A stretch of 64,000 nucleotides of DNA from the NCBI RefSeq assembly GCF_030867095.1, contig NC_081826.1:37736001-37800000 (forward strand), given 5' to 3'. Under the pieces are notes generated by a model that was not told the DNA's origin, ran no database searches, and saw nothing but the letters and a program-made list of their open reading frames with translations. Shown here in pieces: positions 1 to 64,000 of the stretch. The position numbers and the translations under genes were made by a program. Positions within the stretch are counted from its first letter, which is position 1, and each line of letters opens with the position of its first letter. This stretch comes from Alligator mississippiensis. Taxonomy: Eukaryota; Chordata; Crocodylia; Alligatoridae.

Positions 1-3000
1 CCATTTTGTCTCCTTCTAATGTGTCACTCCATGGAAAGATGTTTGTTTGGTTGTTTGTTGGTGGTGTTGTTGTTGGGTTGGGGAGGGACTTGTACTGCAA
101 TATGATGGCATAGCCTGTAATCCCCCACTATTAGAAAAGATGTTATCAAAAAATACTCCTTTTCACAGGAAATACTGAAGTTCTAACTAGATACAGGATT
201 ATTCATATTTAATGATTGGTTAGAAATTGAGAGAATGAAATACATACAAATTACAATTTATGGTTGCAAAGTGTATATTGCAGCACCACTATAATGCATC
301 CCTTCCTGTCCTTTTTATTAGTCTTTGAATGTCCTCCAAACTGGAATCACCAAATGGCACTCTAATTCTGTTTCAGAAAGACCAGGTACAACATGGAGTT
401 TAAACAGTTTTGTCTTTTTCACTTTTTGTGTTTTGTATTCTTGTGTCTTGAGTTTAAAAAATGGAACTAAACAGATATAATCTCATTTCTGCTATAATAA
501 ACTATATGGAGTATTCTAGTCAGAAGATTTTTTTTCCAACTTTTTCAGTCTTCACAAAATAACAAACATTTTTAAAAAGGCAATGTGTGGGTGGGGACAG
601 GGGAGGAAGAAAGAAAGAGAACTCAAAGCAAACCAGAAAGGCCTGAAACCTAGAAAGTTTCTTTCCTTCAAAATGGGAATAGCCCAATTGGGACCATATT
701 ACTGCCAATCAGACATAGAAAACCCTTAAGCTGTACAGTGATGAATGGCAACATAAAACTGTCAGATCAATAGCTCTATAGATGTGAACAGTATGGTTGA
801 CAAACCATATTTGTGCCAAATCCAATCAGAATGATGATTATAGGTTTTCTTTTATAATGGCCCTACATGGGAAACAGTACTGTTTTCTCAAATACCAGGA
901 ATCTACTAGTCTGACTGCCAAGATGCCAGCATGCTTTGGATCATTTTTAGCCCTACAGGTACCAACCTCTGGTCTTTCTTATACCCACTGAAATTAAGAA
1001 GTTTTTCAGAGACAAGAGTGAGGGTAGATTTTATTATATAACCCAAGAATTAATGATACAAATGGATGGAGATCTGTTCTTTGTTTAGCATTTGAAATCC
1101 AGGTCATCAAAGGCCAAAAGGGGGAAAACAGATGTACATACCAACATATTTACAAGTGTATACCAACAATTAGAGAAAATGCCTGCGTTAACTGCCAGAT
1201 GGAGAGTGGGGGTGAATGTTTGCTATGCCATGTGCATGTGCTGCATGGTTATTTCATATGTACGCAAGACTGCCAACATGTTTTCCTTGGGGACACTGTG
1301 GTGCATTATGAGAAAATGTGGCCTGCCAGAAAAAATAACAAAGCATAAAAAAGCAGAAAATCAAGCAACAGATGAATAGGTTGGAAGGGGGCCATGAAGA
1401 CTACACAAGAGTCCTTGGGCTTGTGTACACTGCCTCTGAGCTGCACCAAGGAGTGTTGCCATGAAGCATCCCCCTCTCATTCACTCATACTCAGCAGGTA
1501 CCATATTCACCAGAGGAGGCAATGCAGCTGCTTTAAAGCATGTGTGCATGTATGCCAATACACATGAACAAGATAGACAGCAGCTTTGGGTGCATGTTCA
1601 GTATGTAGCCTCCTTTGGGCATGTGTGGGCAGAGCATGTCTCATGACTGTGCTTGATGTCCAGCACAGAGGTGGTGTGGACAGGCCCTTTGAAACTGAAC
1701 CATCGGTTGAGTCCAACCAACCCTAAACTGAAAAGGTAAGAGACATAAATATTAGTCCTTTTTTCAAATTCTGCTTCCTCTCTTTTTAGACTCTTCCCTT
1801 TCTACAGTAGCAACACATAGGGACTTGAGACTTCACAAATGTTTTCCTGAATGATGCATAATCAAATCACAGGAGAAAAAAATACCGGTATTAAACATAT
1901 ATATGCTTCTTCCTTACAGTGATGTTATTTTTCATTAGGAAAATCAACACAGCATGAAATCCTTAAAGACCTGTTCTATTCACTGTTTATTCAATGATGC
2001 TTCAGTGTTGGCAGCCTATCACTCCTGTCCAGTCTGGTCTCTGGTTCCCCTGGTAAAGTCGTTGACAGATCCTCATTTGGTTTCTCCACCTCCAAATAAT
2101 TTTTCTACTGCCCTCTGATATTTTGAGGGACCTCATAAAGTATGACAGGGTTAACAAAGTTTGATAAAGTGTAAACTGGGTCTTTGGGTCTTAAGTCAAG
2201 TTTGTTCAACTGTTGTTGCTCTCTTGCAAATCGTAAGAGGTTTGCCAGATGGAGAAGCTACCATCTGTACAGTGGAGTAACCAGTTTTACTTGCCAGGCA
2301 GTGTTGCTTCCAACTCCCCCACATCCCTCTCATCCATACCCCATCTTTTGTAACTATACTTAGCTTTTATACACATACTTATCTGTATGTCTTGTTGAGG
2401 AGGGGTCTGTGAGTGTGTTTAGTCGATCACTATGAACTTGAGTATAATGCAGGTATCATATTGCCTTAATAGATCTAAAGAAAGCTTTGATTTTTAGTGA
2501 TTGCATCAATATTAAATGCATTTTAACAAACTGAACTGCAATTTAACATTTTTAAAATGTTAAAATATGGAAATAGAGGTTATTGTATCAAATGTGTTCC
2601 ACTGGGTTATAAACTATCACGATCTTTCTGACTGTGAAAAATAGAGATGTGCTTATGTCTTTGATACCTCCCTCAGGAACTTATTATAAGTCCCTTCTCT
2701 AGGATACATTTGCATATTGATATAGTATAATTTTATATATTTTAGTCTGGATTTCTGTATGAGACAGTGCATCAAATTAACATTTAAAGGAACAGTGTCA
2801 AGTTGAAAGTTGCATTGCCATTGGAAAAATCTTGTCCCTATTATTTTAACAATGAGTTCCTGAGATTACCATAACCAAAATACATTTTCAGCATTATTTT
2901 CTCTTTTTTCCTGCTTTCCGTATTATGTGTATTTGAGAGTTATTTCTGTATAGTCACCTCCATCTTTACGTGGCTGTTCACTTGCACTTCCTTTCTCATG

Positions 3001-3624
3001 CTTAACTTGATCACCATGTTGGTTGCTTGCATATGGAGGAGACAGATGGCATTTTAGGGCTTCTTGTCTTCTCTGATAGTGAGGGCAAGATCTGATGGTG
3101 GAAGCTGGAACTAAAGAAAATGGCGAGTTGCAGATTTCTGGCAGTCAGGTGATTTTACCATGGGGATGGTGGGCAGTTAGCATTTCAGGGTTTAAGTTGG
3201 ATGCCTTTTGAGTATGTGCTGTATTTTCAGTTATGTGGAACTCTGACTGTGTGCAAGGAAATAAGGAAGACCAGGCTCTGTAGTAGGGACAGGCATTTCT
3301 GGATTTGTTTTCTCTCCCCTCTTCATCCTTGTTCCTCTTGAGCTTTCAAGTTTCTTATAATACTAGTTGCATTCTATTGATATGATATCGATTTATTGTG
3401 TTTAATCCATCCACCCCCTGCCTCAGGGCTTCTGCTGGCCACCTGTAGGAGCTAAAATATTTTTTTTCACTCTTTAAACATATAACTTGCCTTTTGGTTT
3501 TGTTTTTCAGTTTTCCTTTCTCTGAAGCACTAGTGTACTAGAACTTCTCATGGTGCTGAGGCACCTTCTCAGGAGTCGTACTAATTAAAGTGCCTGCAAC
3601 TTCTCATGTATTCATCTTTTTGTG

Positions 3625-3674
3625 GGGGTGCTTTAACTAAAGCTCGTTCAATGAGCTTTAGTTTAAAGCACCCC
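3625..3674. repeat. Hairpin-forming inverted repeat
   Basis: The left arm (3625-3645, beginning GGGGTGCTTTAACTAAAG) is the reverse complement of the right arm (3653-3674) except for one inserted base, with a 7-nt loop GTTCAAT. Such near-perfect small palindromes are typical cores of MITEs, and the following 150 bases also carry short inverted words. It is probably the core of a decayed MITE; its outer ends could not be fixed. Confidence 0.6.
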
Positions 3675-4214
3675 TGCCACCCTTTTGAAGCATGGGGACA
3701 CTGAATGCATATGATGCTGAGGTTGCTGGAACATGCTTATTAGTACATTCTAGCAGACTCAGTTAATTGAGCCTGCTCTGACGCATTCTAATTAGGATAC
3801 ATTGGAGCAGGCGTCAAGCATGTGTATAGATGCCTTTTATCGGGGAGGAATTTCCATCTCCTCCACCCCCTCCAGTGAGATTGGCAAGGACTATAGGACT
3901 AATGTTTTGTTATATTTTAGTTCTGCTTTCCTCTCTAGTGTGGTCCATGGGCCATTTCCTGGCATCCCCCAGTCATTTTTCACCTAAGATATTCCCTGCT
4001 ATTGCAGGGACCCAAGGCTTTGGTGGCGTTCTTGGTCTCTGCTGCTCTCTTTTCTGGCACATTGTCATTTTTGAAGCCATTAGTTTCTTGTATCCTAAGT
4101 GTGTCATGTGACCTTAAGGGTTACTTTGTGGATGGGGTACACAGCAGGGGCCAGAGCAGACATGCCTGTAGACCCTTCTGGGTTTAACATCTGTTACATG
4201 GTTGCTTGCATTTT

Positions 4215-4612
4215 TAGGGACTGGTGACAAAAACAATCAAGGGCTTGGAAAGCATATCATACAAGGAGAGGTTGAAGAAACTAGGCATATTCAGCTTGCA
4301 GTAAAAGCACTTAAGAGATGACATGATAGCAGTCTTCAAATATTTGAAGGGCTGCCATAAAGAAGCGGTAACGTGCCTTTTCTCTCTTGCTGCTGCAGAG
4401 AGTAGGGTGAGGACCAGTGATTTGAAATTGTAGCAAAGTAGGTTTAGGGTAAATATCAGGAAAAACTTCTTCACTGTTAGAACAGTGAAGCAGTGGAATA
4501 GACTGTCTAGGGAAGTTGTGGACTCTCTTTTACTGGAGTTGTTCAATGAAAGGTTGGACAGCTACTGGCTGGGAGTGATCTAGGAATAGCTATGCCTGTG
4601 TTCTCCTATGGG
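4215..4612 (+). mobile_element. CR1 LINE 3' fragment (old)
   Basis: This reads as the last part of CR1 ORF2 and the 3' UTR in decayed form. It shows the order 'Y-E-E-R-L-K-K-L-G-I-F-S-L', then 'L-R-D-D-M-I-A-V-F-K-Y', then 'V-N-I-R-K-N-F-F-T-V' and 'W-N-R-L-S-R-E-V-V-D-S', which is the usual C-terminal CR1 sequence. It is more diverged than the CR1 copies at 4925 and 15144, so it is an older insertion or a different subfamily. The terminal short repeat is not recognisable. Confidence 0.7.
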
Positions 4613-4904
4613 TGTTACCCATGCTTTTCAGCTTTGCTGGTTGCTCCCTGCCCCAACTTCCTGCTACATATGTAAGTATTTTTTAAGCCTTCCTCAGAGG
4701 CATTGAGTGTTGGCTGTAGCCAAAGCTAGAGATTTTGACTGGGTTGTGCCAATTCTCCTACTATGACTAAAGCTGGAGGTTCCTGGCTAGAGGGTCTTGC
4801 TTCTCCACTCAGGATCAGACTGATCACCATATTTGGGGGTGAGGAAGGGATACCAGCCCTGATCAGATTGGTATGGACTTGTCAGAACCCATTAATTAGA
4901 TGCC

Positions 4905-4924
4905 TATAGCACAGAGGAGAATTC
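4905..4924 (+). repeat. Left target-site duplication of CR1
   Basis: This 20-base word is repeated at 5889-5908 with a single G/A difference and exactly brackets the minus-strand CR1. The right copy sits at the 5'-truncation point, as expected for target-primed reverse transcription. Confidence 0.75.
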
Positions 4925-5888
4925 ATAGATTCATAGATTCATAGATGTTAGGGTCGGAAGGGACCTCAATAGATCATCGAGTCCGACCCCCTGCATAGGC
5001 AGGAAAGAGTGCTGGGTCTAGATGACCCCAGCTAGATGCCTATCTAACCTCCTCTTGAAGACCCCCAGGGTAGGGGAGAGCACCACCTCCCTTGGGAGCC
5101 CGTTCCAGACCTTGGCCACTCTAACGATGAAGAAGTTCTTCCTGATGTCCAATCTAAATCTGCTCTCTACTAGCTTGTGGCCATTGTTTCTTGTAACCCC
5201 CGGGGGTGCCTTGGTGAATAAATACTCACCAATTCCCTTCTGTGCCCCCGTAATGAACTTATAGGCAGCCACAAGGTCGCCTCTCAACCTTCTCTTGTGG
5301 AGGCTGAAAAGGTCCAGTTTCTCTAGTCTGTCCTCGTAGGGCTTGGTCTGCAGGCCCTTAACCATACGAGTGGCCCTTCTCTGGACCCAGGTTATCTGCA
5401 TCCCTCTTGAAGTGCGGCGCCCAGAATTGCACGCAGTACTCCAGCTGCAGTCTGACCAGCGCCCGATAGAGGGGAAGTATCACCTCCTTGGACCTATTCG
5501 TCATGCATCTGCTGATGCACAATAAAGTGCCATTGGCTTTTCTGATGGCTTTGTCATGCTGCTGACTCATGTTCATCTTAGAGTCCACTAGGACTCCAAG
5601 ATCCCTTTCCACTTCCATGCCACCCAGCAGGTCATTCCCTAGGCTGTAGGTGTGCTGGACATTTTTCCTCCCTAGGTGCAGCACTTTGCACTTCTCCTTG
5701 TTGAACTGCATTCTGTTGTTTTCTGCCCACTTGTCCAACCTGTCCAGGTCTGCCTGCAGCTGTTCCCTGCCCTCCGGCGTGTCCCCTTCCCCCCATAGCT
5801 TTGTGTCATCTGCAAGCTTGGACAGAGTACATTTCACTCCCTCGTCCAAGTCGCTGATGAAGACATTAAAGAGTATCGGTCTAATTGG
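4925..5888 (-). mobile_element. CR1 LINE, 5'-truncated, with target-site duplication
   Basis: This minus-strand copy begins in the reverse transcriptase just before the ADD catalytic motif (translated [12 protein letters not shown], then L-A-D-D-T-K-L-W-G) and runs through the C-terminal domain to the 3' end with tandem ATTCATAG words (4921-4950 on the + strand). One frameshift near 5360-5400 splits the ORF2 remnant into two overlapping frames. The first catalytic-motif residue is Leu where related copies have Phe. The element is bounded by near-identical 20-base direct repeats at 4905-4924 and 5889-5908 (TATAGCACAGAGGA followed by GAATTC or AAATTC). It is the same subfamily as the copy ending at 16680. 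Confidence 0.9.
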
Positions 5889-5908
5889 TATAGCACAGAG
5901 GAAAATTC
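5889..5908 (+). repeat. Right target-site duplication of CR1
   Basis: This is the partner of 4905-4924, at the 5' truncation point of the CR1 copy. Confidence 0.75.
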
Positions 5909-5971
5909 CATTGGTTTGATACATATGGCACAGTTTTGCTGTCAATCATTCTGGTGGCAGTAACTAGGTCA

Positions 5972-6529
5972 TGGTGGAAAATTCCGCTATGCCTGAACCC
6001 AGTAACCAAATGCTATAGTAGTGGAAAATTACAGCTTAGAAAAAGTTCCTGCCATCCTCATGCAGATACATACACCATTATTGGCCAGTTTTAAATTATT
6101 CCTACGTGGCGATTAGCGATTGGCTTGCTAGCCATATAAAAGTTAAGAGCAGTTTCTGCCCAAGTTGGAGAACTCCGAGCACGTGAGAGAGTGAGAACTC
6201 TGTATACATCTTGGAGACCTCAGAGAACACCTCAGAGGCAACTTGGAGGACTGATCACCCGACAAGAACTCCCCATCACCAACCCAAATTTAGACGTAAA
6301 CCGACGACTGCTGGCCCATACACCTCTGCAGACCGACCTAACGAATCCTGTACCTGTTTGCAACTGTAATCTAAGTCAGCTTTCGTCCTGCACTATAACC
6401 ATCAGCAGTGTAAGTAAACAATCCATTCATTACCAATACGCATCTGTGCCTAATTCCGCTTCATCGGTCATAAGTACCCGCCTGACGTTCTGGGCTCCCG
6501 GCCAAAGCCCGGCTGCCGGTCGGCCACCA
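5972..6529 (+). mobile_element. Solo-LTR-like remnant
   Basis: A 558-bp segment begins TGGTGG and ends CCACCA, giving short inverted ends of the TG...CA type. It contains a good TATA box (TATAAA at 6135-6140) followed by a GC-richer stretch, the layout of an LTR promoter and R/U5 region. I see no internal coding region, primer-binding site or second copy nearby, so it would be a solo LTR of an old retrovirus-like or Gypsy-like element. A clear short target duplication is not visible, so the ends are provisional. The 135-residue open frame inside it is not treated as a gene. Confidence 0.4.
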
Positions 6530-7187
6530 CAGGACTGTGAGGTGCTTTTGCCTGCCTTTGTAGCAGTGGGGTGTGTCCCTCTACCTGGGATGTCTTAAGC
6601 ACATATTAACAATCTTTTCATAAAAACAAGACATTTGTTGCCATGGTTCTCCTACTTTACCTGTGAAACATTAGGATGTTATGTCTTTTATTATAACAGG
6701 GTTATGCTAATGTGGCAGAGCACAATTGGGGTGCTCACCACTTAGGGTACTGCTGCAGGTTACAGAGGAGCCTGCATGGTGAGCAGCAGGGAGACACCTC
6801 CCATGGTAGCCACTTTAAGGGGGAAGGTGTGTGACAGAGCATCTCTGGTACTCTGTCACTGTTAGAGCTGAGAGCAAGCAGCCAGCAGGTGCAGGCCAGC
6901 CCTGATGAGGCAGCTGTCTTAGATCCCAGCTCTCAGGGCTGAGGCAGCAGTTTGCTGCCAGTTGCTGAAGGAGCAACAACACACAGCTGAGCTGCTGTTC
7001 ATGCAACAGTTTGGAGGTATGGGAGGAACTAAGGGGATGGCAGGAGGTTCCTATGGGCCCAGAGTGGTCCCAAGCTCCAGGAAGAAGGCTGAGTCCTAGT
7101 GAGAACAAGGTCTAGAAAGGGGGCTAACAGCTGATAGGCCTACAAGGGGGCTAGGCAAGCCCCAGAGTAGAAGAGGACTCTCTGGTG

Positions 7188-7374
7188 CAGGGGAAGGCAA
7201 TTATTTTGGACAGAGGGCTGCTTACTGAGTTTTGGCAAGCCATCAAGGGCCGCATGACAGGCAGCCCAGGGCAGATAAATATTAATTTTCTAAAATTTTT
7301 AGGGGCCCCCTGGGCTGAATAGAGTGGCCTGGAGGGCCGCATCCAGCCCCTGGGACTCATTTTGCCCACCTCTG
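7188..7374 (+). mobile_element. hAT-type MITE with intact 8-bp TSD
   Basis: This 187-bp element begins CAGGGGAAGGCAATTATTTT and ends ATTTTGCCCACCTCTG. These are imperfect terminal inverted repeats of the widespread hAT pattern CAGGGGTGGGCAAA. It is flanked by a perfect 8-base direct repeat CTCTGGTG (7180-7187 and 7375-7382), the target-duplication length of the hAT superfamily. It has no coding capacity, so it was mobilised in trans. Confidence 0.88.
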
Positions 7375-8504
7375 CTCTGGTGGGACCCAGGAGAGACCCC
7401 TCTGGAGTATGGGGGTCAGCAGCTGCTAGGCTGACTTCTGATCCCTTGCTCTGGTCAATGCAAGAGGGCCAGGGCCAGAAGGGCAGTTATGCCGAATGCA
7501 AGGGGTAGGCCAGGACCAAGGTGAGCTATCTGGCACCCTGACTGGCCTGGAGGCAGGGCCAGAGCCCATATGGGCTGAAGGTCCCTCCGATGGGGGGGAA
7601 CTTAACAGCTGAAAAAGGTAGGGGTCAGCCAGCATGCAAGCTGTTATAATATTGGAATGGGGTCAGAATGAGAGCTGGGCCCAATGAGAGAGAGAGAGCC
7701 TAAGGACATCATCCAGCAGCCCTAAGGACAGAACTAGACCAGGACAGGTAGGTCTGCTTGGTCCTGAGTAAGATGAAAAACTGCACCCTGCCAGGGAAGG
7801 GTGTCCCCAAGAAATGCCATACCAGTTGCCTCCCCAGTGAATGGCAGGCAGGGGTGCCTTAAAACCCCAGCTCCCACCATCTGGTGGGTTGTTAAGACTG
7901 GAGGACAGTGGGGCCAGGCACGCCCAGGGTAGGCACCTGAATCCAGTGTGAGTAGTGTGGGGCAGGCACACTTGTTAAGAAACACCTGAGCCCCATGTGG
8001 CGGTATAAGGCCCCAGGGAGGGGCAGTGGAGACCCCAAAGAATAGTGGGGCCAGGCATGCCCAGGGAGGGGCACCTGAGCCCATGGGGGTGTAAGATCCT
8101 GGTAGTAGTAGGGCCAGAGGCACCTGAGCCTGGGGGAGATGTAAGACCCTGAGGCCCCAGTATAGTGGTTGAGTTTGGGCCCCAGAGAGGGGGATGTATT
8201 GAAGCCTCAGGAAGGGAGCAGCTAGGCCCTGATAAGTCTTTGGATGACTGAGGCTGCAAATGGGCCTGAGGCTGAGTGGGTGAGTAATTGACCTTAGCGG
8301 GGGAGCAAGAATGAGGTACCCAGTGTGGTGCTTGGGGGTTAGATCTGTGCCCAAGGTGAATTGGCTGGTCACTGCTCAGATGAGGGTCACGGGAGAGGCC
8401 TGAAAGGCTGCACCAGGGCCAGTCAAGGAGCATGAGTAGGAAAGCCTGATGGCCTATGCAATCGCCCAAAGGGGTAGGGGAGGTTGGGTGTGGCTCAGTG
8501 AGGA

Positions 8505-8595
8505 GCAGCATGTAAGAGGCCTTGTGAGAGAGGGCAGAGTGCAAGAGGCCCCAGTGAGACGGGGGCAGTATGAATGAGGCCCAATGGAACAGTGT
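8505..8595 (+). repeat. Degenerate ~30-bp tandem repeat
   Basis: Three units start at about 8505, 8534 and 8565 (GCAGCATGTAAGAGGCC, GCAGAGTGCAAGAGGCC, GCAGTATGAATGAGGCC), each followed by a G/A-rich spacer. This is a decayed minisatellite inside the 6830-8868 element. Confidence 0.6.
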
Positions 8596-8910
8596 GATAA
8601 GATGAATGAATAGGGCCAAGAAGGAGGCTGAAGTTGGCCTGGACACGAGCTGGAGCTAAAACCAATTCAAGGATGTCATCTGTGAGGCATGGGACATGAT
8701 AAGGGAAGGTTGGAGTCTGTCCATCAGGGTCTTAAATGAGCAGCCTTCCACATTTATTACAACCATTATCATAACAACAAGGTATGACAGATGAGACGGG
8801 ACAGATTGCTCTAGACAGGCAGGGAGGCTGGTACTGTGACCAGGCCTGGGAGTTTGCACCCTGTCACAGTAGTTTTACAAATAATTTAAGATCTGGATTG
8901 CATTAGGATG

Positions 8911-9010
8911 GTTTGGACAGGGATGATTCTGCTTCAGGCAGGGTGTTGAACTAGATGGCCTTTGGAGGTCCCTTCCAGCCCTGCTTCTCTATGATTCTAT
9001 AATTCTGTGT
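8911..9010 (+). mobile_element. CR1 LINE 3'-end fragment
   Basis: The 3'-terminal CR1 signature is present: 'GGTGTTGAACTAGATGGCC', then 'AGGTCCCTTCCAGCCCTGCT', then tandem ATGATTCTAT-type words. Only the 3' UTR remains, with no ORF2 sequence. Confidence 0.75.
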
Positions 9011-9383
9011 CTCAGTGACCCAGGCAGTTCCTTCCAGTCCTCTTTTCCTATTCTCTAGCATAATTTGATATCAGTCTGAAGCCCAGTTTACATGTGGCAG
9101 CAGCTCATATGCATGCTCTTGCCCAAGCTCACTAAGAAGGTATTTAGTCATCACAGTAGCCGTAGCAGAGCTGAGACCCAAGAGACCCCAAGCAAGTCCT
9201 TGCACAAGGGAAGAGGAAGGGGAAGTGGCATGATTCTAGTTCTAGTCTATATCTGGGTTTGATAAATTCCTAAGTATTTTGGGAATAGCATCTTGAGCCA
9301 ATTGCCAACTTTACTGGCCCCTACAAAGGCCTAACTTAGCAGGCTCTGTTGGGAGTTAAACAGATCTGTAGGGAAAACAATCG

Positions 9384-9418
9384 CATCTGGCCCGCGGGCC
9401 ACATTTTGCCCACCCTTG
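9384..9418 (+). mobile_element. hAT-like right terminus (fragment)
   Basis: The stretch reads CTGGCCCGCGGGCCACATTT followed by TGCCCACCCTTG. This matches the right end of hAT MITEs elsewhere in the window (7188-7374, 21595-23164). No matching left end was found within a few hundred bases, so it is a fragment. Confidence 0.5.
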
Positions 9419-9454
9419 TACTATATGAAGCCTTCAAGAAGGCTTCATATAGTA
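9419..9454. repeat. Perfect 36-bp palindrome
   Basis: Two perfectly complementary 17-base arms (9419-9435, TACTATATGAAGCCTTC, and 9438-9454) are separated by only two bases (AA). The palindrome abuts the hAT-like terminus ending at 9418. Confidence 0.9.
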
Positions 9455-12210
9455 ACAGAGAAGCGGACAACACTGATGGCCCATATCAGCCTCTTAAACA
9501 CCACACAACCTGCAGTCATGGTCTGGCTGGCAAAGCTGTTTCCTCATTTTCAAATCCACTGGCCCACTAAGGGTGACTTTCATGGCTGTACAAATTGTCC
9601 ACGGGAGGCCCATGTACCCCATATCTCTCATAAGCCATCTTATTTTGACAAAAAATTTGGAAGCATCCACAGATGTTTCGAAAACACAGTTTGAAAATTC
9701 CGGCTACAACCTAAACCCCTGCATTTTTAATGTGAACACTTTGGGCACGAGCATTCATTTGGCAGTCTCAGAGATTAAGCTGCAGTGATTCATTCTTGCT
9801 CGAAGGATGAAGTTTGAGGTTTAATTTTGAATTCCATTACTTTTTCAGTCACTGATGGACCCATGGCATTTCATCCCCACTAGGCATGTTATGCTGTGTT
9901 TCCCAAGGCAGTGGCATAGTTTGGAGCCACATGCAGCTTGGCCACGTGTTGTGACTGGGTTTGTAAGGGACAGACCTGATGGAGGCAGTAACTTCCCCCC
10001 AGAAGCAGCATCATGTTAGCAATTCCAGTTGTCAGCATGGTGCATTTTGTGCATCATTCTCCACCCTACAGATCCTTTCTACCGTTGGCATCACACCAGG
10101 ATCACAGTGACTTTCCACCAAACTGTACAATGCCAAGTGCCACCACAAGCTTCTCATCCCTCCCTCCCACCTCCCGAACAACCCCCTTTGCGCTTCTAGT
10201 GAAGGGACTTCATCCCTGCAGTAAGGGTAATGTTGCATCACAACTTTATCTGGCAGGGCTGCAAAGACACCTTCTTATATGGGATGTAAAAATAGCATTT
10301 ACAGTTTCACACAAAGACAAAAATGCCAGTGAGGTTTTGACTGGTAGCCACTCTTCCTGATTTGGAATCCATAAAGAAGCCTAAAAGCCTGGGTTGATAA
10401 AGCTCCAGTTCGAGACAGTAGCAAAATCCTTAGTGAGACCTTAGTGAAAGGTGTTTTTTTCAGGTCTTTATTTTCTTCATGAGATCTCATTTTGTTCTCA
10501 ATGGCTCCTGATCCTGGCTTAGTATAGTAAAATGCATTTCCCAGAAATCCATGCCACTGTCACTACCACCATCCACCATTCTCTAATTTCTGGCCAACTA
10601 TAGCAAAAATATGCAGTCCACATGAAAGTCACTGGACCGAGTTCAGCAACAGCATACTTGGTGGCATGGATTATGTCCTGGGCATCAGTTGGTAACAAAA
10701 CAGGTGAAAGTGGCAAAGCACTAAAGTTTGTAGCAAATAATGCCTTGCTGCAAGTGTCAATTTATGTGGAAAGCTGAGGAGGGGAGCATTTGGCAGGAAG
10801 ATCACCCTATTGTGAAGAGCAAGGCATTGCTGGTTTCCTTTCCTGCTATAGGCACATACTAGCCCAATTCCTGATGTAGAAAGTACAGTTACATGCTATA
10901 GCTTGTATTAAATAGCAACCCACGAGAGGGTCATGTGACCCCAACATACTTTTCTTTGTTAGTGGTTTATGTCAGTGTTGGCTGTCAGCTGCTCTGATGG
11001 GAAGTCTGCCTAGAAGGAGATTGCCATGGCGTGAGTCACTTGAGTCAGCTCTGTACCTTTCCAGCCCTCTTAGTAGTAGAAACTATTGCTGATCATGGTA
11101 CTAAACCAACAGTAGGGCAAGCCCAAGACTCCTATTATGCCCTGTCCCACTACAGGTGGAGAAAGCTTCTTGTGCCCTCTGTTTCTCTGCTGGCCCAGGC
11201 GTTGGTGCTGAGCATTATGTCTCTGGCTCAATGGCTTTCCTAACATGTTCACACTGTTACATATAAACCTGCTTTGTTTGACAGCTTCCTCTTTAATACA
11301 GCATAAATCCCAGTGTAGCAATACTGAAATAATACAGGGGCAAATCCTGAGCAACTTCAGCTTTCATCAGATTTACTTCAGAAAAATTCCACTGAACTTC
11401 TGAGTAAGAAGAACCTTGTCTAAGACTGTAAGAATTTGTCCAGAGTAACCATTGTCAGTATGAAAGGAACATTAACTATGTTATTCCCATCTGGCTTTGG
11501 ATCTCCTGGAATAGCTCATCTGTTATTCCCCTCACACAGTGCTCTTAAAAGGAGCCTGTCAGATGAGGACATTGCTAAAACAGCTTGTTTTGTTCTAAAA
11601 TTTGCATATTTTTACTATGGTAACTTTGATTAGCATAAACAATACCATGTGCAGACTGAAGTCATTCTACTTACCCCCCCCGGTACATATATATCAGGTA
11701 GGGGGATGGAGTGATCTATGCTGCCCCTCTCAGATAAAAGTTTAACCATTTCAAGATAAGGTTCAGCCCTGCTGTAATCCCTGCAAACCCTGCCTGCTGC
11801 CTACCAGGGGGCAGGGTTAAACACTGACTGTCCCTTGCTTTTATTTTCCCACTCCCTTTCTCTTCCTTGACTCCCCCATTCACTACATTCATGCCATTCA
11901 CTACATGTGTTATCCCCTTATCCCCTCCAGCCTCATCCTATCTGTTCTTGCATCTCATAGATCGTAAACACTCCAGAGTGAGACTGTTTCCTTTTCTATT
12001 TTTATGCACTGCACAGCCCCATGGGACCCCAGTTCTGACTTGGAGCCTTTGGGAATTTCTACAACGCAGGTGATGGTGATGATGAAGTTGCCAGTTATTT
12101 TCCCAGTCAAGTCAGGTTTTAACACTGAAAGTTCCTTTCCAGAAGCTACATTTATTTCTATAACTCGATTCATGGAAGACTCAAGTTGAAAGAGATCAGA
12201 CAGTAAAATC

Positions 12211-13540
12211 CGACTTAAAGGCATACAGTTCTTCCAAGTGACTCTGCACCATCTCAGGGTCTACGCATGGCAGTCTGGTGCCTTGCTGCTGCCTCTCTAC
12301 AACCCCAGTGAGAGACTTGTCCTGCCCCTCGCTTAGGAACACTGAGGCAAAGAACTCGTTGAGGAGTTCAGCCTTGTCCCCCCTGTCCGTCACCAACTGT
12401 TTCTGCCCATTTAGCAGGGGTCCTATTCCTCCTTGGGCCTTCCTTTTACTCCCTATATATCTAAAAAACAATTTCTTGTTGTCCTTTACTTGGGATGCCA
12501 TCCTCAGCTCCATGGTAGCTTTGGCCTGTCTAACTGCCTCCCTACAAGCACGAGCAGAGGAGGTATATTCGTCTTTGGTGATCTCTCCTTGTTTCCACTT
12601 TTTGTGTGCTCCCCTTTTGTCCCTTAGACTGCCCTGGATTTCTGCGGTCAGCCAGGGAAGCCTCCTGGCCCCTTTCCCTCTTTTACCCCGCACAGGGATC
12701 ATCTCTCTTTGTGCCCCAAGGATCGTTTCCTTAAGGCACAGCCTTCTTGGGCTCCCATCCCTTCAAAACTCCTACTCTGCAGTGCGTCCTTGACTAATCA
12801 CCTGAGTTCATTTAAATCAGCTTTCCTAAAGTCTAGTACTTTCACCCTACTAGTTACCTTACCCACTCGCCGTCTTATGGTGAATTCTATTATAAGGTGA
12901 TCACTGTCCCCCAGATGGCTACCAATCTGTAGGTCCCCTACCATGTCATCCCCCGTTGCCAATACCAGATCCAGTATGGCATTCCCCCTAGTGGGACCAT
13001 GTACCTCCTGTGTCAGGTGGAGGTCCTGTACACAGGTTAGAAACCTGCGTGAGCGGTGGGACTTTGCCGTCTGTGTCTCCCAGCAGATGTCCGGGTAGTT
13101 TAGGTCCCCCATGACTACCGCCTCTTTAGCTTTTATGGTCTCCAAGAGCTGCCTCAGGAGCCCCGCATCTATTTCTTCCCCTTGATGTGGGGGTCTGTAG
13201 CAGACCCCTACCACCAAATCCCTTTCTCCTTGCCCCCCATGTAGCCTAACCCACAATCCTTCTACTTCCTCAACCTCGGATTCTGTCTTGATGAGGGTTG
13301 ATGTATATTACTCACTGACATAGAGCACAACCCCTCCCCCTTTCTTCCCCACCCTGTCCTTTCTGTACAATCTATAACCCTCAATATGTACCGCCCAGTC
13401 GTGGGACGAATCCCACCAGGTTTCCATTAGCCCTACTAAGTCATAGGTGTTTTGTGCAAGCAGGAGCACTAGTTCATCCTGCTTGTTTCCCATGCTCCTA
13501 GCATTAGTATATAGGCACTTGAGCCCTGCGACTGGTGCCT
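12211..13540 (-). pseudogene. CR1 ORF2 N-terminal part: AP-like endonuclease
   Basis: Reading minus, the frame passes L-K-C-L-Y-T-N-A-R-S-M-G-N-K, then the apurinic-like endonuclease landmarks G-L-M-E-T-W-W (catalytic Glu), V-V-M-G-D-L-N-Y-P-D-I-C-W (catalytic Asp/Asn) and L-G-D-S-D-H-L-I-I (catalytic Asp-His). The linker W-L-T-A-E-I...H-K-K-W-K and the start of the reverse transcriptase follow. It is broken by a stop after G-G-V-V-L-Y-V-S-E (13308-13310), another after D-L-N-E-L-R, and a frame change near 12700. The sequence stops at 12211, where the inversion breakpoint lies; the remainder of the protein is on the opposite strand from 15144. In life this enzyme nicks target DNA to prime reverse transcription. 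Confidence 0.85.
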
Positions 13541-13740
13541 TTGCTGCCCCCCGCTCCGAGTCCCAAGGGGCCCATTGTTTCTTACCTTCTCATTTCTTAC
13601 CTGTGCCGTAGTGCTGGCGGCCCCACGTCTTGCAGGTTCCCAGTGTTCTCTTTCTTCAGGCTGGGCTGTCCTTGTGGGTGCCACATGGTTTGGTGGTCCA
13701 TAGCTTCCCCCGCCCTCATCTTCCCCTCCCCCCAGTGAGC

Positions 13741-14805
13741 CTAGTTTAAAGCCCGCCGGAGGAGATCCGCCAACCTAGAAGAAAACACGCGCTTACCTTT
13801 GGGGGACAGGTGAAGCCCATCCCAACTGAGCATGTCCCTCGTCGTGATGTGCGGGTCGTTGTCCAGGAAGCCGAAGCCTGCCTCGAATCACCACTGCTGA
13901 AGCCGCCAGTTGGCCTCTCGGATGCAGTTCTCATGCCGTCTTCCACATCCGTTCACTAGTAGGATGGAAGAGAAAACCACCTGTGCACCGAACTCCCTCA
14001 GCACGCCGCCTAGAGCACTGTAATCCTCCATCAGGTGATCGGGGGTTCTCCTGGCTGCATCATTAGTACCCACATGGACTAGGACCATGGGGTAGTAATC
14101 GGTGGGCTTGATCCTGGCCTGGATTACCTCCTTCACATCCCGAATCTTTGCTCCGGGCAGGCAGTATACCTCTTGTGTTGAGGGGTCCTGGCGACAGATG
14201 GGCCCTTCCGTACCTCTCAGGATGGAGTCGCCTATGACGAGCACTCGTCGCCTCCTCCTCTGGGTCCTCGTGGATCTCTTGACCTGTTCGGAGTGTGAAG
14301 AATGTGGTGTTTCTTCTTGCCCAAGGGTTTCCTCCTCCCCTTCCATCTCCTGCAGGGTCGCCAGGGCCTCGTACCTGCTCTCCAGTTGGACTGGAAGAAC
14401 TGGTACCTGTTCGCTGCGAGCAGCTCTGGTCCTGGATGTGACCGTCTGCCACTCTGCTGTGGAGGGCACTCCCCAGGCTGCTTCTTCCTTGGGTGCCTGG
14501 GCCTGCAGGGAAAGGAAATATCTGTCAATTTCATCCTCCGCCTCCCTGATCCCCCTCAGCCTGCTAACCTCCTCCCGGAGCTCCCTCACCTGCGCCTCCA
14601 GAGCCCTAAGACGGGCACCTGCTGGACAGGTGTGGGGGCCCCCAATCTCTGCTCCCCCCGGCCCTGCTGGGGATCCCCTGCAGGCCAGGAGGTAGGGGGA
14701 CATCAGCTCCCCCATGGGCTCAGTCTGGGTGGAGGCCTCAGACCAGCCCCGGTTAGCCATGTCCCTCTGGGCAGAGGCCCTAGCAGCACTCCTCGTCGAC
14801 ACCAT
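13741..14805 (-). pseudogene. CR1 ORF1, esterase-domain protein (one stop)
   Basis: Starting at Met (14803-14805) the frame runs 354 codons to TAG at 13741-13743, with a single internal TGA at 13888-13890 (after R-L-Q-Q-W). The N-terminal third is charged, with a likely coiled coil (L-R-A-L-E-A-Q-V-R-E-L). The C-terminal half is an SGNH/GDSL-type esterase fold: V-L-V-I-G-D-S-I-L-R-G with the nucleophile Ser, V-H-V-G-T-N-D-A-A, and H-L-S-P-K-G near the end providing the usual His. CR1 ORF1 proteins bind element RNA and commonly carry this esterase domain. One stop in an otherwise open frame suggests a fairly young insertion. The downstream ORF2 lies on the same strand. Confidence 0.85.
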
Positions 14806-15143
14806 TCTAAGCTGCTGTTTGTTTGTCTACGCCCTACCCATACAGGAGTCTCTCTCCTGACCCTTCCTGCCCGCCCGCCGGCGCGAACGCCTGCGCAAAC
14901 GCCGGCGCGCTCTTACAGAGCATGCCTGTTTGCACACTCTGTTCGCGCTGCACGGCTTGGGAGCGCGGCTCCCTACCGGCTCAGCTATATGGGACCCAGG
15001 GGGCTTCCCCTCCGGAGCCGGCTCAGCTGTGCCAGGTCCTTCCACCTCTCTTACCTTCGGGGGATCACCTGTTGCTGCCCTCGCTGCTGTTTCCACTGCT
15101 GCTGCTTCCATCTCCACCTCGGGTCAGTAAGTTAGTTAGTTAA
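14806..15143 (-). mobile_element. CR1 5' UTR (inverted segment)
   Basis: A GC- and CpG-rich stretch upstream of the ORF1 start, consistent with the internal promoter region of full-length CR1 elements. It ends with GTTAGTTAGTTAAG directly at the inversion junction. High GC here belongs to the LINE and is not a host CpG island. Several overlapping open frames on both strands are by-products of composition. Confidence 0.6.
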
Positions 15144-16586
15144 GGGCCGGATGAGCTCCATCCGAGGGTGCTGAAGGCACTGGCCGACATCATTGCAGAG
15201 CCGCTGGCGGGAATATTCAAAAGCTCGTGGTGCATGGGCCAAGTCCCGGAGGACTGGAAAAGGGCCAATGTGGTCCCCATTTTCAAGAAGGGGAGGAAGG
15301 AGGACCCGGGCAACTATAGGCCAGTCAGTCTCACCTCCATCCTTGGCAAAGTCTTTGAAAAAATTATCAAGGCTCACATATGCGAGAGCCCGGCAGGACA
15401 AATTATGCTGAGGGGAAACCAGCACGGGTTCGTGGCAGGCAGATCATGCCTGACCAATCTAGTCTCTTTTTATGACCAGGTTACGAAACGCCTGGACACA
15501 GGAGGAGGGGTGGATGTCATATACTTAGACTTCAGGAAGGCCTTTGATACGGTATCCCACCCCATACTGGTGAACAAGTTAAGAGGCTGTGACTTGGATG
15601 ACTACACAGTCCGGTGGGTGGCGAATTGGCTGGAGGATTGCACCCAGAGAGTCATGGTGGATGGGTCGGCTTCGACCTGGAAGGGTGTGGGCAGTGGGGT
15701 CCCGCAGGGCTCAGTCCTTGGACCGATACTCTTTAATGTCTTCATCAGTGACTTGGACGAGGGAGTGAAATGACTCTGTCCAAGTTTGCCGATGACACAA
15801 AGCTATGGGGAGAAGTGTACCCACCGGAGGGCAGGGAACAGCTGCAGGCAGACCTGGATAGGTTGGACAAGTGGGCAGAAAACAACAGGATGCAGTTCAA
15901 CAAGGAGAAATGCAAAGTGCTGCACCTAGGGAGGAAAAATGTCCAGCACACCTACAGCCTAGGGAATGACCTGCTGGGTGGCACGGAAGTGGAAAGGGAT
16001 CTTGGAGTCCTAGTGGACTCTAAGATGAACATGAGTCGGCAGTGTGATGAAGCCATCAGAAAAGCCAATGGCACTTTATTGTGCATCAGCAGATGCATGA
16101 CGAATAGGTCCAAGGAGGTGATACTTCCCCTCTAGCAAGCGCTGGTCAGACCGCAGTTGGAGTACTGCGTGCAATTCTGGGCGCCACAATTCAAGAGGGA
16201 TGCAGATAACCTGGAGAGGGTCCAGAGAAGGGCCACTCGTATGGTAAGGGCTTGCAGGCCAAGCCCTATGAGGAGAGACTAGAGAAACTGGACCTTTTCA
16301 GCCTCCGCAAGAGAAGGTTGAGAGGCGACCTTGTGGCTGCCTATAAGTTCATTACGGGGGCACAGAAGGGAATTGGTGAGTATTTATTCACCAAGGCGCC
16401 CCCGGGGGTTACAAGAAATAATGGCCACAAGCTAGCAGAGAGCAGATTTAGATTGGACATTAGGAGGAACTTCTTCACAGTTTGAGTGGCCAAGGTCTGG
16501 AACGGGCTCCCAAGGGAGGTGGTGCTCTCCCCTACCCTGGGGGTCTTCAAGAGGAGGTTAGATAAGCATCTAGCTGGGGTCATCTA
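15144..16586 (+). pseudogene. CR1 ORF2 C-terminal part: reverse transcriptase
   Basis: The segment opens with [12 protein letters not shown] and continues through the reverse transcriptase blocks: [21 protein letters not shown], the Asp-bearing block [26 protein letters not shown] and the catalytic F-A-D-D-T-K-L. Breaks are a frameshift at about 15769 (between the D-E-G-V-K and L-S-K-F-A-D-D segments), a TAG at 16134-16136, a frame change near 16250, and a TGA after N-F-F-T-V. The C-terminal domain ends R-R-L-D-K-H-L-A-G-V-I at 16586. The missing N-terminal half is the inverted block to the left. Confidence 0.9.
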
Positions 16587-16680
16587 GACGCAGCACTCTT
16601 TCCTGCCTATGCAGGGGGTCGGACTCGATGATCTATTGAGGTCCCTTCCAACCCTAACATCTATGAATCTATGAATCCAT
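16587..16680 (+). mobile_element. CR1 3' UTR and terminal repeat
   Basis: After the ORF2 stop comes a short 3' UTR with GGTCGGACTCGATGATCTA and AGGTCCCTTCCAACCCTAAC. Tandem TCTATGAA words at 16661-16678, the CR1 3' microsatellite recognised by the reverse transcriptase, close the element. Confidence 0.85.
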
Positions 16681-16715
16681 TGCCCTAACATTAGATGCAT
16701 GACCAAGGGCTAGGG

Positions 16716-17126
16716 TAGGGGTCAGCAACCTTTAGGGAGTGGCAGGGCAAAATCAAGCCACTGCTTGCAACTCCGCTGCCGCAGCCACTGCCAGTGCCAA
16801 TGCTGCTCTTAGTCATAGCTACTTCCCCACTGCAGTTACCAGTGCTACCACCCCTTACCCCTCACCACTGATTGCAGTTACCGCTAACTTCTGCCTGCAG
16901 TGAATTTGACAGTGAGAAAACCAAGAGTTATAGGGGGTGCAAGAGAGAGTGGGATTGGGGCGGCAGCAGGCATGCTGTAGACAAACTGCTCAGGTACACA
17001 GGAATGCTACTGCTCCACCCCCCACCCCGCACCGCAGAATTGCTGCCAACATCCTGGCTCCAGAGCCCAGATGCAATCGCTTGTCAGACCAGGCCCAGCC
17101 TGTGGACCGTAGGTTGCTGATGCCTG
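16716..17126 (+). mobile_element. hAT-type MITE (411 bp)
   Basis: The terminal inverted repeats are TAGGGGTCAGCAACCT on the left and AGGTTGCTGATGCCTG on the right, which fit the hAT pattern CAGGGGTCRGCAACC. Flanking 8-mers are GGCTAGGG (16708-16715) and ACCTAGGG (17127-17134), identical at six of eight positions and sharing the CTAG core favoured by hAT elements. It is non-coding. Its interior (16759-17006) recurs almost unchanged at 19210-19455. Confidence 0.75.
16759..17006 (+). repeat. Duplicated segment, copy 1
   Basis: This 248-base block matches 19210-19455 with about three substitutions and a 2-base length difference. Here it forms the interior of the hAT MITE. Confidence 0.9.
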
Positions 17127-18586
17127 ACCTAGGGGAAAGGTATTTGACTATATTCCTGCAACTTATTAAAATGTAATTAAACCAACCAATGTCTTTCTGA
17201 GTGTGTAACTCTGCACAGTATTCAAACCTGAGGAGTTCTGAAAGGTGACCTGGTTTCCTTGACATAAGAGAAGTAGTTAGGAGTGTTGGGAAAGCTGAGG
17301 GCTCCTCATTTTGCATAGGGAGCACCTCACATTGCATAACAACACCCCCAGCTGATGAAGATGCATTGCTGTGGCCCCAGGAAGCTGTGCCTTTGAGCCC
17401 AGCTTGACTAGATGAATGGAAGGGCAAAATGTGTTCATGAATGGAGAAACTAGACAGTTGGGGGTAAGTTGAGCCATCTGTAGTCTATAGCAAGGACCAA
17501 AACTCCCAGCATGGAGAGGGATGGAGACAAGATAATTAGAGGTGACATGTTGAGCTAAGCTTGTAAAACTAACCATCCCCAGATTTGTGCATACAATTGC
17601 TATGTGTAAGAAAAAACTTATACATATGCAGATTTAGATTTAGATATACAAATACCTAGTTTGTATGCAAAAATACAAGTTTTCATGTGCAACTACAGTT
17701 CACATATACAGTGTCATGTTTTGCAGGCAGTTTAGGCACCCAGCTTAGGGAATGTAGCTCTTACTGTCATAAAATTAAAATGTCCTAACCTACCTCTTTT
17801 ATTTTGAGGAATAACAAAGTAATAAAACATACTAGTACTTGCTAATTATGAATATACTAGAATAGTAAATACATAACATAATTATTGAAAACACGCAATT
17901 TTTCTGGGGGACCAGGATTTCACTTCTCTGTAGAATGACCCATAGATGGTTTTGGTCTCTGAATCAGTATATATGTATGAAACTCAGTCAAAAAATAACA
18001 TTTATCTGTCCCTTACATGAACTAGGCACTTCACAGATATAGAAGGAGCCACTGCCCTGAAAAGGTTACAGTGTAATAAGACAACTGGTAGGAGAGTGAG
18101 GGAGGCAAGCAGAATTTGGGGGAAATGAATAACAGACAAGAAAAATGAAGCAGGGGATGGGGGAAAGAAACATACAAAATTAAAGAAATGGTGTTTCATG
18201 TTGTGTGGACATGCATCTTTTTTTGCTTCACAGATCTAATGCGTCTTGATGATTTGTTGCACTGTTGCTGTGTCTAATGGGCTGTAAGGATGACAAGATG
18301 TTCTAAAGAATATTTTAATAGGAAAAAATCTAACCTCAGCCCAAATGTGGAACTGTCTCATAGTGCCTAAATAGGGAAACAAGTTTATGGAGCAAAAGAC
18401 CCTCCAGTTGAAGAAAACATGTGTTTATAAAATGGTGCACTTTTGCTCCTATTAGGAGTCTGTCATGAGAACTGAGGCCAATGCTTATGGAGTACGCTGC
18501 TTGCTGTTTCCACCATTAAATAAGTAAAGCCTTGTAGTCGCATCCTGTAGCTTTTATCAACCCTGTGCTTCTGTCCCACCATCTAG

Positions 18587-18796
<210 letters not shown>

Positions 18797-18804
18797 TGAT
18801 GTCA

Positions 18805-20110
18805 AGATAGTCACTGGTCTCAGTCTGTAAGATGTGCCTGCTCCTTTAAGAGCAGAAGCAGCCTACCTAGAGAGCCCTGAGAGCTAGGCAGCGCTCCCCA
18901 GGTGCAGGTTGCCCTGGCAGCAGGCTAATGAGGGAATTAGCTGGCACCTGTACCCGGTCAGCTGACCGGAAGGAGACAGGGCTCTGGGTACGTATAAGCC
19001 CTGGGCCTGGCAGGAGTCAGTTCTCTGGCAGCAGCCAGGGGTAAGGAGCTCTTGCAGGCAAACTTACTCAGAGATGCTTGGTTGCCTGTTGTGCTACTGG
19101 TGAGACTAACGGGCTTAAAGAGCTGCTAAAGTACCTGAGGCTAGGAGACACATTGCAGAGGGAAAAGCTTCTCTTCACATGCTTGCTGTGGTTTTCACAT
19201 GCTTGCCTTCACTGCTTGCAACTCCGCTGCCGCAGCCACTGCCAGTGCCAATGCTGCTCTTAGTCATAGCTACTTCCCCACTGCAGTTACCAGTGCTACC
19301 ATCCCTTACCCCTCACCACTGATTGCAGTTACCGCTAACTTCTGCCTGCAGTGAATTTGACAGAGAAAACCAAGAGTTATAGGAGGTGCAAGAGAGAGTG
19401 GGATTGGGGCAGCAGCAGGCATGCTGTAGACAAACTGCTCAGGTACACAGGAATGGTACTGACCACCCCCCTGTGGCCTAAGACCACAGCAGGTTGGGCT
19501 GGGTTGGAGCAGCTCCAGCTGGCAGATGGCCCAGGGGGCCAGCCTGCCAGTCCAGGGCTGTTCTTAAAGGGGAAGTGTGTGGTCTCCAGAGTTATGGTTA
19601 TTGTTATATTGTAGCCCGGGGGCTTGTATTTATGTTATTATTTGAACTGGTGGACCAGAATGAGGCTGATTAGGGAAGAGGAGGCCTCATAGGGGGCATG
19701 CTATGGTGTGGAGAGCCCAGCGCCAGAGGGTCCAGCGACAGGGGTCAGGAGCCCAGTGATAACAGAAGGCCGACTTAGGCAAAGACCTCATTACAGGGAC
19801 AACAATGATATACCAAATGCAAGGCATGGGGCCTGGTAAAGGGGCAGTTTTGGAGCCATACATCTAACCCATAAGGCTTGGGGTGTCCCGCAGGTCACCT
19901 AGTTAGAACGGGACCCAGCAAGGGGTCTAACAACCCACAGGGTTTAGTGGGGTCCATCAGGACCGTGACTTGCGCAGCAACTTGAGGGCAGCCTCCTTAT
20001 CTACTATCTAAACCAACAAGATGTGGTGGGCAAAGCTAGAAGGCACCCACAGGACGAAGCTGGCACGGTCACAGAACCCATCCCTGGGGACCCTGCACTG
20101 TGACGGATTC
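18805..20110 (+). mobile_element. LTR-like remnant (ends unresolved)
   Basis: GC-richer than its surroundings, it begins CTGCTCCTTTAAGAGCAG and contains a TATA-like GTATAAG at 18977-18983 followed by CCTGGGCCTGGCAGGAGTC. It ends near CCCTGCACTGTGAC. The layout resembles a long LTR of a Gypsy-like or retrovirus-like fossil. No coding region, primer-binding site or target duplication was recognised. It contains a copy of the 248-base block found in the hAT MITE at 16716-17126. Confidence 0.3.
19210..19455 (+). repeat. Duplicated segment, copy 2
   Basis: It is nearly identical to 16759-17006 but lacks both hAT terminal inverted repeats. The flanks diverge abruptly at both ends. It lies inside the LTR-like stretch 18805-20110. 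Confidence 0.9.
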
Positions 20111-21063
20111 ATAAAGCAGTGACTATTTAGCCATGGGAGAGTTACTTAGGACCTTACACTGGTCTGTTAGGCTGTCAACAGACATCTCATTAGAGGCCGT
20201 TCCAGTTGATCCCAGTCAAAACATGGGACAAAAGAGAAACGGTACATCCTTGACACCTTCCAGGCTGCACTGCTGCTCCTCGGCCAGTAGGTGGCCAGAA
20301 CAAGCATTGATAGGCTTGTCCCTGGAATGACTGGCAATTAACTTGAATGAGCTGCGATTAATTTACAGATGGGCACAGCACTGTCCCAGGGAAAAGTGTT
20401 AATGGATTTTATCTCACATACTACACTTAAAGGAGGACAATGGGCTATTAGGCCTGTAGGATCCTACTACAAAAGATTTTCTCCAAGAAGAAATGCTACT
20501 TCTGTTTACAACCTTAGCTCTGCTAGCTCTTCAGAACAGGGACTTCATATTCTCCTTTTACAAAGTTGGTCTTTCATTTCCCTACTTCATTCCTCCATTG
20601 ACCTGACAGAAGCATTGTCATGATTATAATATGTTAAAAGCACTAAGTGATTCAACTCTGGGGCATAGTGTGGTTGCTTTCCATCCCTCTATCTGCAGAT
20701 TTGCTTGTGTATAAGGAGCCACAGAATGTTTGCACATGTCCTGCAGTGGGACAGAGACAGTGTGTCATCTCTGTGGTGCTGTTCATGTTGCAAGGTGCAT
20801 CTAGGATGCTCTGTATGTCCTGGGGTTTCCTTGGGCTAGTGGCATCTTCAGTAATTTAGAGCAGACTTCAAGGCACTCTAATTTATGCTACAGAAATAAC
20901 ACAGCAAACAGCAGGCCTGAGATCAAACATGAGGAGCACTTTTTTCTCCTGTCTGGTGTTTTCCTTGGTCATATGGTCTGCATAGATAGGATTGTAATTG
21001 CCGGGAGCAACTACACAAGATGTTTACTGTCGAGTTGCCTAATTAGCTCTGCAGTAAAGTCCC

Positions 21064-21450
21064 AACGTCTACACGTGCGGCCCTATTAGGCCACAGGAAA
21101 CTAATTAACTCCGCTGCAGGTTAGCACTTGTAAATACAAGTACTATCATATGGTGGAGTTCTTTAGTGTGCAGCAATTCAAAAGTAGATGCTGACAGGGC
21201 TGGCTGGACACAAGGGTGCTTCAGTGCAGGGGTTGCCTGCTGGCTAGCCCTGCACATTGAGCCGGGTCAGAGCAGCCCTGGGCTGGTAGCCCCTCCCGGG
21301 TTCCCTGCCAACAGGGACTACTCCAACCCGGCTCAATGTGCTGAGGCCCTAGGTGCACATTCAAATGGCATGCCCAGGAGCAATGAACTCTAGCATGATA
21401 CGCGTTAGAGTTTATTGCTCCGTGCTAACAGCACGTGTACATACATCTGC
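21064..21450. mobile_element. Palindromic MITE (TACACGTGC termini)
   Basis: The left part reads GTCTACACGTGCGGCCC and the right part ends GCTAACAGCACGTGTACATA, giving inverted TACACGTGC words near the ends. Internal inverted repeats include a perfect 15-base pair (CACATTGAGCCGGGT at 21253-21267 against 21326-21340) and a 17-base pair with two mismatches around 21381-21421 (GAGCAATGAACTCTAGC). It resembles other TCTACAC-ended elements in this window; crocodilian 'Chompy' MITEs are a possible relative, but this was not tested. Confidence 0.5.
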
Positions 21451-21990
21451 TGAGTAGTATTATTATGCATTAGTCTTAAGGGCATAAATGTCACTTTCAG
21501 ATTAACATGTGTCACAAGGCTCATTTAAAAAGCCTAGATGATTTAGCTAAGCCTAGGATGGCTGGGGAACTGAGGGCACAAAAAACTCTTAGAACAGGGG
21601 CAGGCAAAATATGGACTGCTGGCCAGATCCAGTCCTCCAGGCACTTTCATCCAGTCCATGGTGCCCACCAACTAATTATACCCTGCCCAACCCTTCTGCC
21701 CTTGAGGATGGGAGTGAGGCACCCATGTATACACACACCCTACCAACATACCCTGTTGCACCTCACTTCCACCCTGTGAGCGGAAGAGCCCAGCCCCGCC
21801 AGCACACAGCTTCTGGGAGGGGCTGCTGCTGCCACTGCTGCAGCTGCTGGGGGACCTGCTGAGCTTCCCAATGTCCCACTCACTCTGGGCACCAGGTAGG
21901 GAAGCAGCAGGGGCTGAGGAAGGGAGCATGGGGCTGGCAACAGCATGGAGCCTGCATCCAGGGGGGTGGCAGCAGTGTGGAGCTCAGTTA

Positions 21991-22649
21991 GGCAGGGTGT
22001 GGGTGTGATGGAGGGTGGGGGTGTGTGGGGACTCTCCTCACAGTCCCTCATGGTGCGCAGCCACACAAGTTGCAGCAGCAGCAGCAGGCAGGGGCGCTTG
22101 TGCCCAGAACAGGTGTGGGTGCCTGGTGGTCCACAACTCTGGCCAGCACTGCACATGGGAACAAGGAGTGCAGGCTAGCTGGGCCACCTCTATCGCCAGG
22201 ACTCCCTGCCATGCATGGGCAGCCTCTACACTTGCATGACACTGGAGGATAGCTCCACATCCTGGAGCTGGCTGCTTTCACTGCTCCCTGCCATACAGGT
22301 CCTGGGATTCTGCAGAAAAGCATGGGCCGGGGCTCCCCTCCATTTCCAGTGGATTCCCAGGACCTGTGCAGCAGGAAGCGGGCTTCAGTGGCATGCAAGA
22401 ATGGGGGCTACTCGTGTGTGGCAGGGAGCCCCCATAATAGAGGCGGCCTGGCTGGGCTGTGCTCTTTTCCACAATGTGCAGTGTTGGCTGGAGCCACATG
22501 TTGTTGGGCACGAGCACCCCAAGCAGCCCCACCTGCTGCTGCTGCTGCCACCACTTGTGGGGCAGTGTGCCACTGGGGAGTGTGGGGGGGGTCCCACATT
22601 CCCCCACCCTCCCTCACACCCTACAAATGCCACACACCCACACCCTGCC
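21991..22649. repeat. ~300-bp imperfect inverted duplication
   Basis: The left arm (about 21991-22310) and right arm (about 22352-22649) are reverse complements with moderate divergence, around a spacer of about 40 bases. Anchors are GGCAGGGTGTGGGTGTG (21991-22007) against a perfect partner at 22633-22649, CAG repeats at 22073-22087 against CTG repeats at 22538-22552, and AGGTCCTGGGATTC (22297-22310) against 22352-22365 with one mismatch. Similar translated strings on opposite strands (A-G-P-P-L-S-P-G-L-P-A-M-H and A-R-P-P-L-L-W-G-L-P-A-T-H) reflect this symmetry. Confidence 0.85.
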
Positions 22650-22685
22650 CCCACAACCCCCCACATATACACCCCCAGCATACCT

Positions 22686-22795
22686 TATTGCCTCACACAC
22701 ACACATTCCCCCCACACCCCACCATGCACACACACACAAACCACACACTGCACCATACGCACGCACAACCGCACACCCGCACACACAATATACAA
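22686..22795 (+). repeat. CA-rich simple repeat
   Basis: An interrupted (CA)n/(CACACC)n tract inside the hAT element. It gives rise to His/Thr-rich open frames that are not genes. Confidence 0.9.
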
Positions 22796-24516
22796 GACTA
22801 AGACTTTATTTTGAGTTATTATGCAATCACCTCTATATACAGTACACAAACACAAATCATGACAAAAATGTTTTTTGTAATAAAATTAAAATACGTTATA
22901 GTAAGTGTTTGACTTTTAGCGTATGGTTTGGTGTTGTTCTGGTTTTGAGATGACAATGCCCACCTCTCAAAAGGAGTATTTCTGGGGGGGCAAGGGGAAG
23001 GACTTCACATGGTAAAGGTCAGGGGTTAGGGGCAGGGCTTCTGGTCTCAAGATGGTGACCAGGGGCCTGGGCAACTGTCAAGGGACAGGGCTACCTATGC
23101 GGCCCTCAAAAGCTCACCAAACCTCATTAAGCAGCCCTCCAGTCAAAATAATTGCCCACCCCTGATTTAGAAACATCCAGCAGGGGAGTCTTCTCCTTGC
23201 CTTGGCTAATTAGGAGCCTCACTTTCTAATAGACTGGAAATATGGAGTAGGATTTGTAGGAGGATTCAGGTACACTGATTTTATAATCTTCCATTTAGAA
23301 GGGCTCTTATTTGGCTAAGGCCTGGATTTAAACCAGAGCTGAACAGAACTTAAAAGCCAGTAAATCATTTTGCAATCACCAGAGTTCCCTTCACTCTGGT
23401 TATATTTATTACTACTGGAATAAAAAACTTAGGTGCATGGTTTGCATCCTTATATATCTCTCATCAGTGTAAACACCAAAGCTGATCCCCATTTTGCTCT
23501 GACCATAAATAACTATACAAGATGCAGGGAAGTAATGAGTCAGATTAATAAATATCTGGAGATCTATGTATTACCATCATGTATGCTGTAGCTTTATGAT
23601 AAAAATGATATGCAGTGTTGTGTTAAAATACTATCTTGCGCATAAAAGTAGTAAAGCATGGAAAGCCATTACTTACTTGGAGAGTGTAATTTCTAAAGCT
23701 GTTCTAATTTCATTACCTTATCATATATGTTTGTACATCTAAAAGGTTACTTATTTCTACATGGCACTTGCTTAGTAGAAAACTTGAGCTTTCAAGGCAG
23801 TCTTGAAACATCCATCATGCAGAGGGGCAAAGAAAATATTTAGATTGTCTGCTAATTGCGTAGCCAACCAAGGGACTATGAAATTGAAAGGCCTTGCTTT
23901 GTGCTTGTGTATTTTTCAGTACTTCAGGTGTTCCTTCTTTTTTCTTTTTTTCTTTTTGAGACAGGAAATGAGCCAATTATTGTAGTTATGTGAAATGAAG
24001 TCATTCTAAAAGTGGCCATACATTTTAAAAGAGACTCCTTGTTGGAGAGCTGTTGCTTAGGAACCTAACTTGTGATTTTTCTTTTAATTATTTTCCATAC
24101 ATTTTTTTAGAATCAAATATTGTCTTCAGATAGGTGGAAAATTCCCAGTATAGAAATATGACATCCAGGTTAACAAGTTAGCTTCCATTTTGCATTTCAA
24201 AGATAACCTTGTCTAATCTTGGGTAAAAATGGGGTTATTTGAAAAACATAGTAATGGTTCTGAATAGCGTTTTTCTTCACAGCACTTTACAGACACTGAC
24301 TATATATTGCCACAAAACCTTTTAAGGTTGCTGAACTAATTTCAAGGACAAATCAAAATTACTTGGGAAGTGCTGCCATATTTCAGAAAGGGAGACTATT
24401 TTAGGATTTTCTGCTGGTTCCCACAGTCTCTGAGTTCAGCAATCCATGAAAGAAGCTATCAGGGTGGGATTAGAAACCAAAAAGGTCCAGTTCCTCAGAC
24501 CACTGAGATTCAATTA

Positions 24517-24680
24517 CCATATTTACTCAAATATAAGACAGCCCTGACTAGAAGATGACCCTCCAATAATTAGATTCTATATATGTCAAATTTTATAAAT
24601 GTTATAATTGTCCAGGTATCAAATCTAATTATTGGAGGTTTGCCTTAAATTTGTCCCCTTCCCACTGCTACAGCAGAAAA
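24517..24680. mobile_element. Decayed DNA-transposon fragment with inverted repeat
   Basis: It begins CCATATTTACTCAAATATAA, a terminus shared in diverged form with 58462. It contains a perfect 17-base inverted repeat, CCTCCAATAATTAGATT at 24560-24576 against 24622-24638, around a 45-base loop. A pyrimidine-rich stretch follows to about 24790. I could not assign a superfamily. Confidence 0.4.
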
Positions 24681-25562
24681 ATAAATCTGGAGGGGTCAGG
24701 TAGCCTCTTTGCTCTCTGCCTCCCACAACTTCTTCCCCCTGCAGCCTCTTCCCCACCCACCCTTACTGCCAGGCCCTGCTCTTCCTGACCATATGGAAAT
24801 GAGGGACAGATCTGAAAAAACTAGCCTAGAAATAAACATACCTGTAGTAATTTGCATACAGGCAAATTATTACAGGTACCCATAGACTTAGTTCATTCAG
24901 AATTGATGTGTTGTACCTTTTTTGAAACTCCTGTGAGTTTTAGGACAGGTACTCCATAAACACACTTTCAAACAGCACTTGTGTACCTACTTATATGTAC
25001 AAACTATGCATGATATTAGTCCAAAGCCAAAAGGCTCGTAATTAACTAGAGAAGGCACAGGGCAACCTAGTCCAGCTTCTCCGCATTGGGGTGGGAGGGG
25101 GAACATCAATCAGATGCATCAAGCTGAGGGGGGGGGACACAGGGATTCGGGACGAACTGTTTGGGACTCCATTTGGTGATATTTCCCCGACATTTAAGGC
25201 TGGTAAAGAGACAGGAATTATTGGAAACGGGAAAGAAAGGTGCAGCTGTGGGAGTGAAAAAGTCAAATTGAGCTCTCAGCTCTGCTCAGCTGAAATTTGG
25301 AACTTAATTCAGAACTGATTTGGCCCTGGGAACAAAATTTATTTTTTTTTTAAATCAGCATTTTTTGGCACCAGGGTGGGTATTGGAGTTTGTTGCAGTG
25401 TTTCCAAGTGCCGGCCTAGCACTGCAGTACCTCCAGGCTCAGTGCTTGTTCTCTCCTTAGGGAGCAGATGCCCATTTAAAAAGGGGTTCCCAGCAGTATG
25501 TTTGCCCGTTGGTTTCCATTACTGAGTACAAGCTGCTTTGGGCAGCAGTTTAATGATAGACA

Positions 25563-26226
25563 GGGTGTGTCTACACATGCTATTAATGCACTGTAAGCTT
25601 ATTGTATCGTAAAATACTGTGCAATAAGCTTACCCCAGGAGTGCCTTTACATGTGTGCCTATTAAGAGCAAATTTGCTCCCAATGAGAACAATTCAGTGC
25701 AGGGATACTCCTGCCCTCCTCTGCTTCCCTACAGCAGCCAGGGGCTCTAGGCTCCCCTGGGTACAAGCCCTGGGCTGGCAAGGTGCATCAGGGTCAAACC
25801 TGGGCTCTTGGGGGTGGGGGCAGCTGTCCCACTTCTGAGGCAACTGCCTCCTAGCCCTGCACCCCAATTGGCAGATCAGGGCATGGGGCTGGGAAACTGT
25901 CCCCTCCCCCAGCAGCTGTTTCCCAATCCCATGCCCCAGTTGGGGCATGGAGCTGGGAAACAGCTGCCCGGGGAAGGGACAGTTCCCCCGCCCCCTGCAG
26001 CCTGGGCTGACCAGGAGCAATTTGCTCCTAGTCATCTGTCTACACATGTGCTACTGCACAGTAGGTACTGCACAGTTAATCTACTGTATCTACAGGTAGT
26101 ACCCAGTACACAGTAGACTAATTTACTGCACAGTAAATGCTACACACATGTACAGAATGATGCTTTACTGCGAAGTAGATTAATCTACTGCACAGTAAAG
26201 TGTCTGCTGCAGATGTGTCCACAGTG
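25563..26226. mobile_element. Nested palindromic MITE(s) with TCTACACATG ends
   Basis: The outer ends are GTGTGTCTACACATGC on the left and GCAGATGTGTCCACA on the right. An inner unit (about 25650-26055) is itself symmetric: ACATGTGTGCCTATTAAGAG on the left mirrors the right side ending TCTGTCTACACATGTG, and CAAATTTGCTCC/GGAGCAATTTG sit inside. At the centre, 47-base arms (25891-25937 and 25942-25988) pair with about 85% identity around a 4-base loop. The outer tail 26040-26226 is rich in CTGCACAGTA-type words. Its open frames (Gly/Pro/Leu-rich) are not genes. Confidence 0.55.
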
Positions 26227-27030
26227 TATTTAATGAGGTTTCCTTGTATTCAAATATAATATGAGAGGGTATTTTTCCCCTGTGCCGATTGAGGAAAAAC
26301 CATGTCATGAACAGTGTATGTTCAAAGGAACCAAGGGGCTTTCAGTGTTATTTGGGGCACTATTTTCCCTCAGTTTTCCTTTGGATTCCCAGTCTTGTGG
26401 CTGGATAAGTGGATCTGAAAGGATGCATCAGATTGGGAGCTTTGATGAAGCATGTTAAGATTTTCTTTGTTCTTAGGCAAGTGAGAGCCCTGCATGCTGT
26501 GGAGATAAAGTTGATCTTCATTATTTATTAGTATTCCTGTACCTATTAGCATGGTGGTTGCCCTGAGTAGAAATTCTGGACCAGCTCTAATGTAGATAGG
26601 CTTCTCAGGTAAAGGCTGCCACACAGTGGTAAAACCTTCAGCGTCAAATTATTTCCTGAGTTCATAGATGCACTGTAATCGGCATTCAGAACAAACCTGA
26701 GGTGAAGAGATGGTTTGGGACCTTCTTTACATACACATGCTGCTCTGAGTAATCCCATATCCTTCTGAGACTGCCTGTGGTCTCCTATGATTCTGCAACA
26801 TTTGCAAACAGCAGAAATGCTAAAGCCAGGCTTTTGCTTTGCACAGAGAGGACTACGGGAGGGGTCTTTAGCTCTGGAAATAGCTGCTTTTATCTCTGGT
26901 CCCCCAGATCCTAGATCTTACACCTTTGAGGCGGGCCACGAAGCTTGTCTGTTTTCCCAGGTGTTCCTTCACTTACACCTAATTGTAAATTTCCCAACAT
27001 ACTGATTGTTTGCATGTGTCCTGTGACTGA

Positions 27031-27171
<141 letters not shown>

Positions 27172-28049
27172 ACCAATTGATTGGATGAATTGTATATCTG
27201 CCTTTTTTTGCCAAACAACATTCATGGTGGTGTTGCCTCTGTATGGCCAATTAATGCCTTCTTTTGTGGCATCTTTTAGCTTCTTTTGTTGTGGATTAAT
27301 TATAAGAATGCTGAATTGCTCTTAACAATTTGTCCAGAACACGGACAGTACTGTTTGCAACAGACATCATGGTGTTAATTGTTTTAAAGATTTTATTTTG
27401 TTTTGTTTTATTGTGTCTGTTTTCAAAGTAAGCATCAAGAAGGAAAAAACCTGCAGCAACACACACTGACAGATTTAGATTGCTGCTTTAATAGTTAGAA
27501 ATTTGCCCGCAGGATCTGAAGCACTGTAAGTGTTGAAGTGCAAAGGGCTGCATCAGGTGTAGTATGTCCTGATCTTCTGCCAATAGGCACAAGTTAAATT
27601 ATAAGACAGGATCAGTACGAAGGGTTTGCACAAATGTTGGCAAGTGACAACCCACTTCAACCCTTCTATGACACCACATTGTTTCAAGATACTGTGAATG
27701 TTGTGGGTTTTTTTAAGGAGTGTGGAGGAGAAAACATGATCAACTTTTTTACAAGGTTTACAATGGTTGATTTAGCATGGTTGTATTTGAAAATCAAAGA
27801 TTTATAATCCAAAAACAATCAGAGAGATGCTACTGAATCCATTTGGGAATCACCAGGCAGATATTGAAAACTGGGTCTGAAAGATAAACTTAAGGGAGAT
27901 GTGTGTTTAGTGTGAGGTGTTCAGGCTAGGAAAAAAGTGTTTTTTACATCAGGAGAATGAGAGTTTGATTAGCATAGCAGCATTGTACAACCTTACACAG
28001 CAAATGCCAAGGCAAACCTGCTGAATGTTCTTGTCCATTCAGAAGTTCT

Positions 28050-28086
28050 TTTTTTTCTCTCTCTCTCCCTCTCTCTCTCTCTCTCC
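28050..28086 (+). repeat. (TC)n simple repeat
   Basis: A pyrimidine tract TTTTTTTTCTCTCTCTC running into CTCTCTCTCTCTCTCC, within the presumed NCALD 3' UTR. Confidence 0.95.
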
Positions 28087-28647
28087 ACAAATAATGCAGG
28101 TCCTAGGCCTGCTGTTACAGGGAAGCTAGTATCAAAAACTGTTTGGAACATAAAACTGTGGCATTTGCATTTCATCTGCTTTAGTGGGGTTCAGAAATCT
28201 GTATGGAAACAAGGAAATGGTACACTTAATAGCATATTTATATATGTATATAAAAATTAAAGCAAGATTAGCTACAAGAGAAATGTGAATGTTTATCTTT
28301 TCACCTAGTTGCGGAAGGATTTTTAAAATTTGCTGCTGTAAGATTGTATCATCTGGGTAGGGTCACTGTACTCGGATCTGAGCCTATGTTTGGGATTTTG
28401 TGATGAATTTGCAAGTACTGAAGCAGCATAACATTTTAGTGCCAGGCAGCATTAGGATGACTGTGTGAGAGATAATCTATCATTTGTTGAGTCTGCTTTG
28501 GAATCCTGTTGGCGAGCTATGTCTGCAGTCAGCACACTAGATCAGGAGTTTGTGAGACTGCCATGGCATAATCTTTGTAGGAGAGGTGAAGGTGACATTT
28601 GGTTAAGTGACCTTGTAGATGCTAACCCCCTATTAGCCTTAATTTAA

Positions 28648-28663
28648 AATAAAAATGAATAAA
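28648..28663 (+). terminator. Tandem AATAAA candidate poly(A) signals
   Basis: Two overlapping-range hexamers lie 10 bases apart, 1.5 kb after the NCALD stop, in an A-rich context. They are possible proximal cleavage signals. Confidence 0.3.
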
Positions 28664-30314
28664 GTAGGTTAGTTCTGCTACTGCTAACTAGTTGAATGCT
28701 AGTTAGCAATCAGGAAAAAGTAGATGGATATTACTAATTTGTTTCTGGCCACTTACTAGCAAAACATATGTAGACATTCAGAAAAGAGAAAAAATCTTTG
28801 ACTTAGCTATCCTGTGTTTAATAGTGGAGATGCATGAAAATTAATTCTCAATAATTAATCAGTTCAATTCAAGATATCATCAGTGGCTAAGCAAACCTAA
28901 ATAAAATGTCACCAGGTGCATCTCTTGTCTCAAAGGGCCTAGAGGGCTTGCTCAGAATCAGTTTACTTTCAGGTGGTTAGTGAAATTCAATTTATGTTTT
29001 ATATTGCTAAACAGATTAAAAGACTAGACAAAAGCATGTGTGCCATGTGGAACAGACAGATGCAGAAAGAGACAGGTGTCTCTATGTAATGCTATTAGCT
29101 CTTTATGGTGGTCCCTGGCCAATCCTACTATGAACTGAAATGGGTTTATCAATTTCTCACCAGCTCCTTCTTTACTCTCTCCTCAGCCCCATTAGAAACA
29201 CCGGGCACAAATGAGACCCTTTAAAGAAGAGCCTGTGATCTCTGTGATACTTTCAGTGTTCACAAGAAATAGCCCCTGGAGACTCCCTGGGCCTTTGTAC
29301 CTAGGCAAAATCTGCAGAGATGTCCTCCGGCAGCATCAAAGATCTGTTTGCTTGTTAGTGCTCTGAAGATGGCTTTTTATTTGTACAAATCTGGCTAGAT
29401 ACTTGGCTGGTGCATGTTGCCCCATGGAAGTTAATGACCTCTAGCAATTAATGCTCTCAGCAGATCTGGGTCTTTATGAGACTGCACCAAAACTCTTCTC
29501 TAAGGTGCTCTGTTACCTTCACTATCTGGAGTAATTGGCTTAGAAATCCTAGTGCCCATAGGAAAATGCTAAAGCTTTAATCTCCAGTTTGTGTGCAGGC
29601 TCATAGATTAGAAGCAGACACATTTAGAAAACCTGACATTTATTGGAACTGAATTTGGATATCTCCTATCATTACATCTTTTTTTTAGTACAGTGAAAGC
29701 AGTTGCATTTGACTAAAACTATTAAAGTGTTACCTTTTTTAAGCAGCTGCGTTCCATCTCTTTTTTTCGTACCAGTATAAGACTTTTGGTTCAGAAATTA
29801 TTTTCTCAGTGTGTTCTTTTTTCCCCTCCTTTTGTTTTGGTTTTGTTTTGGACAGAATCAATCCATGCGTTAATACTTTCCTTTAAACATGTGCTTGAAA
29901 ATCCAACTGTGATGTGACCCTAGGCCAGTGGAGTTGTAATTCTTTCCACTGGAACACAAAGTCTGGAAGACTAGAAGTAATCTACAGCTGCAGAGGACAT
30001 AACTGGAGATATAGTTATTGTATAAACATTTACAGAATGTATTAAGGTTATTCCTTAACTGTATTAAGGTTATACCTGTATTAAGTTTATTCCTTTAACT
30101 TACAATATATATTGTTTCAAAAGATTAACGATCCCTTTCTTACTCTGTAAGTAAAAACATCATCTATACTTTGAAATTGATCCAGAATTTAATTTGTTAA
30201 GCAGCCACCTGCAGTTTGCTAACAAAACAAAATTGCATTATTTGTGCTCTTTATTGTTTTGCTAATTGTTGTTATTGCTTTCAGTGATATCTTGAGAAGA
30301 GATGGCCCATTTGA

Positions 30315-30320
30315 AATAAA
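30315..30320 (+). terminator. AATAAA candidate distal poly(A) signal
   Basis: A canonical hexamer 3.1 kb past the NCALD stop, in GAAATAAAACATCAC context. Confidence 0.25.
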
Positions 30321-30340
30321 ACATCACAGCAAGATTAGAC

Positions 30341-33300
30341 ATTTTTTTAAGTGACTGGATTAACATCTCTTTTAAGTTAAAGCACTGCAGGCAGGATAGG
30401 CTGTTTGATACCACTTCCTGCTACTTTGGAGGCATATTTTTCAGTAATATGTATATATTTAGCAGGTAAACAACCAATCTGGTACCTCAGAAAGTTTAGT
30501 GACTAGTATGGAGACTTAATACCTACAAAAGTACATCCAATACAATTCCAGTTATCTAGAATTCTCACTTAAGCATGGCTATTTTTTGTTGTTGAGGACT
30601 ATCCAGATACTGTGCCCTTAGCTGGCAATACCACCCAGCTGTGCAGCCCAACTGGTATTTGATAGGCTGCATTTGTTGTAATAGCCAAACAGCAAAACCA
30701 GCCAGCATTCACTGTCCTCATCTCTGAAGACTGGGACCTTGGATCACAGCCCCTGTAAAGCCAGCTGGTATATTCTCTGGTGCACTCTAGGTTTAGGTGA
30801 ACTGAAGAACCACTATCTTACTTGAAGCCCCATGTATCCAAATGAGACCAGGTAAACAGAGCTGCATGCTACCTCCTGCTGTGATAGGAACATTTAACAC
30901 CTTGGAACATTTCTCACTGTCCCTATAAGAAATACTTTGCTGTTTTCTGTTAGAATGTTCTGTTCACTGTAAGGTTCACTCCCTATATAGCTACTCTCAA
31001 TGGGAGATTTGTAAGTGCACCTAAGATGAAAAGTCTGTACATCTTGGCGCAGTACACATCATGATCTGCAAACAGAGCTGCACCAATATGCATCATTTGT
31101 ACTGTCAAATGCCATGGTACCCAGCAGGCTTGTAGGTAGAATAGTTGGCTGCAGTGAGGGCAATCTCTACATTCAAAGCTATCTTTGGAAGTGTTTATTT
31201 GTCTCCCCTATTTTAAACAGTGCGGCTTTTTATAAACATAGGAAAAAGGACAACCACCCAAGGAAACCAGTGCTGTCAGAATGAGAGAAAAACCATTAGC
31301 AGAGGCCACCAGCCAGATGTAATTCCTTGAATTTCATATTCCAACCCTGTTCATTAACACTAAACTGCTGTACCTGATCTGGGTGGAAGTGTGAGTTTAA
31401 GTCCAGGATCATTTTCTAAATTAATCTTGTGACAGAACTCTGTCCCATTGTTACCTGTGGTGGGATGGTTTTTGGCTGCACAGGATAGTGCCACGTGACT
31501 GATATGAGACCTGCTGAAAGTAATACTTTGCTCATCATTTACAAAGTCAGCTGGTGCTTTTAAGCTCTGTATCTTTCTTCATTTCATGTATTTGAAGTTG
31601 GTTTATAGCTTTTATGACCTACTATACTATTTTAAAGGATAACTAAGTTTGGTAAACATTAGCCAAACAGGATTGAAAGGGAGAACCATACGTTGGATCC
31701 CCAGTGTCTCCTACTCCAATATCAAGTCCATTTCCATCAAGCAGCAAGGTCACAGCTAGTAGTTATGAGAAGAGTAAGTTAATTGGCTTTATTTTACTAG
31801 TATGTTCTCCCATGGTATAACTGCATCTTCAGTATGTTTCTGTTGTTTACTGGATGTTTTAGAGACAAAGGGCTTTGCCATTAACCTTGTGTTTTTGGTT
31901 ACACTGATGTAAATTGCATGTTCAGTGGTACCCAATGAGAATAGTAATACTTTTCACCCACCTTGCATGTCTGTAAATGGTTATGCAATGGAAGGTCAGG
32001 CCCAAGGATCAGGCCTGCTCTGGCATATAGCTATGAAACGAAATGGCACCTACCTTCTAACTAAACAGATGTGCTTCCCTGGTGTGTTCAGTCAGAGCTG
32101 CTGGCTCCTGTTACAAAATAAGCATTTAGTATTTTTCACTTCGGAGCCAACATGTCTGCAGGGAGGGGGAAGGATTCTTTTCCTTCTCATGTATGAGGAA
32201 CAGATCTATTTACCGTGCTCCAATTAAACTCCAGCCAAGATAACAGATGGTCACTAAGGGCATAATTGGAAGACAAATGGTGTTTCACAGGTGTAACTGA
32301 GGACATAATTTGGCCTGCAGAACTTTTGTTCCTGAGTATGATACACAAGAAAAAAACAGCTGAGCCTGACTCAGTTTTCGAGCCAAGCTATAGGAAAATA
32401 CCTTTGTAAACTGCAAACATTTTACATAAAATGACTGAATCAACAGACACCAAACTCTGCATGCCTGACAGAGAGCACCTTTTCAGAGAAGGATTGCACT
32501 TCAACCATTGGTGCTCCTCTGTTTAGAAACAGAATCAAATAATGGCTGCAAATTGTTGTGAAATGCAGGTACCAGTGCACTGTGGGGATACTGCATTTGG
32601 ATAATTCAGAAGGTGGATTTGTCTTCATTTCTCCCACTCTATGAGACCATAACTGACTTTTATACCTTTGGGTGTCTCACTTAGTAGCATCTGTCATTTC
32701 ACTCTTTACTGCCCTACTCTATTTGCATTAATCTACAAAGACATATGATATCCAAGTAATGGTGGATACCAATCAGACCCTATTATACATTTTACTTACC
32801 CTCTCCTTCTCAGTGCTTTGGGGACACTGGTTCTTGACATCCACAAGTGCAGATATTGATGCCGCTTCATGGATAAACTTCTAATGTGGCCCCCAAGCTT
32901 GGGTATGCCTGGGTAGTTGTGCACTGCTCACCAAGCCACAGTATCTACTATAATTAAATACTCTAAACATCTGAAATAATGTGGCTTAGTTTAACCAACA
33001 CTGTTCAATCTAATTATATTGTTTAATCTGAAACAATATCAATTTAATAAATTGAACCATGCCAGGTTTTTTCCTATGGCTTTTGTAATGGAGAACTGAT
33101 TTCTTCAGGGCAGAGCTGGTGTCTTCCTATATGTCAGTATTATGGGAGCCTTGATTCTGACTGGAGCTTGTGGGTGCTACTGGACAACTAGTATTTAAAA
33201 ATAATAATGTCATGTTAATTCCTTCTGACAAATACACAAAAGCAAACCTTATCTACATTTTCTTTGCTTTTCTTCTTCCAAAGGAGTATCAGAGTGAACA

Positions 33301-36300
33301 GGGTAGATGGGGTTTTCAAAGGTATTCAGCACTGGCCTGATTCCACTCCCACCAAATTTGAGGGAGGTTTTATACTTGACTACAGAAGCTTTACCCTTGA
33401 ATTCAGCATGACCAGAATTGAACCAATGTTGAGCCCTTTTGAGAATCCCACCCTACCTGTCCAAAGAATGAACATGCCCAAGAAACTGAGGGGGGAGATG
33501 ATGATTATTAGCAAAAATACCTGGAAAAATGTTTCTGAACACTAAGTTGCATTTGCCCCGATGATTGGCTATGAACGGTGTCACGCTCGATGGGTTTTAG
33601 GCAATCATCTGTAGGAGATTCTGCTTTCTTCCCTCCTCTCCTGCCATTAGGTACCAGCATTTCCACTGTAGCCAACCCTTATAGGTAAGTATTTGGAAGA
33701 ACAAATATAGTTGCAAGCTATATCAAATAGTCATATACATTATTTTGTGTCTAGACATGACCATTCCAATGCTTTAGAAGATCATGGGGTTTTTTTATTT
33801 TCTCATTTAATTTCCTTGCTGATATTTCAGCTTGTGTTCTTTTTTATAGCTCTTCTGAAGACAGTGAAATGTCCTGTTACTAGATTCAGTCCTCCCAATT
33901 CTTATTTTTAGCTCTTATTACAACAAAATTCCTATTAATCCTAACAGCAGCTTTGCTTTAGTTACCACACAGAGAGTCCTGTGCACCATGAAAATGGAGT
34001 TTTTGAGTGATTTAGAAATTGTTTTTGTTTGCACAATATTGGCTTTTGGAGTTGGCTGTATTACATATTTGACATGTCTTGCATTAGAACTTAATTCCTC
34101 AGTTCACCAGCCCTTTAGGATTTCCACTTTTCCTTGTTATATTTCTGCAGGTTTGGTCATTTTGCAAGCATTACACTAGCTATAAGTGTATTAGCTAAGA
34201 GCCTGTCCAAGCAATTTTGACATTATCCTGCTCAAAAACAATGTATGGTAGGGATTTAGAGCTTGAGGCTAAGTGCACTCCACATACACAGCACACATGA
34301 AGATCAGTGGGCATTCCACAAGTGCAACACTTGCCTTATCTATCTCTTAAGGTATGTCTACCCAGCAGACTGAAGTGTATTGAAGAGAGACTGACGCTAG
34401 CTTTGACTTGGCTTGGGCCCTGGAGATGGCTGAGCCCTGACCTAGCTTTCGGTACAGGCTAGTTTACTCTGCTTCTTGGAAAAAAATGACATACCTGTCC
34501 TTCTTCTGTGCATTACTTCTTTGCAAACAAGCCCATGTATTCTGAGCAAGAAATGTCCAGTTCAGAAAGAAGGAGAAATAGGAATTAAACTAGCTCGAGC
34601 TGCAACATCTTATGGCTGTTGTCTCAAATCCTGGGTGTCCTCTGTATGGTCACATTACATGTTGTGGGTCAAGTTTTTTTTTTTTCCATTTTGGCTATAG
34701 CCTCATTTGATCACATCAAAAGCCTTCACTCAGTTCTTCCACAGGCAAAACCTGCTGCAAGTGAAGTCTGTAGGAGAGTTGCCTGCATAAAGATGGAGAG
34801 AAGTCTAGGATTTGGCCCATTGCTGTGATTCCTCTGGATGTTGTAGATATTCCCAGGGTGATACACAAAGCCCAACGTATAAATTGAAACCAATAAACAG
34901 AGGTTGAAGGAGTGCAGTGCATGTAGTCTGTGCTCCTAAGTATAATCAATCCTTGTCCTTTTATAAACTTCTAAAATATTTCTCAGTGTGACCAGGATAA
35001 ACGTTTCTCATGTACCTGAGTTATATGACAGATTCAGAAGAATGACTCTTTCCTCACTGACGATGCTTTCCTATCTGTCAACTGTTTTCCTCTGTACATA
35101 TGACCTGCAGATCTATGGAAGTCCTACCAGCATTGGTTTGTATTTTTAAGGCTGTACTGGTGTGTGATGGTATTGTGTTTTAGTAGTGGCATCTTTGTTG
35201 TACGATGTAAAAACAATTTAAAATAACTTCTTTTATTATTGTTCAACCTAAAGACACAGCACCAAGAAATGCATGTTTCTGTTCAGTAGAATCAACCTTT
35301 TTCTTTTCTGGTTAGCAATAGCTGCATGGGATGCAGTTGTTTTCTGTGGTGTACAAAACCTGCATTCTTCTTTTAATAGGGGTTAGTTTCAAAATGTCAC
35401 AAACTCTTCCAGTGCAGTCTGTTTTTCTGCATTTATCTCACAGATACAAACTTTTTTGATCACACATGCTGTGTTGTTCTCACTGCTATATAACTGCAGC
35501 CAGGCTTGCAGGAGGAGGGCAAGACACAGCAGGCTCTCCCATGAACCTATAATCAATAGTCCCATGTGAAGCTTATAGCAAAGAGTATCTCATCCCTCCA
35601 GATATGCTGCCAAGACCAGCTTGTGCAGACTTTTTATCAGTCAGTCACATTTTTGCTCTTGGTTTCCCCTCAGAGACTGTTGACTACATCAAAATTAATT
35701 TGATGTGTTGCAGACTTAGGTTGGCCCAGTTTAGTCCTTTTCTTCTTAATGATGAGGGTAACTGCTAAAACTATAACTTAAAATACGGTTGGTCTTGAAC
35801 TGTAAATTCTGGGTCTGAGTCCCACTTGGGGCATTTAGATCTAGCTAGGGTGTTAGCTCAGCTCATCAAAGATGGCAATATTTTGATGTTTAGATCCACT
35901 TCCCTTTAAAGTTTGCTTGGATCCAGGACTGTGGTACAACCAACCTCTGTAGTTACCACCCAGTTTCTGAGAAGGGTGGGAATCCATTTTATAGTCAGGC
36001 CCAGGAGAAGGTGTCCTGTATTTCAGGAGTGGTTTTAAGGGTGAAGCATTTTAAAATGCTGACTAAAATTTAGCAAATATGTTTGTCCTTGCTATTTGAA
36101 CACTCGCCAAACAGCATTGTGTGGTTAAAAAAGATACATTTGTAACAAGGTTTTTTTCAGTGCCAAACACATGAACAGTATTGTTTGAAGGGAAATACAA
36201 TTTTTTACTGTAATGTTATTAATGTTGAACAAGTATTGTTTTTAAATGTTAGATTTTGAAGACTTTTGTATTGTAAACTGTTTTGTGACACGGTGCTTTT

Positions 36301-36845
36301 TCATACTGGAATTACCGATTGCACCTAACTATGAATTATAATGTTTTCTTATATAAATACGTAACCATGAACAATCTTTATGACAAACCAGTGTATGGCG
36401 AATACCCAAGATTCAAACAAATTCTCCAACTGAGACCCCCTAAATGTTCTTTCCCACTAATAAATATTCTGCTGGAGCTAGCTTTTTTTTGGAAAATGCT
36501 ATTATATTGTTTACAGGGAAACATAAAAGACCTATCCATGGGGCTTATAGACAAGACCCAGCACCCAGATCGCAACTGGATTCTTTTGCCACTACTGCCT
36601 GTTTCCAGTTTTCACATGGCCTTGTCCATGCCAGGTAGGAAAGCAGTCCTTCCAAGGGCTGGATCGATGCTGTGCTGCCAGCAGCACCATTTCTTACTCT
36701 CAGCCTGGAAGAAATGGAATAAGGGGACTTAGGATAAACCTTGAAAAATCATCTGGCACAGCAGACAGCCCCAACACTTGCTTCTACACAGTTCTTCATC
36801 CTATCTGAGGTATGGTAGTTGGTTTAAATTTAAATTTCTTTCTCT
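30341..36845. other. Repeat-poor intergenic stretch
   Basis: No coding sequence, LINE or clear MITE was seen over 6.5 kb. A weak fragment of a TATGTCTACCC-type repeat may sit at 34350-34460. The stretch could include an extended NCALD 3' UTR; ATATAAAT and AATAAA (36459-36464) occur near its end. Nothing else can be supported. Confidence 0.6.
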
Positions 36846-36849
36846 CGGC

Positions 36850-37233
36850 CAGTGATTCTCAACCAGGTGCTGCTCCACCCTGGGGTGCCTTGAGGTCCTT
36901 TCAAGGGTGCCGCAGGGTGACATTCAGAGTTAACTAAGTGTGCAAATATGATTCCTGAGATAAACTCAGAGATTTCAAATAGGAATCCATAGTGTCAAAA
37001 ACATTCTGACCTGTTGTGGGCTTTCTGTATTCTTTGCAACTGAAGAATTGCTCTATTTTTTTCTGTAGTCAAAAAACAAATAGAAAGAAAGAGTCGGCAT
37101 TTCCCAATGGGTGCCTTGGATCTATTAAGGGGTTCCTTGATTCTATCGAGGGAGGGGGGCAGGGCTTAAGGCTAGCAAGGGGTGCATTGAGTCTCTCAAG
37201 AGGTGCCACGAGTCTAAAAAAGTTGAGACCTAG
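36850..37233 (+). mobile_element. hAT-type MITE (CAGTGATTCTCAACC family)
   Basis: The left terminus is CAGTGATTCTCAACCAGGTG and the right terminus reads AAAAAGTTGAGACCTAG, an eroded inverted copy. The internal stretch CTCAGAGATTTCAAATAGGA is shared in opposite orientation with 56128-56434, so both belong to one family. It is non-coding. Confidence 0.7.
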
Positions 37234-37784
37234 ATTGGTATCACCTCCCTCGTATTGGACATAATGAAGCTTGAAGCTGAGGTGTTAGGAAACCACCTAT
37301 TCCAGCAGCTTTGCCAACTTCATTCTGTCCTTTTCCAGTTGGTCTCTCATTGTAGACCTCTGTCACACAGGTATGTGACTTTGGTAGTGGAGAATTTTCT
37401 GAATCTGAGAGGAAGCAGGTGTATACAAAGCTGCCACTCCTCTCATTGCTCCAACTGCTGCTGTACACCTCCCTTCTTTTGGCTTTCATTTCTAACATCC
37501 ATCCCCAGGAATGGGACAGGACAGTATGGCCAGCTCAAACCAGACTAGCACCAAGGGAGCCTGCAGCCAATGAGGCACATCCACTTGTGCAGTGCAGCAG
37601 TGGTGGTGGGGAACTACCTGCCCACAGGATGCAGGGGGAGCTTGCAGCCAGGGAGGTGAGGCAGGGGCTGTGGGGGCTACAACAACAATGGCCAGCTACT
37701 AAGAATTTGAAGAGTCTGGCATTAGCTTGAGAAAAGGCAGAGTGGAGTTTTTTTGAATCTACAGGAAATGAGAACGTTGCAGGA

Positions 37785-39630
37785 GTCTGTAGCAAAAGCC
37801 TTGCTAAAGCCAAGGCACATCATGTCCACTGCTCTTCCCACATCCACACAGCCAGTCATCTTGTCATAGAAGGCAATCAGATCGGTCAGACATGACTTGC
37901 CCTTGGTGAATCCATGCCGACTGTTCCTAATCACCTCCTCCTCCAAGTGCTTAGAAATGGATTCCTTGAGGACTTGCTTAATGATTTTTTCCAAGGACTG
38001 TGGTGAGGCTGACCAGTCTGTGGTTCCTCAGATTCTCCTTCTTCCTTTTGGGTACTATATTTCCCTTTTCCAATCATCCTCTCCCAATTGCCATGCATTT
38101 TCAAAGATGATGGCCAGCAGCTCTGCAAGCACATTGGCCAACTCTCTCAGCACCCATGAGTACATCACATCCAGCCCTGTGGACTTTTACATATCCAGCT
38201 GTTCTAAATAGTCCCTAACCCATTCTTCCACCACTGTCAGCTGCTCACCTCCTTCCCAAACTGTGCTGCCACGTGCAGTAGTCTGGGAGTTGACCTTGCC
38301 TGTGAAGACTGAGGTAAAAAAGGCATTGAGTACTTCTGCCTTTACTGCACGATCTGTCACTAAGCTGCCTCCCCCATTAAGTAAGGGCCCCACACTGTCC
38401 CTAACCTTCCTCTTGTTGTTGGCATACTTGTAGAAACCTTTCTTGTTATTCTTCATGTCCCTTGCTAGCTGCAACTCCAATCACACTTCAGCCTTCCTGA
38501 TTTCATCCCTGCATACCCAAGCAATACTTTTATACTCCTCCTTAGTCATTTGTCCAAGCTTCCACTTCTTGTAAGCTTCCTTTTTGCGTTTTAACTCACT
38601 GAAGAGTTCCCTGCTAAGCCAAGCTTGTCTCCTGTCATACTTGCTAGTCTTCCTGCAAATCAGGATGGTTCGTTCCAGGTGCCCTAAGTAAGGTTTATTT
38701 AACATACAACCACCTCTCCTGGACTCCTTTCCTCCTCAGGCTGGCCTCAAAGGGGATCCTGCCCATCAGTTTCCTGAGTGAGTTGGAGTCCTTACCCTGC
38801 TGCTCTTCTTCCTTCCTTTCCTCAGGATCCTGAACTCAATTATCTTAATGATTGCTCCTGCCCAAGTTGCCATCCACTTCTATGTTCTTCACCAATTCTT
38901 CCCTGTTCGTGAGCTGTAGGTCACGAAGACCATGGCCCCTAGTTGGCCTCTCCAATACTTGCACCAGGAAGTTGTCCCCAACACTCTCGAAAAATTTCCT
39001 GGCTTGCCTGTGCACTGCTGTATTGCCCTTCCAGCAGATGTCAGGGTGATTGAAGTCTCCCATGAGAACCAGGGCCTGTGATTGGGAAACTTCTGTTAGT
39101 TGTCTGAAGAAAGCCTCATCCCCCTCATCCTCCTCGTTTGGTGGTCTGTAGCAGACACCCACCATGACATCACCCTTGTTGTTCTCCCCTGTAACCCTAA
39201 CCCAGAGACTTTCAACAGGCCTATCTCCAGTTTCATATAGAGCTCTGAGCAATGATACAGCTGTTTTACATAAAACGTAACTCCTTCTCTTCTCCCCTGT
39301 CTGTCCCTCCTGAATAATTTGTACCCATCTGTGACAGTGCTTCAGTCATGCGAGCTATTCCAAGTCTGGTATTCCAGTCATATCACAGTTATATGACTGT
39401 AAGGACTTCCAGTTCTTCCTGCTTGTTTCCCAGGGTCTGTACATTCATGTAGAGACACCTGAGGTAACTAGCTGATTGCCTTACTCTCGCAGGAAGACTG
39501 AGAAGGCCTTCACTGTTGCTCCTTCCTGTTTGTGCTTCTTTCAGTGCACCCACTTATCTCAGGGCTTTGCTCTCCATCCCTTGGTGAACCTAGCTTAACG
39601 CCCTCCTCGTTAGGTTAGCGAGCCTCTATG
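37785..39630 (-). mobile_element. CR1-type LINE lacking its 3' end
   Basis: Reading minus from about 39630: the ORF1-ORF2 junction region; endonuclease landmarks V-M-V-G-V-C-Y-R-P-P-N-E, L-V-L-M-G-D-F-N-H-P-D-I-C-W and R-P-T-R-G-H-G-L; the linker with K-N-N-K-K-G-F-Y-K-Y; and reverse transcriptase up to N-S-R-H-G-F-T-K-G-K-S-C-L-T-D-L and D-M-M-C-L-G-F-S-K-A-F. There it stops, before the catalytic F-A-D-D block. ORF2 is broken into at least five frames. Because LINE insertion starts from the 3' end, the absence of reverse transcriptase C-terminus, 3' UTR and terminal repeat points to later loss. It is more diverged than the 15144 copy. Confidence 0.85.
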
Positions 39631-39676
39631 CAAAGATACTGGATGTAAATCCTTCCCCTTCTAGGATACGCAAGGC

Positions 39677-39735
39677 CTAGAACTCAAGTCCTTTCTTATC
39701 AAGTGCTTTACCCACTAGACTATCTTAGCTACTTT
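39677..39735 (-). repeat. tRNA-like (Pol III-type) repeat fragment
   Basis: On the minus strand it reads GCTAAGATAGTCTAGTGGG followed by TAAAGCACTTGA and GGACTTGAGTTCTAG, resembling A-box and B-box segments of a tRNA-derived SINE or MITE core. It has no complete cloverleaf, so it is not a tRNA gene. Related sequence occurs inside the element at 47270-49108. Confidence 0.5.
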
Positions 39736-40308
39736 CTGCATTTTGAATGAACATGCCCATGGCTTCTGTGCTAAGTGTGGTGCTCTGTGCTGGCAGTGTG
39801 CGCTCTGGGCACACCTACTAGCTGTGGCCTCTCAGTGTACCTTAACACAGGTGAATCCCAAAGAGTTTTATATATGAGACAGGTATGAAAGCTCATCTGA
39901 GTCACGTGGCTGAGTCCCATAGCAGAAACTTGAGCACCTAAATACATTTTAATGTGTATTACTTTAGTAACATGCTATCATCCTGGCTTCAGGACTAAGT
40001 CCCAAAAAACTGCAGTGGCAATGAAGATGTGGAGGATGAGGCACCTTTTGTATTCACAGTTTTTCAGAAGCTCAAGCAAGGTAGACTAGGACTGTGCTTA
40101 GGTGCAAAGACCACCTGGTTGCCTGAAAAGTAGACTATGCTCTGTGCCTGGGTTTACAGAACTCTTTCCCTCCTCTCCAAACATACTCAGTGGGGGGTGA
40201 CTGACACCATTTTTCATACGGCAGGAAAAATCCCAAGCCCATTACGGGCCAGTTATTTAATCACAGCTGCTAAAAGCCTTGAGAAGCTCTTGTGAACAGG
40301 CCCATTGA

Positions 40309-40559
40309 TTGTGTCTATACGAAATGCTAGAAGAACAGCAGACTAATTCTGCTGCTCATTGGCACATCATGACAAAAGCCATGCTAATGTGCTAATGCTC
40401 GGTAGAATTTGTTTACTGAACATTAGCATCACATAAAAGACATGCACTGGCACTACTGTGCAGTAGTGCTGATTATGGCACATTTTTAGTACCTGCTATT
40501 ACAGGTACTAAATTTAATGCACTGTATTACAGCCCATTAATGCGTGTGTAGATGAGCCC
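40309..40559. mobile_element. MITE with TCTAYAC/GTGTAGA ends
   Basis: The left end is TTGTGTCTATACGAAATGCT. The right end, TAATGCGTGTGTAGATGAGC, is its imperfect inverted copy. Internal inverted words (AATGCTCGGTAGAATT and TTTACTGAACATTAGCA) add to the palindromic character. It is non-coding. Confidence 0.5.
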
Positions 40560-42731
40560 ACTGAGTGCACCAGGGCTTCATGTGAGAAAGGTCTGTAGAA
40601 TCAAGACTTCTTTTTTTTCCACATCCAAATTTTGCAGGCCTGGGATTTGGATGTGGGTTGACTTCAGTCAGTTTTTGTGTAAATGAACATTTTCTGGAGT
40701 GAAGCAAGAGGATAACACGAGGAGTGCTTGAAAATATATATTGTACAACTCAGGTCACTATAGGAACAAAGAATGGGATTTTTTCTCTTGTACTTCAAGG
40801 CTACCATTCCTAAGAAAAATACAAGTCTCATGTTAGCCTCCTAACTCCTTGTTGAGGCCCCACACAGAAATGGCCTTGTTTCCAGCCATTTCCATTTACT
40901 CTGCAATACTTAAGAGCTTCACTGACTTGGGCCCTATACAGAAAGATTTAATATGTGGAAGCAGCCAGCTTTTAAAATATAAGAGCCACTCAGCATTTAG
41001 TACTGTGACTTCTGATGAGAGTCTATTAAATGTAAATTGAATTGCTGTCATGAAACAAGTCCAGTGTGTACTATTCAATCCATAACTAGGAAAGCAGTTT
41101 CCTGTTAATAAGATCAAGAACTCTGACATAGCATAAATTTAGCATATAGGTAGGCTGTAGCTAAGACTATTTCCAGAATATTTTATGGATGGACACCAGT
41201 GGTGAATTTTGTCTCTATGTCTAGTTACAAGTTCTAACCTCAGGAGTATTGCAGCAGCTGCTACAAAAATGTTTTTCACAGTTCATTCCCAAATGATGAT
41301 GCAAATATAACTTTATTTAGCAGCTTCCTAAAGTAAAAGTTACCTCTTGAATTCAAGTGAGTCCCTGTGTGGCAACTGCACAACCTGAAACCTTCTGGGT
41401 ACAATCTTCCAGTTGCAAAATGAACTTTTTTTGAATACACCTGTTTGGCTCTGCCATGGTCAGGTGCTAGTTCCAGAAAGGCATGTGTGGATGGTGTTGA
41501 GGGGGGTGGGGGGGAAGAGATGTTCTTGTCAGATGGCAACACTGCATGAAGCATCAGAGAAGGAGGGACAGATTTCTGTGCGTTACCAATCTGTCACGCT
41601 ATTTTAAACCTGGGATGACACAGCACAGCCAAACCTTTAATACTGTCTAATCAAATCCCTTCCAATATGGCTCCTCATTCAGACCAGTTTTACAGTCAAC
41701 TGATTAACTGCCCAGCTGTTCCCACTATATGGTTACACAAAATAAACTAATGGATAACAAACAATACTTGGAATAGTAGAAGATATCAGATATTCAACAA
41801 CCCTCATCTTAAAATGGCAAATGGCTGTGGGACTGCATTTACTTCTGGAGGTGGGTGAATCATGCACAGTTTGGGTTTGATCCAGTAACTCACAGATGGA
41901 CCATCTGTATAACCCAATTCCTGGGAGTCAATGAAATAGACAGAAAATTTCAGAACTGCTTCTTCTTCAGGGTACGGCTACATAACACAGTGCAGTGCCA
42001 TACAGATACCCGATCTAGCACTAAACTATTCAGTTTGGATACTGGAAGCAGGGTAAATTAGCCTAGCTAGCACTCCATATCTCTATGGCTATATACCTCC
42101 TGGTACATGAGCAGCTTATGGGGCTCTCCACAGGATGGGATGGCTTGGATTACATAAACCTGTAAGTCCCTTCCTACCCTCCACTGTGTGATGCACTGTG
42201 CTACGCAGCCTAGCCCTCAAGAGCACTGGGTACTTTCCCGTCTAATCAGAATCATTTGGCTAGGTTACATTTGGACCCAGATAAGAGCACAGGCTTTGTT
42301 TCTGTCCCTCTGCTCCACCTCGGCATGCCAGGCCCCTGTATAGTTTGGTGCTGGAACTAGACCTGCTCACTGTGCCAGGGTATTAGACATGCCCCCTCCT
42401 CTGCTGCCTGCCGAGCCTGATCCTGCCCATGTTCTCAGCTCGCATGCTAGATCCCACCCTGCACCAAGCACGTGGGGAGGAAATGGAGGTGGCAGCACTC
42501 CTATGCTTTTCTTTGCTAGCCCAGGAGTAAAAGCATATACTCAAGATATAGGCAGTTCCTCTTTTGCCTAAGGGGGTTTGAATCTGAAGCTCCTGGCTTC
42601 CAGAGGAGTACGCTGACCCCAGAGGGTATTCTGGGCTCGGGACTCTGTCTCTCCTGTGGAAGCAGTTCAATTTTGCATGTAATAAGTAATCATTGGGCCA
42701 GGAAAGAGAAAGCCCATAGACCCATGTTCTC

Positions 42732-42758
42732 GGGGGGGTGGGGGGGGGGGGGGGGAGG
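42732..42758 (+). repeat. Poly-G tract
   Basis: Twenty-three G among 24 bases (42732-42755, one T), immediately left of the MITE at 42759. Confidence 0.98.
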
Positions 42759-43062
42759 CTCTACACATTCATTAAAGTGCCATAATTACAGTGCGTTAAG
42801 TTAGTACCTGCATTAAGTGTTATGCCAAGGTGCTTAACTGTTATTACTGGTACTAAATTAATGTAATAACAGATATTAACTTAATGTGCCATAATTGGCG
42901 CTCCAGCACAGTAGCACCAGTGCACAGGTTTTTTTTGTGATGTTAAAGCATAGTAGACTAATTCTACTGAGCATTAGCAAATTAGTACAGTTTTTGCCTG
43001 CTGCGCTTATGCGCAGTAGCATTAGTCTGCTGTGCATTTAGCATCTCATATAGACACGATCC
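42759..43062. mobile_element. MITE with CTCTACACATTCATTAA end
   Basis: The left end CTCTACACATTCATTAAAGT and the right end TAGCATCTCATATAGACACG are imperfect inverted copies. The interior is built of short palindromic words such as GTTAAGTTAGTACCTG and CTGCTGCGCTTATGCGCAGTAG. It is the same general family as 40309-40559. Confidence 0.5.
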
Positions 43063-44177
43063 AGGTGTCCAAAACCAGTAGACAGTTTTTCCTCCCTGCT
43101 CAGGTAATTGGTTGCATATTTGTATTTCCTGTCAAGATTCTCTGCCATAGACTTTTGGTTACACATTGAAATTCCTGGAGAAAGAATGGAAAAGCAGTAT
43201 AAAATCTTTTTTGCTGGTGGATAACTGTCTTCATCAGTGTGCTTCTGATATTAATTTAGCGGAGATACTGGAGCTGTGCGTCATACAGTGAATCTAGCAC
43301 AATCAGCCTAAAGCAGCTGCCTTGGTTTAATAAATGGTGTGCAATTCCCAGGGTCTCTATCAAACACTATGGAATAGCATGGTGCTGCTTTTTCATGTAT
43401 TAAGTTAACTACTGGGACTCCCTGATCCTCCTCAGAAGCAACTGAGTATCAAATCCAGATTTCAGTCATTTTCTTTGGCACTCTCCTGTTCTGTTCCCTG
43501 AGCAATGTATGGGGGTACTTTCTATTAGGCTACTATGCTTTCTACTAGGCTACTTTTCTGGGGAAAGTCTCTTAGACTCAGGAACAAGGACTGAAAAAAC
43601 TAGCATGCAGCAATGCACACCATACCAATAAAACCATTTCAGACTGGTCTCCCTTACATGCAGCAATGCACACCAAACCAATGAAGCCATTACACATTGG
43701 TCTCTTTTACATATGAATATTTATTTTTCCCCTTCTTAAAAATGTACAAAAAAAAATAAAATAACTGTATTTACAGTTTATCAATCCCCTCTCCCAGTAC
43801 AACACTATTAAGTCACATGAGCTATTTGCTTAATATAAAAGCATGCTATTTATACATAAAGCTTCCTTGATTGCCAGAGAGAGTGGCCGTCATGAAATTT
43901 GGCACAAACACTCGTTTGTATCTTGTTACAATTTCAATGAGATAGGGAAGGGAAGAAACACATTATAGGCTTTGCATTTTAAAAATCATTGGACTGTTCA
44001 ATTCCAGCTCCACATCAGTGTACATGCTGCATCCATGGCAGCCATGCAGCTCTGTTCTTGTTGCTACAACTGAATCCATTGGGTTGAATGAATTTACAGT
44101 GTTTAAACAATCCAGATTTCAAAAGGGAAGTCAACAGTATAGAAGCATGGAAAACAGGTTTCATTGATAAAGCCAGT

Positions 44178-44238
44178 CTATGTGCAAGAAAAAAAGAGAG
44201 GATGTGGGAGGAGAGAGAGAGAGGGAGGAAGAAAAAAA
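44178..44238 (+). repeat. Purine-rich (GA)n tract
   Basis: GAGAGAGAGAGAGGGAGGAAG within a longer A/G-only run. Confidence 0.9.
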
Positions 44239-44849
44239 TCCATTTTTTTACTTCGTGTTTGATACGTAGTGGCAAAATTCTCTAAACCCCACTTTATAAT
44301 TATTGCTATTCTTGATGAGGATTTCTGTTCCCAACCATCCACCACATACTTTAAAGCAGTGGTACAATTCTATGGATTTTCTTTGAGGTAAAGGCTTCTA
44401 AAATATGTTGGAGAAGGATTTACCTTGAGCATTCATAATGTGATGTTCTTAATTAGGTTTTATATGGATGGACATATAGACAGATCCATGCCACAAATCA
44501 TTATCAATGCAAAAACTATAATTTTTTTATTTTGTTTTACCCCTTTGCTGTCGTGGAACAGCACCCATGCACAGTCCTGCTGGAGTGCTTAAAAAATAAT
44601 GCAACAGCTCACAACACTAAGCTGCTGGGAGTCTTCCTAAGTGCAAAGAGCTGCTCTTATTAATATTCAGGACTTGGTCCTGAATGAAAAAAAGTAAAGG
44701 AGAATGTTTGTTCTTTTAAAGAATCTATCACAAAATTATCAAAAAAAATACAGGCAACGTAACAGATATTTTTGGTCCCCCCACTGTACCGCTGCCAAAA
44801 TTCACTCCAATTTAGATTAGAATTTTTGTTAGGTACATGGCTGATCATT

Positions 44850-44990
44850 CTATCATAGAATCATAAAAAATTAGGGCTGGAAGGGACCTCAGGAGGTCAT
44901 CTAGTCCAACCCCCCGGGGCTCAAAGCAGGACCAGCCCCGCCAAAGGACTAGATCATCCCGCCAAAGCTTTGCCTTCCTTGTATTTCCCA
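44850..44990 (-). mobile_element. CR1 LINE 3'-end fragment
   Basis: The + strand reads TCATAGAATCATAAAAAATT, then GGGCTGGAAGGGACCTCAGG and AGGTCATCTAGTCCAACCCC. This is the reverse complement of the CR1 3' UTR with its terminal repeat; only the tail survives. Confidence 0.8.
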
Positions 44991-45058
44991 TCCAACAACA
45001 GATGCTATACCTAAAAGTATAAAGCAATGCAGCAAAGGGCAAATGTAGGCGAAACGAA

Positions 45059-45676
45059 GGGCATGTGTGCACAACACTTTGAAGTAGGTTAAATGCTTTT
45101 GCACCACTTTAATGGTGTTGATGTTTGTATGTGTCAGCAGCATATTGTGCATTAATTCCAGCTGCTGTAGCACATTCAGCGGCGTAATGCACTTTAAATG
45201 ACTTGGGGGCAAAGCAAACTAAAACACCTCCAAGGAGTTTTAGCTTGCTGCCCTATACCAGTGGAGTGAAGCATCAGGCTCCATGTGGCTTCGGGACCGT
45301 GCAGGCAGCCTGGCAACAGACTGGGAAGGCAGGCTCCACAAAAGAAAAAAAAAGCAAAGCAGTGAGCCTGATTCCCTCCCCCCCACCCCCTGAGCCTTCC
45401 TCCCTGCATGAGCTGCACAGAGACCCAGTCCTCCCCTCCACAGAAGCGGTGCCTCTGGTGACTGCCCGAGCCGGATGTCTGCAGGCGGGTGCCGCCTAGA
45501 CTGGGGTGCCACTGCTGCAGGGAAGCACCACCTCCCTCCCCACAGCACAGGGACTGCTCCACCGACAGGCAAGACAGGGATACATGATATGGGGGTTTAC
45601 TTCGCCCTAAATTGAAGCGGTGCTTTTAAAAACCCACCACTCCAATTTAGGGCCCCCATTTCATCTACACATGCCC
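45059..45676. mobile_element. MITE with GGGCATGTGTAGA ends
   Basis: The left end GGGCATGTGTGCACAACACT and the right end ATCTACACATGCCC are inverted copies. Adjacent words also mirror each other: CACTTTGAAGTAGG/GCACCACTTTAATGG on the left and GAAGCGGTGCTTTTAAAAAC with CCACTCCAATTTAGGG on the right. The GC-rich interior (45240-45560) may be a separate insertion. Its open frames are not genes. Confidence 0.5.
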
Positions 45677-47269
45677 AAACTGTGCAATTGGCATTGCTTT
45701 AAGTGCTTGCGATGTCGCACTCTCTAAGAGGGAAAATAGAGCCCGCTGACCTTCAAGTCCTGACAGATAAGTCAAAAATGCCTCAATATTGGTTGGATTA
45801 AAAAATCTCTCTTTATGTCAGGCTAAATCCTGCTTGCTCTACTCACCCCAGCAGCCTCTCTAGCTTCACTGAGACTGAGTGAGACTAAAGCCAGCAGAGT
45901 TTGGCTCTTCAGTCACTGACATGGGATCTTATGCAGTTTCTTTAACTAAAGTCCTAAAAGGAGGATTAGAATGACGGGATGCCTCACACCTCCTGATATT
46001 TCCTGAAACACTGCAGTCATTCACTCCTCACCAGCATGCCAGGGTGCTTACGTACAAAGGATCTCCCACAAGACATTAATTTCAGGACAGCTAAAGCAGG
46101 AGAGAAGAAAGAGACAAATGAAGAGAATACCAAGTCTAATATGAACCTGATCCTTGGGGCTGCATGTGCTGGCTTGTCAGGGCCTGCCATTATTTATGAC
46201 AACCATGTGGTGAATCTAGAATCCATATCAGCATCTTCTAGTTCAGTGCAATGCAAAACAATTCAGCATCAAAAGGCACAGATGGTCAAGAGTGACAGCA
46301 GAGCCTGAATGATGCAAACAAGGGATGGGATCAGGGATTGTGCGCTTGTTTACATATACCCAGGTGCTTAATTTGAAACACGCACATTTCCCATTTGGTC
46401 ATGGGACCTGATTGAAAGACTCCAATGAAAGGCTTTAGAATTCCATACAAACGCCTCTTACTTCTTTCATTCACAAAAGAAAAAAAAAAAACTACTAGGA
46501 CCAACCACACTGCTCAGGCCTCTGTACTATGTCCAAATCCACATACCACAGGCCAGAATTTTCTTCTTTTTTTCTTTTTCAACTGTCATGGAAATGAAGG
46601 CCATGCCTAACTAAGCATAGGCCCTTGTTTCAAACACAAACCTAACAACTAATTTCAGTTCAAACACCAGGAGATTCTGATCCTTTTACTATGTCCACTC
46701 TTGACTGTATTCAACATAGGCTGAGCCTTGACAGACTGTGTGTATTAGGAAAAAGACAAAAACATGACTGCAACACAGTTTCACAGAGACAGAGTTACAA
46801 AGAGGCAGTGATGGCACGGGCAAGAAAGAAATTAAAAACAGAAGACCAGGACTGCAGCCAGAAAAGCAGACAAGTCAACTCTGAAAACAGTACATCTGAG
46901 TCTCCTGGACTAAACAATTAGGCTTTACTGCTTATGTGAGTGCTTAACTTCCCTACCACAGAGTGCTGGTTTCATTGGCGCTACTCAAACTCAACCTGTC
47001 TGAAGGCATTTGTTGGCTTGTTTCTCAAGTCACGTTCATCCATGCAAAGCAAGTGCGAAATCCTCCCGTCAGAATGGCAGCATTTTACACTGATCACTAT
47101 GCACAGATGGAAATGACCAAGCGAAGTTCAAAACAGTGGAGCATCAGGCTCCATTAATTTTGGCAAGACATCTTGAGGTGCTTGTTCCAATGACATGAGT
47201 GAAAACAACAAATATTGTGCCATAATGGAAAGAAAGATGGCAGAGAAAAAATAAGGAAAACTAAAAGGA

Positions 47270-49108
47270 CTAGATTCACAAAGGGACTTGTGTACCTTTC
47301 TGCCTCACAGGAGCCACAGGCCTAGGTTAGGTGTCACCACAGTAGATACAATTCATGCTTGGGTAGTGTGGTTGGTCTGATAATCCCATGCTTCAGCACT
47401 TTTGCTGGTTACCTGTAGGGACTTTGAGGGTATCCTTTGTCCCTTATCAATGATATTGGCTTCTGGGGTGGGAATTTGCCTTCCTTTGAAGCATTGGGGT
47501 TTCGGCCACAAATGATGCTGGGGTTTCGGATTCAAGTGTACCAATTCTCCTGTCACTACTTCAAAAACTCAGAGGGTCTTCCTATTCTCGTGGTCCCTCC
47601 AACTGCCAAATGTAAGATCAGAAAGAAATTTTCCTCCTAGGTCAAGTTGGCTTGGACTTGGAGGTGGGAGAAAGAGGAAGTGAGGGGCTTCCTTCCTCTG
47701 TATCATGGGGCATGGTCATCTTCATAGGATCAGCTGACTATCTATTAACCAATCACTTTCCTGTGGCAGTGTACAAACTGCATCCTTGTCTCGCCTGCTT
47801 TTACTGATGGCATAACGTAGGGTGTTCCTGGCATTCTGTAGGGTGTTCCTTATTGTTGTATATGTGATCATTTGAAGTGGTCACTGGGATTTGAAATGAT
47901 CACTTTGGGAAATCCTTGGGTTGCCTGTGAACACAGGGAATTAGACTTGATAGCTTGGGAGGCCCTCTCCAGTCCTATGGTCCTAATTAGATGGCTAAGA
48001 ATGGGAACCACAGCAGTCAATACACCATAAAGAAAGCCACTTAGGTTTGTTTCTAGGAAAAGATTTGTAATTTAGCCCCACAAATTTAGCAGGGCTTAGC
48101 TCCACTCCTCAAAGAGAGCTGGGCATTTAACTCAAGGGCATTTCCCTCCACACAGAATCCACAACCATAAACCCTCTCCAGCAGTCATCTGCCTAGCTCA
48201 GTCCCTTTGCACAAAACCTAAAAGGCATTGCCCCTTTCACACATTTTACCTAATAACCTTACCATTTAGAGCACTTGTCGATGATTGAGAGAGACTAGGG
48301 TTCAAATCCCTCCTTGGCTTGATGGGACAGGGAATGGAACTTGGGTCTCCTTCTCTGCCCCTCCCCTGCCCTAGCAATTAGTTTCTCTCTCTCTGACCAA
48401 ATCAAGATTTAAATTATTCTATGCAAAGTGGAAGAGTGGCCCTCAGGCCTAACAGGTGGGGCAGTGATTCTCAACTAGAGTGGGGTTCTGGGAGCTCTTT
48501 TGAAGGGTGCCCCTAGATACAAGTAGACAAGCATGTGTGAGAAGGTAAGTGCAGGCTCAGGCTCTTCGCTGCCTGGCTGCTGCCCTGTCCCCACTGTCCA
48601 ACCTCTCTGCAAGGAGGTAAGTACTGTAATAAATAAGTTAATTAATTAATAAATTAGTTTTTGAAATGGGGTGCTGCTCAATTCACAAAAGTTAAGGGGT
48701 GACTCAAGCAAGGGGTGCCTCGAGTCTATAAAAAGGTTAAGAACCACTGGGTTAGATAAGATCAAGTCCTTTTCAGACGAGAAAAGGTACGACTCCAGAG
48801 CCCCTCCACCCTCCGAAGATCCAAGTGAATGCTCTAACCGCTAGGCTACAGGACAAATTGCTCCTCTTCCCCTGTCCATTTTGCAAATGTCTATTAGATC
48901 AGGTGCTATAGATTGTGCCTAATTTCAGAGTCCCAACAGTGCTTAGATGTGAGCTAGGCACTGCTGTCAGACTTAGGCATACCCAAAAGCAGACATTTGA
49001 AGTGCCTCTTGCGTCAGGCTGCAACTAGGCAGGGTTTTTAAGGATCTAAATGTTGTACTCAGATACTTAGAGAGGCAAGCAGGTGCCTAAATCCTTCTGT
49101 GGATCTAG
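47270..49108. mobile_element. 1.84-kb terminal-inverted-repeat element
   Basis: 28-base ends, CTAGATTCACAAAGGGACTT... (47270-47297) and ...AAATCCTTCTGTGGATCTAG (49081-49108), are reverse complements at 21 of 28 positions. The middle holds two tRNA-like arms in opposite orientation: GGTTCAAATCC at 48299-48309 on plus, and GTAGCCTAGCGGTTAGAGCA on minus near 48835-48855. Together they make a large palindrome interrupted by a hAT MITE (48462-48749). No transposase frame was recognised. The Phe/Gln-containing short frames at 47353-47640 are not convincing. Superfamily uncertain (Harbinger-like is a guess). Confidence 0.55.
48462..48749 (+). mobile_element. hAT-type MITE nested in the TIR element
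   Basis: Left end CAGTGATTCTCAACTAGAGT; right end AAAAAGGTTAAGAACCACTG, an inverted copy. The right flank GGTTAGAT resembles hAT target octamers, but the left flank AGGTGGGG no longer matches. It interrupts the palindromic centre of the 47270-49108 element, so it is younger. Confidence 0.75.
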
Positions 49109-50065
49109 CCCAAACAGAATGGACACACAATTGTGGTATATGCCATTTTTAAAGGCAATTGGCTAAATTTTTCCAGTAGATTAATTTGACCAACAGTTGT
49201 AAATACTCTGATACAAATATGGGATTTAACCCATAAATACACCTGTGATTATCAACACGGCCTTTCTACTCAGCAGATTGCAGAAATCTAAACCTCTAAG
49301 AGAAGAGAGAATGTGTTAATCCCTAATCCCAATGCACACAAAAAAGAAAGAAAAAAACAGTGGCAGTAAACATGCTCACAGAGTAGGTAAAATATATTAT
49401 TGCATATTATAAACATTATATACAAGGTTAAAATGGTTTATGTCCAGTTTACTTACAAATTACATTGTAGCTGAATGTCTTACTTACAAGTCCTTGTTGC
49501 TACATGCTGAGAACTACCAGAGGTATTTGGCAAGACTATACACTATAGGGCAATGTGGATCAGTCTGAACAGGGGAACTCTTGGCCACTTTCCCCATCGT
49601 TAGCCCTATACTATTTAGGAGTATCCATTTTTCTTAGCTATTGCAGACCAAGCTATTGTTAAAGCAGTTTCAACTGGATTTCCCAAGATGGACCAGTAAG
49701 ATTCTTTTACCTAATCTGGGAGGATTTTAATCCACATTAATGTAGGGATTAAAAAGTCATTTACCAGTGAGTCACCTGGTAATCAATCTGGGGACTAAAA
49801 AATGTTTGTACGTTGGAGTTGGGGAAGCAATAAATAAAGGACTAAGTTAATGCATATGGTCTTGTCCTTGACAAACTTAAATCAGTGTTTGATGGGCACA
49901 TTTTCAGTGTCAAAGAGCAGAAAGGATGATATTTTCAAAGTAGTCTTGTAACAGCTTCTCTGGTCAAGGTTGACAAGTCTGTAAGGTTCCTGGGGAAGTT
50001 TCTTCTGTTAAGCAAGGATGAAATGCTGTGGTTCCTCAGGAAAAAAGCTCTGGCTCCGAGCTGAA

Positions 50066-50269
<204 letters not shown>

Positions 50270-51397
50270 CTATGTGTACTTCACTAATTCTGATTTACCT
50301 CAAATTGACACTTGCTGGGGGTCTTTGAAGGGCACACAGAGATCTCTTTCAGAGATCAGTGGGTGAAATCTGGATGTCATTTTCTACATCCTACAACAAA
50401 GCAGAATGCCCACCAGCCAGCGACTACATCAGTTGGAATGGGGAACAGATTTATTCGGCTAGCCTCTATATCATTGCTTATGGCCTCTGTACCAATGGAA
50501 GCTGCCAGAGCAAGAACACCTGTACTATTCATATACTAGGCAAGAAAGAGAGACCTGCCAGAGTGAGAACTTATGTGCAGTTTATAAAGTGCAGTCAGAA
50601 TTTCTGCACTGCAGAGCACTCCTGAAGCTATCACATACTTCCTAGCCCAGGTAGCTGATATCTGCCTGCATGAGTCTTCATGCTGTTCCTCAACCCTGGT
50701 TTATTACTATTACTGCATAAAAACACACGAAGGCAAGTGTGGCTTTATGTGCAAATTGCTGATAGTTTGCAAATGATGTATTGGGGTAGTTTAGGCTTTT
50801 ACTTAAGTCCAGCTAATATGCATAAAAGTCAGCATGTATATGAGACTAATAGAAAACAAGAGCTTGTTTCATTCTTTTTTTCTACAAATAGCTTCTCCCA
50901 AGAACACACCACTTAAAAGCAGTGTTAGGAACAAGGAGGAGGTTAGAATATTCAGCTTCCCTTTTAAAAACTAAAGAAAATCTGAGACAAAACACTGTTT
51001 TAAGCTGGAGTTTAGGGCTGTCAATAGATGAGAACCAAGTTAAAAGGACATTCCTAAAATGTGGTAGTCATTTAAAAGTAAATGTGAGAAAATAAGGAAA
51101 CTGTGGCTTGAGGGTGAAGTGGCAAAAGTGATAGGCTATTTGTTCTAAAACTTTTGGATCTCATAAAATGTCTAAATTTACTCAGTTAAAGTTCAACTAA
51201 GGAATGCAACTCTGCCTCATCCTTCAACTACCACCACTCTATCAAACTTCCAACTATTCACGCATTCCTTCTGCAATTCCATATGCTGCCAAGTAAACTG
51301 AGTGTACCCACAAGTCAAAGGCTGGACACCACATGGGCCAATATATCAAAATTAATACCTAAGGCTCTGGTGCACATTCATTTTATTATGCAATGGG

Positions 51398-51450
51398 ATC
51401 TGATCCCAGATCCCAACAATTTGGGATCAGGGATCAGATCCTAATCATGC
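51398..51450. repeat. GGGATCWGATCC inverted repeats
   Basis: GGGATCTGATCCCAGATCCC and GGGATCAGGGATCAGATCC are imperfect inverted copies around CAACAATTT, just ahead of the palindrome array. Confidence 0.7.
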
Positions 51451-51540
51451 CATTACTACTTGCCAGTGCAGGGGGAGGCCTAGGACCATAACCCTAGGCT
51501 CCCCCTGCACCAACAAATTGAAAGAAGAGTATCCACAGGT

Positions 51541-51974
51541 CTGACAATCAGCTGATTGTCAGCTCCTGCTGCAGGACCACACCTGGTTTCAAACCAGCCC
51601 AGGGCCAACAATCAGCTGATTAGCAGCTCCAGTCCCAGGACTGCACCAGGGACTCAAACTGACCTCAGTGTAGTCTGGGACTGGGACTGACAATCAGCCA
51701 CAGCCCAGAGAGCCCTATGTCCAGTTCAAGAGCTGGGGCTGTCCAGGCTGGATCTAACAGTCAGCTGATTGTCAAAACTCCACACCCAGTATCTCTGGGC
51801 AGGCTGCCAGGCAGGAGGGATCAGAGGTTCCCGGTTCAAAAGTCATTGGGGACCTTAAAGTCTGCCAGGAGCCTTTGATCCCTGGCTGCCCTCCCCACAA
51901 AGGAAGCCCTTCCACTTCTCCCCCTCCCCCTTCTGCCCACAACCTGAGACCAGGACCAACAATCAGCTGATTGT
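51541..51974. repeat. Array of CAATCAGCTGATTG palindromes
   Basis: A perfect 22-base palindrome with core GACAATCAGCTGATTGTC lies at 51541-51562. Copies recur at 51607-51621 (AATCAGCTGATT), 51688-51698 (half site GACAATCAGCC), 51757-51773 (one arm base changed) and 51959-51974 (perfect 16-mer). Each is followed by AGCTCC- or AGCCCC-like spacer and phrases such as GGACTGCACCAGG, so the array looks like degenerate repeat units of about 60-200 bases rather than chance. Confidence 0.85.
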
Positions 51975-52435
51975 CAGCCCCAGTCACAAGTTAAATTTAA
52001 GGGACCATACACAAACCAGCCAAAAAATGCTCTATATTATATGTGGAACATTTTCATGGCTTGTTTGCCATTTTATGGTGCCTTAAATGGGTGCACATGT
52101 AGCACTCTTGCCATTTATACTGCAATTGACATGTTAACTGCAGCATAAATGTAATATGTAGAGAAGACCTAACAGATACAGTCTACACAAAACTTCACTT
52201 GAACTCATCACCCCAGTACATTGGCCTGAAATAAGAGACTCCAGGCACAAACTAGAGATCACTTTTTCCCCCATATACTCCCATCTTTGCCTTGCTTATA
52301 GAGATTGTAAGCTTTGGGGTTATGGATGGCTGTTACAAGGTGTTTTAGACAATCTAGAACAATAGTGACTGACCTTGGGTGATGTCTCTAGGGACACCAA
52401 ATAAAAACAACTAATTAGTGTCTGCCTTTTTCTTA

Positions 52436-52525
<90 letters not shown>

Positions 52526-54184
52526 TTAAACGTTAAATAAGGAATGGAGGTATCATTCTACACCTTTAATTAGTGCTTTAACATCACATCCTAAAGTAGA
52601 TCATTTTAGTAAAAATGTATACATTATTTACTGAGGACACTGCCAACTAATATGTGATCTAATTAGAGAGCTGCAATCTAAAGATGGATCATTCTAAATA
52701 AATAAGTTTTTGGTTTGCTTTATTTAATAAAAACTTTGCTCCAGCACCAATCAATGCATAGCTACCTTTTGGTATAACACACCAAACCAGCATGACAGTT
52801 CATCCTCCTGCTCTGCTCCAGCAGTTAACATTTCCCAATAGCTGTGCATATTTAGTAAGATAATGAATGCTATTTTCCACATGATCAAATGCAGTTTCTC
52901 CTCCTACAGAACAGAGAGGCTTTCTATGCAGGAGCTGATAGTGAGGATGGCTCATCCTGGTCATCATCACTGTGGACTAGAGCCAGTTGAACAATGAAAA
53001 CAATCATGGACAATTCCATTTTTCATTGGAATTTCACTTTTTTGGTTGAAACATTTTGGCCACCTGTCCTCTGGCTTCAAACACCCCATCTTGCTGGGGA
53101 GATACATGATACCCCACAGCTGAGAAGGCTGCTGGAGCTGTGAGAAAATAGCAACAGCTGCAGAATAGTTTTGCTGCCTTGCAGAGCCTCTGTGCATCTC
53201 CCAAGACACAGTCTAGTCTGGACGGTGTAATAAGACCAGTTTGGGCCCCAAAGCACTATCTCTGCAGAGTGGTAATGAGATGAGCTGCTTCAGAGAAGGC
53301 TGTTTACAAACTAAAGGCCTTTCAAAATCACTCGATACCTGTTCAAAGGGTGAACCAGAAAATATAATTGAACTTCTGAAGACAGACTTATTAGTTGACT
53401 GGAATTTCTGAGGGCAAAAACACCCCATTGTAATATTTTTGGCAGCCCTTAGCAATAGGTGGTAGATCACTAGTTTTTGATGTTCATTATAGAAGTATAA
53501 ACCACACTACAACAAGCCCATTTTAGTGTTCATGGAGATAGTGTCCTTCAGCATTCATCAATCTGGTCCCAAATTCATTTCAGAATTATGACTTTGTTCT
53601 TATGCTTTTTCTTTACTTTAAAAGAAGATTATATCAGATTGTTTCAAAAAGGAAAATAATTATGTCAAAGGGAGTTCTTTGTCACAGACTGTTCTAGGCA
53701 ACAGGATACCGCAAAGCATCAAAGCAAGCGGCTTGCCCTTTCCCAGGTGGAATTAAATTATGTTACCATTAAATAGCTCATTGTGTCTGCTGTGGTAGAA
53801 AAGTGAAAAGTAAAATTAAAAATCCATTTAAAGATGGTCAGACATCGGCCACCACATAATCCTCTGCGTGTGTGTGCACGCTCAGCACTTGAGAAAATGG
53901 ACCGTCTTAGAAAGATAAATGAGAGTAATTTACAGGAAATGGAGAAAGGGAAAAAAAAAAGAAAAAGAAGAAGAATGTATGCTACACAAGCAACAAAGAA
54001 AGGCACCAACTGTAAAAAATGCTACTATAAAAATTTAGTATGGTTTCCTAACGACAAGGAAGGACCATGACTAGAAAGTCTTTACAAACATTTAATCCAA
54101 CTGACTTCACTTAGGAAGCACTTGGGCACTGTAGCAATGAATGTCACAAAAGAAATGTAGAACGGAATTTGGATAAGTTATTAT

Positions 54185-55581
54185 TCTAATACTATAAAAG
54201 CCTTAGTTAGTCAGTCTGCCTGTCTGTCTGTCCATAACGCTTTATTTGCACTCTCATTGGCTGACTGAAACAGCCAATCAGAGTGCTCCAAGAGCATTGG
54301 GACAGGAGATGGAATGGTGGAGTGTTGCCATGACAGCAGAGACATGGGATTTGGGGGGGGGGGGGGCCCCGAGGCCAGCTGTGCCAGGTGACAGAAGGGT
54401 GGAGAAATTGGGCTGGCCCCGAACCAGCAAGTGGGGAGAGCGGGCCCATTTCCACACCACCTCCCTCCCGACCAGAAGAGAAGTGGGGTCAGCCCCCACA
54501 TGTGCCCACCTTATGATGGTGGCCTGGCCCCAAAGCAGCCCTGAGGTGGTAGTGATGGAGGGAACAGTGCGAGAGGAGGGGCAAGGCCAGTCACACTGGC
54601 CTTCCCCTCCCTCCACCCACCTAAGGCGGAAGGGGGCCAAGGGAGGAAAAACAGGCCCAGACCCAGCGTAGCAGGGAGGGTAAGGGGGAGCAGGGGGAAC
54701 GGCGCCAGATGAGAAGTCTAACCCTAAACCCTCTTCCCCCCCTAAGAATGGGACCAGCAGGGAGGGATTGGGAATAGAATGCAAGGGGGAAGGAGCCCCG
54801 TGGCCAGCTATCCTGGCTTTGCCCCCTCCCTCCCCTCCACCTGCCGCCAGCCCCTTGGAGTCAGCAGTGACACAGAGTGGAGTGGGCCTGGACCTCAAGT
54901 GGCAAGGGGAATTGGCCCCAGGCCCAGTGTAGGCAGGGGGGGACCTGGGCCAGCTGCAGCAGCAGGGAAGGAAGAAGTGGGCCTGCACACACTCCTACCC
55001 TCCCCCTGCTGCCACAGAGGGGAAAAGGGGAGCAGCCCTGGGGCCCAAGCAGCAGGTGGGAAGGGGGGGGAGCAGGCCTGGGCCCAGCACAGGGGGGTGG
55101 GGGGAGGAGCAGGACGACTGCAGCAGCAGTGTGGGGAGGGGAGAAGTGGGCCCAGGTGCAATGCAGGGTTGTAGGGGAGGACCAGGCCCAAGGGGGGCTG
55201 GAGAAGCCAGCCCACCATGGTGGTGGGAGGAGCAGGAGGCCCAGCCTGACATGGCAGCCATGTGGAGGAAGGGAGGAACAGGCTTCCTCCCCCCTGGGGC
55301 CCAGTCTCACTCCTCCCCCACCCCCCTTTCCCTGCATCGGCCCTAAGCCCACTCCTCCTGTCCCCCTGCCGCCGCTGCGTGGCAGGTCAGCTTCTCCCCA
55401 CCTTTGCCCCGCTTCTCCCCCACAACCTCCCTCCCCATCACAGGGAAGGGGGGAGCGGGCCTGGACCCCAAGCGGCATGAGAGAAGGGCGAGGGAGCAGG
55501 TCCAGATTGGGTGGGGCTGGACATGGGGCTCTGTCCCCACCCGTTCCCTCCCCCCGTCATTCTTGATGGGCAGTTGGCTAG
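54185..55581 (+). mobile_element. Helitron-like (Helentron-like) element, GC-rich
   Basis: The left end TCTAATACTATAAAAGCC runs into (TGTC)n-like CTGCCTGTCTGTCTGTC. This layout, a TATAAAG-type start followed by TCTG repeats, is recalled for Helitron/Helentron 5' ends. The right end is GGCAGTTGGCTAG, with the CTAG typical of Helitron 3' ends, and T lies on both sides of the insertion. The body is extremely G-rich and includes degenerate ~164-base units (CTGCAGCAGCAG at 54954 and 55118, each followed by GAAGTGGGCC). It encodes no helicase, so it would be non-autonomous. Long open frames on both strands are compositional. Confidence 0.4.
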
Positions 55582-56127
55582 TTTTTAGCATTATCCCTCA
55601 GTTTTACACTGCATTTGAAATGGTGCTTTCTGATGGCTCTGTACATTCATTCCTAATGACAGGCAGAGATAGATAAGATGATAAATACTGGGTAGCATAG
55701 GGGCCAGCTATTATTTTTGCCAGTGGGGGAGGCTTAGATGATGGACATGTGGCAAGTTTTATGCATTTCAAGTGACAGCCCTCTTCCCGAGGGGGGGCCA
55801 GGGCTCTTGGGCCCCCACTTACTCAGCCCCTCTGCTGGATAAAATATTTGAGTCCCATCTACTCTTGTACCTAGTGAGAAATGCTATGCAGTTCAAATTG
55901 TGGCTGCATGATTTGCAAGCAATCTTTGTAATCTGCACACTGCATTGCAGTTTAATTAGACACTATGCCTGGTGTCTGTCAGGGTGGCCCCCTCAGGCAC
56001 ATCTCTGACACAGTCCATTGTCCCTCTGGAAATAGAATTGGGTAAACAAATGCTAGGCCTGGTTTCATATTATTTGTATTACAAGTGTGCCTAGAGACCC
56101 CAGTCCCAATGCACCATTATACTAGGC

Positions 56128-56434
56128 CAGTCATTCTCACACTGTTTTAGACTCAAAGCACCCCTCATTAGACTCAAGTCATTGCTCAGAAAATACCTGC
56201 TCTTACGTCTCTCTAGTTTTTGGACTACAGAAAAATACTGGAGCAATTCTTCTGTTAAAAAGAACTCAGAAAGACAAGTCAGAATGTTTTTGACACTACA
56301 GTTTTCTATTTGAAATCTCTGGGTTTATCTTGTGCATCATGTTTCCACACCTAGCAGTGCTAACACTGCATGGCAACCTGTGACAACCTTCAAAGTACCC
56401 CAGGTTTTCACAACACCCTGATTGAGAATTACTG
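56128..56434 (-). mobile_element. hAT-type MITE (CAGTGATTCTCAA family)
   Basis: Ends CAGTCATTCTCACACTGT and CTGATTGAGAATTACTG are inverted copies. The interior CTATTTGAAATCTCTGGGTT is the reverse complement of the stretch in 36850-37233. The flanking octamers TACTAGGC and GGCTAGAT both carry the CTAG core preferred by hAT elements, though they no longer match overall. Confidence 0.7.
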
Positions 56435-58461
56435 GGCTAGATCCTCATGGCTAGGGACAGACATTCAAAAAGCCTGAGCCTGAATTGATTCAATCTTTGC
56501 AGGGCAGTCTAACCTGGCTAGGCTAAATCAGTTTAACCAGACAGACATCCCAGAAATGCAGGCACATGCCTGCAGTGGCTCAGGCTAGAAGCTGGGTGGT
56601 GCTACAGCAGCCCTCCCTTCACTTCTGCAGGCTGAGGTCAGGGGGGCATGGCCAGGCCAGGCCCTGGCAGGACACTTTGATTATTCCCCCTCTCCTAAGC
56701 AGCCCAGCAGGGAATGTTTATCACCCCTAACTCAGTGTTTATCAACCTATTAAGAAAACAAAGCCTCTCTCCATTAACTAATGGAGCTCCTCTTAAACAG
56801 CCCTTCCAAGGAAGGACATTAAGCTACCTGCCGATTAGCTCCAAAAAACCTCTATCATCTCCCACAGCACGGACCATAGCGAGCATGTGGTCTGCTAGCT
56901 AATGCTGAGGTATCTGTGTAAAACAGGAGGAGGGAATAATCCCTGCTTAGCAAGGAGAAGCCAGGCAGGTGCTCTGTGCCTGCAAGTCTATGCTGGAGCT
57001 CTGGCCAGGGAGCAAAGAGGAGGGGCCACCTCTGCTGTGGAACAGAGAGCCCTGCCCAGCCCAGAGAGTATGCCAGGATGCTAGGGGTGAACTCAAGTAT
57101 GCATGAGGATCAGGGCCCAAGTTCTCAGAGATACCCCCACTTCCTTTCATTTTCATCTTTTTCCAAGGTCCTTGTTTACTGGTGACCAGGGCTAACACTG
57201 GAACTCACAATATCAGGTCAGCAAGATGGTACATTTTTCTGGTGTCCACTACTCTCATGTGCTCTGAAATCTAAGATTTCCTTTTTTTAAAAAAAAAATA
57301 AAGCCCATTGGTTTCTGAAGAAATCCTTCAAAGTATGATTCAGAAATAAATTTAGATCTGTATCTGTAGACAGTCTGGTATAAACAGATTTCTGAGAATT
57401 ACAAATTGCCACATCTATCTCATTAGGGTTCTGACTCTGAAACCTAACAATGACTTAAATGCAAGTACTTGAAAAGACTTTAACATGGTTGTGCGAAATA
57501 GATGCTGGATTTGCATCTCACCTGCAAAGACTATAGAAAACTTCAAGTAAGTACATAGGAGAAAGTCTCCCTGCACCAAGGCTGTATGACAGTGTCTAAT
57601 GCATGGCATACTGCACATTCCAAGGTAAAGCTTTCATGGGACATATGGGAATAGCTAGCACAAAGACCTCACATGTTTCTGGAAATGGTTTGGGGCTTTG
57701 GGACACCCCTTCCTAAGTATATTATTAGGATATAGGTCTAAGAATGCACTGTCTGTTGAACTGTCTTTGGCAGGTGTAGGATTTATATAACATGTCAGGA
57801 TTAGTGGGCTTTGAGAAATACTTGAAGATGACTGAATAAGCATATTTCCCAGGAACCCCTGAGGATTCAAACAATTACTCAGAACTGTAAAGTGTAGAGG
57901 CAAGGCTCCAAGTGGTGTTATGGTAGAGTCTCTTATATAGAAGGCTCCGAAAACAACCTCAACTACAAACATGCTAAATCTGGTTACAGAATTAGAGACT
58001 ATAGAGGCCATGAAGCATCTGCTAGACCATCTCATTTAACACCCTCTTCCAAGGTAGGATTGTGGTCTGTAAACGTGGGAGCTACTGCTAGTCACATTAC
58101 ATGCAAGTCAAACAATAAAGAGTCCCCTCTTGTCCCAAAAAGACAAAAACACAGTATAAGAGAGATTGGAACATTTTTCTAATCTCTCCCCTTCATTTTT
58201 TCTTTCTCAGTTTCACATCATTGTTCCTAGGTAGAATGGTCAGCCTTAAAATACTTGCCTTAAATAACTAACATGGCTTCATTATTTGAAAGTCCCATAA
58301 ACATTTTTAGAAAGTACTAATATTTCCAGGCATTTCTGGACCATCCTTAATAGAGGCTTTTGTCTGAGGGGGCCATCCTGACAAACACCAAATGCAGTCT
58401 CTATTAAAATTTTAACACAGTGCACAGATAGCAGTGAATGAGACTCTAAACAGCAAAAAAT

Positions 58462-58545
58462 ACCATATTTATTCAAATCCAAGGTAAGGATCAACATGCA
58501 GGGGATGACACCTTGTCTCAGATTTGAGTACCAGCTCAAGACAAG
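58462..58545. mobile_element. Repeat terminus related to 24517
   Basis: ACCATATTTATTCAAATCCA followed by AAGG, and 50 bases later a diverged inverted partner CTCAGATTTGAGTACC. The same terminus type occurs at 24517. The downstream 58546-59060 is G-rich and may belong to the element. Confidence 0.35.
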
Positions 58546-59658
58546 CAGAAGCTCAGCTCCAGGCCCAGGGCTGAAGCTAGAGCTGACCAGCTTATGTGGT
58601 GGGGGAAGAGGCACACAGTAGGGGGAGCACAGGGAAGACTGAACGTTGGTGGGTGCATGGGGGAGACCCATAGTGTGCAGCTTGAGCAAAGTATAGGGGA
58701 GACCATGCAGCCTGTCGCCCCTTCTCTGGCTCCCCAGCACCCTACCCCTGCTGCTCATCTCTGGCTCTGGCCCACAGCTGCTGCCACTTCTCCCTAACTG
58801 GGCTGGGGCCAGGGCCAGAGCCACTGCTGGTTGCCCCAGAGCCAGAGCTATTGCTCAGAAGGTGCAAACGTGGAAGAGGTGGGGAGGCATGAGGTGTGGG
58901 TCAGGTACAGGCACAAGGTGCAATAGGTGGGGGAGGCAGGCAGCAGAGAAGCCGACAGAGGCAGCAACAGGCAGGGGTGGGCAGGGTGCAGGGAGCAGGG
59001 AGCAGCTAGCAAATGTCCTGTTTTCCATTCTCCCCTGCCACCTCTCCCCCCTCCCCCTCCCCATCCTTAGGTCCTCTCCAAAAGGGAACTTGACAGGTGG
59101 AAGAACTTACTGTACATTATTCTGTGGCACTGCAAATGGCCAGTCTAGATATTTCACTGGCAGTAACAGAGCGTAGACATGGTACTCTGATATCACAGGC
59201 ACTTTCTGCTTTTGATCTTTTAAATAAAAAGATCTACTGGTATTACATGGCCAATCTTACTTGGAAAAGCTACTTTTAAACATTTCTTTGTTTCTCTTAC
59301 CAATGTACTGAGAAGTGCAAATAGTGTGCTGTGGACAGGAGCCTTGTTTTGACACGTCTGCAGCCTGTATACAAAATGACTGACAGTTTAGAACACAGAG
59401 GAGGCCCTGGGAATGCTGACAGCATATATATTTGGGTTGTTTTTCTTAAATCTTCCTTTTCCTGCCACCCTGCAGACTGCCCATTGCTTTTGGGGTAGAT
59501 TCTCTCCCCAGGCATCCCCCAAAACCTTTTTGGTTGTCTGCAAGAGTTTGGGGTTTAGTCTGAATTTCAGCCTTATGGCACTATAGTAATATCACTGGGC
59601 CTTATCCATGCCTGGGACTGCAAATACCAGGAGTTGTAAATCAGCATGCAGCAGTGTG

Positions 59659-62570
59659 TGTTAGGACTAGGATTAGTGAAGTTCATGCCCTGCAGCCTGA
59701 TTAACTGGGCCAGCTAGACCCAATGAACTAACCACACCAGTTGAGCCCTAGCCTGCAGGGGCAAGACTAAGTAAAGTGTCTGCCCTGCAGCTGCAGTAAC
59801 TGAGCCTAATAAACTAATCAGTGCCAGCTAAGCCCTAGCCCCTTCCCTCCAACTGGTTCCAAGTCTGCTCTTAAGGAACCCCTCCAGCACCTGAGCCTTG
59901 CTCCATAATTTACTAATCTCCACTCCTTTCTCAGCAACTCCTCTGGCTCCCTATCATGCTGGGCCTAGCTTCCTATTGTGAGTGGATGACCTCTACCTGA
60001 CTCAAGAAGTCTACGGGCCAACGAGAGGTAAAGTGCTGCTAGACCTGGTACTGGCTACTGGGGATGACCTAATCAGCAACCTAGTGATCGATGAGAAGCT
60101 GGGTGACAGCGACCATGAGCTGATCCCAGCTTTACGGCGGATGGTGAAGGTGAAGTCAGTCTGCTTTCCTGAAGTCAAGGACTTCAGTGTTGCTGACTGT
60201 GACAAGCTCAGGAGGCTTGTCAGTGAGGCCCTAAGGGACCACAACCCCAGGCGGAAGGGAGTCCAGGAAGAGTGGTTGCTCCTCAAGGGAGCGATCCGCA
60301 ATGCACAAGCAAATTCTATTCCATCTCGGACGAAAAGGCAACAAGAGGGCACAGCAGCCCCACTGGCTCTCCAGGGATCTAGCAGACCTCCTGAGGCTAA
60401 GAAAGGCCTACAAAGGCTGGAGGACAGGATTCACCTCCAAGGAGGAATATTCTGCATTGGTCCGGTCCTTCAGGGAGCAAACCAGGAAAGCCAAGGCTGC
60501 AAATGAACTCCAACTAGCTTCAAGCATCAAGGACAATAAAAAGTCCTTTTTCAGATATATGTGGGGAGCCGGAGGAAAAGCAAGGGCAACATTGGACCCC
60601 CGCTGAACCAGATGGGACTGATGCCCAGGGAAGAGTCAACCTATTAAATGGGTACTTTGCATCAATTTTTCATCAGTCCCATGGGATGCCCATGCTCACT
60701 ACAGGAGAGGGAGGTCTGGATGAGGGAGATCCCTTACCCTCCATCAATGTGGACCTTGTAAAGGAACACCTTGAGAGGCGGGATATTTTCGAGTCAGCTG
60801 GCCCTGACAATCTATACCCCAGGGTACTCAAGGAGCTGGCGAGCATCATAGCCCAGCCTCTGGCATGGATCCTTGAGAACTCCTGGTGCTCTGGTGTAGT
60901 GACCGAAGACTGGAAGAAGGCCAAGGTGGTGCCTATCTTCAAGAAAGGGAGGAAAGTGGATCCAGCAAACTATAGGCCCATCAGCCTAACTTCTATCCCA
61001 GGAAAGATCTTAGAAAAGTTTATTAAAGAGGCCATCCTTAATGGACTGGCTGACGCCAACATCCTGAGGGATAGCCAGCACGGGTCTGTAGGTCTTGCTT
61101 GACCATCTCATTTCCTTTTATGACCAGGTGACCTAGCACCTGGACAAGGGAGAAGAGATTGATGTCATATATCTTGACTTCAAAAAAGGCTTCGATCTAG
61201 TATCCCATGATCACCTCTTGGCGAAACTGGCCAGTTGTGGCCTTGGGTCCACCACAATCCACTGGCTGGGAAATTGGTTCCGTGGTCAGACCCAGAGGGT
61301 TGTAATTGATGGAAGTCAATCGTCATGGTGCCCTGTGACCAGTGGGATCCCCCAAGGCTCTGTCCTTGGACCCATATTGTTCTACATTTTCATTAACGAT
61401 GTGAACACTGGAGTCAGAAGCGGACTGGCCAAGTTCGCTGATGACACCAAACTTTGGGGCAAAGCATTCACACCTGAAGGCAGGAGGGAGATCCAAGCTG
61501 ACCTGAACAGGCTCAGCAAATGGGCGGACAAGAACCTGATGGTGTTTAACACTGGAAAATGCAAGGTTCTCCACCTTGGGAAGAAAAACCTACAGCATCC
61601 TTATAGGCTCGGCAGTGCTATGCTGGCTAGTACTACAGAAAAAAGACTTGGGGGTCATCATTGACCACAAGATGAACATGAGCCTTCAATGCGATGCTGC
61701 GGCTAGTAAAGCGACCAAAACGCTGGCTTGCATCCATTGATGCTTCTCAAGCAAATCCCGGGACATCATTCTCCCCATGTACTTGGCCTTGGTGAGGCCA
61801 CATCTGGAGCACTGCATCCAGTTCTGCGCTCCACAATTTAAAAAGGATGTGGAGAAGCTTGAGAGAGTCCAGAGAAGAGCCATGCACATGATCAGAGGTC
61901 AGGAAAACAGACCTTATGACGACAGGCTGAGATCTATGAGGCTGTTTAGCCTGGAAAAGCACAGGCTTAGGGGTGATCTGATGGCCACCTATAAGTTTAT
62001 CGGGGTGACCATCAGTATCTGGGGAAACATTTGTTCACCAGAGCGCCCCAAGGGATGAGGAGGTCAAATGGTTATAAACTACTGCAAGACCGTTTCAAGC
62101 TGGACATAAGGAAGAATTTCTTTACTGTCCAAGCCCCCAAGGTCTGAAATAGCCTGCCATCGGAGGTGGTTCAAGCACGTACATTGAACACCTTCAAGAG
62201 TAAATTGGATGCTTATCTTGCTGGGATCCTATGACCCCAGGTAACTTCCTGCCCTTTGAGCGAGGGGCTGGACTCGATCTTCCGAGCTCCCTTCCAGCCC
62301 TAATGTCTGTGAAATCTATGAAATCCCTAACGCCTGGCTAACCGTCCAGCTGAGTCTGTGGATTTCAGTTTGACTTCTGCTTCTCTCCTGACTTCTGAAC
62401 CCTGGTTAGACCTCTGCTTTGGTTTTGGACTCTGGGCTTTGGTCCCTGCCCCTCAGTTTGGAACTTGGGTTGCCTTTGGTCACTCCCAACCTGCGGTTCA
62501 AACCTGCAGCCCTTCTAGTCCTCATTCCTGGATCCACCCACTAAGTATGACTCCCTTGTGAACCATAACA
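59659..62570. mobile_element. Solo-LTR-like remnant split by a CR1
   Basis: The outer ends are TGTTAGGACTAGG (59659) and GAACCATAACA (62570), a TGTTA...TAACA inverted pair. Flanking pentamers GTGTG and GGGTG agree at four of five positions. Without the inserted CR1 (59974-62336) it would be about 550 bp, a plausible solo LTR of an old retrovirus-like or Gypsy-like element. The left half holds two imperfect copies of a 60-80 base unit (CTGCAG.CTG..TAACTG.GCC, from 59692 and 59789). No coding region is present. Confidence 0.45.
59974..62336 (+). mobile_element. CR1 LINE, 5'-truncated, second subfamily
   Basis: It starts inside the endonuclease (M-D-D-L-Y-L-T-Q-E-V-Y-G-P-T-R-G, then L-G-D-S-D-H-E-L-I). 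It passes the linker and reverse transcriptase ([54 protein letters not shown]) and the C-terminal domain. The end is GTCTGTGAAATCTATGAAAT at about 62336. Reading frames change at about 60300, 60590, 61090, 61640 and 62030, with extra in-frame stops, so it is a dead copy. Sequence differs from the 4925/15144 subfamily. Confidence 0.9.
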
Positions 62571-62574
62571 GGGT

Positions 62575-64000
62575 GTAGCCAAAGGCACAGTGGTGCAACC
62601 TACCCACAATTCTTATGCCACTGGGCACTTGGAAGTGGCTAATGCAGCTGAGAAAGCATGAGCGCTAATTCAGAAGGACAGGCTGGCCAGGCAGTATGCT
62701 GATCCCTACAGAACTCCAGGTGGGATTTAGAGCTACTGCCCATGCTCAGATGAGGAGGTGGCTCCAGGGGCAAGCTATGCACATAGGCAGGTCTGGCTTA
62801 TTACATTCCAGGTTTTGGTTTAAACAGACTCTGCTAAACATTGGGTCATTTCTTAACAAATCACCATAGCAAAGAGAGTCACTGTGAGAGAGGCCTAAAT
62901 TTGGTCCTCCTGCCTAGTGTAAATTCAAAATAACTCTACTGAAATGAACATAATGACACATTTAAATTTACTCAAAAGGGAGCGGGAGCAGGTCTCTGTC
63001 CGTCAGGAAACAGGAGGCATTGTTTGGTGATTGTTAATTGCTTCTAAACCCTGTGGAACCACACAATGGCTTTCTCCTGACTGCAACTGCCTAGAGTAAA
63101 AGCAAGTGTAGGAAAGTTGACATTTATATCATATCTTCAGATCCACCCTAGCTATGAAACCCAAGATGAATGGATATTTCCCAGGAACACACAATCTGTG
63201 TAGGAAACTGACTGTTCTTTTGAAAAGTGATTCTAGGAAGAAAAAGAATAAAACAAACCCAAAGTCTGAGAAAATACTATGATGTGTCATGGAAAATTTG
63301 GAGAACAGCAAAGACCAGGGGGTGTGATATACAAGGAAAATGTATCATTTGTAAACACAGCAGCAGAGTCTGACTTAAGATCATCTGTTCCCTCTAGTAT
63401 TTAGGGTTTGGTAAGAGTTTTAAGCCTTATTCTTTAAAGTCTTTTTACTGAATTTAGAATCTGCATAATTACAAACTATCTTCCCATATAATGATCTGCC
63501 GGGAAAAGTGTCAGGATAATAACAAGTGCACGCAACCAAATGGCCATTAGTACTGATTTGTGCATCATATTATCACTCTGACTGTATTCCAAAGCACTAA
63601 AATGAACATTTCTTTAACAGAATGAATTTAATCAGTGCTAGTCATACTAATAAGTCAACAGTTGAGTTCCTAGAAGTAAAACAAGAATCTTTTCTGTCTC
63701 TAGACCTGTTATACTGGCTATCCCCACTGCAAAATGTCCAAAGAACAGGCAGTGAGATGAAGAGAACACTTAAAGCAATATTCACTGTGGCAGCTTGAAG
63801 GGCCAGCACACTTATCCAGGGATCCTGATTTCCTCTGTTTAAAACCTATGAATTGTCTGATTTTTTAAAAATTGCAGATTCTCTAGTTAAAAAAACCCCA
63901 AATCCATGTTTATTCCACAATTAAAATGAAATACCACTATACATAAAGGTATCGGTTGAACACACTGTTTTACTGATATATTTACAATTTTAAAGCAATT
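62575..64000. other. No recognisable feature
   Basis: AT-rich sequence with no coding, repeat or RNA feature that I can support; presumed GRHL2 intron. Confidence 0.6.

Follow-up and report, generated by a model that had tools for sequence, protein, structure and literature searches.

A CR1 element (CR1 is a common vertebrate jumping element) in a 64,000-nucleotide stretch of the Alligator mississippiensis genome, hereafter the window, is a near-complete copy whose front two thirds are flipped relative to the rest. Its 5' part is inverted, its 3' part has the normal orientation, and the two breakpoints abut. The best explanation, to which we give a probability of roughly 0.75, is a single near-full-length insertion with a 5' inversion by twin priming. 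Twin-primed 5' inversion, in which RNA is copied from two DNA ends during insertion, is well known for mammalian LINE-1 (L1), and was reportedly described there by Ostertag and Kazazian in 2001.

Structure of the inverted CR1

The inverted 5' block (12211..15126, minus strand) was delimited by open reading frames and Pfam matches and contains the 5' region, ORF1, the endonuclease and the ORF2 linker as far as the residues K-S. The forward 3' block (15144 to about 16673, plus strand), delimited by PF00078 and by identity to a second CR1 copy (copy A, below), runs from the reverse transcriptase (RT) through the 3' tail. Together they make up about 4.46 kb, in which ORF1, the endonuclease, the RT and the 3' tail are all represented; the element is near-complete, as a preliminary description of this DNA had proposed. 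Both block ends were also as it had placed them: the minus-strand block ends in the linker residues L-Y-A-F-K-S (12213-12211 being the S codon), and the plus-strand block begins with G-P-D-E-L at 15144. The left outer edge of the element is thus at about 12211, and the sequence beyond the S codon gave no CR1 match. When both blocks were compared with the window by blastn, no homology between them was found at E 1e-3 or better. A CR1 3' end is missing from the inverted block and a CR1 5' end from the forward block, so neither of them, taken alone, amounts to a complete standard insertion. The 5' UTR had also been placed at the internal junction; a CR1 5' region, possibly with only part of the 5' UTR, does lie there.

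On the minus strand, ORF1 has an open stretch of 312 aa (13888..14826) ending in an in-frame stop at 13888-13890, past which the frame stays open to about 13740. It gave a weak match to the esterase family PF13472 (E 4.9e-4) that, at 21.1 bits, fell short of the cut-off (32.9). The ORF2 endonuclease (12798..13589, minus strand) is broken by stops at 13308-13310 and 12798-12800; the portion at 12798-13307 matched PF14529 (E 3.7e-13) and PF03372 (E 1e-06), and the portion at 13308-13589 had a PF03372 match below the cut-off (E 1.8e-4). The linker upstream of the RT (12211..12762, minus strand) had no Pfam match. On the plus strand, the RT at 15144-15773 matched PF00078 (E 3.8e-23), and the forward block carries lesions at about 15773, at 16133-16135, at about 16245 and at 16483-16485. 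The APE-type endonuclease and the RT of one ORF2 are therefore both present, but damaged and on two strands. The element ends, as expected of CR1, in an octamer microsatellite, ATCTATGAATCTATGAATC (16659..16677, plus strand), made of two units and part of a third. A test for a 3' UTR hairpin at 16575-16673 found folding no better than that of shuffled sequences (z 0.04; 98 of 200 shuffles were no less stable).

Abutting breakpoints

Several CR1 copies lie within the window, and three of them served for comparison. Copy A (4925..5884, minus strand) is 5'-truncated and not inverted; it is identical to the forward block in 916 of 965 columns (95%), an identity that assigns it to the same subfamily, and its tail has three units of the same octamer. 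Copies B (59937..62322, plus strand) and C (37764..39463, minus strand) are older and diverged, C being damaged as well. Both carry endonuclease, linker and RT in that order on a single strand, and they are colinear with the inverted element's linker up to the break and continue across it.

These two copies show how much sequence is missing at the break. In copy B, tblastn puts linker residue 184 at 60796 and the first RT residue at 60800. The linker match in copy C stops at residue 179 (38196), from which residue 184 was extrapolated to 38181; the first RT residue of that copy is at 38177. Linker and RT are separated by one codon in each copy (A in B, T in C), so the inverted CR1 is short of 3 nt. 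The proposal that the two halves make one ORF2 with at most a codon lost therefore holds. The loss would be 4 nt if the last base of the S codon is target DNA. In an alternative reading, which we retain as a possibility but did not choose, the inverted block would be 3 nt longer, reaching 12208 and including the missing residue D, with 0 nt lost. Two breakpoints at most 4 nt apart in a 4.46-kb element are expected by chance in about 0.2% of cases under a uniform model.

Target site and internal junction

The best candidate for a target-site duplication is the 5-bp motif AATCC (12207..12211 and 16674-16678, plus strand), which overlaps the tail motif and is not above chance: of 3000 random site pairs, 658 had at least 5 matching bases. 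Tight, gapped and wide searches around the inverted CR1 all gave chance-level results. Copy A, the positive control for this search, scored 35, where a score of 24 was reached by 1 of 3000 random pairs; its duplication of about 20 bp (4905-4924 and 5889-5908) is identical at 19 of 20 positions, with about 4 extra nt at 5885-5888. The inverted CR1 had been called a textbook case of twin priming. This is too strong, because it has no above-chance duplication, whereas the 95%-identical copy A has one of about 20 bp. A target-site duplication is not required by the twin-priming mechanism. In L1 5' inversions the duplications are mostly 10-20 bp, according to the account in PMC4245944.

A 17-nt tetranucleotide-like spacer, GTAAGTTAGTTAGTTAA (15127..15143), lies between the blocks and is one of 5 tetranucleotide runs of at least 3 units in the 64 kb. 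It is either the native 5' end of the element or nucleotides added at joining. Its comparison with the flanks used a size-matched null, because an earlier null had used longer stretches. The reverse complement of the spacer scored 6 against the left flank (reached by 2996 of 3000 random pairs) and 11 against the right flank (615 of 3000), and a 6-mer common to the left flank and the junction, CAGTAA, scored 12, no more than chance (reached by 799 of 3000 size-matched pairs). Because the spacer has no above-chance match to either flank, a later inversion dragging flank DNA was rejected.

Decay of the two blocks

Decay was similar in both blocks by weak tests, and raw distances tended to be larger in the inverted block. 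Lesions counted by eye numbered four in about 2.47 kb of the inverted block and four in about 1.41 kb of the forward block (binomial tail 0.32, with low power). Observed/expected CpG was 0.43 in the inverted and 0.39 in the forward block, compared with 0.10 and 0.14 in the flanks; within the inverted block the 5' region had 0.75, ORF1 0.45 and ORF2 0.32. The branch of the inverted CR1 took up 0.20-0.31 of the tree length in the inverted block and 0.11-0.25 in the forward block, overlapping intervals from a test of low power. Before normalising, its median length was 0.30 (0.23-0.38) in the inverted block versus 0.14 (0.09-0.20) in the forward block, without overlap. Copies B and C are also farther from each other in the inverted block (JC distance 0.89 versus 0.64). 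The ratio of the element's distance to B over its distance to C was 0.98 at the median in the inverted block versus 0.80 in the forward block, with overlapping intervals.

Origin of the inversion

Twin priming, as originally proposed for this element, agrees with the abutting breakpoints, the gap of no more than 17 nt that separates the blocks, the similar decay, and the position of the 5' region where the blocks meet, as this mechanism predicts; the part of the proposal that did not find support is its description as textbook. From the anatomy of the observed structure, we infer the following step order and priming. After a bottom-strand nick by the CR1 endonuclease, the CR1 RNA would have been reverse-transcribed from its 3' octamer tail onwards, yielding the forward block. 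The top strand would have been cut before the first cDNA was complete, and its 3' end may have annealed in ORF2 immediately 3' of the K-S codons, priming a second cDNA. This cDNA would have run to or near the 5' end of the RNA and become the inverted block. Joining of the two cDNAs would then have left out one codon and put the 17-nt spacer between them, and the left side would have healed without a recognisable target-site duplication. Against twin priming stand the larger distances in the inverted block, the absent duplication, and the lack of 5' inversions in assays of the related element ZfL2-1 (see below).

The abutting breakpoints, the small loss and the absent outer duplication would be explained equally well by a normal full-length CR1 insertion and a subsequent DNA inversion, or two-break repair, flipping the 5' two thirds. 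We consider this rather unlikely: one breakpoint must land no more than about 17 nt from the 5' end of the element, and the spacer, if it were inverted flank, should carry the original duplication, which the flank comparisons above do not bear out. Two separate head-to-head insertions, the left one without its 3' half, would fit a genome in which nested CR1 are common (6,752 to 9,100 were used per crocodilian genome in the analysis described in PMC4316615) and a window with several CR1 copies. However, the deletion in the left copy must end within one codon of the truncation of the right block (the same 0.2% under the uniform model), and at most 17 nt lie between the two, which makes such an origin highly improbable. 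Just as improbable is a misassembly or cloning artefact at the inverted junction, since the window contains no N and an error with one-codon precision at a position resembling that of twin priming would be unexpected.

Relation to other LINEs

The L1 5' inversions described in PMC2912911 and the alligator element share an inverted 5' part, a normal 3' part and a 5' end at the internal junction. The CR1 differs from L1 in belonging to a different LINE clade and in having an octamer tail instead of poly(A), and from L1 inversions in having no recognisable duplication and an inverted cDNA that reached the 5' region. It resembles the amniote and crocodilian CR1 treated in PMC4316615 in having ORF1, an ORF2 with endonuclease and RT, and an octamer-repeat 3' end, a motif class named there. 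The vast majority of CR1 copies described there are heavily 5'-truncated, whereas this one is near-complete and inverted; it likewise differs from copy A, which is truncated and uninverted and has a duplication of about 20 bp.

Such inversions had been thought rarely illustrated for CR1. Documentation of this rarity is partial: a literature search for six exact phrases on inverted CR1 gave 0 papers, and the comparative paper in which CR1 inversions would most probably appear was outside its scope. An RT-protein scan of viral_contigs, a collection without vertebrate sequences, gave 26 pattern stretches, 0 of them confirmed, and exact 3'-end patterns had 0 matches in viral_contigs and 0 in genome_contigs, both collections without vertebrates.

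The stagger usually given for CR1 is 3-5 bp. In the cell assays reported in PMC4245944, ZfL2-1 (CR1-1_DR), an L2-clade relative of CR1, gave no 5' inversions, and Nimb-2_DR gave one; the authors suggested there that the overhang of ZfL2-1, about 5 nt, is too short to prime. The alligator CR1 is inverted, whereas ZfL2-1 made no inversions in those assays, and it is thus a useful natural case. A speculative possibility is that its subfamily makes widely staggered target cuts, about 16-20 bp apart as in copy A, so that the top-strand 3' end would be long enough for internal priming. CR1 would then be capable of L1-style twin priming, with the second primer copying the RNA to its 5' end. The element also preserves a CR1 5' region, which is hard to determine given the heavy truncation described in PMC4316615. 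An inverted CR1 whose sister copy in the window carries a long duplication offers a concrete case for asking whether overhang length decides which LINEs undergo twin priming; if the long-stagger reading is true, inversion frequency would track stagger length across LINE clades.

An inverted CR1 copy with a nearly seamless break in ORF2

The CR1 copy at 12211 to about 16673 consists of two blocks in opposite orientation: an inverted block (12211–15126, minus strand) with the 5' region, ORF1, endonuclease and linker, and a forward block (15144 to about 16673, plus strand) running from the reverse transcriptase (RT) to the 3' tail. Direct reading of positions 10501–18500 resolved both into remnant open stretches. 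On the minus strand these are ORF1 (13888–14826), with an esterase match (E 4.9e-4) below the Pfam cut-off; the endonuclease, with 12798–13307 matching PF14529 (E 3.7e-13) and PF03372 (E 1e-06), and 13308–13589 matching PF03372 below the cut-off; and the linker (12196–12762). On the plus strand, RT and the C-terminal part of ORF2 occupy 15144–15773 (PF00078, E 3.8e-23), 15752–16135 (PF00078, below the cut-off) and 16210–16485. The last of these and the linker gave no Pfam match, two of the seven stretches scanned. We take the copy to be a CR1 from general features of the family, from the domain anatomy and from the octamer 3' tail, as described in an excerpt of PMC4316615.

Further CR1 copies are present in the window, among them fragments at 4239–4583 and 4925–5884 (copy A, minus strand), which lie tail to tail and have diverged unequally. 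Directly downstream of the inverted copy, at 16710–17132, lies an element of about 420 bp, presumably hAT-like, whose 22-nt terminal inverted repeats are 82% complementary; similar translated sequence was found again near 19339–19614.

Two other CR1s, copies B (59937–62322, plus strand) and C (37764–39463, minus strand), are old, yet colinear over the position of the break. Copy B reads F-E-S-A-G-P-D-N-L here and copy C K-S-T-G-L-D; the inverted block ends in F-K-S and the forward block opens with G-P-D-E-L. Since one codon lies between the flanking parts in both B (60797–60799) and C (38180–38178, extrapolated over five residues; both tblastn coordinates), the broken copy lacks 3 nt. The number would be 4 if the last base of the S codon is target DNA, and 0 if the missing residue is the D. 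This bears out the preliminary description, in which the halves, one ending after A-F-K-S and the other starting at G-P-D-E-L, formed one ORF2 with at most one codon missing. The chance of two random breakpoints falling within 4 nt of each other in a 4463-nt element is about 0.002 if breakpoints are uniform, although actual truncation points concentrate towards the 3' end.

Internal junction and target site

A spacer of 17 nt, GTAAGTTAGTTAGTTAA (15127–15143), separates the 5' region from the RT block. It is a tetranucleotide-like run placed exactly at the junction, which is unlikely by chance because only five runs of at least three units, this one included, occur in the 64 kb. Compared with both flanks in both orientations it scored 6–11, values reached by 615–2996 of 3000 size-matched pairs and thus none above chance. 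The spacer may be the element's native 5' end or nucleotides gained at joining; passages of PMC4245944 report that roughly half of the zebrafish ZfL2-2 copies have extra nucleotides at the 5' junction.

No target-site duplication above chance flanks the inverted copy. The best candidate, AATCC (12207–12211 and 16674–16678), shares its first four letters with the expected next bases of the octamer tail, and at least five matching bases were found in 658 of 3000 random site pairs by the same search. A gapped search scored 11 (random pairs reached at least 10 in 2571 and at least 12 in 1349 of 3000), and when the left flank was widened to 200 or 1000 bases, 793 and 864 of 1000 random pairs, respectively, scored at least as high. 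By contrast, the 5'-truncated copy A, whose 5' junction carries some four additional nucleotides (CCAA), has a 20-nt duplication with one mismatch (4905–4924 and 5889–5908; score 35, where 24 was reached by 1 of 3000 random pairs), compared with the 3–5 bp commonly given for CR1. In passages of PMC4245944, L2-clade duplications peak at 3–5 bp, much like those of CR1-clade elements; longer CR1 duplications do occur, since the coelacanth list excerpted from PMC4255032 includes one of 10 nt. The missing duplication is informative because, with a pairwise divergence of some 5%, one of copy A's length should remain visible. Healing of the left end probably left no duplication or a very short one, or removed some target DNA. 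Separately, CCCTAACAT at the CR1 3' end (16652–16660) recurs 31 nt downstream in the flank (16683–16691), which may reflect chance or target-RNA homology.

Relative age of the two blocks

The forward block is identical to copy A in 916 of 965 columns. The inverted block has no close relative in the window, so the comparison of divergences proposed in the preliminary description was made only indirectly. Disabling lesions, counted by eye, number four in about 2.47 kb of the inverted block and four in about 1.41 kb of the forward block (binomial tail 0.32). CpG observed/expected is 0.43 and 0.39, respectively (flanks, 0.10 and 0.14), ranging within the inverted block from 0.32 in ORF2 to 0.75 in the 5' region. 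In bootstrapped distances to B and C, the intervals of inverted and forward blocks overlap both for the copy's branch relative to tree length (0.196–0.309 and 0.112–0.250) and for the ratio of its distances to B and to C (0.845–1.135 and 0.634–1.010). Its raw branch length is greater for the inverted than for the forward block (0.232–0.376 vs 0.088–0.201); the B-to-C distance is also greater there (0.89 vs 0.64), as expected if the inverted part of ORF2 evolves faster. A separate earlier alignment placed the forward block at K2P 0.41 from B and 0.55 from C, and the inverted linker about equally far from both (0.81 and 0.79). This pattern hints against a common origin of the blocks, but it is not clear in the bootstrapped distances, and the linker is saturated and poorly aligned.

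Origin of the inverted copy

Two separate insertions need a coincidence, as the abutment within ORF2 would have to be fortuitous. Inversion of the DNA after a normal insertion would explain most of the structure, but it requires a breakpoint at most 17 nt from the element's 5' end. A single twin-priming event, following the model as outlined in part of PMC2912911, would produce the block orientations, place the 5' region where it lies, and leave a near-perfect abutment with no longer host DNA between the blocks.

An exact-phrase search of literature outside subscription papers found no report of an inverted CR1; wording varies, so one may exist. Among polymorphic CR1 insertions in anoles, fewer than 10% are full-length, according to passages of PMC5389967. 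In passages of PMC4245944, 5' inversion is confined to L1 in human cells, with one Nimb-2_DR insert in DT40 cells as the sole exception, and the overhang of ZfL2-1, about 5 nt, is suggested to be perhaps too short. We put the probability that this alligator CR1 arose by twin priming at roughly three in four; the order of cuts, internal priming and extension to the 5' end of the RNA would then have followed that model.
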